Source: Clostridia bacterium
GTDB taxonomy: Bacteria > Bacillota > Clostridia > Peptostreptococcales > Filifactoraceae
Direction of reading: 5' to 3'
Assembly: GCA_009929415.1 (NCBI GenBank)
Contig: SAAM01000001.1
Span: 1 to 53,196, forward strand
DNA: 53,196 nucleotides
Positions 1-53,196 of this stretch are shown here, one piece after another. Both the position numbers and the translations under genes were made by a program. The notes below the pieces were generated by a model. That model searched no databases and was not told where the DNA came from. It was given only the letters and a program-made list of their open reading frames with translations. The first letter of the stretch is position 1, and every line of letters starts with the position of its first letter.

Positions 1-50
1 GTATCTTCAGGGAAAAACTCCACTCTTCTGAACTTGGTTGGTCTTGGCAC
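1..50 (-). CDS. DUF134 (UPF0251) family protein, N-terminal fragment cut by window edge
   Basis: Reading the minus strand from position 50 gives a GTG-initiated frame beginning (M)PRPTKFRRVEFFPEDT, which matches the conserved start of the DUF134/UPF0251 family of predicted DNA-binding proteins (family pattern: PRP-K-RRV-F-P). An AGGAGG at 56-61 lies 6 nt before the GTG, which decides the start. Only 16 codons are in the window. DUF134 proteins are small helix-turn-helix proteins, often found near NifX/NifB-type iron-cluster genes; the role here is unknown. A possible promoter (TTTACC, 16 nt, TATAAC on minus) lies in the 121-nt gap after the permease gene. Confidence 0.75.
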   Translation of the reverse strand, partial: MPRPTKFRRVEFFPED

Positions 51-171
51 GTCTATCCTCCTGTACATTAGCTGAATCCTCAGCAATAATATGTTATACA
101 TAGTTATAGTATCATATTTATCCAGGTAAAGTGAAAGAAAAACTATTTTCTTTGAAAAATAATTCAAAATA

Positions 172-1209
172 TTAAAGGCGATAGTCCTCTGTATGATCCT
201 TCAGATTCATTATAAAAACCACAACGATAACAGCATATGCTATGAAACTCCTGAAATATTCTCCAATGGCTATATCATTAAAAATAACTTTTCCGAACAG
301 AGGAGATATTACAAAAACAAAATGGAACAATATGACTCCTATAAAAGCATTCCTTACATCCGCATTAAACAAACTCGCTCCGCCGGCAAGAAGTGCTGCA
401 CTTGCAAAAACGTCAATATTCATATGGCCTGTATAGACATTAACATTACCCATTTCAAGCATAAACATACAGTGTCCGACTGAGGCAAATACAGTAGACA
501 ATATTATCGCATATATCCTGACTTTGTCCGTGTCAATTCCCAAAATCCTTGCTTTTTCTATGCTGTCTCTCGTTGCCCTGAGACACACTCCAAATTTGGA
601 ATTTCCAATAAATGTAATCAATAAACCTATCATTACTATTACAGCTATATGCGAAAATGGGCTTGACATAAATACTGACTTAAGCGCATTTATATCCACC
701 ATATTCCTTACTCCTATACCTCTTGAAAGTATAATTTCACTGTTTTCGGGTTTTATAATAGTACCATAACCAACCATGTATATAAGCTGATATATATTGG
801 TCGAAAGAAGCCCTACCACTATGCTTACAATCATCTCTTTTCCACGTGCCTTGTTGAGTATGATTCCAACTATATATCCAAATATCAGTGAGAGTATTGC
901 AGAAGCTGCGATTACATAAATAAGGCCCAGTTGTCCATCTATACCTTTGTCAACAGCGCTTATTACAGCAGCCTGTGAGCACATAGCTCCGACTACAATA
1001 CTGAAATTTAGCCCCATTCCGGCCCATATTGGTATTATAAGAGCCATTGCCGTAATGACATTCCTTATGAATCTTAGATAGACTTCATGCATAATGAATT
1101 TTCCACTTATATCTACTGCAGCAAATCCGGCTATGCCTATTGATAGAAATATCAGGGGCGCAGCATATTCTGTAATTATCATGCAAATTTCCGGCTTAAT
1201 ATTTTTCAC
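172..1209 (-). CDS. ABC transporter permease, BPD_transp_2 (RbsC/YufQ-like)
   Basis: Integral membrane permease of the sugar/nucleoside-type ABC importer encoded with the next three genes. The protein has about nine hydrophobic segments and the usual BPD_transp_2 loop near LRATRDSIEKARILGID, where the coupling contact to the ATPase is expected. I place the start at a GTG at 1209 that overlaps the stop of the upstream permease (GTGA, 4 nt); a longer GTG start at 1236 is also open. It is last in the four-gene operon SBP-ATPase-permease-permease. The substrate cannot be read from the permease; simple sugars, nucleosides or other small polar compounds are typical of the family. Confidence 0.85.
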   Translation of the reverse strand: MKNIKPEICMIITEYAAPLIFLSIGIAGFAAVDISGKFIMHEVYLRFIRNVITAMALIIPIWAGMGLNFSIVVGAMCSQAAVISAVDKGIDGQLGLIYVIAASAILSLIFGYIVGIILNKARGKEMIVSIVVGLLSTNIYQLIYMVGYGTIIKPENSEIILSRGIGVRNMVDINALKSVFMSSPFSHIAVIVMIGLLITFIGNSKFGVCLRATRDSIEKARILGIDTDKVRIYAIILSTVFASVGHCMFMLEMGNVNVYTGHMNIDVFASAALLAGGASLFNADVRNAFIGVILFHFVFVISPLFGKVIFNDIAIGEYFRSFIAYAVIVVVFIMNLKDHTEDYRL

Positions 1210-2252
1210 TGTGTTACCACACCCTTTCTCTTCCACAAGAATGCAAATAGAATTATGCTGTTTGTTATTATCATTCTTACTATTTCTGCGAGCTCAGGCA
1301 CCAGGAGTGTATTCGCAACCGGTACAGAAAGCAGAAATACCATCTGGTAAAGATAAGTACCTGCAACAGCATTTATTACAGATGATTTCCTTCCTGTACC
1401 TCCTCCGATAAGTATAGCTGATATTGCAGGAAATACCATCATTCTCGTCCCATCATACAGCTGTACAAATCCAAATGACTGGCTGTATACGCAAATGCCT
1501 GTAGCAGCTATCAAAGTTGATATTATTACGGCTTTTGTTCTTGTTCTGTCGATATCTATCCCAGAAATATAAGCAAATTTTATGTTCTCACGGACAGCAC
1601 TCATTTCTCTTCCCATTTTTGTGTCTGCAATAAAATGTACTAGTAATGCAATTACTGATACAAATGCAATCAGCCCCAGAGGTATATAAAACTTTCCATT
1701 GCCAATCATCATGAATGAATCCAGTACCCCTCCGAAATTATCAGCAAGATTTATCTTTGGCCTCAATCCTTTACCACCTACGGGATAAAGCATTTTTCTG
1801 TTTGTAAAAGGAGCGATTATCCAGAATATGTTCATAAGAGGAACAAAAGCGTATCCAATGAATACAGAAGCTATATCCTCTTTCCCCTTAAGCCTGTTAA
1901 TGATTCTGGCATATCCATACCCGAATGCAATAGAACATACCGCCGAGAAAAATACCGCTGCCATTAATCCCGTTAAGCCTGACATATTGAGCTGCAGCGC
2001 AATGCACATTCCGATAATGCCCGCACTTATGCCAATACTCATACCGAAATTCAGGCCGATTCCACAATTTATCATTGGAATAAGAGATATCACAAAAATA
2101 GCATTCATTCCCCACTTTACAAGTGATTCATTAAATATCCCCGAAAATGATATCCCTGTTTTTAATGCTAATAAAAGCATAATAATCAGATATAACGAAA
2201 TAATTAAAGTCGGAAAATGATTCATGATTCTATCTGCTTTTAATTTTTTCAT
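1206..2252 (-). CDS. ABC transporter permease, BPD_transp_2
   Basis: Second, paralogous membrane subunit of the same importer, 348 aa with repeated hydrophobic segments and a cytoplasmic loop around MSAVRENIKFAYISGIDIDRTR that parallels the ATREN-type loop of RbsC/YufP relatives. The start has a strong AGGGAGGAG 3 nt upstream and overlaps the end of the ATPase gene by 23 nt, so translation is probably coupled. Two distinct permeases forming a heterodimer is usual for nucleoside-type (BMP family) systems, whereas ribose systems use a homodimer; this is the only hint about substrate class. Confidence 0.85.
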   Translation of the reverse strand: MKKLKADRIMNHFPTLIISLYLIIMLLLALKTGISFSGIFNESLVKWGMNAIFVISLIPMINCGIGLNFGMSIGISAGIIGMCIALQLNMSGLTGLMAAVFFSAVCSIAFGYGYARIINRLKGKEDIASVFIGYAFVPLMNIFWIIAPFTNRKMLYPVGGKGLRPKINLADNFGGVLDSFMMIGNGKFYIPLGLIAFVSVIALLVHFIADTKMGREMSAVRENIKFAYISGIDIDRTRTKAVIISTLIAATGICVYSQSFGFVQLYDGTRMMVFPAISAILIGGGTGRKSSVINAVAGTYLYQMVFLLSVPVANTLLVPELAEIVRMIITNSIILFAFLWKRKGVVTQ

Positions 2253-3792
2253 TACTCCTCCCTAATCCCGCTATAGCATAGCCTAATTCTTCGTAAATAT
2301 CATCATCATTGTCAAAAATTTTGCATATTTCACTTTCATAAGCAACCGCTATTCTGTCGCAAACTCTCATCAATTCCTCAATCTCACTGCTTGCGATTAC
2401 AAATGTAATCCCATGGCTTTTATTCAGATCCAGTATGGTTTTGAGTATAACCTCTTTAGAATAAATATCTATTCCTCTGGTTGGCTCTCCTATGAAAACC
2501 AGCTCAGGATTTCCTGTAAGTGCTTTTGCAATACATACCTTCTGCTGATTTCCACCGCTTAACCTTGTAACCGGCTGACCTGGTCCTTCACATTTTATAT
2601 TGAGGCTTTCTATCATGGCTTTTGTATGCTCATGAACTTTATTTTTTGAAACAAACCCTGTAAATTTCGATACAAACATTGATTGTGACGCTATGGCAGC
2701 AGTCGTTATATTGCTCTCTATAGAAGCATTAAGCATCAGACCATGGGTCTTTCTTTCATCAGGCAGAAACATTATTCCTCTCCTTATTATGTCTTTTGGA
2801 TTACTGCCTGAAATATCGTCCTGGTTGCTTCCAAACAACACTGATCCACTGTTTTTTCCAAGCTTCATAACTCCATATCCAAGCATGGATTTCCCATGGC
2901 CAGAAAGACCTGTAATTCCAAATATTTCACCTTTTAATATCTCCAGGTTTATATTTTGGAGTTTCTCATTCCCAAAGCTGAAACTGCAGTTTTTAAAAGA
3001 GATAACAGGATATTTATCTTTGTCGTTATTCTTACTCACGTATCTCTCTGATTTTATTATCTTTCTTCCAATCATAGCATCTACAATTTCGTTAAGGTCA
3101 TAGCCTTTTGAAGGCAAGGAGGATACTTCAAGCGTCTTTACTCCGTCTCTGAGGACTATTATTCTGTTGCAGAGCTCCGTGACCTCATCCAGCTTGTGTG
3201 AAACAAATATTACGGATATCCCTTTTGATGCAATTTTTTTGATTATCTCCATCAATATCAGCGAATCCTCTTTATTGAGAGATGCAGTCGCTTCGTCCAG
3301 AATAAGCAGCTTTAATCCAGGTTTGTCAGTTTCTCTGAGAACCTCAACAAACTGTTTCAGGTTAAGACTTATATTTTTTATGTAATCACGTGAATTGATT
3401 GAAAGACCATAGTCGCCGATTATTTCATCCACTTCCCTGATATCCTTTTTTGAATTCAGATAACCTAATATCTTAGTATTTTCTCTTGTTATCTTTATAT
3501 TCTGACTTACAGTCATATCATCAATCAGGGATAGCTCCTGATGTACCATTCCAATGCCGTAATCATTTGCTTCATAAGGATTCTTTATTTTAAGCTCTTT
3601 TGAATCCAGGAAAATCATCCCTTTATAATCTCTTGTCTCTTCACTTCCATATATAGTTTTTAAGAGAGTACTTTTGCCAGAACCATTTTCCCCTACTATT
3701 CCAATAATCTCGCCTTTATTTACATGAATGCTTACATGTTTAAGCGCATGATGTTCTCCGTACTTCTTTGATAAATCAGTTATTCTTAACAA
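2230..3792 (-). CDS. Sugar/nucleoside-type ABC transporter ATPase (two fused ABC domains, RbsA/YufO-like)
   Basis: Cytoplasmic ATPase with two ABC domains in one chain, as in RbsA, MglA and YufO. The first domain carries Walker A GENGSGKST and Walker B LLILDEATA but a degenerate signature; the second has the altered P-loop GLSGHGKSM and an intact LSGGNQQK signature. An altered second P-loop is normal in this family. A GGAGGT sits just upstream of a TTG at 3792, which I take as the start; the ATG at 3804 overlaps this ribosome binding site and is less likely. It is separated from the binding-protein gene by a strong terminator hairpin (3819-3855). Confidence 0.88.
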   Translation of the reverse strand: MLRITDLSKKYGEHHALKHVSIHVNKGEIIGIVGENGSGKSTLLKTIYGSEETRDYKGMIFLDSKELKIKNPYEANDYGIGMVHQELSLIDDMTVSQNIKITRENTKILGYLNSKKDIREVDEIIGDYGLSINSRDYIKNISLNLKQFVEVLRETDKPGLKLLILDEATASLNKEDSLILMEIIKKIASKGISVIFVSHKLDEVTELCNRIIVLRDGVKTLEVSSLPSKGYDLNEIVDAMIGRKIIKSERYVSKNNDKDKYPVISFKNCSFSFGNEKLQNINLEILKGEIFGITGLSGHGKSMLGYGVMKLGKNSGSVLFGSNQDDISGSNPKDIIRRGIMFLPDERKTHGLMLNASIESNITTAAIASQSMFVSKFTGFVSKNKVHEHTKAMIESLNIKCEGPGQPVTRLSGGNQQKVCIAKALTGNPELVFIGEPTRGIDIYSKEVILKTILDLNKSHGITFVIASSEIEELMRVCDRIAVAYESEICKIFDNDDDIYEELGYAIAGLGRSNEKIKSR

Positions 3793-3818
3793 CTTGACCT
3801 CCATATTTAATTATTCCT

Positions 3819-3855
3819 AAAAAAAGACAGCAAAGCCTTTTGGGCTCTGCTATCT
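3819..3855 (-). terminator. Intra-operon intrinsic terminator after the binding protein gene
   Basis: A 13-bp stem (3825-3837 with 3843-3855, two G-U pairs on the minus-strand RNA) with a 5-nt loop is followed by about seven U residues. It lies between the DUF3798 lipoprotein gene and the ATPase gene and should reduce transcription of the ATPase and permeases relative to the lipoprotein. Confidence 0.82.
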
Positions 3856-3877
3856 GCTTTATACTTCCGATATTTTG

Positions 3878-5032
3878 TTAATAGAATATCGAATCCATTA
3901 TCATCATATAATAATTATGCTTCTGTCCATCCTTCGTTGAATCTTTAAAATAATCCTGGAAATCTGCACCCACTCCAAATATCTCCGTTGCAAAGCCATT
4001 AAGGTATTCTGTACTGAGAACATCTTCAGGCGTAAGCGAATTATCAATCATTTTCTTAGAAAGCTCTACTGCAAATTCAGGAAGGAATATAGTAGCTGGA
4101 ATTGGCCATCCTGAAAGTCTCCCAGTCATACCCGCTTCAGCTGCTTTTTGCGTTATCATCTCATTTATTTTTTCGAAATTACCTGCGTCTTCTTCTGAAA
4201 TCTCGAGGTTCATTACAGTTGGAAATGCCTGCGTAGGCGTAGGACAGCACTGTTCAGCAACAATGAATTTAAGCTTGAGTGCTTCGTCAATTATTACATC
4301 ATACATAGGACAGTTGCTTCCAAAGATATTTGTATCCAGACCATATTTTTCAATCTGTCTGGGAATATCCTCTCTCAGAAACTGCTGCATCGCTGCCACA
4401 CCATCTCCCGCCTGAGGATCCGGAGTCACTACCTCAACAAACTCCAGACCAAGCTTGTCACAGGTTTCTTTCATCATTTCTTTACGCTTTGATATTGACT
4501 CTTTCGCCAGATGAGTTGGGAAAGAATAATGTATAAATGTTTTTGCTCCCATTTCAGCTGACTTTTCAACTATCGTCTGACCTCTTCTTGCCCAGTCAGT
4601 ATCCAGATTTATGTCTATATATTCGGACATCATGTCAGGGTCATCCCAGATAGGAGCAGTCAAAGTAATTATTTCACTGTTTTTCTCCTTAACCTTCTGA
4701 AGCGCAGGAAGAAGCCCTGACTGTCCTGAGACTACAACTATCGCCTTCATAGAAGGATCATCAGCAAGACTGGTAATCTGGCTTATGGCAGTTTCAATTT
4801 CAACATTGAAGTCTTCAGGAAGCACTACATGTTCAACGATACCCGGATATTTTGCAACCATATTCTCTCCGGCTCTGAACTCATCTTCACTTGATGAAAG
4901 AGACGGTGTAACTATTCCTATTTTGTAGCTGTCTGTAGCTTCGGCTGAGCTCTGTTCGCTGTTGCTGCATCCTGCAACTGAAAGCATCATAATGCAGATG
5001 ATGATAAAACTTATCATTCGTTTCATTTTCAT
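3878..5032 (-). CDS. DUF3798 family substrate-binding lipoprotein
   Basis: A 384-aa exported lipoprotein: a hydrophobic signal is followed by the lipobox VAGC (Cys22), then a periplasmic-binding-protein-like fold beginning YKIGIVTPS. The sequence fits DUF3798 (PF12683), a family of unknown ligand related to BMP/LacI-type binding proteins. Cys residues after the lipobox (FGSNCPMYD and AEQCCPTP) are unusual for an extracellular binding domain and could form a disulfide or bind metal. It is the first gene of the ABC operon, 134 nt after the double-cubane protein gene. The ribosome binding site GAGGAG is 9 nt from the ATG. Ligand unknown. Confidence 0.8.
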   Translation of the reverse strand: MKMKRMISFIIICIMMLSVAGCSNSEQSSAEATDSYKIGIVTPSLSSSEDEFRAGENMVAKYPGIVEHVVLPEDFNVEIETAISQITSLADDPSMKAIVVVSGQSGLLPALQKVKEKNSEIITLTAPIWDDPDMMSEYIDINLDTDWARRGQTIVEKSAEMGAKTFIHYSFPTHLAKESISKRKEMMKETCDKLGLEFVEVVTPDPQAGDGVAAMQQFLREDIPRQIEKYGLDTNIFGSNCPMYDVIIDEALKLKFIVAEQCCPTPTQAFPTVMNLEISEEDAGNFEKINEMITQKAAEAGMTGRLSGWPIPATIFLPEFAVELSKKMIDNSLTPEDVLSTEYLNGFATEIFGVGADFQDYFKDSTKDGQKHNYYMMIMDSIFY

Positions 5033-5134
5033 TTCAAATTCTCCTCTTATGTATTAATTTTATTCACAACAATAACAATTGTAAGACATAATATTCAAAT
5101 ACACAAATAGAAAAATTTTATTAATGAAATAGAA

Positions 5135-5148
5135 TTGACTTATATCAA
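5135..5148 (-). promoter_or_regulatory. Fnr-like half-matched palindrome upstream of the DUF3798 operon
   Basis: TTGACTTATATCAA differs from the Fnr consensus TTGATnnnnATCAA at one base. It is centred about 60 bp upstream of the start predicted from a TATTAT element at 5088-5093 (minus strand), close to a class I activator position. The -35 is not recognisable, so this is a tentative site. Confidence 0.35.
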
Positions 5149-5166
5149 TATCGCCGATCTCTTGAT

Positions 5167-6321
5167 TTAGAGCATTTCAATAAACGCAGCCAGCCTGGTT
5201 CTCAGCTGCCCCTCATCAGATGAGCTGTAATCTGTTTCTATCCTGATATGAGGTACGCCAAGAGAGTTAGATATACTTTTCGTTATCTCAGATTCAATAT
5301 TGTAGGTATGACATGCCTGCAGTATTATCTCCACTACCCCGTCAATTCTATATTCCTCAATCAGCTCTTCAATATGATTCATACGGTTTGTATTTGGACT
5401 TATTACAGAACATCCGATAGACAGATAGCGATCCGCAATCGCTTTTACAATATCCTGGGAATCCGGGTCAATCAATTTTCCTGCATTCTTTACGCCGCCG
5501 CAGTTTTCAAAGCATACTACAACGCCGCCTTCTTCATCGATGAATCCTACGGTCTTCTCAATTACTCCTCCCATAGGGCAGCCCGTTATGAGTATTCTTT
5601 TTGCATCAGGAGATACCGGTCTTAACCCCTGGTTGTATGATTCAACAGTATTGTCAATAAGCGATCTCAGCTTCTCACACTTACCCTCCATATCAAACTC
5701 GTAATTAAGCCCGTCCAGCACAGTACCCATATCTATGCCTTTAAGAGGAGGAGGAACAAGCTTTCCCAGTTCAAGAAATTTCAGATGAAGTTTCCTGTAT
5801 TCATTTCTGTCTTTTACCTTTTCTCTCAGCATCTGATCCGTAATTTCTATATCAAACTCATTCTCGAGCCTTTTTCTCAGGAGCTCAACTTCCTCAGCCC
5901 ACATACTCCACGAACTTTCTCTTTCAACAGATTGCGGTAGCTGCATTACATGAAGATTCTTTGTTTTGCCCATAAGCTCGAACATTTTTTTCTTGGCATC
6001 ACATGTAGTCTCCCCTATTATTATGTCCGAAAAATATGTATATGGACATTTATCTGTTATTGCAAAACCATAGCTTGATTTTACCATTGGACATATATTT
6101 TTCGGTAAATGTGCCTCTGCATCAATAATAGGCTCCTCACTTGAACCACACAGACTTACTGGCATAGCTCCGGATGCTTCTATGATCTCGAGAGGTGTAA
6201 ACGCGCAGAATATACCTGCAATCTTACCTCCATCTTCCTTGATTTTTTTCGCTTTCATAAATCCGTTTCGTCTTGCCTCAGCATATTCCTCAAAATCCTT
6301 CGGCATTAATTTAATTTCCAT
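5167..6321 (-). CDS. Double-cubane cluster protein-like (2-hydroxyacyl-CoA dehydratase family)
   Basis: A 384-aa protein of the 2-hydroxyacyl-CoA dehydratase (HgdB/HgdC-like, YjiM) family. The single-subunit form, with Cys39, Cys58, Cys77, Cys92, Cys107, Cys248, Cys270, Cys274, Cys304 and Cys337, matches best with double-cubane cluster proteins, whose Carboxydothermus member holds an [8Fe-9S] cluster and reduces acetylene. The N-terminal GIFCAFTPLEIIEASGAMPV and the CPMVKSSYG segment are family hallmarks. Such proteins need an ATP-driven activator (HgdC/DCCP-R type); none is in the window. I place the start at ATG 6321, with AGAAGGGA upstream. It directly precedes the DUF3798 transporter genes, which suggests that the transporter supplies or removes its substrate; the physiological substrate is unknown. 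Confidence 0.8.
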   Translation of the reverse strand: MEIKLMPKDFEEYAEARRNGFMKAKKIKEDGGKIAGIFCAFTPLEIIEASGAMPVSLCGSSEEPIIDAEAHLPKNICPMVKSSYGFAITDKCPYTYFSDIIIGETTCDAKKKMFELMGKTKNLHVMQLPQSVERESSWSMWAEEVELLRKRLENEFDIEITDQMLREKVKDRNEYRKLHLKFLELGKLVPPPLKGIDMGTVLDGLNYEFDMEGKCEKLRSLIDNTVESYNQGLRPVSPDAKRILITGCPMGGVIEKTVGFIDEEGGVVVCFENCGGVKNAGKLIDPDSQDIVKAIADRYLSIGCSVISPNTNRMNHIEELIEEYRIDGVVEIILQACHTYNIESEITKSISNSLGVPHIRIETDYSSSDEGQLRTRLAAFIEML

Positions 6322-6580
6322 ATCTCTTTCCCTTCTCACTGTCTAATTATTTTTCAGGTTTTTGCGCCATGACTGTCTGCTTTTGCTAATCATGAGCATC
6401 CTGAAGCATAACTATTATAATACATAAGTAAGAGAACCAAGGCATTGAATGAGAATTTTGCTATAGTTTTTAATTATAGATGGTATATCTTAATTTTATA
6501 TCTGAAATCAGTGTGAACCAAGCTCAAAACAGTCATATGCCAGTTTCAGTATTCACTTCATTATATTTCAAAATTGTTTG

Positions 6581-6608
6581 TTTACTAACATGACGAATGT
6601 GGTATAAT
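6581..6608 (+). promoter_or_regulatory. Promoter of hcp-1
   Basis: TTTACT (6581-6586), 16-nt spacer, TATAAT (6603-6608) with an extended -10 TG at 6600-6601. The rest of the 353-nt gap (6322-6674) is AT-rich; it holds the divergent upstream region of the double-cubane gene and a weak AGCACTTAAGTGTT inverted repeat in the hcp-1 leader. I see no GTAAC-type palindrome here, unlike at hcp-2. Confidence 0.65.
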
Positions 6609-6674
6609 TATGAAAAGTGTGATTAAAAAGCACTTAAGTGTTTTCGCTTTTCATATTGCTAAGGAGGACTTAAA

Positions 6675-8303
6675 ATGAGCATGTTTTGTTATCAATGCCA
6701 GGAAACTGCAAAAGGCACAGGTTGCGAAGTCAGAGGTGTATGCGGTAAAAATGAAGAAGTAGCCAAGCTGCAGGATTTACTTATCTATGCAAACAAAGGA
6801 ATATCAGAAATAGTAATAAAGGGAAATGTTGATGTTAATTCTATTTCAGAAATCAATCATGAAGTACTTAAAAGTCTTTTCATTACAATCACAAATGCCA
6901 ACTTTGATGAAGCTGCAATAGAAAAGCAGATAAATCACGTGATCGCGCTAAGAAACGATCTCAGATCAAAATCTGGTTCAGCTGAATTAGGCGATGCTGC
7001 GATGTTTGAAGTGACTGACAGGGCATCTATGGTAGAAAAAGCTTCCAAGGTCGGAGTGCTTTCTACAGAAAATGAAGATGTCCGTTCACTCAGAGAAATG
7101 ATAATCTACGGACTTAAGGGTATGGCTGCCTATACACACCATGCGCTTAATGCAGGAAAGGAAAACCCTGAAATAAGTGCATTCATTTATGAGGCTCTTG
7201 CTGCAACACTCGACGATACTCTTTCAGCAGATGACCTTGTTGCTCTTACACTCAAAACTGGACAGTTCGGAGTAAGTGCAATGGCACTTCTGGACGAGGC
7301 AAATACTTCCAAGTACGGAAATCCTGAAATAACAAATGTTAACATAGGCGTAAGAAGCAATCCGGCTATTCTTATATCAGGCCATGACCTTACTGATCTC
7401 GAGATGCTGCTTGATCAGACAAAAGGAACTGGCGTAGATGTATACACTCACAGCGAGATGCTTCCTGCTCACTACTATCCTGCCTTCAAGAAATATGACA
7501 ACTTTGCCGGAAACTATGGAGGTTCATGGTGGAGACAGGTTACTGAGTTCGAGACTTTCAATGGACCAGTTCTTTTCACTACAAACTGTATAGTCCCTCC
7601 TAAAAAAGAAGAAATCAGAGATCGCATATTCACAACCGGTGCAGCTGGATATCCAGGAAGCATGCATATCGAGGCAGATGAAAATGGCAAAAAGGACTTT
7701 TCAGCTATAATCGAAATGGCCAAGTCATGTCCATCACCAACAGAAATCGAATCTGGATCAATCGTGGGCGGATTTGCTCATAATCAGGTGTTTGCTCTTG
7801 CAGACAAGGTGGTTGATGCTGTTAAATCCGGCGCAATAAAGAAATTCTTTGTTATGGCTGGATGTGATGGCAGAATGAAGTCAAGAGAATACTATACTGA
7901 GTTTGCTGAAAAACTTCCACAGGACACTGTAATCCTAACCGCTGGATGCGCAAAATACCGTTACAACAAGCTTAACCTTGGAGACATCGGTGGAATCCCA
8001 AGAGTACTAGACGCCGGTCAGTGCAACGACTCCTACTCACTTGCAGTCATCGCTCTCAAGCTTAAAGAAGTTTTTGGGCTTGAGGATATAAATGATCTGC
8101 CTATAGCATACAACATAGCATGGTATGAGCAGAAGGCAGTCATAGTTCTTCTTGCGCTGCTGTACCTTGGAGTTAAGAACATCCATCTTGGACCTACTCT
8201 TCCAGGATTTCTTTCTCCAAACGTAGCAAAAGTACTGGTTGAAAAATTTGGTATTGCCGGAATCGGAACTGCAGAGGATGATATCAAACTGTTTCTTTCT
8301 TAA
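6675..8303 (+). CDS. hcp: Hydroxylamine reductase / hybrid cluster protein (copy 1)
   Basis: A 542-aa Hcp. The N-terminal cysteines C5, C8, C17 and C23 (Cx2Cx8Cx5C) bind the ordinary FeS cluster and are of the strict-anaerobe (class I) pattern. The C-terminal half carries the hybrid-cluster motifs, including [30 protein letters not shown] and [10 protein letters not shown]. Hcp reduces hydroxylamine in vitro and is now seen mainly as a nitric oxide reductase/protein nitrosylase in vivo. It is monocistronic: own promoter at 6581-6608, GGAGG 8 nt before ATG, and a terminator at 8331-8370. A short 3' tract is almost identical in DNA to hcp-2 although the rest has diverged. Confidence 0.95.
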
Positions 8304-8330
8304 TATGAATTAAGATAATATAACCTAAAA

Positions 8331-8370
8331 AAAGGAAAAAGCTGTAATTTCACATACAGCTTTTTCCTTT
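8331..8370. terminator. Bidirectional terminator between hcp-1 and hsp20
   Basis: A 16-bp perfect stem (8331-8346 with 8355-8370) and 8-nt loop, flanked by A-rich sequence on the left and T-rich on the right, so it can terminate both converging genes. Confidence 0.9.
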
Positions 8371-8379
8371 GCTATTTTG

Positions 8380-8826
8380 CTATAGAATATCTATCTTTTT
8401 GGATCTGTCCTCGGCTTTCTTCTTAGGTATCGTAAGGCTTAAAACTCCATTGTCAAGCTTTGCAGCGATTCCCTGCTCATCCGCATCTGCAAGGTATATG
8501 CTTCTTTTCAACGAATTGCACTTTCTTTCTCTGTGAATGTAGTTCTTCTTGCTATCTTCAGTGGATTCTTCTCTCTCGATTGATATCTGAAGCCTTCCAT
8601 GGTCCATCTTAACTTCTATCTCTTCTTTCTTAACTCCAGGAAGCTCGGCTTCTACAAAATAATCATTTTCATTTTCCTGTACATCCATTCTGAAGGTTTC
8701 TGCAATGATACCTCTTTTTTTCCACCATCTGTCATCAAAAAAATCATCAAGCATGTTGTCAAAATTGTTAAAGTCTGACATAAGAAGATCATTTTTCCTT
8801 CGGTTCATAGGAACAAGACCTAGCAT
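8380..8826 (-). CDS. hsp20: Small heat shock protein, Hsp20 / alpha-crystallin family
   Basis: A 148-aa ATP-independent holdase chaperone. The alpha-crystallin domain runs from about residue 45 to the C terminus: FRMDVQENENDYFVEAELPGVKKEEI at its start and NGVLSLTIPKK near its end, the latter being the usual GVL-x-I-P motif. The N terminus MLGLVPMNRRKN is typical of clostridial Hsp18. The start is ATG 8826, preceded by AAAGAGG with 8-nt spacing; a GTG nine bases upstream overlaps this site and is rejected. A likely promoter (TTGATT, 18 nt, TAAAAT) lies in the gap to the AIM24-like gene. Confidence 0.93.
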   Translation of the reverse strand: MLGLVPMNRRKNDLLMSDFNNFDNMLDDFFDDRWWKKRGIIAETFRMDVQENENDYFVEAELPGVKKEEIEVKMDHGRLQISIEREESTEDSKKNYIHRERKCNSLKRSIYLADADEQGIAAKLDNGVLSLTIPKKKAEDRSKKIDIL

Positions 8827-8915
8827 GATTATCACCTCTTTCTTTAAACACAGCTTTCCATTAATATTTTACCCTTATTTCTTCAGTTTAATCAAATCAG
8901 AACTACCAGAATAAA

Positions 8916-9842
8916 CTAAACCTTGAAGAGCCCGCCAAGAGCATCACTGAGACCACCTGTGACTTCGCCAAGAGGATTGTTTATGCCTTTATTTTCACCT
9001 TTTCCTCCACCTCTTGCCTTATTTATTTCATCAGCCATTCTGCTGAAAGGAAGAGATTGAAGCCACACTGTACCTGGTCCCTTCAGCGTTGCCATGAATA
9101 TTCCCTCGCCTCCAAAAACTCCGCTTTTTATATCTCCGGCAAATTCCACATCATAGGAAACCGATTCGGTTATTGCAACAAGGCATCCTGTATCTATCCT
9201 CAGCATGTCTGTATCAGAGAGTTCCTTTTTGATTATAGTTCCGCCCGCGTGAAGGAAAACAAGCCCGTCACCTGAAAGCTTCTGCATTATAAATCCCTCT
9301 CCGCCAAACAGTCCTACTCCGATTTTTTTCTGAAGAAATATGTCGACTTCAACACCCCTTGCAGCACATAGAAATGCTCTTTTCTGGCATATCAGCCTGC
9401 CTCCAAACGCCTTAAGCTCTACAGGGATTATCTTGCCAGGATATGGGGCTGCAAAAGCTACAAAAGACCTGTTTTTCCCCGAGTTTGTAAAAAGCGTCAT
9501 GAATATGCTCTCTCCTGTCAGAGCTCTCTTTCCCGCTCCTGTGAGCTTATTCATGAGAGTGTCCTGCTTATCTTTTATGCTGCCATCACCAAGTATTGTC
9601 TCCATAGTAATATCTGCATTCATGTAAGTCATCGCGCCTGATTCCGAAATCACGCTTTCCCCAGGGTCAAGCGTTATTTCAACAAGCTGCATGTCATCTC
9701 CGTGCAATGTGTATTCTATTTCATCTGCGGCTTTTTTGAATTCCATTGATTCAAGGACAATATCCCCCTGAAGCTTGCTTCCACAGTTTGTACAGAATTT
9801 CGATCCCTCCGGAATCGAGCTTCCGCAATTTGTACAGAACAT
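8916..9842 (-). CDS. TIGR00266/AIM24 family protein with N-terminal zinc ribbon
   Basis: A 308-aa protein. Residues 1-22 form a zinc ribbon (C3xxC6 ... C17xxC20). The rest is the AIM24/TIGR00266 domain, rich in glycine turns (GGEGFIMQKLSGDGLVFLHAGGTI and the repeated GVFGGEGIF), which makes a double-psi-like beta structure of unknown biochemical function. The C-terminal tail is glycine-rich and flexible. It follows the GyrI-like gene by 19 nt and is probably cotranscribed with it. Confidence 0.85.
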   Translation of the reverse strand: MFCTNCGSSIPEGSKFCTNCGSKLQGDIVLESMEFKKAADEIEYTLHGDDMQLVEITLDPGESVISESGAMTYMNADITMETILGDGSIKDKQDTLMNKLTGAGKRALTGESIFMTLFTNSGKNRSFVAFAAPYPGKIIPVELKAFGGRLICQKRAFLCAARGVEVDIFLQKKIGVGLFGGEGFIMQKLSGDGLVFLHAGGTIIKKELSDTDMLRIDTGCLVAITESVSYDVEFAGDIKSGVFGGEGIFMATLKGPGTVWLQSLPFSRMADEINKARGGGKGENKGINNPLGEVTGGLSDALGGLFKV

Positions 9843-9861
9843 AAATTCACCTCATTTCTGA

Positions 9862-10323
9862 TCATGCAAGCGGCATGACAATTTTTGTTAAAAATTCATT
9901 TTCAGGAAAACCAGGACCGTTGTAGTAATACTCATACACGGTTCCCTCAGACTTGAGTCCGCTATTTTCAAGCCACTCAGCCATTTCATTGTAAGTTCCC
10001 GTCATTTCTGAATATGGACCTCTGTACATACAGAAAATTACTTTACCGGCTTTGATTACACCCGGCTTGATTTCGCCCTTTTCCGGTATTTTCTGAGATA
10101 CAGGAAAGCCTATCTCAACATCCAGATGCTGCATATCCATGTTGTGGTAGGCAACAAATGGAACATCCTCAACATAAGCTTCGATATCCTTGAGATATTT
10201 TTCGATTTCTTCATAGCAATAGCCTATAACACCCGGCAGGTCGTCTACTTTTACAGTTTTTCTTATTACTAGTGTCGGCTGATCACGCCTTTGAAGAATT
10301 TCAATATTAGACATTTTAGGCAT
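9862..10323 (-). CDS. GyrI-like / AraC effector-binding domain protein
   Basis: A 153-aa stand-alone GyrI-like small-molecule-binding domain. Typical features are the N-terminal RRDQPTLVIRKTV strand, the central IGFPVSQKIPEKGEI segment, the YRGPYSEMTGTYNEMAEWL helix and the acidic C-terminal strand. It has no DNA-binding domain, so it is a ligand-binding or hydrolase-type member and not a regulator of the AraC type. The start is ATG 10323 with AAAGGTGG 7 nt upstream; an ATG at 10341 overlaps that site. It is first in an apparent pair with the AIM24-like gene. Confidence 0.8.
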   Translation of the reverse strand: MPKMSNIEILQRRDQPTLVIRKTVKVDDLPGVIGYCYEEIEKYLKDIEAYVEDVPFVAYHNMDMQHLDVEIGFPVSQKIPEKGEIKPGVIKAGKVIFCMYRGPYSEMTGTYNEMAEWLENSGLKSEGTVYEYYYNGPGFPENEFLTKIVMPLA

Positions 10324-10402
10324 ACACAGACCACCTTTCATATATTTTAGCTTATATATACCCTATGTAATTATTATTAAAAATATATCCGTTTTATGTA
10401 AC

Positions 10403-10430
10403 AAAAAAACAGGAACAAGTCCTGTTTTTT
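10403..10430. terminator. Terminator downstream of hcp-2
   Basis: Stem AAAAACAGGA / TCCTGTTTTT with a 5-nt loop and T-runs on either strand; it ends the hcp-2 transcript about 20 nt after the stop codon. Confidence 0.85.
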
Positions 10431-10447
10431 AAATTTGCTGTATATGA

Positions 10448-12091
10448 TTACTTCTGCTCTCCGAAGAATAGGTTTATGTCGTCTTCTACTGTTCCGATTC
10501 CAGCAATACCAAAGTTTTCAACAAGTACTTTTGCAACATTTGGTGAAAGGAATGCAGGAAGAGTTGGTCCAAGATGGATGTTCTTAACTCCAAGGTACAG
10601 CAGCGCAAGAAGAACTATGACCGCTTTCTGCTCATACCATGCTATGTTGTATGCTATAGGCAGATCATTTATATCCTCAAGCCCAAATACTTCTTTCAGC
10701 TTGAGAGCGATTACTGCAAGTGAGTATGAATCGTTGCACTGTCCTGCATCAAGCACTCTTGGTATTCCGCCGATATCTCCGAGGTTAAGCTTGTTGTATT
10801 TGTATTTTGCACAACCAGCCGTAAGGATTACTGCGTCTTTAGGAAGCGCCTGTGCAAAATCTGTATAGTAGTTTCTTGATTTAGCTCTTCCGTCACATCC
10901 TGCCATTACTACGAATTTCTTTATTGCCCCTGTCTTAACAGCATCTACAACCTTATCTGCAAGTGCAAGAACCTGTGCATGAGCAAATCCGCCAACAATT
11001 GATCCAGTCTCAATTTCAACCGGTGAGTCGCATTTCTTTGCAAGCTCGATTATTGCTGAGAAATCTTTCTGATCTCCGATTTCTCCTGGTATATGAGCAC
11101 ATCCAGGGAATCCTGAAGCTCCTGTAGTGAACAGACAGTCCTTGTAGCTGTCTTTTGGTGGCACTATACAGTTTGTTGTCATCAGTATTGGTCCATTGAA
11201 TGATTCAAACTCTTCTTTTTGTTTCCACCATGCATTTCCGTAGTTTCCAACAAAATGAGAGTATTTCTTGAATGCAGGATAGTAATGAGCTGGGAGCATT
11301 TCGCTGTGGGTATAAACATCAACTCCTGTTCCCTCAGTCTGCTCAAGAAGCATCTCAAGGTCTCTGAGGTCATGGCCTGAAACAAGTATTCCAGGATTTT
11401 TTCCTACTCCTATGTTTACGCTTGTAACCTCAGGATTTCCGTATGTCGAAGTGTTTGCCTTATCAAGCATAGCCATTCCTGAAACTCCGTATTTTCCTGT
11501 TTCAAGTGTAAGCGCAACAAGATCATCAGCTGAGAGAGTATCATCAAGTGTTGCTGCAAGAGCTCTCTGAAGGAATGCATCTACTTCTACATCATCTTCT
11601 CTGAGTACATTAGCATGCTTTGAATATGCTGAAAGTCCCTTTAATCCATATGTTACAAGTTCTCTAAGTGAACGGACATCTTCATTCTCTGTAGAAAGTA
11701 CGCCTACCGTTCTTGCTTTTGCATCCCACTCGCTCTTGTCAGCATTCCATGTAGCAGCTTCTGAAAGTCCAGCCTTGTCGTCAAGCAGGTTAAGTAATTC
11801 GTTTCTTGCATCTAAAGTTTCCTGAATCTTTGCAACTATTGCTTCGTCATCAAAGTTTGCATTTGTGATTGTAGTGAAAAGATTTAGAGTTATAAGGTGG
11901 TTCACGTCTTTAGAAACTTCCTTGCCTTCTTTTCTGAGTCTTGTAGTTATTTCAGATATTCCCTTGCTTGCCCATACAAGAAGATCCTGCATTGCAGCTA
12001 CCTGAGGGTTCTTTCCGCATACTCCCATTTTTGTACATCCTGTGCATCCAGCTGTTTCCTGGCACTGATAGCAAAACATTAAATTTTCCAT
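10448..12091 (-). CDS. hcp: Hydroxylamine reductase / hybrid cluster protein (copy 2)
   Basis: A 547-aa second Hcp with cluster cysteines C7, C10, C19 and C25 plus an extra C16, and all C-terminal hybrid-cluster motifs (NCIVPP, GCDGR, AGCAKY, GQCNDS). It is related to copy 1 over its whole length but clearly diverged in the N-terminal 200 residues, while around 8077-8195 / 10566-10684 the two genes are nearly identical in DNA. Unlike copy 1, it lies just downstream of asrABC and has its own promoter with a TGTAAC-type palindrome at -41.5, so the copies are likely under different control. RBS AAAGGAG, 6 nt from ATG. Confidence 0.95.
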
Positions 12092-12166
12092 GTTATTCTC
12101 CTTTAGATTTATATTATTTTTTTGTAATCGTGTGAATTAAGTTTTTAGCAAACTTATCTTGAATAC

Positions 12167-12209
12167 ATAATATCATCTGCAAAAAAATAAATCTGTAACC
12201 AATGTTACA
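12167..12209 (-). promoter_or_regulatory. hcp-2 promoter with Crp/Fnr-type palindrome at -41.5
   Basis: A perfect inverted repeat TGTAACCAATGTTACA (12194-12209, arms of 6, spacer of 4) is followed on the minus strand by a -10 element TATTAT (12167-12172) and no good -35. If transcription starts 7 nt after the -10, at 12160, the palindrome centre is at exactly -41.5, the class II activator position used by Crp/Fnr proteins. Confidence 0.75.
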
Positions 12210-12263
12210 AATCTATTTTTTATAATGATTTTTTAATGAAATCAGTTTTAAATTGTAAAATAA

Positions 12264-13226
12264 TTAATATTTTATGCCTTTCCAGTACATTGGAGAGCTT
12301 ACCTGTGCCTTCTCAGAGAGCTGCACTCCTTTAAGAGCCCATTTTCTGTATTCTTCAAATCCAGTTCTGTCTATTATATAGCCTATATGCTCTTTTCCTC
12401 CCGGTGCTTCCTTATCAATGTACTCGGTAACATAGTCATAGGTATTGAGGATTATCCTCGTTATACTTGATTCATCTGCCCATTTTATGAAATCTTCACC
12501 CAGTCTTGGATTTTTCTTTCCCGTTCTTCCCATGAGCGTAAATCTGTAATATTTTTCTTCACTTCTTGTCCATGCCGAATTAGGACAGCTGAGTACACAC
12601 TCTCCACATCCAATGCATTTCGATTCATTTCTTCTTGGCCTGAACTTAACAGTTTCCAGTGCTTCAACTGATTTTTTCTTACATACTTTCACGCATGCGC
12701 CGCAGCTGATGCATCTGTCTGGATCAAACTGAGGTTCAGTCATGCCCATGATACCAAAATCGTGCATGCGGACCTTTGCACAGTCATTTGGACATCCTGT
12801 AAGCGCAATCTTGAAATGAAGATCATTAGGAAATATAGCTTTTTCTATGCGCTGAGCAAATGCAGATGTATCGTAGCATGCATAAGGACATACTCTGTTT
12901 CCTATACAGGCAGTTACATTTCTCGTTCCTGCAGCAGAATACCCCGTGCCCGGCTCAACCTGATTTATATCCAGACCTTCAATTATGGGCTGGAGAAGCT
13001 CATTCACCTCAGGCATGTCTTCAAATTTTATGCCCGGTATCTCAAAGCCCTGTCTGCTTGTTATATGAACTGTTCCATTACCGTATGTCTGAGCTATGTT
13101 TTGAATCGCGGACAGATACTTTGCATCAAGATGCCCTCCTGGAACTCTTATCCTTGATGCAGTTATGCCTCTGTGCTTGGTTATTCTGAATGCATTCTTT
13201 TTTAGTTTCTTAGTATTTATATCCAT
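12264..13226 (-). CDS. asrC: Anaerobic sulfite reductase subunit C (siroheme catalytic subunit)
   Basis: A 320-aa catalytic subunit that reduces sulfite to sulfide in the cytoplasm. The siroheme-[4Fe-4S] binding cysteines are in NRVCPYACYDT and LTGCPNDCAKVR. Between them and the C-terminal part lies a two-cluster ferredoxin insertion (CISCGACVKVCKKK and CIGCGECVLSCPNS), the AsrC signature arrangement. The start is ATG 13226 with AAGGATGAGG upstream; an in-frame ATG at 13235 overlaps this site. It is last of the FNT-asrA-asrB-asrC run, and no U-tract terminator is visible after it, so readthrough into hcp-2 is possible. Confidence 0.95.
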   Translation of the reverse strand: MDINTKKLKKNAFRITKHRGITASRIRVPGGHLDAKYLSAIQNIAQTYGNGTVHITSRQGFEIPGIKFEDMPEVNELLQPIIEGLDINQVEPGTGYSAAGTRNVTACIGNRVCPYACYDTSAFAQRIEKAIFPNDLHFKIALTGCPNDCAKVRMHDFGIMGMTEPQFDPDRCISCGACVKVCKKKSVEALETVKFRPRRNESKCIGCGECVLSCPNSAWTRSEEKYYRFTLMGRTGKKNPRLGEDFIKWADESSITRIILNTYDYVTEYIDKEAPGGKEHIGYIIDRTGFEEYRKWALKGVQLSEKAQVSSPMYWKGIKY

Positions 13227-13241
13227 ATCCCTCATCCTTTT

Positions 13242-14033
13242 CTAATCTATCAAAGTCTTGCCTTTAGTATAGTTGAACACCGGACCTTCAAGACATACGT
13301 ATACATCGCCTATTTTACAGTGTCCACACTTTCCAACTCCACAGCACATCTTTCTTTCCTGGGATATCCATATGTTTTCTTCTTTGAATCCGTAATCCAG
13401 AAGACCCTGCGCAGAGAATCTCATCATTGCCGGAGGCCCTACTACAATTGCATTCGCATTCGCAAGATCCTTTATTTCGAGCTTAGGTATATACTGCGTG
13501 ACAAGACCAATCTGACATGATGTATTATCTTCTGCGCAGTCCACTGTAAGTATTACGTTCATGTTCTTTTTCCAGCTGCCAAAATCCTCGAGGAACAAGA
13601 TGTCATTAGGAGTCTTAAAGCCTGCTATGAGAGTCATTCCCTTAAGCTCGTCTATATTTTTGCTGAAATAATCTACAACTCCTCTTACGGGTGATACGCC
13701 TGTTCCACCCGCAATAACCACAAGCTCTTTCTCCTTGTAGAGATTTACGTCAAACCCGTTTCCATATGGGCCTCTCATGAAGAAATGCTGGCCTTCATAA
13801 AGCTCAAATACTTCATTCGTAACCTTTCCAACTTTTCTTATAGTCAGATCTACCGTACCTTCACCTATTCCGCTGACAGATATTGGCGCTTCTCCATATT
13901 TTGGTATTGATACCTCAAAAAACTGACCCGGCTTTACATCTCCCTCAAATGCCATCCTGAATGTATATTCAATATCCGTATGTTTTATTATTTTTTTTAT
14001 TTCTGATGAAAATGGCACATAGTTATTTTCCAT
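13242..14033 (-). CDS. asrB: Anaerobic sulfite reductase subunit B (FAD/NAD-binding)
   Basis: A 263-aa electron-transfer subunit that takes electrons from NAD(P)H to AsrA/C. The N-terminal FAD-binding ferredoxin-reductase domain has RGPYGNGFDV; the NAD domain has VVIAGGTGVSPVRGVVDYF; the C terminus has the cysteine-rich 2Fe-2S motif CCGVGKCGHCKIGDVYVC seen in PyrK/AsrB proteins. It overlaps asrA by 11 nt, with AGGAGG before its start, which indicates coupled translation. Confidence 0.95.
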   Translation of the reverse strand: MENNYVPFSSEIKKIIKHTDIEYTFRMAFEGDVKPGQFFEVSIPKYGEAPISVSGIGEGTVDLTIRKVGKVTNEVFELYEGQHFFMRGPYGNGFDVNLYKEKELVVIAGGTGVSPVRGVVDYFSKNIDELKGMTLIAGFKTPNDILFLEDFGSWKKNMNVILTVDCAEDNTSCQIGLVTQYIPKLEIKDLANANAIVVGPPAMMRFSAQGLLDYGFKEENIWISQERKMCCGVGKCGHCKIGDVYVCLEGPVFNYTKGKTLID

Positions 14034-15042
14034 CTCCAGTTACCTCCTTCATGGCTGCTTCAAGCTTGTTTATAGTATTAGAGAATGAAATATATTCCGG
14101 ACATACATCATCGCACCTTCCGCATCCGGTACACATGTGATATCCATTTCTCTGTTTGTAGTCAAGAACCTTGTGGAGCACCTTGAATCTCATCCTCTGA
14201 CCATTTTTCTGCCTGTAGCTCCCTCCTCCTGCAACGTCAGTGAATCCATCTACCATGCATGACGCCCATACTCTCCTTCGTTCTCCGACTTTTCCGTTAT
14301 CTGTGTAGAAAATATCCTGCATGGTAAAGCAGGTACAGGTAGGACAGACGAAATTGCATCTTCCACAATCTATGCAGCGGCTGTCATATTCATCCCACAT
14401 GTTGCTTTTTGAGACTTCAATACCCAGATTTTCCGGTATACTTACTCTCACCTTATTCTCTGTCACATAATCCGGTATTACCTCAATTTCTTCAGATGAA
14501 TAGACTTTAAAAATCTCTGCCCATTCTGACTCTCTGCAGTCAACATGATAGTCTCCATCTCTCATATCAAGACTGAAGCTATAATTTTCTGATTTGCTTG
14601 TCTCCATGTCTACGCAGAAACAGTTCTCAAAAGATTCCCTGCATCCGATCAGAGCAAATTTAACCTTGTCTCTAAGCCTTTTGTAATAAAAGTCTTCAGG
14701 TCCGTTTGAAAGATACATATCATCCAGTCTTCTTAAAGAATGAAGATCACAGCTTCTTAAAAACACAATTGTCTTTTTCTGTTCTTCCTCAGCAGACTTT
14801 ACCTGATTTTCAGTAAAATAAAAAAGTGTTTCTGAAACCGGAAAAACAATTTCCTTAAAGGAAAACTGCGATTTTTTGTCTAATACTATTTCATCTATGC
14901 TTTTTATCTCTCCATAACGAATTAAATCCGTATCGGAAAAATGTCCCATTCCCTCAAAGCTTTTAGGAGCAAATAGCCTGTATTCCCTGCTCAGTTCACT
15001 CAGTACGGAGTTCATACCCGAACTGCTTAATTTATAACCCAT
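14023..15042 (-). CDS. asrA: Anaerobic sulfite reductase subunit A (ferredoxin-like)
   Basis: A 339-aa iron-sulfur subunit with two C-terminal [4Fe-4S] ferredoxin motifs, CIDCGRCNFVCPTC and CTGCGRCDDVCPEY, separated by the conserved WASCMVDGFTDVAGG segment. It matches AsrA of Salmonella and Clostridium in length and motif order and is expected to pass electrons from AsrB to AsrC. It starts 2 nt after the FNT channel gene stop, with GAAAGAGG upstream. Confidence 0.95.
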   Translation of the reverse strand: MGYKLSSSGMNSVLSELSREYRLFAPKSFEGMGHFSDTDLIRYGEIKSIDEIVLDKKSQFSFKEIVFPVSETLFYFTENQVKSAEEEQKKTIVFLRSCDLHSLRRLDDMYLSNGPEDFYYKRLRDKVKFALIGCRESFENCFCVDMETSKSENYSFSLDMRDGDYHVDCRESEWAEIFKVYSSEEIEVIPDYVTENKVRVSIPENLGIEVSKSNMWDEYDSRCIDCGRCNFVCPTCTCFTMQDIFYTDNGKVGERRRVWASCMVDGFTDVAGGGSYRQKNGQRMRFKVLHKVLDYKQRNGYHMCTGCGRCDDVCPEYISFSNTINKLEAAMKEVTGDGK

Positions 15043-15044
15043 AC

Positions 15045-15812
15045 CTATACCTCTTTCTTTTTTGATATCAAATAATATGGAATCGCTACAAACAGTATCC
15101 CTCCTGCCATGTTGCCAAGAGATACAGTCAATATGTTATACATGTATCCAGAAAAACTCACAGCAGATTCAAAAGGGGCCAGCAGCGATATTGTAAGGAG
15201 TGTCATATTTGCTATGCTGTGCTCATACCCGGATGTAATAAATGCATACAGACACCAGAATATTATAATGAGTTTTCCACTTTCGCTCTTGCATTTAAAG
15301 CTGCACCATACTGCAAGGCAAACCAGAATATTGCATAACAGTCCTCTTAAAAAAAGAGGAATGAAGGGTATGCTCATTTTTGCCGCAGATGCTGAAGCAA
15401 TAAACTCTCCTGTCGGTCCCTGTGCAAAGCCTGCTGCATAAAATAACAGAGCCATTATTATCGAACCAATCCAGTTTCCTATGTAGCATACAATCCACAG
15501 CTTAAATACCTGTGACCACTTAATCATTCCTGACATGGCCCCAGCGGTCAGTACAAGATTGTTGCCCGTAAAAAGCTCAGAACCAGCCATTATGACAAGG
15601 CTCAGCGCTATTCCAAAAGATATTCCCATGATGATTTTTGCATGTGGCTGACCTGACAACAGTCCCCCTACATTGAATATAAGTGCAATCCCCAGGCCAA
15701 CATAGAGTCCGGCCAGCATGGAAGCAATAAAATAACCAGATGGATTTTTTTTGAAAAAATCACATTTTGCCTTTGCTGCATTTGTAATTGAAGAAAATTC
15801 CTCAGCAAACAT
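15045..15812 (-). CDS. Formate/nitrite transporter family channel, probably the hydrosulfide channel of the asr operon
   Basis: A 255-aa FNT protein with six membrane segments and the family's conserved motifs (GLYVGLGIALIFNVGG, ELFTGNNLVLTAG, GNWIGS, GYEHSIANMT). The H in GYEHSIANM is the central pore histidine. FNT proteins pass small monovalent anions. In Clostridioides difficile a member linked to asrABC conducts hydrosulfide; the same linkage here (2 nt before asrA) makes HS- export the best reading, with nitrite or formate as alternatives. RBS GGAGG 6 nt before ATG. Expression is predicted from the promoter at 15842-15883. Confidence 0.88.
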   Translation of the reverse strand: MFAEEFSSITNAAKAKCDFFKKNPSGYFIASMLAGLYVGLGIALIFNVGGLLSGQPHAKIIMGISFGIALSLVIMAGSELFTGNNLVLTAGAMSGMIKWSQVFKLWIVCYIGNWIGSIIMALLFYAAGFAQGPTGEFIASASAAKMSIPFIPLFLRGLLCNILVCLAVWCSFKCKSESGKLIIIFWCLYAFITSGYEHSIANMTLLTISLLAPFESAVSFSGYMYNILTVSLGNMAGGILFVAIPYYLISKKKEV

Positions 15813-15841
15813 AACTACCTCCTTGTTTAATATTTAGCAAA

Positions 15842-15883
15842 ATTATAACAGCCATACAGAATCTCTGTTGTGATTAAAATCAC
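15842..15883 (-). promoter_or_regulatory. FNT-asrABC promoter with Fnr/Crp-type operator overlapping the regulator's stop codon
   Basis: GTGATTAAAATCAC (15870-15883) is a perfect 5-N4-5 palindrome. On the minus strand it precedes a consensus -10 TATAAT (15842-15847); no -35 is visible. With a start at 15835, the palindrome centre lies at -41.5. The TGA stop of the Crp/Fnr gene (15880-15882) is inside the operator. Confidence 0.8.
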
Positions 15884-16569
15884 GATTCCTGAAAATATCT
15901 TAACAAATTCTCTCTATTTTTAATTATAAATCTGTTCTTACGGACAACTATAAGATCATTATCGCTTAAGAGCTTTACATATCTTGATACGGTTTCTCTT
16001 TTTGAGCCAACGAGGTCTGCAAGATAAGTTATGCTCATGTCAAAGTCAATCATCGTTCCTTCATCACATTGTCTCCCATGGTCTGCAGACAGCTTCCACA
16101 GCTTTGCTGCAATCTGCTTGTCCAGCCTTACAATATTAGACGTATTTTTCATCTGGTGATACAGTCTCCTTATCTTTAGAGCCATAGAGTCCATTACAGC
16201 CTTTGAGAGGTCGAAATCCCGACTCATGGCAAGCAGCATAATGCTCTTCGGAATTATAAGTATGCTGCTGTCAGTTAGAAGTTCACAGTTTATAGATGCA
16301 AATTTATCCTGAATCATAACCTCATTAAGAAACGCCCCACTGCCATATATGAATATTACTTTCTTCTCATGACGGCTGTTCAGCTTGTAGAGCGCCGCCT
16401 TTCCTCTTATTACAAAGTAGAAATTACTGACCTCTTCCCGGTCAATAAAAATATGTTCGTTCTTTATGTAGCTTCTTACACCTGCCGATAACGCCAGAAA
16501 GTCAAGAGTGCTTTCATCGCGATCCTTGAATATATCAATTCTGTGCAGGTATTCTTTTATGTTCAGCAT
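15880..16569 (-). CDS. Crp/Fnr family transcriptional regulator
   Basis: A 229-aa DNA-binding regulator: N-terminal cyclic-nucleotide-binding-like beta barrel (about 10-120), dimerisation helix, C-terminal winged helix (about 150-225). The recognition helix SKRETVSRYVKLL has Glu192, Ser195 and Arg196, the E-xx-SR pattern by which Fnr reads TTGAT-type half sites. There are only two cysteines (95, 168), so it lacks the Fnr N-terminal [4Fe-4S] ligand set, and no clear cAMP pocket is evident; the signal is unknown. It directly precedes the FNT-asrABC genes, and a matching palindrome overlaps its stop codon, so it is the likely activator of that operon. Confidence 0.88.
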   Translation of the reverse strand: MLNIKEYLHRIDIFKDRDESTLDFLALSAGVRSYIKNEHIFIDREEVSNFYFVIRGKAALYKLNSRHEKKVIFIYGSGAFLNEVMIQDKFASINCELLTDSSILIIPKSIMLLAMSRDFDLSKAVMDSMALKIRRLYHQMKNTSNIVRLDKQIAAKLWKLSADHGRQCDEGTMIDFDMSITYLADLVGSKRETVSRYVKLLSDNDLIVVRKNRFIIKNRENLLRYFQES

Positions 16570-16611
16570 AATTCAAGCTCCTTTAATTAATTCTTAATAT
16601 AATTTTTGTTT

Positions 16612-16657
16612 TTTAAAAATGGCTTTAATTCACGGTTGATGAACTAAAGCCATTTTC
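16612..16657 (-). terminator. Terminator of the split-permease operon
   Basis: Long stem AAAATGGCTTTA / TAAAGCCATTTT, continuing with GTTCA/TGAAT, followed by a T-run on the minus strand. It separates the permease pair from the Crp/Fnr gene. Confidence 0.85.
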
Positions 16658-16666
16658 TAAATCTAA

Positions 16667-17206
16667 CTATTCATTTGTTTTACTGTTAAGTTCCACTATT
16701 TCTGATTTCTGATCATTCGTTAATATTTTGTCTGTTATTGCAGCTATCATGAATATACCCATAATACTCAATACTAATCTAATTGCCATGAAATTTATTC
16801 CCATGCTTGCCGCCTCAAATGTAAGCAGCGGAATTTTGGTGGTTGACCAGGCACCAACAAGTATCAGAACATTAAAGAGGCTGCTGCCCTTCCTGATCAT
16901 CAGAGCAGCTACCGGAAATGACGCATACAGTGGTCCTGCAGCTGCACTCCCCAGAAGAAATGAAATCAGTATACCTTTGAATCCTGACCCTTTTCCAGTT
17001 AATCTTATCATCGTGCTTCTGTCAACCCAGACATCAAGAAGCCCTAACAGGATAAATATTGGAGGTATAACCGAGATCATCTCTTTAATATTACTGCCTG
17101 TTATGCTCAGTATCATTGCTCCTTTAGCAGAATCTGCAAGGTATATTATAAAAGTAAGCATGATAAGCAGTATCGAAAATTTATATCTTTTTATTAAATT
17201 TATCAT
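16667..17206 (-). CDS. Half-size permease, ArsP_1/YraQ (DUF318)-like, C-terminal-half type
   Basis: A 179-aa membrane protein with about five hydrophobic segments. The motif AAAGPLYASFPVAALMIRKGSS fits the second repeat of PF03773 (ArsP_1, YraQ-type) permeases, which are normally single proteins of 300 or more residues made of two similar halves. Here the halves are separate genes overlapping by 4 nt (ATGA). The pair should form a heterodimer. The family includes organoarsenical exporters but most members have unknown substrates. Confidence 0.72.
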   Translation of the reverse strand: MINLIKRYKFSILLIMLTFIIYLADSAKGAMILSITGSNIKEMISVIPPIFILLGLLDVWVDRSTMIRLTGKGSGFKGILISFLLGSAAAGPLYASFPVAALMIRKGSSLFNVLILVGAWSTTKIPLLTFEAASMGINFMAIRLVLSIMGIFMIAAITDKILTNDQKSEIVELNSKTNE

Positions 17207-17682
17207 AATATAGCTCCTATTACTATTGCAACAATTATGGAAAAAGCAAATGCAGAAATGTTTCTTATCAACGTTGCTTTTTTGCCAAAGATCTTAATTT
17301 CCATTGGTACCGTAACTATTCCAACCATCATGAGCGTTGATACAAAGGCTGCAATCTGCATGTAACCGGCACCATTTTTAAGCAGCGCAGATGCGAGTGG
17401 AAAGGCTATAAATCCCGGAATCAGAGTAACTGATCCCAACAGGGCAGCAGTAATTGTCCCATACCATCCTGAGCTTGAACCTATTAGGCTCGAGATATTC
17501 TCAGGGCTGAGATATGACAGAGCCAGTCCTATGATTAAGAGAATGGATAAAAACTGAGGCAATATGTTTTCAAATGATTTCCATGATTTTTTAAGCGCTA
17601 TCTTCGTTTTCTCCCTGTCTTTATAGAAAGAAATTCCAAGCCCTATAACAGCTGTAAAATACAAGATTGATGTAAATGACAT
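17203..17682 (-). CDS. Half-size permease, ArsP_1/YraQ-like, N-terminal-half type
   Basis: A 159-aa membrane protein carrying the paralogous motif GSVTLIPGFIAFPLASALLKNGAGY, corresponding to the first half of ArsP_1-type permeases. ATG 17682 is chosen because GAAGGAG lies 5 nt upstream; the upstream extension is AT-rich leader. It is the first gene of the pair, with a GTAAC-N4-GTTAC palindrome about 112 bp upstream of the start codon. Confidence 0.72.
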   Translation of the reverse strand: MSFTSILYFTAVIGLGISFYKDREKTKIALKKSWKSFENILPQFLSILLIIGLALSYLSPENISSLIGSSSGWYGTITAALLGSVTLIPGFIAFPLASALLKNGAGYMQIAAFVSTLMMVGIVTVPMEIKIFGKKATLIRNISAFAFSIIVAIVIGAIL

Positions 17683-17793
17683 AATTTCTCCTTCATATAA
17701 ATTAATTATATATCTGATAATATGAATATAATATAACAAAACTAAATATAAATCAATATATTTATATATTACGTTATTGAGACGTAAGTGTCA

Positions 17794-17807
17794 GTAACCT
17801 TGGTTAC
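17794..17807 (-). promoter_or_regulatory. Crp/Fnr-type palindrome upstream of the split permease
   Basis: GTAACCTTGGTTAC is a perfect palindrome with the same GTAAC-N4-GTTAC core as the hcp-2 site. Candidate -10 elements (TAATAT at 17766-17771, giving -41.5, or TATAAA at 17761-17766, giving -46.5) follow on the minus strand. The two genes therefore probably share a regulator with hcp-2. Confidence 0.62.
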
Positions 17808-17817
17808 ATTTCCAATA

Positions 17818-17849
17818 AAAAAGACCGAAAAGCGATGAGCTTATCAGTC
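17818..17849 (-). terminator. Terminator of the hemerythrin gene
   Basis: On the minus strand GACTGA-AAGC pairs with GCTT-TCGGTC (one mismatch, one G-U), followed by six T residues, 14 nt after the hemerythrin stop codon. Confidence 0.75.
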
Positions 17850-17862
17850 CTGATAAATATTC

Positions 17863-18267
17863 TTATGAATTGCTTTTTACATGTGCTGCTACTTTTACGT
17901 CTTCTCTGGATATATGACTGAAGAACCATCCTGAAATAAGGTTGTTGATTCGTCCGACTAAAGCTACATTGGGTCCCTGAGTTTCTAAGTCAGAAACTAG
18001 ATTTTTGACTTCCTGAACAAAAAACTCATGAAGTTTTTTATGATTGTTATAGTCTGGATAATTGCTTTTCATCTGAAGCTTTTCTTCATCGCCGAAATGT
18101 TTCTTTGTGTAGTTCAATAGAAATCTTCCCGTCTTTACTATCTCTTCTCTACCTTTTCCCTCAGAGCATGCTTTCAGAAGTTCATTTGCTGCATCCACAA
18201 GCTCCTTATGTTGATTGTCAATTACTGTATTTCCCGTAGTTAAACTGTCTTTCCATTTAAATGCCAT
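17863..18267 (-). CDS. Bacteriohemerythrin
   Basis: A 134-aa non-heme diiron O2-binding protein. The ligand pattern is complete: His in DNQHKELVDAAN, HFGDEE, HKKLHEFF and the C-terminal FFSHISREDV (HxxxxD). It probably stores or scavenges O2, protecting the oxygen-labile enzymes nearby. The start ATG 18267 has GGAGG 5 nt upstream; the in-frame upstream extension lies inside the promoter. It has its own strong promoter (18309-18337) and terminator, so it is monocistronic. Confidence 0.95.
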   Translation of the reverse strand: MAFKWKDSLTTGNTVIDNQHKELVDAANELLKACSEGKGREEIVKTGRFLLNYTKKHFGDEEKLQMKSNYPDYNNHKKLHEFFVQEVKNLVSDLETQGPNVALVGRINNLISGWFFSHISREDVKVAAHVKSNS

Positions 18268-18308
18268 GACTACCTCCAAAATAAATAGCTTATTAATAAC
18301 TATTATCA

Positions 18309-18337
18309 ATAATACCACTAATACACGATATTATCAA
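18309..18337 (-). promoter_or_regulatory. Promoter of the hemerythrin gene
   Basis: Minus strand: TTGATA (18332-18337), 17-nt spacer, TATTAT (18309-18314) with an extended TG. Both hexamers match consensus at five of six bases. Confidence 0.75.
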
Positions 18338-18392
18338 CCTGCTAAAAATATTTTTCTGCTTCTTTTCTCAAAATAAATACCTTATCGAGCTT

Positions 18393-18851
18393 TCAGCTTA
18401 ATGCAACATAGATCTCAATAAAGATATCATCGACACTTACAACCGATCTGTAAACTTCATCATTGCTGAGTGCTATATCTACGTCCATACCCTCAATCAG
18501 TGCGGGAACCGAAATATCCACAGTCCTGCCCATACGTGAAAGTGTCGTAGCCGAATTTGCGGTAAGCATGTTTGCAAGCTCTGATATCGCGCTTTTTGTC
18601 ATTTCATCAAGCGTATCGACAGGCATTCCCATCATCATCTTTGAAGCCGTTTTCATAGAACTTGCCTTATCCATTATATAGACTATGTTCCCCCTGAGTT
18701 CTCCAACCACTCCTACTGTAAGCATTACGCCTGAAGCAGTTATTTTCTTGTTTACTGTTTCTATATCAGTGCTTGTGATATTTTCAAATCCGAGCTGAGG
18801 CATCACATCATATACTGTTTTTATAAAGGGACTTATGTTATTTAGATCCAT
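18393..18851 (-). CDS. cheX: CheX family phosphatase
   Basis: A 152-aa CheX-like protein, which dephosphorylates response regulators of the CheY type. The catalytic E-x-x-N pair is present in SAISELANMLTANSATTL. The domain fills the whole protein (LTVGVVGELRGNIVYIM, then the helix with ELAN, then DIALSNDEVYRSVVSVD). It overlaps the receiver-CheX gene by 10 nt, with GGAGG 7 nt before ATG, so the two are cotranscribed and translated together; it most likely acts on that receiver. No flagellar or chemoreceptor gene is in the window. Confidence 0.88.
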   Translation of the reverse strand: MDLNNISPFIKTVYDVMPQLGFENITSTDIETVNKKITASGVMLTVGVVGELRGNIVYIMDKASSMKTASKMMMGMPVDTLDEMTKSAISELANMLTANSATTLSRMGRTVDISVPALIEGMDVDIALSNDEVYRSVVSVDDIFIEIYVALS

Positions 18852-19708
18852 TTTGTGTCCTCCATTTTAAATCCCATGTTTATATAAAATTCTCCTATTT
18901 GAGAATCTATAACAAAAGATCGGTTATCGATCCCATCGAAATTTATGTTTATATCCTTTCCATGAAAGAGAGTAGGTGGAGAAACCCTTAGCCCGAAGGA
19001 TCTGTTTATGCTGTTCAGCATTGAACATGTGTTTCCTGCTATTATATTTGCCATCTCATTAAGAACAGATACTGTCTTTTCGGTTTCTATATACAGCTCG
19101 TCAGAAATTAAATTTACAATTTTATCTGCTGTTTCATCCGAAATATCTATAAGAAATCTGCCACTGTGTCTTCCTATTATTCCTACAGTAACCGAAAATC
19201 CTGCAGATTTTCTGCAGGTTTCTCCGAAGAACGACTTGTCCGAGAACTCAACCTTGCCTTCAACTGCTCTTTTTATATAGTTATAGGCCGATTCTCTTAC
19301 AGCTCCTTCATATGCTGAATTCAGCATATGAAGGAGCTCCTGACCCTCAAAAAGGTTTTCCAGGGCAGAATGAAGCTCACTCTTATCAACAGGCTTCTGT
19401 AAATATCCCTTTATTCCTGCAAGCCTTGCCTTTTTGACTATCTCATCATCCATCATGGAGCTCACGGCTATTATATTTGCATTTTTATTATGCTTGAGTA
19501 TGTTTTTAGAACACTCAATACCATCACCATCAGGAAGCGTCATGTCCATTGTTATAAGATCAGGCATTACTTCCGCCGATATCCTTACGGCCTCCTTTAT
19601 ATTCATAGCCGAGCCGACAACCTCATGACCTTCCGACTCAAGCAGATTCTTTAATACCGCAATGGAGAACGCAGAATCATCGACTATCATTATTTTTAAC
19701 TTCTTCAT
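18842..19708 (-). CDS. Response regulator: receiver domain fused to CheX-like phosphatase
   Basis: A 288-aa fusion. Residues 1-120 are a CheY-type receiver (MIVDDS acidic pair, phospho-Asp in LITMDMTLPDGDG, Ser/Thr in AVSSM, Lys in LQKPVD). A short linker leads to a CheX domain with an intact E-x-x-N in LNEMANIIAGN. It could be a self-limiting phospho-switch or a phosphate sink. The start ATG 19708 has AAAGGTGG 5 nt upstream; a 23-codon AT-rich extension is rejected. The linker is encoded by a perfect 38-bp palindrome (19301-19338). Confidence 0.88.
   Translation of the reverse strand: MKKLKIMIVDDSAFSIAVLKNLLESEGHEVVGSAMNIKEAVRISAEVMPDLITMDMTLPDGDGIECSKNILKHNKNANIIAVSSMMDDEIVKKARLAGIKGYLQKPVDKSELHSALENLFEGQELLHMLNSAYEGAVRESAYNYIKRAVEGKVEFSDKSFFGETCRKSAGFSVTVGIIGRHSGRFLIDISDETADKIVNLISDELYIETEKTVSVLNEMANIIAGNTCSMLNSINRSFGLRVSPPTLFHGKDININFDGIDNRSFVIDSQIGEFYINMGFKMEDTKWI
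19301..19338. repeat. Perfect 38-bp palindrome inside the receiver-CheX gene
   Basis: Two 19-bp arms meet with no spacer at 19319/19320, centred on GAATTC, and every base pairs. It encodes ELLHMLNSAYEGA at the junction between the receiver and CheX domains. It can form a cruciform in DNA or a long hairpin in mRNA. Confidence 0.95.
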
Positions 19709-19773
19709 GCTTACCACCTTTATATTTATTATTTTATACATATATATTAACCAATATTGATACCGGATGTAAA

Positions 19774-20571
19774 TCAATTTTTATTAAATTTCACCCTTAC
19801 ATATATTATGCTGCTTACAATCAGCAAAATGCATATGATTACCATATTTTCTATAAGCGGGTATCTTCCACTTAATCCCTGAGATGAAGCATGCCTTGCA
19901 TATATTCCATAATATGCCCATATAAGAGTAAACCCGTACTCAATGTTTTTGTATTTCAATAAGGTAAGCAATCCTATTACCGTACCAATTAGAATAACAA
20001 ATACCGTCCATATATCATCGCGTATTCCAAAGCCTCCCCATCCTTCACTTACAAGAAGTACCGTGAAATTGGCGATTGTCGCCACAGTTATCCATCCCAG
20101 ATATATACTGAACGGAATTCTTATGAAAAATATCTGCTTTTTGTTTAGATTACGCTTGCTTATCTCTTTGTTTATATACAGAAGAGATACAAGTATTATT
20201 ACCATGAAAATCATAGAAAGAGCAATAAAATTGTAATGCCACGATATTATCCATGCCGCGTTTGCAACTGACGATATTGTAAATGGTATCGCCAGCTTCT
20301 TAACCAGCCTTATGTTTACCTTGTCGGATATTCTCTTAAACAATCCATACTCGTAAAAAATATGAAGTGCAAGCAGGAAATATATCAATCCCCATATTGA
20401 AAATGTAAACCCTGCAGGCGTAAAAAGATTTTCATATGAGTCTGATATCTCTGATGTCCTCACTCCATTAATCGGTATAAGATTTGCAGAAATATTTGTC
20501 ACAATCATCAATGCATAGCTTAATGAAGTAATAATCTTTATCATTCCATATTCCATTTTATGATTGTGCAT
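19774..20571 (-). CDS. TspO/MBR-like tryptophan-rich membrane protein (large form)
   Basis: A protein of about 265 aa with eight or more hydrophobic segments. The stretch FTPAGFTFSIWGLIYFLL and later WGGFGIRDDIWTVFVIL are typical of the long TspO-related 'tryptophan-rich sensory protein' group in Firmicutes, which is larger than the 160-aa five-helix TspO. TspO binds porphyrins; the function of the long form is not known. ATG 20571 has AAGGGGG 7-8 nt upstream; ATG 20577 is too close to it. It lies 12 nt before nothing else in the operon except the receiver gene 65 nt downstream. Confidence 0.72.
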   Translation of the reverse strand: MHNHKMEYGMIKIITSLSYALMIVTNISANLIPINGVRTSEISDSYENLFTPAGFTFSIWGLIYFLLALHIFYEYGLFKRISDKVNIRLVKKLAIPFTISSVANAAWIISWHYNFIALSMIFMVIILVSLLYINKEISKRNLNKKQIFFIRIPFSIYLGWITVATIANFTVLLVSEGWGGFGIRDDIWTVFVILIGTVIGLLTLLKYKNIEYGFTLIWAYYGIYARHASSQGLSGRYPLIENMVIICILLIVSSIIYVRVKFNKN

Positions 20572-20583
20572 CTTCATTCCCCC

Positions 20584-21030
20584 TTATTTCTTGCAGTACA
20601 GCATTTCAATGTGCGGTATCAAATCCTCCAGATATTCTTCAGATTCTATCTTAAATCCCAGATTTTTATAGAAATCAGTAAGATATGACTGAGCTGAAAT
20701 TCTTATTTTTCTTTCATTCATGCTATGCTCTATAAAGTCAATCGCGCTTTTCATAAGATTTCCCGCAAGTCCATTCCCTCTGTATTGCGAATCAACCATT
20801 ACCCTTCCTATTGAAACCTCATCATATGATATCCCTCTGTCCAGTATGCGAAGATAGCCTACCACTCGATCATCATCAAGCATGAATAAATGGTGCGCAT
20901 GATAATCCTTTCCATCGACATCCTGATAGAGGCAGCTCTGTTCAATAATAAACACCTGCGCTCTGGCTCTGAGGATCTCATACAGCTCTTTTGCGGTCAA
21001 TTCCCTGAATCTCTTTATTATAATTTCCAT
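20584..21030 (-). CDS. GNAT family N-acetyltransferase, ElaA-like
   Basis: A 148-aa acetyltransferase. The N-terminal RARAQVFIIEQSCLYQDVDGKD is the ElaA hallmark (R-x-VFV-EQ-C-Y-D-D), followed by AHHLFMLDDDRVVGYLRI and the acetyl-CoA loop RVMVDSQYRGNGLAGNL. The acceptor is unknown. ATG 21030 has ACAGGAGG immediately upstream; the in-frame ATG at 21051 precedes that site. It is 12 nt upstream of the TspO-like gene and probably cotranscribed. Confidence 0.88.
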   Translation of the reverse strand: MEIIIKRFRELTAKELYEILRARAQVFIIEQSCLYQDVDGKDYHAHHLFMLDDDRVVGYLRILDRGISYDEVSIGRVMVDSQYRGNGLAGNLMKSAIDFIEHSMNERKIRISAQSYLTDFYKNLGFKIESEEYLEDLIPHIEMLYCKK

Positions 21031-21203
21031 AGCTCCTCCTGTAACATACAAAACTGCTGAATATATGTATTATCTTGCTTATATTTTAATACCCAGATAC
21101 TCAAATCATTATAGATACTTAAGCTAATAATTTACTCTTCCGTTTAGTGCAACACAAACAGGGTATATAAATTTTAAATTCTGTATACAAAAAGGAGGCT
21201 CTT

Positions 21204-21968
21204 ATGAAACTTAAAGGTAAAGTCGCTGTAGTAACAGGTGCCAGTTCAGGTATGGGAAGAGAGATAGCATATGTCTTTGCAAAAGAAGGCGCAGTAGTGT
21301 ATGCTGCAGCAAGAAGACTTGAGAAGCTCGAAGAACTTGCTGAGAAAACAAAAGACTTTGAGGGAAAGATAATTCCGGTAAGCAGCAATCTGATAAATCA
21401 GGAAGACGCAGAAAAGCTTATTGAGTATGCATATTCAGATTCAGGAAAGCTTGACATATTAGTTAATAATGCAGGTATTATGGATGATTTCAGCGGAGTT
21501 GGCGATGTAAATGATGAAATGATGAACAAAGTATTTGATCTCAATGTATTCGCTCCTTTCTACACAAGCAGAAAAGCTGTAAACATATTCCTTAAGGAAG
21601 GAAAAGGAGTAATTGTCAACATAGCTTCAATAGGAGGTCTGTACGGAGCAAGAGCCGGTGCAGTATATACTGCTTCAAAGCATGCGCTTGTTGGCCTTAC
21701 AAAAAACACAGGATATATGTATGCAAAGAAAAACATAAGATGCAATGCAATCTGTCCGGGAGCTATCGAAACCGATATCGGCTCCGGAGAATACATGAAG
21801 CATGTAAATCAGGATGGCATGAACACTATAATGGCAAACATTGGTGGAAATCCAAGGAGTGGCAGCCCTTCTGAAATAGCTGAGATCGCGGTTTTCCTTG
21901 CATCTGATGAATCAAGCCTTATAAATGGTCAGTGTCTTGCTGCCGATGCAGGATGGACTGCATTTTAA
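21204..21968 (+). CDS. Short-chain dehydrogenase/reductase (SDR)
   Basis: A 254-aa classical SDR oxidoreductase. NAD(P)-binding TGASSGMGREIA is at about 12-23, NNAG follows, the catalytic Ser is in NIASIGGLYGA, and Y-x-x-x-K is in YTASKHALVG; the C-terminal PGAIETDIG and INGQCLAADAGWTAF are standard. The arginines after the first strand (AAARRLEK) favour NADP(H). The substrate is unknown. It is one of only three plus-strand genes, monocistronic, with AAAGGAGG 6 nt before ATG. Confidence 0.92.
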   Translation: MKLKGKVAVVTGASSGMGREIAYVFAKEGAVVYAAARRLEKLEELAEKTKDFEGKIIPVSSNLINQEDAEKLIEYAYSDSGKLDILVNNAGIMDDFSGVGDVNDEMMNKVFDLNVFAPFYTSRKAVNIFLKEGKGVIVNIASIGGLYGARAGAVYTASKHALVGLTKNTGYMYAKKNIRCNAICPGAIETDIGSGEYMKHVNQDGMNTIMANIGGNPRSGSPSEIAEIAVFLASDESSLINGQCLAADAGWTAF

Positions 21969-21982
21969 AAAACTCGCATTCT

Positions 21983-22017
21983 AAAAAAACCTGCTGATTT
22001 TCAAATCAGCAGGTTTT
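21983..22017. terminator. Bidirectional terminator, SDR / rhodanese
   Basis: Stem AAAACCTGCTGATTT / AAATCAGCAGGTTTT with a 2-nt loop; seven T residues follow on the minus strand and four on plus. Confidence 0.88.
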
Positions 22018-22030
22018 AAAACTATATTGC

Positions 22031-22489
22031 TTATTTTTCCAGAAGATCTTCATATGGCCATTTGCTCTGTCCATTTTCAAGAATAAAAAGTCTCTCCGGA
22101 GCTATTCCTTTTGTCTCAAGGTATTCAATAGTTCTGGTTGCGCCACCAGCCCCACCAGGACATATAACTATTATAGGTTGGTCTCCCTGAAGGTCATCAA
22201 TTACAACATCAAGTTTAGCTTTTTCTTCATCCGTCTTAACAGGATAAGCATGTGTCGGTATTGCACCTTTTATGTGATGAGCTTCCCACTCTTCCTCTAC
22301 CTGGATATCAAGAAGTATCACATCTTCAGCATTTTCAATTGCATCCTTTGTCTGCTCTGCAGTATAGTAATTAAATGTTCTTTCCGCAGATGAATCTGTA
22401 GCCTGAGATTCTCCTGAATTTGATGAGCATCCTGTGAATACAAGAATTAAAGAAACTGCAAGCGCTGAAATTAATGTCAATTTTTTCAT
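22031..22489 (-). CDS. Rhodanese-domain lipoprotein
   Basis: A 152-aa lipoprotein: signal peptide with FTGC lipobox (Cys21), Ser-rich linker, then a rhodanese domain (DVILLDIQVEEEWEAHHIKGAI; HIKGAI is the usual second motif). The candidate catalytic Cys110 begins a glycine-rich loop CPGGAGGATRT that is longer than the six-residue CRxGxR loop of sulfurtransferases. It would act outside the membrane on sulfur or redox chemistry. It is monocistronic. Confidence 0.85.
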   Translation of the reverse strand: MKKLTLISALAVSLILVFTGCSSNSGESQATDSSAERTFNYYTAEQTKDAIENAEDVILLDIQVEEEWEAHHIKGAIPTHAYPVKTDEEKAKLDVVIDDLQGDQPIIVICPGGAGGATRTIEYLETKGIAPERLFILENGQSKWPYEDLLEK

Positions 22490-22638
22490 TTAAAACTCTC
22501 CTTTTTTTTGTAATTCTAATTTTGATACTTTGAACAGTATAAGCCAAAACAGCTTATGAGTCAATAAAAGAGAGTATTTTTTCAATGAATCATTTAAAGA
22601 TTTTATCAATCGATATTATAAGAAATTTCTATACATCA

Positions 22639-23181
22639 TCACTTATCATCACTTGACTTCCATTCGTCAAGTGATTTCATGACTGCCTCATAGGTCTGAT
22701 TTGATATCTCTGGCAATTTCCCTCCCATCAGCTCTTTTGCTGCTTCAAATCCTTCTCTTATGGCATCTTTAAGAATTTCCAGCTTTGATATATCTCCTCC
22801 GCTGATCTTTTTTGCAAAGTCTACAATTCTCTCACTTGTCTTTTTTACTCCCCAGAAGCCTTCATCGGATATCTCAGACTGAGCCTTAAGCGATGTCGCT
22901 TTGTCTACCCTTATATTTTCTGATTTTTCATTATAAATCTCGCCATCCATGAACTTGAGCGTCGCTGAATTGAACTTGAATCCCTGCTTTTCAACCAGAT
23001 CCTTTACCATATTTCTTATGCTAAGCTTCTGTTCTTCAAGACTCATCTTAAGTGAGTCAATATCGATCTTGTCCTGCTCTGTTCTGTCTCTTGCTTTAAT
23101 GTCAGCATTCTTTACCTTAACATATTCAGGGCGTTCTGTTCTTCTCACTGATCCTGTATTATTTATATTCATTACTGACAT
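22639..23181 (-). CDS. Hypothetical soluble protein
   Basis: A 180-aa hydrophilic protein with no signal peptide or membrane segment. Residues 1-55 are charged and probably disordered or coiled; the middle has FKFNSATLKFMDGEIY, and the C-terminal 60 residues are helical (GGDISKLEILKDAIREGFEAAKELMGGKLPEISNQTY). I do not recognise the family. The start ATG 23181 has GGAGGAG upstream. The last 30 nt of the gene form a 10-bp hairpin (22648-22675) with no T-run. Confidence 0.7.
   Translation of the reverse strand: MSVMNINNTGSVRRTERPEYVKVKNADIKARDRTEQDKIDIDSLKMSLEEQKLSIRNMVKDLVEKQGFKFNSATLKFMDGEIYNEKSENIRVDKATSLKAQSEISDEGFWGVKKTSERIVDFAKKISGGDISKLEILKDAIREGFEAAKELMGGKLPEISNQTYEAVMKSLDEWKSSDDK
22648..22675 (-). 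repeat. Hairpin within the 3' end of the hypothetical gene
   Basis: ATCACTTGAC and GTCAAGTGAT are perfect 10-bp arms with an 8-nt loop, ending 9 nt before the stop codon. No T-run follows, so it may protect the mRNA 3' end or be a coincidence of codons. Confidence 0.6.
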
Positions 23182-23272
23182 AGCCTCTCCTCCTTCAAAA
23201 ATATAAATGCTTCAAAATTTAATTACATCATATTTACCCATAAATACGTAATATTACTTGAATATGTATTAA

Positions 23273-23301
23273 AAAGAGCTGAAAACCTTGGTTTTCAGCT
23301 C
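23273..23301 (-). terminator. Terminator of the TIGR00300 gene pair
   Basis: GAGCTGAAAACC / GGTTTTCAGCTC, 12-bp perfect stem, 2-nt loop, five T residues on the minus strand, 10 nt after the stop codon. Confidence 0.9.
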
Positions 23302-23311
23302 TGAGATACTT

Positions 23312-24406
23312 CTAATTAGCAAGCGCTCTTCCTATATGTTTTATAAAATCCTGAGTATTGGTGACTACAGACGTCGCAGTCAGAGTTCCTCTGTCCGCAA
23401 GCTTGTTTACTGCGAACTCCTGGATGTCAACAGTATACATATATACCGGTCTTACGATTCCATCAAACTCATTGTACGAAGGAGTCATATTACCAGTTGC
23501 AATCGTGAACAGCGCAGTTGAAACCATTATTATCGTAGATGTCTTCTTTGCATGTACTCTCATTGCATCCTGTGCCTGTCTTACATCATTGTATGTGCCA
23601 GGAAGAGTAAATCGATCTCTTATCGTACCCGAAAGAACAAATGGAACTCCGCATTCTACACAGGCTTTTATTATCCCGTCCTTAGCTTTTCCTGTCTTTA
23701 TGAATTCTTCAATCGAACCAGCTTCTCTTACCATATTTATGGTCTCATAATAATTACCCATCGTAGTCTGTTCTTTGACAAAAACTTCCTGACCCCATAC
23801 AGTGTCACATACTGCACACTCAAGGTCAAAGGCAGCCAGACTTGTTCCGCAAAGTATAGCATCCACATACCCGTCTCTTATGAGCTTTTCGAGCGCTGAT
23901 CTTGTTCCACGGTCAAGGCTTATTGCAGTTCCGAGTACCCATGTCACGTAGCCGTTGTTTTTCTTCTCGTTTCTCAGTATGTCATAAAGCCTGTCGTAGT
24001 CAACAGAAAATGCAGTCTCTCTGGATCTTCCGCATCTGAATGCAAATGTATCAGAGCATTTGAGGCTGGCATTGAATCCGTGTGCATACATGAATATGCC
24101 TTCGCTTCCGTCTTCTTTTCTGCCCACTGCAACTTTGTCGCCTTTTTTAAGATTTCTGAGCTCTACTACCCTGAGGCTTTCATTTCCTGGCTCATCATTT
24201 ACAACGCACGCTGAGTCCATTCTGCTTTTTGTTGCAAGAATCCATTTTCCGTTAACTTTAAAGTATTCAGGAAAAACTGAAAGGGCATGGTAGTTCTCTG
24301 GCGAAACTCCTTCTTTTTCTACTTCGACTAATTTTACATCTGGTGCATTTATAAAAAAATCTGTATTAAAATCTGGTGCTTTATATTTTGGCATTTCAAA
24401 TTTCAT
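23312..24406 (-). CDS. TIGR00300 (LOR/SDH, archaeal ornithine cyclodeaminase) family protein, divergent paralogue B
   Basis: A 364-aa protein of the family whose archaeal members (MJ1480 type) and cyanobacterial ArgZ/AgrE domain act as NAD-dependent ornithine cyclodeaminases. It aligns along its length but has replaced several family-invariant motifs: GNALATHD is GTSLAAFD (187-194), the GGHRHH region is GNYYET (217-222), SIRDDGPLP is TIRDRFTLP (261-269) and TMLHS is ALFTI (298-302). It keeps the C-terminal NKLADRGT (334-341) and GNMTPS. It lacks about 50 residues of the archaeal N-terminal domain. It is second in the pair, 45 nt after paralogue A. A catalytic role is doubtful; it may be a partner subunit. 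Confidence 0.8.
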   Translation of the reverse strand: MKFEMPKYKAPDFNTDFFINAPDVKLVEVEKEGVSPENYHALSVFPEYFKVNGKWILATKSRMDSACVVNDEPGNESLRVVELRNLKKGDKVAVGRKEDGSEGIFMYAHGFNASLKCSDTFAFRCGRSRETAFSVDYDRLYDILRNEKKNNGYVTWVLGTAISLDRGTRSALEKLIRDGYVDAILCGTSLAAFDLECAVCDTVWGQEVFVKEQTTMGNYYETINMVREAGSIEEFIKTGKAKDGIIKACVECGVPFVLSGTIRDRFTLPGTYNDVRQAQDAMRVHAKKTSTIIMVSTALFTIATGNMTPSYNEFDGIVRPVYMYTVDIQEFAVNKLADRGTLTATSVVTNTQDFIKHIGRALAN

Positions 24407-24451
24407 ATTTCTACTCCTGCTTTATATAAAAGTGGATTATCCGCTTTAAAT

Positions 24452-25528
24452 CTATTTAATAAGTCCTCTTTGAACATTAACAACAAAATCCTGAACATTC
24501 GTCACAATTGGTCTGACTGCTATATATTCTCTTGCCGCCATAACCTTGTTAACTACGTTTTCAGTTACATCTACACTGTACATGAAAACCGGTACTATGC
24601 TGCCATCCTCCCTGACACTGTAGCTGGAAGCAAGCTCTGCAGCAGACACAGAATGGAGCATTGTCGCCATCCCTATTATTAAAGTAGCCTTGTCGGTCTG
24701 CTCTTTCATTGCATTGAGACCATCTGGAATGTTTGTATACACCTCAGGCAAAGGTCCGTCATCTCTTATAGATCCTACAAGTACATATGGAATATCCAGC
24801 TTGTCGAGAGTCTTTATAAATCCGTCCTTTACATTTCCTTCTTTTATGAAATCTCTTATAGAGCCTGAACGCCTTACCTCATTGAGAAGATCAAGGTGAT
24901 TGTAATGTCCCATAGGCATTGACTCCTGAGTATATATATTCTGTCCAAGTGCAGTATCAAGATATCCAGCCTCTAAATCATGTGTTGCCATGGCATTTCC
25001 CGCAAGAAGTCCCTGAACATATCCATTTTCTGCAAGCTCGGAAAGCCCTATTCTTGTGTAGTAGTCAAATACTACTGAAGGTCCCAGAACCCATAGAATA
25101 TGCCCGCCGTTTTCCTTTTCATGGCGCATAAGTTCAATCAGATAATCATAGTCATTTGTGAATGAACTTTCGACAAATCTGCCCGGCTCTGATACGACAC
25201 TTTTATCAAACCCATCTTTATGAACATATATTCCATTTTCCACCGAAGCATCTTTTCCTAATACGACTTTATCGCCAACTACAAGATTGTTCAGCTCTTT
25301 AATTACTATTTCATCAGATTCCAGAACTGCTACGCAATTTTGTGAATTACGCTTTGGAATTATCCAGCAATTTTTATGATTGTAGTATGCCGGCATATGG
25401 CTTGTCAGATAAAAACCTGATGGAGCCACTCCGTTTTTTGTAACTTCTCCAAGTCTTATTTCTCTTGAATTTTTAAATATCTCAGAACTAAAATCTGGTG
25501 GTGTGAATTTTGGTAATACGAAAGACAT
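24452..25528 (-). CDS. TIGR00300 (LOR/SDH, archaeal ornithine cyclodeaminase) family protein, paralogue A
   Basis: A 358-aa paralogue that keeps the family's central motifs: VLGPSVVF (147-154), GNAMATHDLE (177-186), MGHYNHL (206-212), GSIRDDGPLPEV (252-263) and ATMLHSV (288-294). At the C terminus the conserved KLxDRGS motif has decayed to KVMAAREY (328-335). In the best-known members the reaction is ornithine to proline plus ammonia; in a Stickland fermenter that would supply proline as electron acceptor, but the substrate here is an inference. The start ATG 25528 has GAGGAGG 6 nt upstream. It is first in a two-gene operon with paralogue B. Confidence 0.82.
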   Translation of the reverse strand: MSFVLPKFTPPDFSSEIFKNSREIRLGEVTKNGVAPSGFYLTSHMPAYYNHKNCWIIPKRNSQNCVAVLESDEIVIKELNNLVVGDKVVLGKDASVENGIYVHKDGFDKSVVSEPGRFVESSFTNDYDYLIELMRHEKENGGHILWVLGPSVVFDYYTRIGLSELAENGYVQGLLAGNAMATHDLEAGYLDTALGQNIYTQESMPMGHYNHLDLLNEVRRSGSIRDFIKEGNVKDGFIKTLDKLDIPYVLVGSIRDDGPLPEVYTNIPDGLNAMKEQTDKATLIIGMATMLHSVSAAELASSYSVREDGSIVPVFMYSVDVTENVVNKVMAAREYIAVRPIVTNVQDFVVNVQRGLIK

Positions 25529-25861
25529 GAGTTTCCTCCTCAATAATTCAATTTATAAATATAATAATTATTTTCCAGAAATTTTCTGAAAAGATAGTTA
25601 TTTTAATAACTTTTGATTTGTGTTTATTTTAAAGTTTTCTGTGTTTTCAGTTTCGATTTTATATATTTATAACGAAATATAGTTATTATTATAACATTAT
25701 ATTTTTCAAATATCTACAAAAAAATCAAAAATTGTTGAATTAGTTTTAAAAATTTAATTAATATACACAAATTTGTAATCTTCAGAAAACAATGATATGA
25801 CTGGCTTTGATTATATTTTTGTAATAAAAAAGACAGGTGAAATAACACCCGTCTCATCTCT
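25529..25861. other. 333-nt AT-rich intergenic region upstream of the TIGR00300 pair
   Basis: No gene is visible. It holds two palindromes close to the operon start: CAGAAATTTTCTG (25576-25588) and AGTTATTTTAATAACT (25596-25611), plus several TATAAT-like sequences farther upstream on the minus strand. The right end holds the CsaA terminator. Confidence 0.6.
25826..25853 (-). terminator. Terminator of the csaA-like gene
   Basis: GACGGGTG / CACCTGTC on the minus strand (one G-U pair), 6-nt loop, then a run of six T residues, about 8 nt after the stop codon. Confidence 0.85.
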
Positions 25862-26191
25862 TTATCCTAATTTGTCTCCCTTTTTTACAGACCTCTCCGG
25901 CTGAATCAGTACTACTCCCTCCTGAGAATAAACACCCAGTACAAGCACCTCTGACATGAAATCAGCAATCTGCCTTGGCGGAAAGTTTACCACACCAAGA
26001 ACCTGTCTTCCGACAAGGTCTTCCAGTTCATAACATTCTGTAATCTGAGCGCTGGATCTCTTTACTCCTATTTCGTCTCCAAAATCCACCCAAAGCTTGT
26101 ATGCAGGTTTTCGAGCTTTTTCAAAAATCTCTGCTTTGATAATCTCTCCTGCCCTGATATCAATTTTCAAAAAATCGTCAAATGTAGTCAT
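25862..26191 (-). CDS. csaA: CsaA-like tRNA-binding domain protein
   Basis: A 109-aa stand-alone EMAP/tRNA-binding OB fold: FLKIDIRAGEIIKAEIFEKARKPAYKLWVDFG at the N terminus and QVLGVVNFPPRQIADFMSEVLVLG in the centre are CsaA signatures. CsaA binds tRNA-like RNA and has been described as a secretion-related chaperone in Bacillus. The start ATG 26191 has GGAGG 5 nt upstream; a TTG four codons earlier overlaps that site. It lies 21 nt after the diguanylate cyclase gene. Confidence 0.88.
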   Translation of the reverse strand: MTTFDDFLKIDIRAGEIIKAEIFEKARKPAYKLWVDFGDEIGVKRSSAQITECYELEDLVGRQVLGVVNFPPRQIADFMSEVLVLGVYSQEGVVLIQPERSVKKGDKLG

Positions 26192-26212
26192 ATTTTCCTC
26201 CAAGTCATTTTA

Positions 26213-27877
26213 TTATAAATTTTCATATGCAAGTTGATTTCGTCCATTGCTTTTTGATTTATAAAGCAGCTCATCCGCCTTGTTTACTATGCTGTCTGTA
26301 TGATTGCCTGTAATCTCCGAAAGTCCTATGCTAACGCTTGTCCTTAGTCCATCAATGCTCCATTCATGGTTTTCTATTGACTCTCTTATTCTTTCGCATA
26401 TGGCTACTCCTTGTTCAAGGCTCACATCCTTTATTATTATAAGGAATTCCTCTCCTCCATACCTTCCTACATGATCACAGCTTCTCAAGGTACTCTTTAT
26501 TATGCTTGATACTTCAACCAAAACCTTATCTCCGGCAGAATGCCCGTAGGTGTCATTGATTATTTTGAAATAGTCGATGTCCAGCAGTGCTACGACTCCT
26601 CTTGAATCAAGGTTTTCCTGCAGAAGATCGATTATCTTTCTTCTGTTATATATCTGCGTGAGATCATCAGTTACTGATTCAATATAAAGCCTGTTTTTAA
26701 GGCATTCCGTATGCTTGAAATTTTTTATAAGCGTAATCCCGATACCCGCTATCATAAGAAGCATTATAGAAAGCAGTGCTATGAAAAATTCCTGCTGTCT
26801 CAGCTTTTGCTGCCTTTCTGCATCAAGGCTCTCAAGCAACTCTATCTGGTCCAGATTTTCTTTTTCCTCCAGTTCCCTGAATAGCTTTATATCTTCACTG
26901 TACTCTTGTGATGTAATTGAATATTGAGCATTCGCAAGGTAATAATAAAGATCTGCAGCCATCTTGTAATCTTTACTCTTATATGCCGCTTCTGCTTTCA
27001 TCTTCTTTAAATATTTCTCATAATCACTTAAGGAACCTCTCGACGTGTCAACTACCAGGCTCAGCATTTTTTCGGCTTCATCAAAGCTATTTATTGCCTC
27101 ATTATAATTTCCAGCCATCGTGCTTATTTCACCATCATACTGCATAGTCTGGATTTTCATGAGTATTCTAGTATCTGCAGCTTCTGCTTCAGGTTTAAAA
27201 TCGGAAAACAGATTAAGTGCCTCCGCTCCTGTTATTTGTTCTGATTCAGCCATGTTTTTTATATGTTTGGCTCTATATGTAACATAATGCTGAAGAATAA
27301 GATTGTCCGCAGGCTCGTACCTGAGATCCGTTAATGAATCTTCATAAAGTTCTGATGCCCTGGCATAATTTCTGTAATCCGCTTCAATGTCTGCTCTCAA
27401 GGCAGAGGCATAACCCTTGATCCATCTGGTTTCCTCTGTAGCGGAAAAACTGACTGCTTTATCCAGCATTTCGTTTACTTTATAATCTTCAGTGAGATAA
27501 AAATACGCCTTGGCCATGCCTGCATAAGCGATTGTCATATAAAACGGGTCATTTTCCTGAATTGCAAGCTTTTCAAGCGATTCCCCATGCTCGATGAGCT
27601 TAAGGAAAGACTCATTGAAATCGTCATATTCAAGCAGCCTTCTTAATAGCTTCATCTCAAGTTCAGGGCTAGCGCCTTTCTTCAGATTTGAATAAGCATC
27701 TTCAAAATAAGCTTCGCCATCCTTTAGATTTCCTGCGAGAGTAAAATCTACTGCTTTTATGTACATATCTGTAATAGCTGATTCAGTAAGGCTGTTATTT
27801 TTTCCCTGTGCCTCTGCAGGTATGCATATACTAAGTAATATAAGCGTGACTGTCACGAGTCGCATTAACTTTTTCAA
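26213..27877 (-). CDS. Membrane diguanylate cyclase with extracytoplasmic TPR-like sensor
   Basis: A 554-aa protein: signal peptide (1-24), a helical repeat region of TPR type outside the membrane (about 35-330), a membrane segment near 362-385, and a cytoplasmic GGDEF domain. The catalytic motif is GGEEF at about 474-478 and an RxxD inhibitory site (RSCD) lies five residues before it, so it should make c-di-GMP with product inhibition. I take a TTG start (27877) because the signal peptide follows directly; the GGAGG is 14 nt away, which is long. The sensed signal is unknown. Confidence 0.88.
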   Translation of the reverse strand: MKKLMRLVTVTLILLSICIPAEAQGKNNSLTESAITDMYIKAVDFTLAGNLKDGEAYFEDAYSNLKKGASPELEMKLLRRLLEYDDFNESFLKLIEHGESLEKLAIQENDPFYMTIAYAGMAKAYFYLTEDYKVNEMLDKAVSFSATEETRWIKGYASALRADIEADYRNYARASELYEDSLTDLRYEPADNLILQHYVTYRAKHIKNMAESEQITGAEALNLFSDFKPEAEAADTRILMKIQTMQYDGEISTMAGNYNEAINSFDEAEKMLSLVVDTSRGSLSDYEKYLKKMKAEAAYKSKDYKMAADLYYYLANAQYSITSQEYSEDIKLFRELEEKENLDQIELLESLDAERQQKLRQQEFFIALLSIMLLMIAGIGITLIKNFKHTECLKNRLYIESVTDDLTQIYNRRKIIDLLQENLDSRGVVALLDIDYFKIINDTYGHSAGDKVLVEVSSIIKSTLRSCDHVGRYGGEEFLIIIKDVSLEQGVAICERIRESIENHEWSIDGLRTSVSIGLSEITGNHTDSIVNKADELLYKSKSNGRNQLAYENL

Positions 27878-27997
27878 ATTACGTGTCCATTCCTCCTCGA
27901 ATCCATAAGTATATTATTCGGATAATTCGTATATTTCTATACTGATATTATATTACAAAATTAAGAAAATAAAAACACATTTATTTTAAGAGGTTAG

Positions 27998-28036
27998 AAA
28001 AAGCTGATAATGCAGGATTTACATTATCAGCTTTTT
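27998..28036 (-). terminator. Terminator of the 140-aa hypothetical gene
   Basis: AAAAGCTGATAATG / CATTATCAGCTTTT, 14-bp stem with 9-nt loop and flanking T-run on minus, 27 nt after the stop codon. Confidence 0.88.
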
Positions 28037-28062
28037 TACTTTTAGATTAAATTCGGGTATTT

Positions 28063-28485
28063 TTAAATATATGTTATAGCGTTATTTATTATTTTTGGTG
28101 AAGCCACAGGCTTGTTATGATATGTTACGTTGTCTATGACTATGCAAGTGACAAGAGAATTCAGCGTCAGATTCTGACCCATTACTTTGCTAAGCATCTT
28201 AAGAAATTCTCTCTCGTCGCTCGAATCAGATTCTAGCCCGTTACCCATCCAGATTTGCTCATCTTTGTTGAATACGTTCTCAATCGTGTCTTTTACAGTT
28301 TCGATATACTCACCTGATGCATAGATCTTTTTTTTCTCACCAAGATGCAGTACGCTTCCCTCTTCAAGGTTTTTAGGTTCCCAGCCATTTGTGAAATAAT
28401 TAATCCTGTTTGCATTGTTGCCTTTGATGTTATTATACCATTCTCTGTTAGTTGTACTAATCCCCAGCAATGCTTCTTTTCTCAT
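28063..28485 (-). CDS. Hypothetical protein
   Basis: A 140-aa soluble protein of unrecognised family. It has no signal or membrane segment; the N terminus RKEALLGISTTNREWYNNIKG and the beta-rich middle GSVLHLGEKKKIYASGEYIETV suggest a small alpha/beta fold. ATG 28485 has AGGAGG 9 nt upstream; longer in-frame starts lack one. It is monocistronic with a strong terminator. Confidence 0.65.
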   Translation of the reverse strand: MRKEALLGISTTNREWYNNIKGNNANRINYFTNGWEPKNLEEGSVLHLGEKKKIYASGEYIETVKDTIENVFNKDEQIWMGNGLESDSSDEREFLKMLSKVMGQNLTLNSLVTCIVIDNVTYHNKPVASPKIINNAITYI

Positions 28486-28646
28486 AACTTCTCTCCTCCT
28501 GACTAAATAAGTAATTATACTGTTAATACTCCTATATCTGCTTAAACCTCCTTTGTACATACTAATATTCATTATAGTTCATTTTTTTTGAAAAATCAAG
28601 CCTTTTCTGAATATTTATAATTTTATTTGCTTTTATAAATTATTCT

Positions 28647-28690
28647 GAAAAAAACACTGCGGTTCGGCGTGGTTCCGATTCGCAGTGTTT
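28647..28690 (-). terminator. Terminator after the DUF4349 lipoprotein gene
   Basis: AAACACTGCG / CGCAGTGTTT arms with an inner CGG/CCG pairing, followed by seven T residues on the minus strand. Confidence 0.85.
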
Positions 28691-28703
28691 CATATCCTGT
28701 TCT

Positions 28704-29663
28704 TTATTTCTGATCATTGTTATTCTCTGATGATTTATTATTTCCATCTGACTTTCCACGCTTTTTCAGCTTTTTAACCGGTATGCTGGTGCTGACTCTT
28801 CTAAATAAATATAATGCCGGTACAGCAATGATTCCTGCGACAAAAATGTATGGAATGTTAGATATCACAGCTACGATCAGATTCTGAATCATACTTGAGA
28901 GACTTAATATAGATTCCATGAATCCTGTCTTGATTCTCTGCAATATGTCATTTTCCTCAGATGATGTAAACAGCCTGACTTCATATATTTCCAGACTTAC
29001 AGTCGAAAAATCGACCTCATTATCCAGCATCTTAAGCTGTGCGGTTACGGAGTCCATCTGATATCTCACTTGTGAGAGTCTTTCTTCAAGCCTGATTATG
29101 TCTTCTAGCTTTTCTGCTCTGTCTATGAGCACAAGCAGCCTGTCGAACTCTGTCTTTAAAGAAGTAAGTTTTGCCTGAGTATCTGTGTACTGGGCAGTGA
29201 CATCCTCTGTGCTCTCTGAGCGGCTTATAATATTACCCAGATCCTCAGCCCCGTCTAAAAACAAAGACAGCTTTGTATCAGGTATCCTGACTACTATATA
29301 TGCGCTCCTATTATCCTGCGAACCATACCGGTTTCCGGATATCTGGGAATTCTGAATGTATCCTCCGTGAGCTGATACGAGCCCGTTGATGTGATTGATG
29401 CTCTTCTGAAATTCCGTAGATTCTATTGTAAGGCTAGCCCTTCGTATTAGCTTCCTGTTATCTGTGATTTCATTTCCACCGTCTGCATCAATCCCATCCT
29501 TGTTTTCAGATCCATCACCTGTCATTTCTGCAGAATCAGAAGCTCCAGAATAAGATGGCTCTGAAGACTGCTCAGTTACAGCTGATCTGTCGCTGCCGCA
29601 TCCAGACATGAGCAGCAGTGTCATAATAATAACGGTAATAAATCTGGATAACGGATTCTTCAT
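28704..29663 (-). CDS. DUF4349 lipoprotein
   Basis: A lipoprotein of about 319 aa: lipobox MSGC near residue 23, acidic Ser/Asp-rich linker, DUF4349 beta domain (RKLIRRASLTIESTEFQKSINHI), a long coiled coil (about 150-200, LTSLKTEFDRLLVLIDRAEKLEDI), and a C-terminal membrane segment (VAVISNIPYIFVAGIIAVPALYLF) with a basic tail. It is therefore anchored at both ends on the outer face. Function unknown; DUF4349 proteins are common in Firmicutes envelopes. ATG 29663 has GGAGG 7 nt upstream. Confidence 0.85.
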   Translation of the reverse strand: MKNPLSRFITVIIMTLLLMSGCGSDRSAVTEQSSEPSYSGASDSAEMTGDGSENKDGIDADGGNEITDNRKLIRRASLTIESTEFQKSINHINGLVSAHGGYIQNSQISGNRYGSQDNRSAYIVVRIPDTKLSLFLDGAEDLGNIISRSESTEDVTAQYTDTQAKLTSLKTEFDRLLVLIDRAEKLEDIIRLEERLSQVRYQMDSVTAQLKMLDNEVDFSTVSLEIYEVRLFTSSEENDILQRIKTGFMESILSLSSMIQNLIVAVISNIPYIFVAGIIAVPALYLFRRVSTSIPVKKLKKRGKSDGNNKSSENNNDQK

Positions 29664-29692
29664 ATTCATTCCTCCCCCGAAGTATCAGAATA

Positions 29693-30058
29693 TCATTTAT
29701 TTATGAGCAAAGCTTCTTTCCATTCATTTTCTTTAAATCCGACCAGAACACATTCACCGGTAACAAGGATTGGCCTTTTTACAAGCATACCATCCGTTGA
29801 AAGCAGTTCATACATCTCTTCGTCACTCATTTCTTTTATCCTGTCCTTTAGTCCTGATTCTCTGTATATCATCCCGCTCGTATTGAAGAATTTCTTTAGT
29901 GGAAGACGGCTCATCTCATGGTATTTTTTCAGCTCCTGAGCATCTGGATTTTCAAGCTTTATATCTCTGTAATCAAATTCAATCCCGCTTTCTTCAAGCC
30001 ATGCAACAGCCTTCCTGCATGTTGAGCATTTTGGATAGCATATAAGTAGATTTTTCAT
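29693..30058 (-). CDS. ArsC/Spx family protein (YffB/MgsR-like)
   Basis: A 121-aa thioredoxin-fold protein with the family motif YPKCSTCRKAVAWLEE (CxxC at Cys10/Cys13) and KRPILVTG near the C terminus. The RP in KRPI and the CxxC are shared by Spx regulators and by YffB-like reductases; I cannot say which this is. ATG 30058 has GGAGG 5 nt upstream. It is 29 nt upstream of the DUF4349 gene. Confidence 0.85.
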   Translation of the reverse strand: MKNLLICYPKCSTCRKAVAWLEESGIEFDYRDIKLENPDAQELKKYHEMSRLPLKKFFNTSGMIYRESGLKDRIKEMSDEEMYELLSTDGMLVKRPILVTGECVLVGFKENEWKEALLINK

Positions 30059-30140
30059 TATGACCTCCGATTTCCTCATTTGATTTTGGTTTTATGTTCC
30101 CTGCAATTCATTGATACCCTTAAACAGGCATAAAGAATTA

Positions 30141-31058
30141 TTAAAGCTGCATATTCATAAGAATTATTGCCGTAATGACAAGCACTATAGCAATTCTGTT
30201 TTTTGGTGCTATCTGTTCCCTGAATATTACAGAACCTGCTGCAGTTATTATAAGTATGGTACCTGCACTGAAAACAGGAAATGCTACAGAGGCTTTTATT
30301 GTATCTAAGGCCATTATAAGGAAGTATGAAGTAAACAGATTTGGTATTCCTACTGCAAAGCCTACAGCAACGTCTCTCAGTTCAATCCTGGTTTTTTCTC
30401 TGATCAGAAATCCCAGACTTATTATGAAAGCACTGACAAATACCATGAAAAGAAAAACTTCCTTATATTCAATCATGGCATATTTCTGATATATCTTATT
30501 AGAGAATTCTACCATTCCCCCGAGAAAAAAGAGCGCCATAAGGCTCCTGTTTACGCTTAATTCTGATTCTTTGTCACTTGACCGGTTAACTATTATGATA
30601 GCAACAACAGTGACCGCGATCCCAGCTGCCTGAATCAGCGTTGGAATCTCGTTCCACAGTACTATAGAAAGAATCATCGGCACAAGAACACCCAATTTTG
30701 AAAATGTTCCCGAAAGACTCACACCGTTTACTTTTACGCTCTTCTGATAGTAAATAAAGGATGAAAAAAAGAAAATACCCGCTACAGGACCTAATATAAG
30801 ACCGAAAATGATGCTTGAGTATGGTGACATAATATAATCTGCAGATGAAATCGCCCTTGAAAATTCTGAGATAAATGAAAGATTTCCTTTAGTCACATCG
30901 TAATTCTGTTTGTATATTATCATGATTATACTGGTTAAAAATGCTATGAGATAATTTGAACAAGTCACGGTGTAAATCTTTGCACCTATCCTCTCACTGT
31001 ATTTAAACAGAAGGGCTATTGCAGAGCTGCACAAAATTGCAAATATAAGATATATCAT
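30141..31058 (-). CDS. EamA/DMT superfamily transporter
   Basis: A 305-aa membrane protein with ten predicted segments in two EamA repeats; the second ends with FREQIAPKNRIAIVLVITAIILMN, a standard DMT ending. It overlaps the ABC ATPase stop codon by 4 nt, so it belongs to the peptide/nickel operon and may carry the same or a related compound. Substrate unknown. Confidence 0.85.
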   Translation of the reverse strand: MIYLIFAILCSSAIALLFKYSERIGAKIYTVTCSNYLIAFLTSIIMIIYKQNYDVTKGNLSFISEFSRAISSADYIMSPYSSIIFGLILGPVAGIFFFSSFIYYQKSVKVNGVSLSGTFSKLGVLVPMILSIVLWNEIPTLIQAAGIAVTVVAIIIVNRSSDKESELSVNRSLMALFFLGGMVEFSNKIYQKYAMIEYKEVFLFMVFVSAFIISLGFLIREKTRIELRDVAVGFAVGIPNLFTSYFLIMALDTIKASVAFPVFSAGTILIITAAGSVIFREQIAPKNRIAIVLVITAIILMNMQL

Positions 31059-32551
31059 GATTTTTCTCCTTTTAAATATGGAAGTGAAATAAGCCTGTCA
31101 CAGATATGCATCATCATTGGCAGATCATGCGAGATTATCATCATGGTTATCCCTCTCTCACTATTGAGCCTCTTAAATAAATGAATTATCTGCGCCTGAA
31201 TTGAGACGTCAAGAGATGATATGGGTTCGTCCGCGACAATGAACTCCGGATTTGTAGATATTGCCCTCGCAATAGCCGCTCTCTGCCTCTGACCTCCAGA
31301 TATTTCATATGGATACCTGTCAATCAATTCTCTTTCAAGTTCAACTTCGTCCATAAGTCTTAATATCAATTCTCTTTCGGGAAATTTTCCATCTCTTATT
31401 CGTATCGCTTCCCCTATTATCTTTTCTATGGTCATTCCCGGATTAAGCGATGAAAACGAATCCTGAAAAATCATCTGCCTCCATCTGACATCAGCTTTAT
31501 CTTTTTCCGGATTGTATGTTATACTTCCATCATCTATATCATATATTCCCATTATGCATCTTGCAAGGGTTGATTTTCCGCATCCTGACGGGCCTGAAAT
31601 ACCCACGATTTCTCCCCTGTATATATTCATGTCAAAGTCCATCAGTACTCTGTTTTTCTTTTTTCTTCCCAATTTAAAGGATTTGGTCAGTTTGTTTATC
31701 TGAATAAGCTTTTCATTTTTCATTTCAGGGTCACGGTTAGGTCTTCCATGGAAGTGGCTGCTTCGCTTCCCATAATTTGCATAATTTATAAGCTGCCTGG
31801 TATATTCATGGACAGGTCTGCTGAATATATGTTCCGTTGTTCCAGATTCAACCACCTTTGCCGCTTTCATTATTATTACCCGATCAGCCAGATTTTCCAC
31901 AATGCTCAGATCATGAGTGATGAATATAACTGAGATTCCGTTTTTTCTGGAATAATTCTTTATCAGATCAAGAATCTGTTCCTGGATCTCTGAGTCCAAA
32001 AAAGTAGTAGGTTCATCAGCCAGGATAAGTTTTGGGTTTGCAGCAAGTGCTATTGCAATCGCTATTCTCTGTCTCATTCCTCCAGAAAAATGGTGTGGCA
32101 TCTGATCATACCTCTCTCCAGCATCACTGAGTCCAACTTCCTCCATTAGTCTCAATGTTCTTTCAACAGCTTCAGTTCTGGTAATTCTGGTGTGTGTCCT
32201 CATAACTTCGGCTATCTGTTTTCCTACTGATATCGAGGGATTGAGAGAAGTCAGCGGATTCTGAAATATCATGGAAATGTCTCTTCCATGCACTCCTCTC
32301 ATCTCTTTTTCAGTTAAATCAAGCAGGTTGCAGCCATCAAGAAATATCTCTCCACCTTTTACAGTCCCTCTGCTGCAAAGTATCCGAAGTATGGTTTTGC
32401 ACAGCACTGTCTTTCCGCATCCCGATTCTCCAACGACTGCTACGATTTCTCCCTGCTTTATATCAAGACTCACTTTGTCGAGCGCTGTTATTTCTCCGTC
32501 CGCATTATTGAAAGCTACAGTTATATCATTTACAGATAATATGTTCTTCAT
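31055..32551 (-). CDS. Peptide/nickel-type ABC transporter ATPase, two fused domains (DppD-DppF-like)
   Basis: A 498-aa protein that joins in one chain what is usually two genes (OppD/OppF or NikD/NikE). Domain 1: Walker A GESGCGKT, signature FSGGMRQR, Walker B LILADEPTT. Domain 2: GPSGCGKST, ISGGQRQR, FIVADEPIS. Domain 2 lacks the usual C-terminal oligopeptide extension. RBS AGGAG 5 nt before ATG; it lies 9 nt after the binding-protein gene. Confidence 0.92.
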   Translation of the reverse strand: MKNILSVNDITVAFNNADGEITALDKVSLDIKQGEIVAVVGESGCGKTVLCKTILRILCSRGTVKGGEIFLDGCNLLDLTEKEMRGVHGRDISMIFQNPLTSLNPSISVGKQIAEVMRTHTRITRTEAVERTLRLMEEVGLSDAGERYDQMPHHFSGGMRQRIAIAIALAANPKLILADEPTTFLDSEIQEQILDLIKNYSRKNGISVIFITHDLSIVENLADRVIIMKAAKVVESGTTEHIFSRPVHEYTRQLINYANYGKRSSHFHGRPNRDPEMKNEKLIQINKLTKSFKLGRKKKNRVLMDFDMNIYRGEIVGISGPSGCGKSTLARCIMGIYDIDDGSITYNPEKDKADVRWRQMIFQDSFSSLNPGMTIEKIIGEAIRIRDGKFPERELILRLMDEVELERELIDRYPYEISGGQRQRAAIARAISTNPEFIVADEPISSLDVSIQAQIIHLFKRLNSERGITMMIISHDLPMMMHICDRLISLPYLKGEKS

Positions 32552-32560
32552 TAGCTCTCC

Positions 32561-34141
32561 TTAATCAATCTGCTGAATTTCCCAATCATAGACATTCCAG
32601 AATATACCTACTCCATGATGTCCGAGCAGAGTATTTTCTGTTATACCATTGATATTGTTCTTAGCAACATATATAGAATCGATATATGCAATCAATGTGT
32701 AAGGAGGATCTGCTGCAAATTCATCCTGAAACTCATTATACAGCTTTATTCTTTGCGGCTTATCATCAGTCGCTCTTGCTGATTTTAGGATATCATCGAT
32801 TTTCTCATTTGAATAATAGCTGTAATTCGCTCCCTTTCCAGTTCCAAAAACCTTATAGGTGTGGTCATCCGGATCAAAAGGGCTTCCCCATCCTATAAGA
32901 TATGCATCCTGCTTTTCCCAGTCTGTCTCTGCAGTTATCTTTACCGTCGCATTAACTCCGATGTCCTTAAGATACTTGGCGCAAATATTTGAAATATCTA
33001 TCCTTACCTGATCCGCCTGCCCATTGTTTATTTCAAAAGCAAGCTGCTCGTTATCCTTATAGAAATATCCATCCTCACCTCTGACCCATCCATTCTCCTG
33101 AAGAAGTTTTACCGCCATATCAGGATCATATTCAGGTTTCTTCATATCCGGGTTATTGAACTCTGTTTTCTGGAGAGGCGAATATGCTGCTTCACCATTT
33201 CCAAGAAGCACGCTGTCCACTATCGCCTGCCTGTCAATTGCGTAGCTCAGTATCGAAGGAAGTTCTCTGTGCTTTGCAAAAAAATCACTGTTGAAATTGT
33301 ACATGATCCCTCTGTAATCTGAAGTATCCATCTGGTAAACGGTATACCCGTCATTACCTTCAAATATATTCATGGATTTTGGAGCAACCTGGGCAAGATC
33401 TATTTCTCCACTCTTGAGCTGCAATGCCCTCGCATCTGAATCATCTACGATCTTGAATATTATTCTCTCTATTTTCGGAGAACCAAGATAAAAGTCATCA
33501 AAACTTTCAAGCGTTATGCTCTGCCCGAAATCCCATGAAGTCATCATGTAAGGACCAGCTCCTACCGGGCTCTGATTGAACTCATTATCTGAAAGAGGCT
33601 CACCTGAAAGCAGATGTTCTGGCAGTATTCCAATCGTAAGATAATCCAGAATTGCCACATTTGGAGCTTTCAGCTTTATTACAAGATTATAGTCGTCTAT
33701 TATATCTACACTTTTAACGTCTTCAAAGTTTGATGCATTTTCTGAATTGTTGTCCGGATTCATTATTGATTCAACGGTAAATTTAACATCTGATGATGTA
33801 AGTAATTCTCCATCGTGAAATGTAAGTCCCTCTCTCAGCTTGAAATGATATGAGATATCGTTTTTATCATAGCTCCAGCTCTCTGCGGCTGCGGGAACTA
33901 CATTGTTATCTGCATCATGCGCAGTCAGTCCCAGAAACAGGAGAGAATTTATCTCACCATGTTCAAAAAGGGCCGGATTTATTGCAGTGTAATCTGTGCT
34001 TCCGTAAACAAGAGTATTCTGCATCGATTCTTGTTCTTTTGATGTACAGCCCCCCACAGCAGAAAAGAATAAAGTGATTATCATTATCAGGGCTGCCTTT
34101 TTTCTGAACGTATCTGATTTTTTTATAAACTGCTTATTCAT
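32561..34141 (-). CDS. Peptide/nickel-type ABC substrate-binding lipoprotein (SBP family 5)
   Basis: A 526-aa lipoprotein: lipobox VGGC (about residue 32), then SBP_bac_5 (YGSTDYTAINPALF, WSYDKNDISYHFKLREGLTFHDGELL). The family binds peptides, nickel chelates or opines. The mature protein has no His-rich nickel site that I can recognise, so the ligand is open. It sits between the two permease genes and the fused ATPase gene. Confidence 0.9.
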   Translation of the reverse strand: MNKQFIKKSDTFRKKAALIMIITLFFSAVGGCTSKEQESMQNTLVYGSTDYTAINPALFEHGEINSLLFLGLTAHDADNNVVPAAAESWSYDKNDISYHFKLREGLTFHDGELLTSSDVKFTVESIMNPDNNSENASNFEDVKSVDIIDDYNLVIKLKAPNVAILDYLTIGILPEHLLSGEPLSDNEFNQSPVGAGPYMMTSWDFGQSITLESFDDFYLGSPKIERIIFKIVDDSDARALQLKSGEIDLAQVAPKSMNIFEGNDGYTVYQMDTSDYRGIMYNFNSDFFAKHRELPSILSYAIDRQAIVDSVLLGNGEAAYSPLQKTEFNNPDMKKPEYDPDMAVKLLQENGWVRGEDGYFYKDNEQLAFEINNGQADQVRIDISNICAKYLKDIGVNATVKITAETDWEKQDAYLIGWGSPFDPDDHTYKVFGTGKGANYSYYSNEKIDDILKSARATDDKPQRIKLYNEFQDEFAADPPYTLIAYIDSIYVAKNNINGITENTLLGHHGVGIFWNVYDWEIQQID

Positions 34142-34161
34142 AGTAAATAACCTCTTCCTAA

Positions 34162-34974
34162 TTATAAATATGATTCATTCCTGCTTCTGTTTTTCAGATA
34201 TTCCCCAACCTCTGTAACAGATATTATCGTTGAAATGAGAAAAAATCCAGGTATTACAAGTATCCACCAGTTTCCTGATAGCATTGCCTTTTGAGAAAGT
34301 GACATCAGCGTCCCCCACGAAACCTCGCTTGTCGGAAGTCCAATACCCAGAAAGCTCAAGGTAGCCTCCATTGATATTGCTCCTGCGATATTGCTAAATG
34401 ACATGAACATTATGGCCGAAGTAAAATTTGGCCTTAAATGATTCCAAAGTATATAGAAAAAGCTTCCACCCATAGTTCTTGCAGCCAGAACATAGTCTGA
34501 ATTTCTGACCTGCCTGACCTCGGTTCGCACCATCTTGGAAATATTCATCCAGCCTGTAAGCGCGATTACCATGGAAATGGATATTATATCCGGTTCTCCA
34601 AAAACTGCCTGCACAAATATGACCATAAGTATCTGGGGGATACTCATAAGAATATCGGTAATCCGCATCAGGACATTATCAGCCTTTTCCCTGACCAGTC
34701 CTGATATGCATCCATATATCACGGCTATCACTGTAGATACTGCAGTCGCAAAAAATCCAATGAAAAGAGATTTTCTTCCTCCATGCCATATCATCGAAAA
34801 AACGTCTCTTCCGAGTGTATCCGTCCCGAAAATATGGTTTTTCCCTGGCGCTATGTTTATTTCGGAAAGATTGATACCCTGAGGATCATATGGAATAAAA
34901 AGGTCTGAAAAAACGCATCCCGAAATTATTATAAGCAGAATTGCAGCTGATATCAGCGGAGCTTTTTTATTCAA
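34162..34974 (-). CDS. Peptide/nickel ABC transporter permease (DppC-like)
   Basis: A permease of about 270 aa with the EAA loop (VLAARTMGGSFFYILWNHLRPN) and the DppC-type opening FIPYDPQGINLSEINIAPGKNHIFGTDTLGRDVF. I choose a TTG start at 34974: GGAGGTGG lies 8 nt upstream inside the end of the preceding gene, and the TTG overlaps that gene's stop by 8 nt. ATG starts at 35001 and 35028 are possible but would add a polar tail and a longer overlap. Confidence 0.88.
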   Translation of the reverse strand: MNKKAPLISAAILLIIISGCVFSDLFIPYDPQGINLSEINIAPGKNHIFGTDTLGRDVFSMIWHGGRKSLFIGFFATAVSTVIAVIYGCISGLVREKADNVLMRITDILMSIPQILMVIFVQAVFGEPDIISISMVIALTGWMNISKMVRTEVRQVRNSDYVLAARTMGGSFFYILWNHLRPNFTSAIMFMSFSNIAGAISMEATLSFLGIGLPTSEVSWGTLMSLSQKAMLSGNWWILVIPGFFLISTIISVTEVGEYLKNRSRNESYL

Positions 34975-35959
34975 ACCATCCACCTCCGCAATTCTCTTCA
35001 TGATGCATTCTTGGATCAAGTTTTTCATTTATCACCTGCGATACCATGCTGCATACAGTGACAAAAAAACCTGTTATCAGGCTTATTACCATAAGCATGT
35101 TGTAATCATGATAAAGTGCGCTTTCAAACCCCAGTCTTCCAAGTCCCGGATAGGAAAAAACCATCTCCACAACATAGGTGCCTCCTATTAGATGCGGAAG
35201 AAAAACTGCCATCATGCTTACGATTGCAGGCATGATATTTTTCATGCAGTGAAGCAGAATAATCCTTGTTTCGGATAAGCCCTTCACCTTGCACAAAAGT
35301 ACATATTCTTTGCGTATCTCATCAGATAGCTTGCTTTTTATCATATGAGTGCAGTACCATAGATGTGTTATTATGATTGATGATACAGGCAGGACAAGAT
35401 ACGGGATCCTGTCTGAGATAGTCCCGGATCCCGAGTATGAATAGGCACCGCTTGACGGCAGCATACCAAGATTAACTGAAAATATCATTATCAGGATTAG
35501 TGCAACAAAAAATACCGGTATGCTCCCCGTAGCTACTCCTGCTTTGCTTATAAGAGTGTCTATAATCGAACCTTCTTTCATTACACATAGTACAGCCAGA
35601 GTGCAGGAAAGCAGAAATATCAGCACTAAGCTTGAAAATGTAAGCAATGCCGTGTTAATGAAGACACTTCCGATAACCGCCAAAACATCCTGCCTGTATT
35701 TATATGAAATTCCAAAATCTCCTTTAAGCGCATTTGCAAGCCATCTCATATACTGAACTGCTATATTGTCATTAAGGCCCAGACTCTCACGAGCTATACC
35801 AAGCTGCTCCGGAGACATCCTTTCAACTGCCTCCCCAAAATAAGATCTAAGCGGATCTCCCGGAGCCAGCCTTGAAATTATAAATATCAGTACTGTCAGT
35901 ATCAGCAGAGTAATTATCAGTTGAGCCGCTTTCTTCAAAATATATTTGTAATTAAGCAT
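34967..35959 (-). CDS. Peptide/nickel ABC transporter permease (DppB-like)
   Basis: A 330-aa permease with the DppB N terminus (IISRLAPGDPLRSYFG), the WLANALKGDFGISY segment and the EAA loop CKVKGLSETRIILLHCMKNI. Its last codons (CGGGWFE) also encode the ribosome binding site of the next gene. ATG 35959 has GGAG 6 nt upstream; in-frame ATGs at 35977 and 35971 overlap or precede that site. It is first in the five-gene operon ending with the DMT transporter. Confidence 0.9.
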   Translation of the reverse strand: MLNYKYILKKAAQLIITLLILTVLIFIISRLAPGDPLRSYFGEAVERMSPEQLGIARESLGLNDNIAVQYMRWLANALKGDFGISYKYRQDVLAVIGSVFINTALLTFSSLVLIFLLSCTLAVLCVMKEGSIIDTLISKAGVATGSIPVFFVALILIMIFSVNLGMLPSSGAYSYSGSGTISDRIPYLVLPVSSIIITHLWYCTHMIKSKLSDEIRKEYVLLCKVKGLSETRIILLHCMKNIMPAIVSMMAVFLPHLIGGTYVVEMVFSYPGLGRLGFESALYHDYNMLMVISLITGFFVTVCSMVSQVINEKLDPRMHHEENCGGGWFE

Positions 35960-35991
35960 GTCTAACTCCATTTTCATTTGGATTTTTCATC

Positions 35992-36038
35992 AAAAAAAAA
36001 CGAAATCAAAAGACAGCTCTGCTGTCTCTTTATTCGTT
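35992..36038 (-). terminator. Terminator-like hairpin in the leader of the peptide/nickel ABC operon
   Basis: On the minus strand AACGAA pairs with TTCGTT and AGACAG with CTGTCT, followed by nine T residues, all about 30-80 nt before the first start codon. A TATAAT at 36057-36062 lies just upstream, and no minus-strand gene ends here, so it is likely an attenuator. Confidence 0.6.
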
Positions 36039-36222
36039 CATGTCTTCTTAACATAAATTATAAGCATATGTAATTATCTTAATCTATAAATAAAATTTTC
36101 CTTTATAAATTGTTTATGCTGGTTTTTCTTCTGAAAACAAACAGCCCTTCTGAGCTGAACCTTTCTAATTTTATCATATTTTTTTATACATTGCAATCTC
36201 AGTATTTCATGAACTGCATTTA

Positions 36223-36251
36223 TTGACATATGCCACTTATTTGTGTAGAAT
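36223..36251 (+). promoter_or_regulatory. Promoter of the NifX-like gene
   Basis: TTGACA (36223-36228), 17-nt spacer, TAGAAT (36246-36251). A near-consensus promoter 46 nt before the ATG. The rest of the 337-nt gap (35960-36296) holds the leader of the ABC operon and nothing else I can identify. Confidence 0.8.
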
Positions 36252-36296
36252 ATTGTTAATACAGAATTCTGATATATCAGGTTAAAAGGAGAAAAT

Positions 36297-36662
36297 ATGA
36301 AAATAGCACTTCCATCAAGAAAAAACATGATAGACGACCACTTTGGCCACTGTGAGTACTTTACCGTTATAACGATAAACGAAAACAATGAAATCACTGA
36401 AAGAGAAACCGTAGAGTCCCCTCAGGGCTGCGGATGTAAATCAAACATAGCCTCTACGCTTGCCGAAAGTGGAGTAACGCTTATGCTGGCTGGAAATATG
36501 GGAGAGGGCGCCATGAATGTGCTCAGGAACAATGGAATTCAAGTAATCAGAGGATGCTCTGGAGATATTGAGACTGTAGCTTCACAGTGGCTTGACGGCA
36601 GCCTTAAAGATTCAGGTGATTCATGCGCATCGCATGATCACGGACATACATGCAATCACTGA
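36297..36662 (+). CDS. NifX/NifB-type dinitrogenase iron-molybdenum cofactor domain protein
   Basis: A 121-aa protein with the NifX/NafY/IssA-like fold: MKIALPSRKN, DHFGHCEYF, then GCGCKSNIASTLAESGVTLMLAGNMGEGAMNVL. The C-terminal tail CASHDHGHTCNH is rich in His and Cys and probably binds metal. Such proteins carry iron-sulfur or metal clusters in many anaerobes without nitrogenase; no nif gene is present here. It is monocistronic on the plus strand with AAAGGAG 7 nt before ATG. Confidence 0.88.
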   Translation: MKIALPSRKNMIDDHFGHCEYFTVITINENNEITERETVESPQGCGCKSNIASTLAESGVTLMLAGNMGEGAMNVLRNNGIQVIRGCSGDIETVASQWLDGSLKDSGDSCASHDHGHTCNH

Positions 36663-36681
36663 TGAGATAGTATTCAATCTT

Positions 36682-36718
36682 AATTCCCATGCGTATTAAA
36701 AACGCATGGGAATTTTTT
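36682..36718. terminator. Bidirectional terminator, NifX-like / Cache-GGDEF
   Basis: AATTCCCATGCG / CGCATGGGAATT, 12-bp stem, 9-nt loop, T-run on plus. Confidence 0.88.
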
Positions 36719-36725
36719 CAAGGCC

Positions 36726-38861
36726 TCAAACCTTCATGTTCATTACTTCATAGCTCCCTTTATTAACAGTCTTTGCTTTATAGAGTGCATTGTCCGCCCT
36801 ATGCATCATTTCATCATAGTCAAGCTCGCTCTCCTCTATCCAGACAAGCCCTCCGGACATGCATATTCTGCGTATATCCCCTCCTGGAAACTCAAGAGGT
36901 GTCTTATCAAGGTATTGATAAAATTCTTCTATGTCATTTATTATTTCTTCTCTGCTGCTGTATCCTGATAGAAAAGCTTCAAATTCATCTCCCGATCTTC
37001 TTCCCAGAATGAGATTTTCATTGCCTGCAAGCATCCTTAATCTGCTGACCGACTCTACGATATATATGTCTACCCATTTATGGCCATAGCTGTCGTTTAT
37101 GAGCTTCAGATTGTCAAGATCAAACATCATCAGTGCTGCAACTTTAAGATTTCCATCTCTGTGCTTCTGCTCAATTATGTTTTGAAAGGCTCTTCTGTTA
37201 TACAGCTTTGTCAGAGGATCAAGGTCTCTTTCATTCTGTATTTTTATTTTTTCAGTCATTTCATTTGTAACATCCTGTATAATGCCTATAACTGTATCCT
37301 CATTTTTTGATATACTGAGCTTTATCCATTTCTGAGGATTTCCCCTGATTTTATATATTCCCTTTTCATCAGGATATTCACATGTAAATACCGAATCCAG
37401 CATAAGCTGAAAATCATCTTTTTCAATCTTACTGCTAATGTCATTTTGTGGCATATCCATGATTGAGTAGAAATTGTCAGTTACAAACACCTCATTATCT
37501 GAGATTCCAATCTCAAAAGCTGCAATAGGAACATCCAGCATCGAAATTATCCGGGTAAGCCTAGATGCAGACTTTATCATCTTATCTTTTGCTGATTCCA
37601 TTGCCTCTGCAAGCTCATCAACCTCCCTGAGGCCCGTAGAATCAAGATTCAGCTTTTTATTACCCTCGCTTATTCTTACCTTGTCAGCAAGGCTTACTAT
37701 AGGCTTTGAGAATCTCATACTGAAATAAAGACTTCCAAGTATTCCAAGAATAAGAGAGCTTACAAAAGAAAAAATAATTATTCCCTGTATACTGTTATAA
37801 TACTTGAAAAGATAATCTTCTTTAATGAATCCTATAAGATACCATTCTTCTGATTCAAAGGGGGTATTATTAGGATAAAGTCCTATTTTGTTCACACTTG
37901 CATATACATCTTTTTTATAATCATGATTTTTAAGTATAAATATATCTTTATATTTATCCACTTCTTCAAATTGAAGTACAGACTCAACGTCGATTATACG
38001 TTTTTGAAGCGCACCAATAGATATGACCGGGTTCAGCTCTTTCGTTTCATCATTTCTATATGCGACCATGTATCCCAGAGAATCCTTTGGCTGAAGATCC
38101 GTAGCAGGCAGAAGCTGAACAAAATAATTCAGAGTTATCTCTATCCCTATTATGCCTCTAAGATTCTTGTCCTTATCAAACAACGGCATTGAATATGTAA
38201 TAATTTCAAAATCATCCGGTGACAACCTGAAAGGCGTGCTCCAATACCCCAGCAAACCTGCATTCTTTGAAAGATGTGCCTTTGAATATGGCCTGAAGAA
38301 AAAATCACGATTCTGATCTGTCTCCTCATAGTCATATTTCCAGGTCTGATCAAGCGGAATTTTTAGACTTCCCGAGATTTCAGATGGTCCTATCACGGTA
38401 TATATGTCGTCATTGCTGTAATTGTTGCTTAGCGGATCATAATCTCTCAGATATAAGGCCGGTTTTCTGCCGCTTTCTGTTTCATCTTTCAAAATAAGAT
38501 ATGCTCCGGTTGCCTGAGTACTTCTTAACATGTCAACTAGTATTAATGATACATCCGAAAGCAAAGCTTCACTCGAATCGTGCTCACCCGATACCTTCTC
38601 GGATATCTGCTCTGCAAATGGACCAAGATTTGTCCACCTATTCTTCATATCTCTTTCAAGATAGCTCTTACGGCTCTTTACCATTTCATCAAAACTGTTC
38701 AACGCATTGCTTTTTGATTCTTTTAAAACTCCGCCGATCACAAGGCTGGCTGTAAAAAAGAATGTCTGAAGAATAATTACTGCCGTAGCAAAAGCCGTGA
38801 GCTTGTACACTATTGATCTTATTTTACTGTTTCTACCGTCTTTGTAGTTGTTTAAAAACAT
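36726..38861 (-). CDS. Membrane diguanylate cyclase with extracellular Cache sensor and HAMP
   Basis: A 711-aa sensor enzyme: N-terminal membrane helix (about 17-45), a large extracellular dCache-like region (about 50-360) with YWSTPFRLSPDD and GIIGIEITLNYF, second membrane helix (about 365-385), HAMP-like linker (SLADKVRISEGNKKLNLD), a PAS-like segment, and a GGDEF domain. The active-site motif is SGDEF at 623-627; the RxxD inhibitory site is absent. It is 14 nt after a family 1 binding lipoprotein gene, which may present the ligand to the Cache domain. Confidence 0.88.
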   Translation of the reverse strand: MFLNNYKDGRNSKIRSIVYKLTAFATAVIILQTFFFTASLVIGGVLKESKSNALNSFDEMVKSRKSYLERDMKNRWTNLGPFAEQISEKVSGEHDSSEALLSDVSLILVDMLRSTQATGAYLILKDETESGRKPALYLRDYDPLSNNYSNDDIYTVIGPSEISGSLKIPLDQTWKYDYEETDQNRDFFFRPYSKAHLSKNAGLLGYWSTPFRLSPDDFEIITYSMPLFDKDKNLRGIIGIEITLNYFVQLLPATDLQPKDSLGYMVAYRNDETKELNPVISIGALQKRIIDVESVLQFEEVDKYKDIFILKNHDYKKDVYASVNKIGLYPNNTPFESEEWYLIGFIKEDYLFKYYNSIQGIIIFSFVSSLILGILGSLYFSMRFSKPIVSLADKVRISEGNKKLNLDSTGLREVDELAEAMESAKDKMIKSASRLTRIISMLDVPIAAFEIGISDNEVFVTDNFYSIMDMPQNDISSKIEKDDFQLMLDSVFTCEYPDEKGIYKIRGNPQKWIKLSISKNEDTVIGIIQDVTNEMTEKIKIQNERDLDPLTKLYNRRAFQNIIEQKHRDGNLKVAALMMFDLDNLKLINDSYGHKWVDIYIVESVSRLRMLAGNENLILGRRSGDEFEAFLSGYSSREEIINDIEEFYQYLDKTPLEFPGGDIRRICMSGGLVWIEESELDYDEMMHRADNALYKAKTVNKGSYEVMNMKV

Positions 38862-38875
38862 ATCATAGCCTTTCG

Positions 38876-40315
38876 TTATTTATATCTGCTTAAGATGGCC
38901 TCCGCTTCACTGACAATATTATCATACCATTTTTCAAATTCCTCCTGGCTGGTATGTTCAAAAATAAGCTCATTCCTGTCACTTCCTTCTGATGTTTTTA
39001 TATCAATCACCTCAAGGTCTCTGTTGATTTTCTCATTCAGGCTTGATTCAAGCAGATTTCTGATTTCAAAGCTCCCATCAAAAGGTATGCTGCTGTAAAA
39101 ACTGTAATCGCTGAACATCCTGTTTGTAGTGACAATCGAGGATTTTATTGCTGGATTTGATATGTCAGCATCCTCCATTGCATTTATCATGCTTGATTCA
39201 TTCAGAACTTCATTTTTTACAGGAAAATATCCAGTAGATACTGCAAATCTGAGATTGTTGCTTTCACCTGTGAACCATTTGAGAAATTCTGCCGAAGCAT
39301 ATTCATGCTCATAGTCACTTTTTGTTATACACATTCCCGCTCCCTGCTGCATTGCAACAGGAATACCATCCTTGAAATGAGGATATGGCAGTAGCAGTGG
39401 CTCTATTTCAACTACATTGTCCTGGCTGAAGGTTACCTCTGTTGGAAAATATGCGGCTCCTGCGGTAGATCCCGTATATGCAATCACCTTTCCTGTTTTT
39501 GCATCGTCAGAGCTGAATCTTCCGGTCTTTATAAAATATCCCTTCAGATAAGGCACATAATAATAATCCCATATTTTTCGAGCGACATCCTCGTCAAAAT
39601 TGAAATTAGCTGTGCCATCATCATTATATGTAAATATTTCCGTACCAAGCTGCATGCATGAGACCAGCATATAATTTGCAACTGCGTCTACCCCTAAAAA
39701 TCCGCTGCCTGTTTCCTGATTATATTTTTCTGCTACGTCGATTATACCTTCCCAGGTGTTTAGATTTTCATCTGTATAGCCATTTTTTGAGGAAAAAGCT
39801 TCCCACTGGTTCTTGTTTACAAAAAGATTTTCAGATGACTTGGCTACTGGAATTATGTAGTGCTTTTCTTCATTCAGAAACATGCCTTCTCTTAAAAATT
39901 CACTCCTGTATTCCTTTATTTCAGATTCAGAGAAATACGACTCCATGTCAACGAGCCCCGTTAGCTTATGCACCCTAATTGCATTGTCCGGGTAAGCCGC
40001 AAAAATATCAGGCCTCTCTTCGGATCCAATTGCAGCGCTCGCAGAGTCATAAACAGCATCAGCAAGCTGTCCTACATCTCCCAGGCTTTTTGCATCGACT
40101 ACTATTCCAAGCTCCATCCCTTTTGTTTCATTAAATTCAGATATAAGTTCATCAAAATTGTCTTTTATGTGTCCATTGTAATAATGCCATATTGTAACCG
40201 TTACAGGATCATCCGGATCCAATGGATTCATATTTTCACTTACGCTTTCGCAGCCTGTCAGCATCAAAATCAGAACCAGTAATAAAACAATGCTCTTTTT
40301 GTAGAAATTAGTCAT
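38876..40315 (-). CDS. Extracellular solute-binding lipoprotein, family 1 (sugar type), without transporter
   Basis: A 479-aa lipoprotein: lipobox LTGC (about residue 22), then SBP_bac_1 (VTIWHYYNGHIKDNFDELISEFNE; VPVAMQQGAGMCI; AEFLKWFTGESNNLRFAVSTGYFPV). No permease or ATPase genes adjoin it; instead it is cotranscribed with the Cache-GGDEF gene. It is probably a sensor accessory that reports a ligand to the cyclase. ATG has AAGGAG upstream. A promoter (CTGACA, 19 nt, TATAAT 40376-40381) precedes it. Confidence 0.88.
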   Translation of the reverse strand: MTNFYKKSIVLLLVLILMLTGCESVSENMNPLDPDDPVTVTIWHYYNGHIKDNFDELISEFNETKGMELGIVVDAKSLGDVGQLADAVYDSASAAIGSEERPDIFAAYPDNAIRVHKLTGLVDMESYFSESEIKEYRSEFLREGMFLNEEKHYIIPVAKSSENLFVNKNQWEAFSSKNGYTDENLNTWEGIIDVAEKYNQETGSGFLGVDAVANYMLVSCMQLGTEIFTYNDDGTANFNFDEDVARKIWDYYYVPYLKGYFIKTGRFSSDDAKTGKVIAYTGSTAGAAYFPTEVTFSQDNVVEIEPLLLPYPHFKDGIPVAMQQGAGMCITKSDYEHEYASAEFLKWFTGESNNLRFAVSTGYFPVKNEVLNESSMINAMEDADISNPAIKSSIVTTNRMFSDYSFYSSIPFDGSFEIRNLLESSLNEKINRDLEVIDIKTSEGSDRNELIFEHTSQEEFEKWYDNIVSEAEAILSRYK

Positions 40316-40389
40316 ATGATCTCCTTAAATAAGTAAACTGCAAAAATATGATTAGATAAAAATAATATATGCATTATTATACTATAATC

Positions 40390-40438
40390 AGGACATGATT
40401 TGTCAGATTTTTCTCAGAATATCCGAAAATCATGTCCT
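40390..40438. repeat. 12-bp inverted repeat at the binding-protein promoter
   Basis: AGGACATGATTT (40390-40401) and AAATCATGTCCT (40427-40438) are perfect arms 25 nt apart. One arm lies between the -35 and -10 of the minus-strand promoter; the other ends 5 nt before the kinase stop codon. It may be an operator or a long-loop terminator for the kinase gene. Confidence 0.6.
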
Positions 40439-40443
40439 TATTC

Positions 40444-41826
40444 TTAAAAATACAGACTTCCTCCTATAAATTCTCTCAATATGGAATTAAACGGCACTTT
40501 TTCAATATCCATAGGCTCACAGAATGAAAGGAGGTTAAGCAGACGGTTCTTTGTGTCAGCATATGGACTGTCTGCCTTTATTTTCTTAAGAGATTCCTCA
40601 GCAAAAGGCCTGAGCGCATTGAGCTCATATATAAGACTTGAGTTGAACATGACGTCGGCTTCTTCCTGAAATTTAAATATGTTGTTGTATTCTCCAAGTC
40701 TTACGCTTGCCCACTGATCAAGAGTTTCCTCAGGATTCTTCCCTCTAAAGCTCTCATCCCTCACCAGCCTTCTCATCATCCTTATTTCTGATGCCGGTAT
40801 CCTGTTGAGAAGATCGATATTAAGTCCATATATTGCATGGATATATATCTTGAACATCATATTCCTGTTTATATGCGGGTACAGTACCGGATTAAGTGCA
40901 TGAATGCCTTCGAGTATGAGAATCTCATCCGGCCCTATCTGCACAGGATTTGTCTTTTCAATGCGCTTTCCGGTAATGAAATCAAAAATCGGTGTGTCTA
41001 CCATTTTGCCTTCAACCAGGTCATAAATCTGCCTTTGAAGAAAATCGAGATCCAGGGCATCAAGAGAATCAAAATCATACTTTCCATAAACATCAAGTGG
41101 AGTTTTATCTCTGTTAACAAAATAATTGTCGAGAGAAAGAGGCACTGGTTTGAGGCCATTTACACGCAGCTGCGTCGATAGCCTTTCTGCAAATGATGTT
41201 TTGCCCGAAGAAGATGGTCCTGCAATTACAAGTACTCTCAGAGCCCGCTTTTGCTGCAGAATCGTATCCGATATATCCGCTATCTCTTTTTCATGAAGCG
41301 CCTCAGCGATACCAAGAAGCTTTGTGCTTTCTCCGCTTCTTATATATCGGTTTACGTCTTCAAGCGTTTCTATTTTGATATTTAGCAGCCATTTGTGAGT
41401 CTTGTCATAAGTCGCTGCTAGCTTGTCCGGTGGTATGAGCGGCACATCAACCCCTCTGCTTGCATCTCCGAAATCAACAATAAACCCTTCTGCATATGGC
41501 ATTATAGAAAAGGGTTCTATGAGCATTGTTGAGGCTTCGCAGGGATATAGCATCTTTACGTAGTCATCTTCTACTCTGTAATTATAATACCCTCCCTCGT
41601 GTCCAAGAAAAATAATTTTCTGTTCCTGAGAAAGCCAAAACCTTAGCCTTGAATCAATCTGTACTACCTCTCTTACAGACAGCACAGAGTCTACGAGCCT
41701 GCAGAAAACCCCTTCCTGAATGGAATATGCAATCTTGAGCTGTTCCTGCGGAAAAAGCTGCTTTACTACTATTATGAGCCCAAGCTTTATCGTCTGCCTG
41801 CTGTTGTGAAGATGAGTTTCTACCAT
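40444..41826 (-). CDS. Uridine kinase-like / phosphoribulokinase-family nucleoside kinase with N-terminal TGS-like region
   Basis: A 460-aa protein. The N-terminal part (about 1-180) resembles the threonyl-tRNA-synthetase-like second domain found in clostridial 'nucleoside kinase' proteins; the kinase domain has P-loop VIAGPSSSGKTSFAERLS, SLDNYFVNRDKTPLD and ILEGIHALNP. The expected reaction is phosphorylation of uridine/cytidine, but this two-domain form has not been well characterised. ATG 41826 has AGGAGG 8 nt upstream. It follows pta by 15 nt and is cotranscribed with it. Confidence 0.85.
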   Translation of the reverse strand: MVETHLHNSRQTIKLGLIIVVKQLFPQEQLKIAYSIQEGVFCRLVDSVLSVREVVQIDSRLRFWLSQEQKIIFLGHEGGYYNYRVEDDYVKMLYPCEASTMLIEPFSIMPYAEGFIVDFGDASRGVDVPLIPPDKLAATYDKTHKWLLNIKIETLEDVNRYIRSGESTKLLGIAEALHEKEIADISDTILQQKRALRVLVIAGPSSSGKTSFAERLSTQLRVNGLKPVPLSLDNYFVNRDKTPLDVYGKYDFDSLDALDLDFLQRQIYDLVEGKMVDTPIFDFITGKRIEKTNPVQIGPDEILILEGIHALNPVLYPHINRNMMFKIYIHAIYGLNIDLLNRIPASEIRMMRRLVRDESFRGKNPEETLDQWASVRLGEYNNIFKFQEEADVMFNSSLIYELNALRPFAEESLKKIKADSPYADTKNRLLNLLSFCEPMDIEKVPFNSILREFIGGSLYF

Positions 41827-41841
41827 CAATATTACCTCCTG

Positions 41842-42837
41842 TTAAGCCTGAGCCTGTACCGCCGTTATTGCAACGACATTAACAATATCCTCTACGCTGC
41901 ATCCCCTCGAAAGATCATTTACTGGTTTTGCAAATCCCTGGCATACAGGACCAACAGCTATTGCACCCGCCAGTCTCTCGACCAGCTTGTAACCTATGTT
42001 GCCCGCCTGCAGATCTGGAAATATCAGTATATTGGCGTTTCCTGCCACTCTGGATCCTGGTGCTTTCTTCTTTGCCACCGTATCGACAAGAGCGGCATCT
42101 GCCTGCATCTCGCCTTCAATCTCAAGATCCGGCCTCTTATTCCTTGCGATTTGCGCTGCGGTTCTAACTTTTTCAACAAGCTCATGCTGCGCGCTTCCCA
42201 TGGTCGAGAACGAAAGCAGGGCCACCCTTGGCTCAATACCGCAAAGCTTTCTGGCGCTTTCTGCCGTTGAAATCGCTATTGAGGCAAGCTCTTCCGGATT
42301 TGGATCAGGATTTACTGCACAGTCAGCAAATAACATAAGTCCGTCTTCGCCGAAGCTCTTATCCTTCATTATCATTACAAAAAACGATGAAACTATGGCA
42401 GACCCAGGCGCTGTTTTTATAATCTGAAGAGCAGGCCTCAAAAGATCTCCGGTCGTATGCACTGCACCTGATACCATCCCATCTGCGAAATTCATCTTGA
42501 CCATCATGGCCGCATAGTACATAGGATCATGAACCATCTCAAATGCTTTTTCTTCTGTCATTCCTTTCGATTTTCTAAGCTCATGGAACTCATGTGCAAA
42601 TATTTCAGTCTTAACCGAATTATCAGGATCCTGAATCTCTATTCCTGAAACTGATATATCAAGTTTTTTAGCCTTATCATGTATTTCTTTCTCGCTTCCT
42701 ATCAGAATTACCTTTGCTATATTCTCTGCATTTATTATTGAGGCTGCAATAAGAGTCCTGTCTTCACTTCCTTCTGGCAGAACAATTTTTTTTAGATCGC
42801 CTTTTGCCAGTTCCTTTATGCTTTTAAGAAAATCCAT
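41842..42837 (-). CDS. pta: Phosphate acetyltransferase
   Basis: A 331-aa phosphotransacetylase (acetyl-CoA plus phosphate to acetyl phosphate), the normal length of the short clostridial form. Family motifs: IVLPEGSEDRTLIAA, FADGMVSGAVHTTGDLLRPALQII, FADCAVNPDPNPEELASIA, GEMQADAALV and NILIFPDLQAGNIGYKLVERL. With acetate kinase (not in the window) it gives ATP from acetyl-CoA. ATG 42837 has AAAGGAG 7 nt upstream; upstream in-frame starts precede that site. Confidence 0.96.
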   Translation of the reverse strand: MDFLKSIKELAKGDLKKIVLPEGSEDRTLIAASIINAENIAKVILIGSEKEIHDKAKKLDISVSGIEIQDPDNSVKTEIFAHEFHELRKSKGMTEEKAFEMVHDPMYYAAMMVKMNFADGMVSGAVHTTGDLLRPALQIIKTAPGSAIVSSFFVMIMKDKSFGEDGLMLFADCAVNPDPNPEELASIAISTAESARKLCGIEPRVALLSFSTMGSAQHELVEKVRTAAQIARNKRPDLEIEGEMQADAALVDTVAKKKAPGSRVAGNANILIFPDLQAGNIGYKLVERLAGAIAVGPVCQGFAKPVNDLSRGCSVEDIVNVVAITAVQAQA

Positions 42838-42951
42838 GACTATTCTCCTTTCGATACGCAATTTGTAATTACAATTATATCCAAATTGATGACAGTTAAA
42901 TTATACCCTCAATTGCCTGCTGTGATACCTGAAATCTCATATTTAATAAAT

Positions 42952-42985
42952 AAAAAAGCATCTATAACAATTGAGTTATAAATGC
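42952..42985 (-). terminator. Terminator of the EET operon after apbE
   Basis: GCAT-ATAAC pairs with GTTAT-ATGC (inner mismatch of two) and is followed by six T residues on the minus strand. Confidence 0.75.
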
Positions 42986-42992
42986 CTTGATG

Positions 42993-44048
42993 CTATTTTT
43001 TTATAAGTGCTTCAAATCCTTCGCTGTATCTTATTGATTTATCCTTGAATACCCACATCGCTTCTGAGCCTTCTATGCTCTGTATAAGCTCAAGCCCCTG
43101 CTCGAAATCCATGCAGTATATAGCCGTTGAGAGTGCGTCAGCCATGCCGGAATCCTCGCATATTACCGTTACTGCCGTAAAGTTTTCCGCCGGGAAGAGA
43201 GTTTTCGTGTCAATTATATGATTATATCTTTTTCCGTCAACTGTGTAATATCTTTCATAGTCTCCGCTCGAAACCATTGAGGCTTCTTCAAGGTTTACCA
43301 GATTGAGTATAGCCTCCTCACTCTCGCTGTCGGGATTTTGTATTCCCACGCTCCACGGTTCTCCTGTCTTGATATTATTGCCGATAGCTCTTACATTGCC
43401 TCCCACATTAAGTATTCCTGAGACAAGTCCATTCGCAGCCAGCTTGTCGGCAACCTGTTCTGTCGCATAGCCTTTTGCTATAGCTCCTACATCAAGGCTC
43501 ATCATCGGGTCACTTAAAAAAACTGTAGAATTTTCACGGTCAATTATAACATCATTTATGTCCGTATGCTCCGAAGCCTCCTGAAGTTTTTTTAAAGGTG
43601 GAAGCTCAGCATTCTCCGGATCATCTATTCCATCAGTCCTGTATTCATGCCATATTTTTAAGACTGAGCCATAAGCTATATTGGTTTTTCCATCTGTGAG
43701 TTCATACATGCTTTTTGAAAAAATAAGCAGATCTATTATCTTCTTGTCGACTTTTACAGGTTTTATTCCTGCATTATCATTTATCGTCTTAATATTGTTC
43801 AGACCGTCATAGTCATTGTAAATATCGTAAAGCCTGTGATATTCTGTCAGATCGTCATATATCTGCTGTGCATATGATTTGAATTCCTCTTCTGTTTCTG
43901 AATATCCGACTATCTTTGTAAAGGTGTTGAAAAGTTCTATGAACTCTGCCTCGTATCTTTTCATATCATAGGTGTCAGTTTTTGCACACGAGGTCATTCC
44001 TGTAAGCATAAACAGGGAAGTAATTATAAGGATTATCTTTTTTATCAA
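42993..44048 (-). CDS. ApbE-family FAD:protein FMN transferase lipoprotein (FmnB-like)
   Basis: A 351-aa lipoprotein flavin transferase that attaches FMN from FAD to Ser/Thr of a target protein outside the membrane. ApbE motifs: SLDVGAIAKGYATEQVADKL, GILNVGGNVRAIG and DSGMADALSTAIYCM (Mg site). Lipobox MTSC at about residue 21. The start is TTG (44048) with GAGGT 7 nt upstream. It follows the gene of a lipoprotein with two flavinylation-like motifs, its likely target, as FmnB does for PplA in Listeria. Tandem palindromes lie just upstream (44072-44101). Confidence 0.92.
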   Translation of the reverse strand: MIKKIILIITSLFMLTGMTSCAKTDTYDMKRYEAEFIELFNTFTKIVGYSETEEEFKSYAQQIYDDLTEYHRLYDIYNDYDGLNNIKTINDNAGIKPVKVDKKIIDLLIFSKSMYELTDGKTNIAYGSVLKIWHEYRTDGIDDPENAELPPLKKLQEASEHTDINDVIIDRENSTVFLSDPMMSLDVGAIAKGYATEQVADKLAANGLVSGILNVGGNVRAIGNNIKTGEPWSVGIQNPDSESEEAILNLVNLEEASMVSSGDYERYYTVDGKRYNHIIDTKTLFPAENFTAVTVICEDSGMADALSTAIYCMDFEQGLELIQSIEGSEAMWVFKDKSIRYSEGFEALIKK

Positions 44049-44071
44049 TGTTTTTACCTCAAATTTGAAAG

Positions 44072-44101
44072 GTAGTAATACTACTGTTGTAGTAATACTA
44101 C
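44072..44101. promoter_or_regulatory. Tandem 13-bp palindromes between the lipoprotein and apbE genes
   Basis: GTAGTAATACTAC occurs twice (44072-44084 and 44089-44101), each a perfect odd palindrome, 17 bp apart start to start. No T-run follows, so it is more like an operator or RNA processing stem than a terminator. Confidence 0.7.
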
Positions 44102-44138
44102 CTTAAAATTCAGATTTCTCTTTTTCAGTTTAAGATTA

Positions 44139-45188
44139 TTATTTTGCAGTTGCGAAAGCTTTTGCTACTACTGTCTGGAATTCAGCTATTCCAACTGTTA
44201 CTGAAGCAGTAACATCAGCATCAGTTGCGTGTCCTTCTTCGTCTACAGCTACCGCGCCAACTTCTTCAGCAGTTTTTCCAACTACATATTTAGAGAACGC
44301 GTCTGCCTGCTCGTTCCACTCTTTACCTATTCCTGAAGCACTCTTCATTCCATAAGCATCGCCAAGCTCATTTTTTGTCTGAAGCGCAGCAGTAAGATCA
44401 GTAGTTATTTTTCCTGTAGCATCAAAATTGATGTTTGTCTGAGAAGCATCTATTATTGAGCTTGTTATAACTCCATCATCAGCAAATGTAGTTGCAGTGT
44501 AGTATGTGTAAACCTGAGCAAGACCGTCTTTTGATTCTGCAGCATCAAAATCTTTTGATTTTTCTATAGTAGTCTCAAGTCCAAGACCAAGCTTGTCAGT
44601 TGCACCAGCTCCAAGAACCTGTGCATTTGCAACAGCTTTTTCTATAGCTTCAATATATGGTCCAACTTTTATAGTTACAGAAGCCATCATATCTGCATCT
44701 GTAAGATGTGTTTCTTCGTCAAGTGAGAAAGATTTTACTTCTTCAACTGTTTTGCCTTCTACAAATGTTTCGAAAGCGTTAGCCTGGTCAGCCCAGTCTT
44801 TTCCGATTGTAGATGCTTTTGCCATTCCGTACTCAGTTCCAAGCTCCTGCTTAGATTTGAATTCTGAAGCCTTGTCAGTAACAAGTTTTCCTTCTTTAGA
44901 GAAGTTAACTTTTGTCTGAGCAGTGTCAATCTCTGCCTTAAGGATTTTTCCATCAGCGTCTACCATTACTGCAACAGCGATAGAATCAACCTGAGCTAAA
45001 CCATCTTCTTCAGCTGCATCTGCAGATTTTTCTGCTGATGATATTACTGCTAAACCTGTTTTTACGCCATCTGCAGTTTCTTCTACTGCTGGTGTTTCTT
45101 CTGTTGTCTCTGCTGGCTTTTCGCTGCATCCTGCAAATGCGAAAACAGTTAGTGACATGATTAAAACCATTGATAAAATTCTTTTCAT
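44139..45188 (-). CDS. pplA: PplA-like flavinylated lipoprotein with two tandem domains
   Basis: A 349-aa lipoprotein (FAGC lipobox, Cys21; Thr/Glu-rich linker to about 42) with two repeats, about 45-190 and 200-349. Each repeat has GLAQV, YGM-AS-IGK-W-Q, GKT-EEV and ends with DADMMASVT (164-172) or DADVTASVT (323-331). These fit the D-x5-[S/T]-x-T pattern of ApbE target sites (as in NqrC/RnfG DAxSGATxT), giving Ser170 and Ser329 as candidate FMN attachment residues. In Listeria, PplA is the extracellular electron carrier of flavin-based electron transfer. ATG 45188 has GGAGG 5 nt upstream. Confidence 0.85.
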   Translation of the reverse strand: MKRILSMVLIMSLTVFAFAGCSEKPAETTEETPAVEETADGVKTGLAVISSAEKSADAAEEDGLAQVDSIAVAVMVDADGKILKAEIDTAQTKVNFSKEGKLVTDKASEFKSKQELGTEYGMAKASTIGKDWADQANAFETFVEGKTVEEVKSFSLDEETHLTDADMMASVTIKVGPYIEAIEKAVANAQVLGAGATDKLGLGLETTIEKSKDFDAAESKDGLAQVYTYYTATTFADDGVITSSIIDASQTNINFDATGKITTDLTAALQTKNELGDAYGMKSASGIGKEWNEQADAFSKYVVGKTAEEVGAVAVDEEGHATDADVTASVTVGIAEFQTVVAKAFATAK

Positions 45189-45221
45189 AATTTCCTCCAT
45201 ATGATTAAAAATATTTTATTA

Positions 45222-45247
45222 TATAATCTGGATCATTCCAGGTTATA
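45222..45247 (-). repeat. Hairpin in the leader of the pplA-like gene
   Basis: TATAA-CTGGA / TCCAG-TTATA with one mismatch and a 4-nt loop, between dmkA and the pplA-like gene, with no T-run. It could be a processing or stabilising stem that raises lipoprotein mRNA relative to the rest of the operon. Confidence 0.5.
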
Positions 45248-45252
45248 CCAAA

Positions 45253-46155
45253 TTAAATCATGCTGCTGATAAATATCAGTATGCATATGCTCGCCATAAT
45301 AATTATATAATTTTTTATGGCTGTAATGAATGTAGTTTCTTTATCCCGGACCTCTTTGAACGTATTTATGTTCTTTTTTGCCGCATAGAGCGTCAGCAAG
45401 TGAAGTATGCATAAAGGATGAAGAATTCCGAATACCACCATCAGTATGACTGCAATATAGGAAAGATAGTAGACCCATTCAAATAGCGCTATCGATTTTT
45501 CTACTCCTATATAGTAAGGCAGTGTATGCCTCTTTACTTTTATATCTTTTTCTATGTCGCAAATGTTGTTTGCGAGCATTATGTTGGCAGTAGTGCAGAA
45601 TGGAACTGTCGAAAAAAGCAGAAACTTCAGGAGCGGAATCACGCTGAGACTTAGACTTACTGTTTCAATACTTATATCGAGCTTAAGGAATGTTCCTTCA
45701 GGTATATTGATATAAAGCAGTATGAAGGGGATCATTATTCCATAGAAGAATCCCGACATCACTTCCCCAAGAGGAAGCCTTGATATGGCTGCAGGACCGT
45801 ACGTGTAAAATACTCCACACAGGAAGCAGAGACCTCCCATGAATAATACTGCAATATCTGTAAGAAGCACGAGATACATACCAAGCAGTGCGCTTACTGC
45901 AAACATTAAATAAATTATATACAGAGCAGTTTTTCTCTCAAAGTGAAGCTGCTGTCCATTGGTCTTGGTGTCTATATAATTGTTTATAGCAGTCGTAGTC
46001 ATGTCAAAAATAAACGCTGACGCTATAAATACAGATGTTAGCTTCCAGTTTATATCCTGATCAATATAGTTCAGATATGCAAGTGTCATAAGAAAAGCAA
46101 AAACACTCGTAATCTTTGTTGCAATCTCAACATATTTTAAAAATCTGTTTATCAT
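45253..46155 (-). CDS. dmkA: UbiA-family prenyltransferase (DmkA/MenA-like)
   Basis: A 300-aa membrane prenyltransferase with both Asp-rich motifs: NNYIDTKTNG (about 58-67) and NNICDIEKDIKV (about 193-204). Eight or nine membrane helices. In flavin-based EET loci, DmkA attaches a polyprenyl chain to a naphthoate to make a demethylmenaquinone pool dedicated to EET. It follows the prenyl synthase gene by 8 nt. No other menaquinone genes are in the window. Confidence 0.88.
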   Translation of the reverse strand: MINRFLKYVEIATKITSVFAFLMTLAYLNYIDQDINWKLTSVFIASAFIFDMTTTAINNYIDTKTNGQQLHFERKTALYIIYLMFAVSALLGMYLVLLTDIAVLFMGGLCFLCGVFYTYGPAAISRLPLGEVMSGFFYGIMIPFILLYINIPEGTFLKLDISIETVSLSLSVIPLLKFLLFSTVPFCTTANIMLANNICDIEKDIKVKRHTLPYYIGVEKSIALFEWVYYLSYIAVILMVVFGILHPLCILHLLTLYAAKKNINTFKEVRDKETTFITAIKNYIIIMASICILIFISSMI

Positions 46156-46163
46156 GTTATGTC

Positions 46164-47141
46164 CTATATCAGCCTGTATGATTTATCTAAAACAAACTTC
46201 AGTTTATTTGCCTTATCTTCTTCAAGTTCCAGATCAGCAATGATTTTCAGGCTTTTCTTGTAATATTTCTCAGCCAGCATATGAGTGAAATCCAAACCGC
46301 CGGTCTTTTTTACAGCTGAATTTATATCGCTTCTGGACAGCTTCCCTTCTGCTTTCTTTTTGAATACTTCGTCTTTTTTCAATGCATATATGAGTGGCAG
46401 TGTTATTACCCCCTGCTCATAGTCTGATTCCACAGGTTTTTTAGCAACCTCCGTAGTTTCTTCAAAATCCATGCAGTCATCGGTGAGCTGAAAAAGCATC
46501 CCGATATTGTTGCCGAGTTTTCTGTATCTGTTTATGCGCTTTGGATCGGTTTCTGAAAGGACAGCTCCGGCGTAAAAAGATGCCTCAAAGAGCGCAGCAG
46601 TCTTTCCTGATATTATTCTAAGATATTTCATTATTCCCAGATCGATATTGTGATTGTTGAGATGCTGATTGAGCTCTCCCAGGCATACTTTTGATACATA
46701 AGACGGCATATTCAGCTTCAGATAATCTTCCTTGTCTGATACAGAAGCCGCAAGCTCAAGTGAAACTGCAAGAAGATAATCTCCGCATATTACTGCTGTC
46801 TTCTTCCCGAATTTCTTCTGAAGGGTTATCTCTCCTCTTCTGAGATCTGCATCGTCTATAACATCGTCATGGACAAGAGTTGCAAGGTGAAGTAGTTCTA
46901 CAGCTGCAGCAAAATTAACTGCATTTCTGTTTATCATTTTGTCTTCTTTCTGAGCACATGCCAGAAGAGACAGCGTCCTTATGAATTTGCCCCTTGAAAC
47001 TACAAGATGCTGCGTGTACTGCCTTATTATCTTTGGAGAGGTTGACAGAGTCCTGTCGACCTCCCATTTTACAGCCTCGACTGCATCATCAAAATTCAAA
47101 TACTCATTTAATTCAAATCTGTTCCCATTGATATTAGTCAT
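46164..47141 (-). CDS. dmkB: Polyprenyl diphosphate synthase (DmkB/HepT-like)
   Basis: A 325-aa trans-isoprenyl diphosphate synthase. First Asp motif LVHDDVIDDADLRRG with DDxxD, second QLTDDCMDFEE; chain length is not readable from the residues before the first motif with certainty. In the EET locus it would supply the side chain for DmkA. It lies 17 nt after ndh2. Confidence 0.92.
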   Translation of the reverse strand: MTNINGNRFELNEYLNFDDAVEAVKWEVDRTLSTSPKIIRQYTQHLVVSRGKFIRTLSLLACAQKEDKMINRNAVNFAAAVELLHLATLVHDDVIDDADLRRGEITLQKKFGKKTAVICGDYLLAVSLELAASVSDKEDYLKLNMPSYVSKVCLGELNQHLNNHNIDLGIMKYLRIISGKTAALFEASFYAGAVLSETDPKRINRYRKLGNNIGMLFQLTDDCMDFEETTEVAKKPVESDYEQGVITLPLIYALKKDEVFKKKAEGKLSRSDINSAVKKTGGLDFTHMLAEKYYKKSLKIIADLELEEDKANKLKFVLDKSYRLI

Positions 47142-47158
47142 TGCATTATCCTTAATTT

Positions 47159-49180
47159 TTAATCATTGTATAAATACAATTTCTTTACGAATTTTATATT
47201 CTTCCATTTCTTTTTAAGCCAAGGCATGAAGTAGTAATCAAGTCCTATCGTTCTTCCAGCTCCTATCAGTACGGCTATTCCGGCAAATATCATCCAGAAT
47301 GTATTCAGATAAAGTCCAGTCGTGCACACAAACATAAACTGAAGTATTATCGAGAACGCTGCGGCCGGGAATGTCAGAAGCCCACCTATAAGCGCAAGCC
47401 CTATCAGTATTTCTGCAAAGACTATGAATGACTGCATGAATACCTGCATTGAACCGCTTGACAGAATTACATTGTCTACAAACCAGTTCATAAGCGGTAT
47501 ATCAAGCTTGAACGCCATGTCAGCAAGACCCGACTCTGCAAGCTCCTTGCCAGAAACAAGTATCATGTTGAAAAGTCCAATAAAATCAAAATTCATTATT
47601 GCTACGCCTGCTGCCTGCGCACCACCGGCTGCTCCTGCTGCGGCTCCAGTCGCTGCTGAAACTGCATCCGCTGCGGCTCCTGCTGCATCTGCTGCGGCTG
47701 CTGTAGCCTGAGACACTGCATCTGCTGATCCCGGATAAAGAATGCTGTTGAACCATGCACTTGCACCTCCGAAAAATCCTTCGAGCTTTGGTGCGCCCAT
47801 CCAGCCTTCAAGCAGCTTCTTAACTCCCTCGAACAGCCATACAAAGCCCAGCCATACCCTTATCGGTACGAGAAGGAAGCTTGGTGTCCTGTTTGAAAAA
47901 TGTCCACCTACAAAACTTCTGCAATTTCTTATAGTAAAGAATTCGTGCTTCATGTAGCTTATTATTTTGTTCCAGCCAAGTACCTGTACGAAATATACTA
48001 TGTTGATGAAATGCTTTGCAAACATCGCCAGGAATGAAGGCAGCTTTACCTTTTTGTTGACTCCTCCAACGCTTGCTACACCATATCTTCCTCCCACGCA
48101 AACCATGAATCCATGATTCTTGTGTACATATTCATGCATTTCGCCTTTTCCTGTTATTGCACATGCAAGATTGTTAGCTGCTGTATGAGCACTCTGCTCC
48201 GCATTCTCAACAACCTGAGGAACCGGTCTTTCTTCGCCTTCACATATGAAAAATATGTTGTCTCCAACTACATATACATTTTCTTTGTCAACAGAACGAA
48301 GATATTTGTCAACCTTGATTCTTCCTCTTCCTGCACCTTCTATGTCAGCAGTTACCTTGTTTGTTATATCAGCACCTTCAACTCCTGCTGCCCATATGAC
48401 AGTACCTGTTATGTGCTTTGTTATGTTGTCGCCGCTCTTTGTGATTACGTAATCCGGACCAACTTCCTGTACAAAATTGTTAAGCAGAAGATCTACTCCC
48501 ATTTTATTGAGACGTCTCTCTACTTTTCTTGAGAGATCTTCATCAAGGTTTGGTACGGTTCTTGAAAGACCATCTGCGTTTACGAGCGTTACGAGATCCC
48601 TGTCTATTTCAAATTTTTCACACAGGAATGGCACGTATTCCGCAAGTTCTCCAACCATTTCTACCCCAGTGAAACCAGCACCAATCACATGGAAAGTAAG
48701 AAGTCTCTTTTTCTCTTCAATGTCTGTCTCACATGATGCCTTTCTGAACATCTCATGGATGTGGTCTCTCAATACTACTGCATCTTCATAAGACCAGAGC
48801 ATGAAGGCATTTTCCTTCACTCCTTTTATGCCGAAATCTGTAGGTTTTGATCCAGCAGAAATCACAAGATAGTCATATTCATACTTCTGACTGTTACCTA
48901 TAACTAACTTATTGTCGAAATCAATCGACTCTATTGTATCCAGCTTTACATCAACATTTCTTCCTGCAAATACTTTTTTGAGGCTTATCTTTATGCTTTC
49001 TTCATCAACGCGGTTTGCGGCAACTTCATGAAGCTCTGTAAGCATAGTATGAAAAGGGTTTTTATCAATTATCGTAATGCTCACATCACTATTGTTTGCT
49101 TTCCTGAATTTCTTTTCCAGCTTTTTGGCAGTAAGTATACCAGAGTAGCCGGCACCCACAATTACAATTTTAGATCCCAT
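47159..49180 (-). CDS. ndh2: Type II NADH dehydrogenase with C-terminal membrane domain (Ndh2 of EET)
   Basis: A 673-aa flavoprotein that passes NADH electrons to a quinone. Residues 1-400 are NDH-2: FAD motif IVGAGYSGILTAKKL, NADH motif VIGAGFTGVEMVGELAEY, and VYVVGDN. Beyond about 430 is a DoxX-like membrane domain (LVPIRVWLGFVWLFEGVKKLLEGW), absent from ordinary NDH-2 but present in Listeria Ndh2. An alanine-rich stretch (about 485-530) interrupts the membrane part. It is first in the operon, with AAGGAG 6 nt before ATG and a promoter at 49226-49257. Confidence 0.92.
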   Translation of the reverse strand: MGSKIVIVGAGYSGILTAKKLEKKFRKANNSDVSITIIDKNPFHTMLTELHEVAANRVDEESIKISLKKVFAGRNVDVKLDTIESIDFDNKLVIGNSQKYEYDYLVISAGSKPTDFGIKGVKENAFMLWSYEDAVVLRDHIHEMFRKASCETDIEEKKRLLTFHVIGAGFTGVEMVGELAEYVPFLCEKFEIDRDLVTLVNADGLSRTVPNLDEDLSRKVERRLNKMGVDLLLNNFVQEVGPDYVITKSGDNITKHITGTVIWAAGVEGADITNKVTADIEGAGRGRIKVDKYLRSVDKENVYVVGDNIFFICEGEERPVPQVVENAEQSAHTAANNLACAITGKGEMHEYVHKNHGFMVCVGGRYGVASVGGVNKKVKLPSFLAMFAKHFINIVYFVQVLGWNKIISYMKHEFFTIRNCRSFVGGHFSNRTPSFLLVPIRVWLGFVWLFEGVKKLLEGWMGAPKLEGFFGGASAWFNSILYPGSADAVSQATAAAADAAGAAADAVSAATGAAAGAAGGAQAAGVAIMNFDFIGLFNMILVSGKELAESGLADMAFKLDIPLMNWFVDNVILSSGSMQVFMQSFIVFAEILIGLALIGGLLTFPAAAFSIILQFMFVCTTGLYLNTFWMIFAGIAVLIGAGRTIGLDYYFMPWLKKKWKNIKFVKKLYLYND

Positions 49181-49225
49181 TCTTTACTCCTTATAAGTTC
49201 TTAGAATATATGTTAACAATTGCAA

Positions 49226-49257
49226 AATATAAACAAATCGATTCGACATTGTCAAAT
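49226..49257 (-). promoter_or_regulatory. Promoter/operator of the EET operon
   Basis: TTGACA (49250-49255), 18-nt spacer, TATATT (49226-49231) on the minus strand. ATTCGACATTGTCAAAT (49241-49257) is a nearly perfect palindrome (one mismatch per arm) covering the -35, so a repressor could bind there. Confidence 0.65.
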
Positions 49258-49278
49258 GCCATTTTCACTATCAGCTAT

Positions 49279-49298
49279 AAAAAAAGGGATTCTATCCC
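49279..49298 (-). terminator. Terminator overlapping the end of the IclR gene
   Basis: GGGAT / ATCCC with a 3-nt loop and seven T residues; the IclR stop codon lies inside the hairpin. Confidence 0.75.
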
Positions 49299-50053
49299 CT
49301 GTAGCCAATTTCATCAGATATTTCTCTTGCTTTTATCTTTATAATATCTATGCATTCCTTGAGTTTTTCCCCAGTAAGTCTTGATGATGGTCCAATAATG
49401 CTCATGCCATACTTTGCTTCTCCGCTGTAATCAAATATCGGAGCAGCTATGCATACTATGCCTTCCATTATCTCTTCATTATCCAGAGCATACCCATTTA
49501 TACGTATTTTTCTCAGTTCAGCCATCAGAGCTTCTCTGTCGCTGATAGTAGTCTGCGTAAACGTTTTCATGCTTTCCGGTATAATCTTTAAGGCCTTTTC
49601 CTCATCTATGTTTGCTAGTATCGCCCTGCCATCGGCTGTCATGTAAAGCGGGTTTCTTGATCCTATATTCGCTGATATCTTTATCGATTCATCCGGCTCT
49701 GCCTTGTGTATATACACTATATCTGATCCATCAAGTATTCCAATATGGACTGTTTCCCCTATGAGTCTGCTTATCATGCAGATTACAGGCTTTGCTATGG
49801 TACTTATATCGATTGAGCCTAATACAAGATCTCCGTATTTAATTAGCTCAAGACCAAGTCTGTACTTCTGAGTCTTTTCGTCCTGATTGATGAACCCGTG
49901 ATATTTCATCGTGCCCAGAATTCCATGCACCGTGCTTTTGTTGATGCCGGTTTCTTCTGCAATTTCTGCAAGCTGCAGTTCCCTGCTGTTTTTTGAAAAA
50001 CAGTTCAGTATGGAGATGGCTCTCTCAATCGCCTGAATTCTCCCAGTGCCCAT
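49292..50053 (-). CDS. IclR family transcriptional regulator
   Basis: A 253-aa regulator. N-terminal winged helix (IQAIERAISILNCFSKNSRELQLAEIAEETGINKSTVHG, about 4-42) and a C-terminal IclR ligand-binding domain (GETVHIGILDGSDIVYI; GRAILANIDEEKALKIIPE; CIAAPIFDY). IclR proteins control aromatic or organic acid catabolism in most known cases. It lies downstream of the ferredoxin-flavoprotein-hydrolase genes, separated by 225 nt with a possible terminator. ATG 50053 has GGGGTG 8 nt upstream. Confidence 0.92.
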   Translation of the reverse strand: MGTGRIQAIERAISILNCFSKNSRELQLAEIAEETGINKSTVHGILGTMKYHGFINQDEKTQKYRLGLELIKYGDLVLGSIDISTIAKPVICMISRLIGETVHIGILDGSDIVYIHKAEPDESIKISANIGSRNPLYMTADGRAILANIDEEKALKIIPESMKTFTQTTISDREALMAELRKIRINGYALDNEEIMEGIVCIAAPIFDYSGEAKYGMSIIGPSSRLTGEKLKECIDIIKIKAREISDEIGYRG

Positions 50054-50231
50054 ACAAATTTCACCCCATTTTTTGTTTATAATATCACAAAACATTTTAG
50101 ATATCAATATTATTTTCTAAATTCATAATTGAAAATTATAACATGAACATACACAAAGATGCTTAAACAAAGGTTTTCATCAGCAATACAATCTTGTTTT
50201 TTTTTGAATTTTCCTTTTCGATTTCAAATTT

Positions 50232-50275
50232 AAGAGCTGAACCTGTACACATAAGTGCACAAATTCAGCCCTTTT
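50232..50275 (-). terminator. Probable terminator after the hydrolase gene
   Basis: GGGCTGAA-TGTGCAC pairs with GTGTACA-TTCAGCTC (G-U pairs), long stem but a weak T-run on either strand. Confidence 0.5.
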
Positions 50276-50278
50276 AAA

Positions 50279-50899
50279 TTACCTGATATATTTATATCTG
50301 AGTTCAATTCCTTTTCCTTCTACGCTAAGATCTGCATAGGGATTGTAAGCTGTGTTCTTTACAACCTTGTAAAGATTGTAAAGCTGAGGAAGGAATTCAC
50401 CCCAGTTGCCGACTTCTTCGGCGCAGTGCTCTGCCCATACAAGGCCTTCCTCATGAGTTTCCTTCTTTCTTGTCCCGATTGCCGATGATCTGCCAATTAC
50501 GCCAAAATCCGTCTTTTCCCACTGATGTATCCTGTATCCCATTGGAATCCCTGCTTCCAGGCTTTCCGGGCCAAATCCCAGGCCTGCGACTACAACGCAG
50601 TGTTCATATATTATATAATCCTTTATCTCAGGAGCAATCGTAGCCAGATCTTCAAATCGTATATATAGATTCTGCCTTGTACCATCATTCCATGTCTGCG
50701 GCGCTATATGAACGGATCCAACAGGATTTCCGTGCTTTGGTGCAATAGCCCACTGCAGAGGCTCATGCTGTTCGGGATGCCAGAGTATGAATCCCTTCTC
50801 CATATTGCTCCAGAACCAGTCTATCATTCTTGGCGTTACTCCCTCATGGCTCCATTCAAGATGCGTTCCCATATTATCCTGCGTTACCTTCATTTCCAT
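50279..50899 (-). CDS. DAPG/phloretin hydrolase (PhlG)-like protein
   Basis: A 206-aa protein that resembles the PhlG family: GVTPRMIDWFWSNMEKGFILWHPEQHEPLQW matches the family opening (G-TPEM-DWW---LWHP-H). PhlG hydrolyses a C-C bond of 2,4-diacetylphloroglucinol, and relatives cleave phloretin; they bind zinc through His/Glu. Candidate ligands are His41/His45, Glu99, and His158-x3-Glu162. It is shorter than PhlG (about 290 aa), so the substrate may be different. It is 56 nt after the flavoprotein gene in the same operon. Confidence 0.65.
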   Translation of the reverse strand: MEMKVTQDNMGTHLEWSHEGVTPRMIDWFWSNMEKGFILWHPEQHEPLQWAIAPKHGNPVGSVHIAPQTWNDGTRQNLYIRFEDLATIAPEIKDYIIYEHCVVVAGLGFGPESLEAGIPMGYRIHQWEKTDFGVIGRSSAIGTRKKETHEEGLVWAEHCAEEVGNWGEFLPQLYNLYKVVKNTAYNPYADLSVEGKGIELRYKYIR

Positions 50900-50955
50900 A
50901 TCAATTCCTCCTGCTCTGTCTTATAATGCCCTATTCTAAGTTCGCGTCATGCCTG

Positions 50956-52686
50956 TTAAGGCCTGTAGGTATAGCTCTCTATCGGTACCGGTATTTCTGA
51001 AATCACCATATTCCCATTGTTATTCGCTATCTCAATCCACTTGAGATAGTTTTTGTCATCCCTTTCCTTGTAGTCTTCTCTAAGATGCCATCCCCTGCTT
51101 TCTTTTCTTTCGATCGAAGCCCTGAAGAACATTTCTGAGCACAGTATCGTACTTCTGCATTCATTTACAGCATTCAGTTCATGTGGGTCAGCTGCTCTCA
51201 ATCTTGTAATATCCTCTTTTATTTCAAGAATCTTTCTGAGCGCTTCTCTGAGTCTGTCTTCACTTTTGTATCCGCTGTATTCAATCGGCTGCATTACTTC
51301 CTTTATCCTCATCATATACTCTGAGGGCGAAATGTCTCCCTTTGATTCAAGCGATGAGAATATAGTTTTTCTTATATGTTCTATATCGTCTTTTTCAATG
51401 ATTCCAAAACCTGATTCTTCTGCGTATTTTGAGGCCGAAGCTGCCGCTACTGTAGCCGTAAATACAGCATGCATAAGTCCGGATCCTCTGTTTCTGCCCG
51501 GCGGAGTAGGAACTGCCCCTGACCAGGAGCTTCCATTTGCGCAGATATCACCTGCTGCATAAAGCCCTTCTATGCTTGTAGCCATTTCATGGTCTGCATA
51601 AAGAGGGCTGCATTCACCTATAAGCCCAGGAACTGTTTCCTTAAGTGGATTGTCGTCTCTGTAGCTCTCGAGGCGATTCTTATAGTACAGCCTGTTCCAG
51701 AATTTTTGTGCGACCGGACGGTAGAACGGAGGGTCAGCATCTCCGCCATAGCAGCAGAGATTTCTGCCTATAAATGAGCCCGGGAATCCATTTTTTGACG
51801 TATCCTCATATATTGGTCCTTTGCCTGCCTTTACATCCATGTACATGAGTACTGACTGCATGCCACCAAGATCAACTCCACCTACAACTGTCTTAAGGCT
51901 TTCATCCATGTCTGCTCTTTCTGTGCATAATTCTCCACTTGCATTTACCAGAACATCCTCGGCTCCATATGCAACAGTCCTGCTTGAAAGTGTCATCATG
52001 TTAACAAAGCTTCCAAATTCTGCATTTCGCATTCTTGCTCCTGCTCTGTATGCTGCGGCTATTCCATCACCTTTTCCGCTGCTCCACATATTCATCACGC
52101 TGAAATTCTGATCTCCTGATGCAAGGATTACTGACTTTGCCCTGAATATCATCAGCTCTCCGCTTATAAGGTCTATGCCTGCAGCTCCTGCGATTCTATT
52201 CCCGTCCTTAAGCAGCTCCATAACTGAAATCTTGCTGCAGGATTCTACTCCAAGTTTCCTGGCATGCTTTGCCATATGTATCATCATGTCCAGATCCAAT
52301 ATGCACATTTTCCATGGAATTACTGGATGTGCATTCTGAGCATGCTCCATGTCCACCGTGAATCTGACGCCCCAGGATTCCCATCTTTTTATTGTTTTCA
52401 CTGTCGAATTGGCATATTTTCTGAGCATGTCCTGATCGTTCAGATAGTCTCCAAGATTTCTGCTGTGGTACTCTACATACTTTTCTTCTTCGCCTTCCGG
52501 AATAAATGCCACATGGCCGCCACCTTTGTTCGCTTTACCTGCATATCCCGCAAAAGCCTTGTCAACTGTAATTACCTTTAAATCAGGGTTTTCTTCCTTC
52601 ACCGATATCGCTGCCGAAAGCCCGGCAATGCCATGTCCTATTACAAGAACGTCCGCTTCTAGAACCTTTCCATAATTTTCCAACAT
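50956..52686 (-). CDS. FAD-dependent fumarate reductase/AprA-like flavoprotein
   Basis: A 576-aa flavoprotein of the succinate dehydrogenase/fumarate reductase/adenylylsulfate reductase alpha superfamily. FAD motif VLVIGHGIAGLSAAIS at about 14-29, then GYAGKANKGGGHVAF, GDGIAAAYRAGARMRNAEFG and the C-terminal YAAGDICANGSSWSGAVPTPPGRNRGSG. It pairs with a two-cluster ferredoxin 14 nt upstream, as AprBA does, but no sulfate activation gene is here. It more likely reduces or oxidises an organic compound linked to the PhlG-like enzyme. Confidence 0.82.
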   Translation of the reverse strand: MLENYGKVLEADVLVIGHGIAGLSAAISVKEENPDLKVITVDKAFAGYAGKANKGGGHVAFIPEGEEEKYVEYHSRNLGDYLNDQDMLRKYANSTVKTIKRWESWGVRFTVDMEHAQNAHPVIPWKMCILDLDMMIHMAKHARKLGVESCSKISVMELLKDGNRIAGAAGIDLISGELMIFRAKSVILASGDQNFSVMNMWSSGKGDGIAAAYRAGARMRNAEFGSFVNMMTLSSRTVAYGAEDVLVNASGELCTERADMDESLKTVVGGVDLGGMQSVLMYMDVKAGKGPIYEDTSKNGFPGSFIGRNLCCYGGDADPPFYRPVAQKFWNRLYYKNRLESYRDDNPLKETVPGLIGECSPLYADHEMATSIEGLYAAGDICANGSSWSGAVPTPPGRNRGSGLMHAVFTATVAAASASKYAEESGFGIIEKDDIEHIRKTIFSSLESKGDISPSEYMMRIKEVMQPIEYSGYKSEDRLREALRKILEIKEDITRLRAADPHELNAVNECRSTILCSEMFFRASIERKESRGWHLREDYKERDDKNYLKWIEIANNNGNMVISEIPVPIESYTYRP

Positions 52687-52700
52687 TTCAAGCTCCTTTC

Positions 52701-52934
52701 CTACCTTATCCCAGAAATATATGCATCCGGAAATGGCTTATCATAATCAATCTTGATGTTAATCGCCTCTGAAGGACATGATATTTCGCAGTAATTGCAT
52801 TCTACGCAGTCCTGTGGATATGCGAAAAATGGCCTGCCAGTCTTTTCATCCCACCTGATTACATCAAGCCAGCATGCCTTGTAACATATCTTGCAGCCTG
52901 TACATTTACTTTCATCCAGAATAAATGAATTCAT
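52701..52934 (-). CDS. Ferredoxin-type [4Fe-4S] subunit (AprB-like)
   Basis: A 77-aa protein with two [4Fe-4S] sites, CTGCKICYKACW and CVECNYCEISCP. The first lacks the usual Pro after the fourth Cys and is followed by LDVIRWDEKTGRPFFAYPQD, as in AprB-type subunits. It would carry electrons to or from the flavoprotein. ATG 52934 has AAAGGAG upstream; longer in-frame starts have no ribosome binding site. It is first in the cluster. Confidence 0.85.
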   Translation of the reverse strand: MNSFILDESKCTGCKICYKACWLDVIRWDEKTGRPFFAYPQDCVECNYCEISCPSEAINIKIDYDKPFPDAYISGIR

Positions 52935-53067
52935 ATTGCGCTCCTTTCGAAATGAATAATACATGATAATAGAGTGATATTTTATTATCATATATTTATT
53001 AAAGCAATTATGATGCCAAATAAATGTGTGGTATATTTGACAGGTTGAAAATGTTGCAAAATAAGCG

Positions 53068-53111
53068 ATTCAGATTCAGGAAACCTTTATTCAGATGAAC
53101 CGCATTCAGAT
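53068..53111. promoter_or_regulatory. Three direct ATTCAGAT repeats upstream of the ferredoxin operon
   Basis: ATTCAGAT occurs at 53068, 53089 and 53104, 21 and 15 bp apart, about 135-180 bp before the first gene. A weak promoter (TTGCTT, 17 nt, TAAAAT) lies downstream. A possible regulator site, tentative. Confidence 0.35.
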
Positions 53112-53156
53112 TAATCTAAACATCACGATGCACAGATGCATCATTTTCTAATTGAA

Positions 53157-53190
53157 AACAAAAAAAGCACATGTAATAATCACATGTGCT
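53157..53190 (-). terminator. Terminator of a minus-strand gene beyond the right edge
   Basis: AGCACATGT / ACATGTGCT, 9-bp stem, 7-nt loop, T-run on the minus strand. Its gene must begin to the right of the window. Confidence 0.85.
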
Positions 53191-53196
53191 TCTCCT

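Follow-up and report, generated by a model that had tools for sequence, protein, structure and literature searches.

Can two neighboring genes, each of which resembles a gene for ornithine cyclodeaminase, encode a single enzyme between them? To address this question, we analyzed a 53,196-nt stretch of contig SAAM01000001.1 of a Clostridia bacterium (hereafter the window), where two consecutive open reading frames on the minus strand encode the paralogous proteins A and B. Judging from their sequences and those of their relatives, A and B are very probably active only in combination, as a mixed enzyme that converts ornithine to proline.

The two genes are separated by 45 nt and share one reading frame, and their products are 36% identical over 364 columns (Table 1). 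With a putative promoter before A and a putative terminator after B, the arrangement looks like a bicistronic operon. The closest named genome is that of Proteocatella sphenisci, whose B and A proteins are 92% and 89% identical to those of the window. Elsewhere in the window lie two paralogues of another kind, hydroxylamine reductase (Hcp) genes in opposite orientation (6675–8303, plus strand; 10448–12091, minus strand). Per 100 bp, their DNA identity is 88–96% over the final 300 bp and about 47–81% before, a pattern that points to gene conversion of the 3′ ends.

Table 1. Features of the A–B locus, with positions in the window
Feature	Position	Strand	Remarks
Subunit A	24452..25528	-	ATG start, 358 aa; ODC_var-like; active-site half predicted to be retained: "top"
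Subunit B	23312..24406	-	364 aa; ODC_var; active-site half predicted to be retained: "bottom" plus N-terminal
Promoter-like site upstream of A	25688..25716	-	TAGATA-17-TATAAT, extended -10; consensus scan only
Terminator-like hairpin directly 3′ of B	23275..23302	-	12 pairs, T tail
A GNAMATHD, set 1 intact	24977..25000	-	N183, H188 in 38/38 A; Asn/His family-invariant
A GHYNH, set 1 intact	24896..24910	-	H213, H216 in 38/38 A
A SIRDDGPLP, set 1 intact	24746..24772	-	S258, D262, G263, P264 in 38/38 A
A ATMLH, set 1 intact	24653..24667	-	H297 in 38/38 A
A KVMAARE, degenerate KLxDRG, one-residue insertion	24527..24547	-	Insertion in 38/38 A
B RMD, set 2 intact	24215..24223	-	38/38 B
B FAFRCGRSRET, set 2 intact	24014..24046	-	F117, F119, R125 in 38/38 B
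B GNMTPSY, set 2 intact	23474..23494	-	38/38 B
B NKLADRG, set 2 intact	23387..23407	-	K333, L334, D336, G338 in 38/38 B
B GTSLAAFD, degenerate GNAxxTHD	23825..23848	-	Motif alignment
B MGNYY, degenerate and shortened GHYxH loop	23747..23761	-	2-aa deletion in 33/38 B
B GTIRDRFTLP, degenerate GSIRDDGPLP	23600..23629	-	Motif alignment
B STALFT, degenerate xTxLHS	23504..23521	-	Motif alignment

To which family do the two proteins belong? The NCBIfam model NF052526 (ODC_var), named "putative NPN-dependent ornithine cyclodeaminase," aligns from residue 1–2 to the end of both, with B over its cut-off of 440 bits (477.5) and A just under it (422.5). Both also pass the Pfam model PF21570 (ArgZ-like_C_2nd; A 157.6 and B 166 bits, gathering cut-off 27). 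An earlier note on this DNA had called them TIGR00300 paralogues; with 188.7 bits for A and 196.0 for B, both fall far below the cut-off of that model (410.8), and ODC_var is the proper subfamily. On these matches, A and B are members of the ArgZ/AgrE C-terminal (ODC_var) family. Among solved structures, MMP1218 (3c2q) and the C-terminal domains of AgrE and ArgZ (6lrg, 6juy) come closest to them; these have the same fold (Z 27–33), and their family-wide invariant residues are all found in A and B combined. Unlike A and B, these TIGR00300/MMP1218, AgrE, and ArgZ proteins carry all motifs on one chain. The archaeal N-terminal domain and the arginine dihydrolase domain are missing from both A and B. 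The earlier note was right that most of the archaeal N-terminal domain is absent, but, because A and B match the ODC_var model end to end, this absence extends to the whole subfamily and is no peculiarity of the pair. Single-copy ODC_var enzymes, the ancestor group in the tree, resemble A and B in full-length match, fold, and motif positions; they hold both motif sets (defined below) in each chain, whereas the pair divides the sets between two subunits.

How are the conserved motifs distributed between A and B? Relatives were collected from whole genomes and named contigs: 38 A and 38 B (including a few cases of one genome reached twice), 62 single-copy sequences (S), and 8 more distant sequences of archaeal, cyanobacterial, and clostridial origin. 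Residue numbers follow the single-copy sequence S_G365. All family-wide motifs are carried by the S sequences and the distant relatives. Every A (38/38) has kept one set of them, set 1 (GNAxxTHD, GHYxH, DDGPLP, and LH), and A has lost RMD, FxF, SRE (VES in the A of the window), the Gln of helix 267–278, GNMTPS (AELASS in the A of the window), and KLxDRG. The loss of the C-terminal KLxDRGS motif from A, as first described, is thus one part of a wider loss, and K333 and R337 are still present in most A. Residue by residue, P155, N183, H188, L199, H216, S258, D262, G263, P264, and H297 are retained in 38/38 A, and most or all of these residues are gone from B; M63, D64, F117, F119, Q276, A300, G302, P306, L334, D336, and G338 are retained in 38/38 B and lost in A. 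G154, G182, D189, R260, D261, D325, and R337 are retained in both. Neither protein therefore carries both motif sets in one chain—A is without set 2 and B without set 1—and the pair jointly holds both. All the motifs quoted in the earlier note were found: central ones kept in A and altered in B, and NKLADRGT and GNMTPS kept in B.

The two patterns of loss are complementary. In S, 108 columns reach a conservation of 93% or more. Of these, A has lost 29 and B 23 with no overlap, where 6.2 shared losses would be expected (P = 2.7e-4); the family-wide columns alone give 12 lost in A, 12 in B, and none shared (P = 0.03). The sequences behind both P values are phylogenetically related through one duplication, but the pattern is maintained at nearly 100% across deep divergence. 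The complementary loss first noticed between two tandem paralogues holds in 38 A and 38 B, compared with 62 S, and is stronger than initially stated. Indels mark the same motifs: all A have one extra residue in KLxDRG that is absent from every B, single-copy, and outgroup sequence, and the GHYxH loop is shorter by two residues in 33 of the 38 B. In deep-branching pairs (Clostridium bowmanii, L084, G307, and G396), B still has N183, S258, or H297. Pairs in which B holds some of these set-1 residues and A is already without K333 (L082, L083, L084, G307, and G396, the last two also as L040 and L041) are possible intermediates that would reveal the order of loss.

Do the two genes ever occur apart? 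A lies directly upstream of B on the same strand in all 31 contigs with B, and B never occurs without A; the pair is conserved together in its homologues. The 38 gene pairs span three phyla, with representatives in Filifactoraceae, Peptoniphilaceae (Anaerococcus and Peptoniphilus), Clostridiaceae, Aerococcaceae (Falseniella and Facklamia), Spirochaetota (Treponema), and Synergistota (Pyramidobacter). Each of the 32 pair genomes contains two PF21570 copies over cut-off, no more and no fewer, and thus has no single-copy enzyme left, meaning that the pair replaces the single enzyme. In the tree, A forms one clade (SH-aLRT 100) and B another (99), both nested inside S, which points to one duplication and excludes separate duplications in deep pairs such as G307 and G396. 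Pairwise distances among A correlate with those among B (r = 0.89; best of 2,000 permutations, 0.39). The dN/dS values relative to Proteocatella sphenisci, at high dS, are 0.050 for A and 0.027 for B, which indicates that both genes are under purifying selection and excludes pseudogene decay. A scan of viral contigs found no relatives.

Where do the lost residues lie in the fold? By the secondary structure of the first of two models of an A–B read-through chain (described below), the columns lost in B comprise 14 at the top of the sheet (the C-terminal strand edge), 1 at the bottom, and 7 in the GHYxH-bearing insert, and those lost in A comprise 10 at the bottom, 4 at the top (A156, Y273, Q276, and F329), and 14 in the N-terminal domain. 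This split by sheet edge (Fisher P 5e-4 within the Rossmann-type domain and 5e-7 overall) is a topological argument based on predicted secondary structure. Since opposite sheet edges are unlikely to line one pocket, we infer that sets 1 and 2 meet across the subunit interface, the only place where a complete site would form. The in-frame A–B read-through chain, folded twice with different alignments, gave pTM values of 0.78 and 0.77 (pLDDT 78), which suggests a confident relative placement of the two halves but, for a fusion of this kind, speaks to a complex only indirectly.

The ranking of fold relatives offers a precedent: after 3c2q (Z 32.8), ArgZ, and AgrE come deoxyhypusine synthase (Z 15.4 over 220 residues at 7% identity, a related fold with no sequence-level membership) and the sirtuins. 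In deoxyhypusine synthase, each active site is formed by residues of both monomers (PMC7432094); of the two sites in the trypanosomatid DHSp/DHSc heterodimer, one is functional and the other dead (PMC7581365, PMC3663545). DHSc and DHSp (6dft) are, like A and B, paralogous subunits, their fold is distantly similar, and complementary loss of active-site residues between paralogues is what we find in A and B; the A–B heteromer itself, and the corresponding one-functional, one-dead arrangement of its sites, are predicted from sequence and model. Combining the A top with the B bottom leaves a complete set and combining the B top with the A bottom a doubly broken one, as a DHSp/DHSc-like arrangement predicts. 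The two systems differ in that DHSc/DHSp is eukaryotic, catalyzes a different reaction, and arose by an independent duplication, and in that DHSc alone is slightly active.

From the motif pattern and its conservation, the obligate pairing, the purifying selection, the single origin, the gene context, and the fold, we infer a physical A–B complex with the site at its interface, a substrate, and a cofactor. The explanation we consider likely is that A and B form an obligate heteromer (a heterodimer or dimer of heterodimers) with a split site, on the ODC_var branch of the ArgZ/AgrE-C/MMP1218 family. In the single-copy ancestors, each site would have combined set 1 of one subunit, on the upper edge of the Rossmann-type sheet (GNAxxTHD, GHYxH, SIRDDGPLP, and xxLH), with set 2 of the other, in the N-terminal domain and lower edge (RMD, FxFR..SRET, GNMTPS, and KLxDRG), so that a homodimer would have had two equal sites. 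Following a single tandem duplication, A would have retained set 1 and B set 2, and neither alone could build a site. Of the two sites in an A–B dimer, the one from the A top and the B bottom would be complete and the one from the B top and the A bottom doubly degenerate. That each subunit supplies part of the active site of a heteromer had been proposed from the window's sequence; the complementary losses (38 pairs), opposite fold edges, invariable pairing, and co-divergence, together with the inter-subunit site of deoxyhypusine synthase, now support it well. Some observations count against it: the four columns lost in A on the top side, the K333 and R337 kept by most A, and the set-1 residues that B still has in deep-branching pairs. 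A more tentative idea is that, in an obligately heteromeric NPN (nickel-pincer nucleotide) enzyme, the second, doubly degenerate site, which carries conserved indels of its own, has been kept for regulation or cofactor loading.

Could A instead be an active homomer and B a catalytically dead regulator—a prozyme or pseudoenzyme, as had also been proposed? The His-rich set 1 kept by A may include cofactor or catalytic residues, and prozyme-type activation is known for deoxyhypusine synthase, in which DHSp raises the slight activity of DHSc alone 3000-fold (PMC3663545). However, 12 family-wide columns are lost in A itself, two of these places also bearing indels, while B keeps its half of the family-invariant residues (38/38), including those lost in A, and evolves more slowly; a pure regulator need not retain exactly the residues that its partner has lost. 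We therefore regard this reading as improbable. Less probable still is that A and B are two homomeric enzymes with different new reactions that are merely linked. The strong purifying selection on both genes speaks for this reading, but the genes are never apart in 31 contigs and 32 genomes, their trees are correlated, and their losses are complementary rather than independent.

What reaction would the A–B heteromer catalyze? The genes for ornithine carbamoyltransferase (arcB) and carbamate kinase (arcC) are neighbors of the pair at 13 and 8 loci, respectively, with arcC in most cases immediately downstream of B; other neighbors are CD0519/CD1768-type membrane proteins (9) and carriers of the AGCS amino-acid family (10). 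By gene content, this neighborhood is one of arginine–ornithine catabolism. D-proline reductase is a proline sink in Stickland fermentation; its PrdA subunit is present in the window's genome and over cut-off in 8 of 32 pair genomes. The reaction is probably ornithine cyclodeamination, which would yield proline and ammonia via internal hydride transfer. A heteromer acting otherwise (e.g., on D-ornithine, lysine, or 2,4-diaminobutyrate, or by racemisation) seems unlikely. In its favor, neither protein is over the TIGR00300 cut-off, the ODC_var model is itself labeled "putative," and the pair lies away from arginine genes in many genomes, the window's included. Against this stand the arcB and arcC neighbors in several genera, and set 1 of A together with set 2 of B gives the residues common to ArgZ/AgrE and the archaeal enzyme.

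In 17 of 31 A–B loci, a divergent ClpB-like AAA+ protein is encoded near the pair, often directly upstream of A (examples within L054–L084 are L067:4281–6821, L063:4313–6820, and L064:9113–11647). Two of these proteins scored 719 and 948 bits, the ClpB cut-off being 1232. The protein might serve the A–B complex as its dedicated remodeller or activase.

Which cofactor would carry the hydride? We lean toward NPN, for which TIGR00300 is named in NCBIfam, with NAD+ as a plausible, somewhat less likely alternative. The genes larE-larB-larC follow the pair in four genomes, three of Anaerococcus and that of Criibacterium bergeronii. In the A-B-lar cluster of the latter, the lar genes are interrupted by a gene for an amidohydrolase of M20 type (TIGR01891), which lies between larE and larB at L076:10555–11778. 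LarC is found in 22 of 29 pair genomes vs. 170 of 391 in the class sample, and nine pair genomes have LarC without a clear LarA, which leaves the pair as the obvious NPN client; in Proteocatella sphenisci, larB, larC, and larE are grouped on one contig. In favor of NAD+, the AgrE crystal structure 6lrg contains, by its entry title, ornithine and NAD+, the next folds, deoxyhypusine synthase and sirtuins, use NAD+, and LarC is absent from 7 of 29 pair genomes, including two with 99% completeness, and from 3 of 13 single-copy genomes. A strict NPN requirement is not upheld by these absences. LarB and LarC were not found over cut-off in four genomes with the pair, G307, G396, G408 (Falseniella ignava), and G411 (Facklamia languida), where the pair either functions without NPN or relies on scavenged cofactor. 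No larB, larC, or larE matches came from the assembly of the window itself, but that assembly is fragmented into 820 contigs and 88.8% complete. With some pair genomes lacking lar genes, the cofactor assignment is the weakest link.

What does the pair mean for the family? In CC-licensed PMC papers, only part of the literature, we found no report of a paired form of ornithine cyclodeaminase. Annotation is affected, as either gene taken singly would be labeled ornithine cyclodeaminase, and one gene cloned singly would probably yield a dead enzyme. Sequence alone predicts which residues of this little-studied family act in trans. The pair is predicted to be a clean natural case of residue-level complementary degeneration, fixed in three phyla, by which a homomer with two equal shared sites became a heteromer with a single live one. 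It would thus be a bacterial parallel, in a related fold, to the trypanosome deoxyhypusine synthase heteromer and, if NPN is used, would add one more enzyme fold besides LarA to the users of this cofactor.
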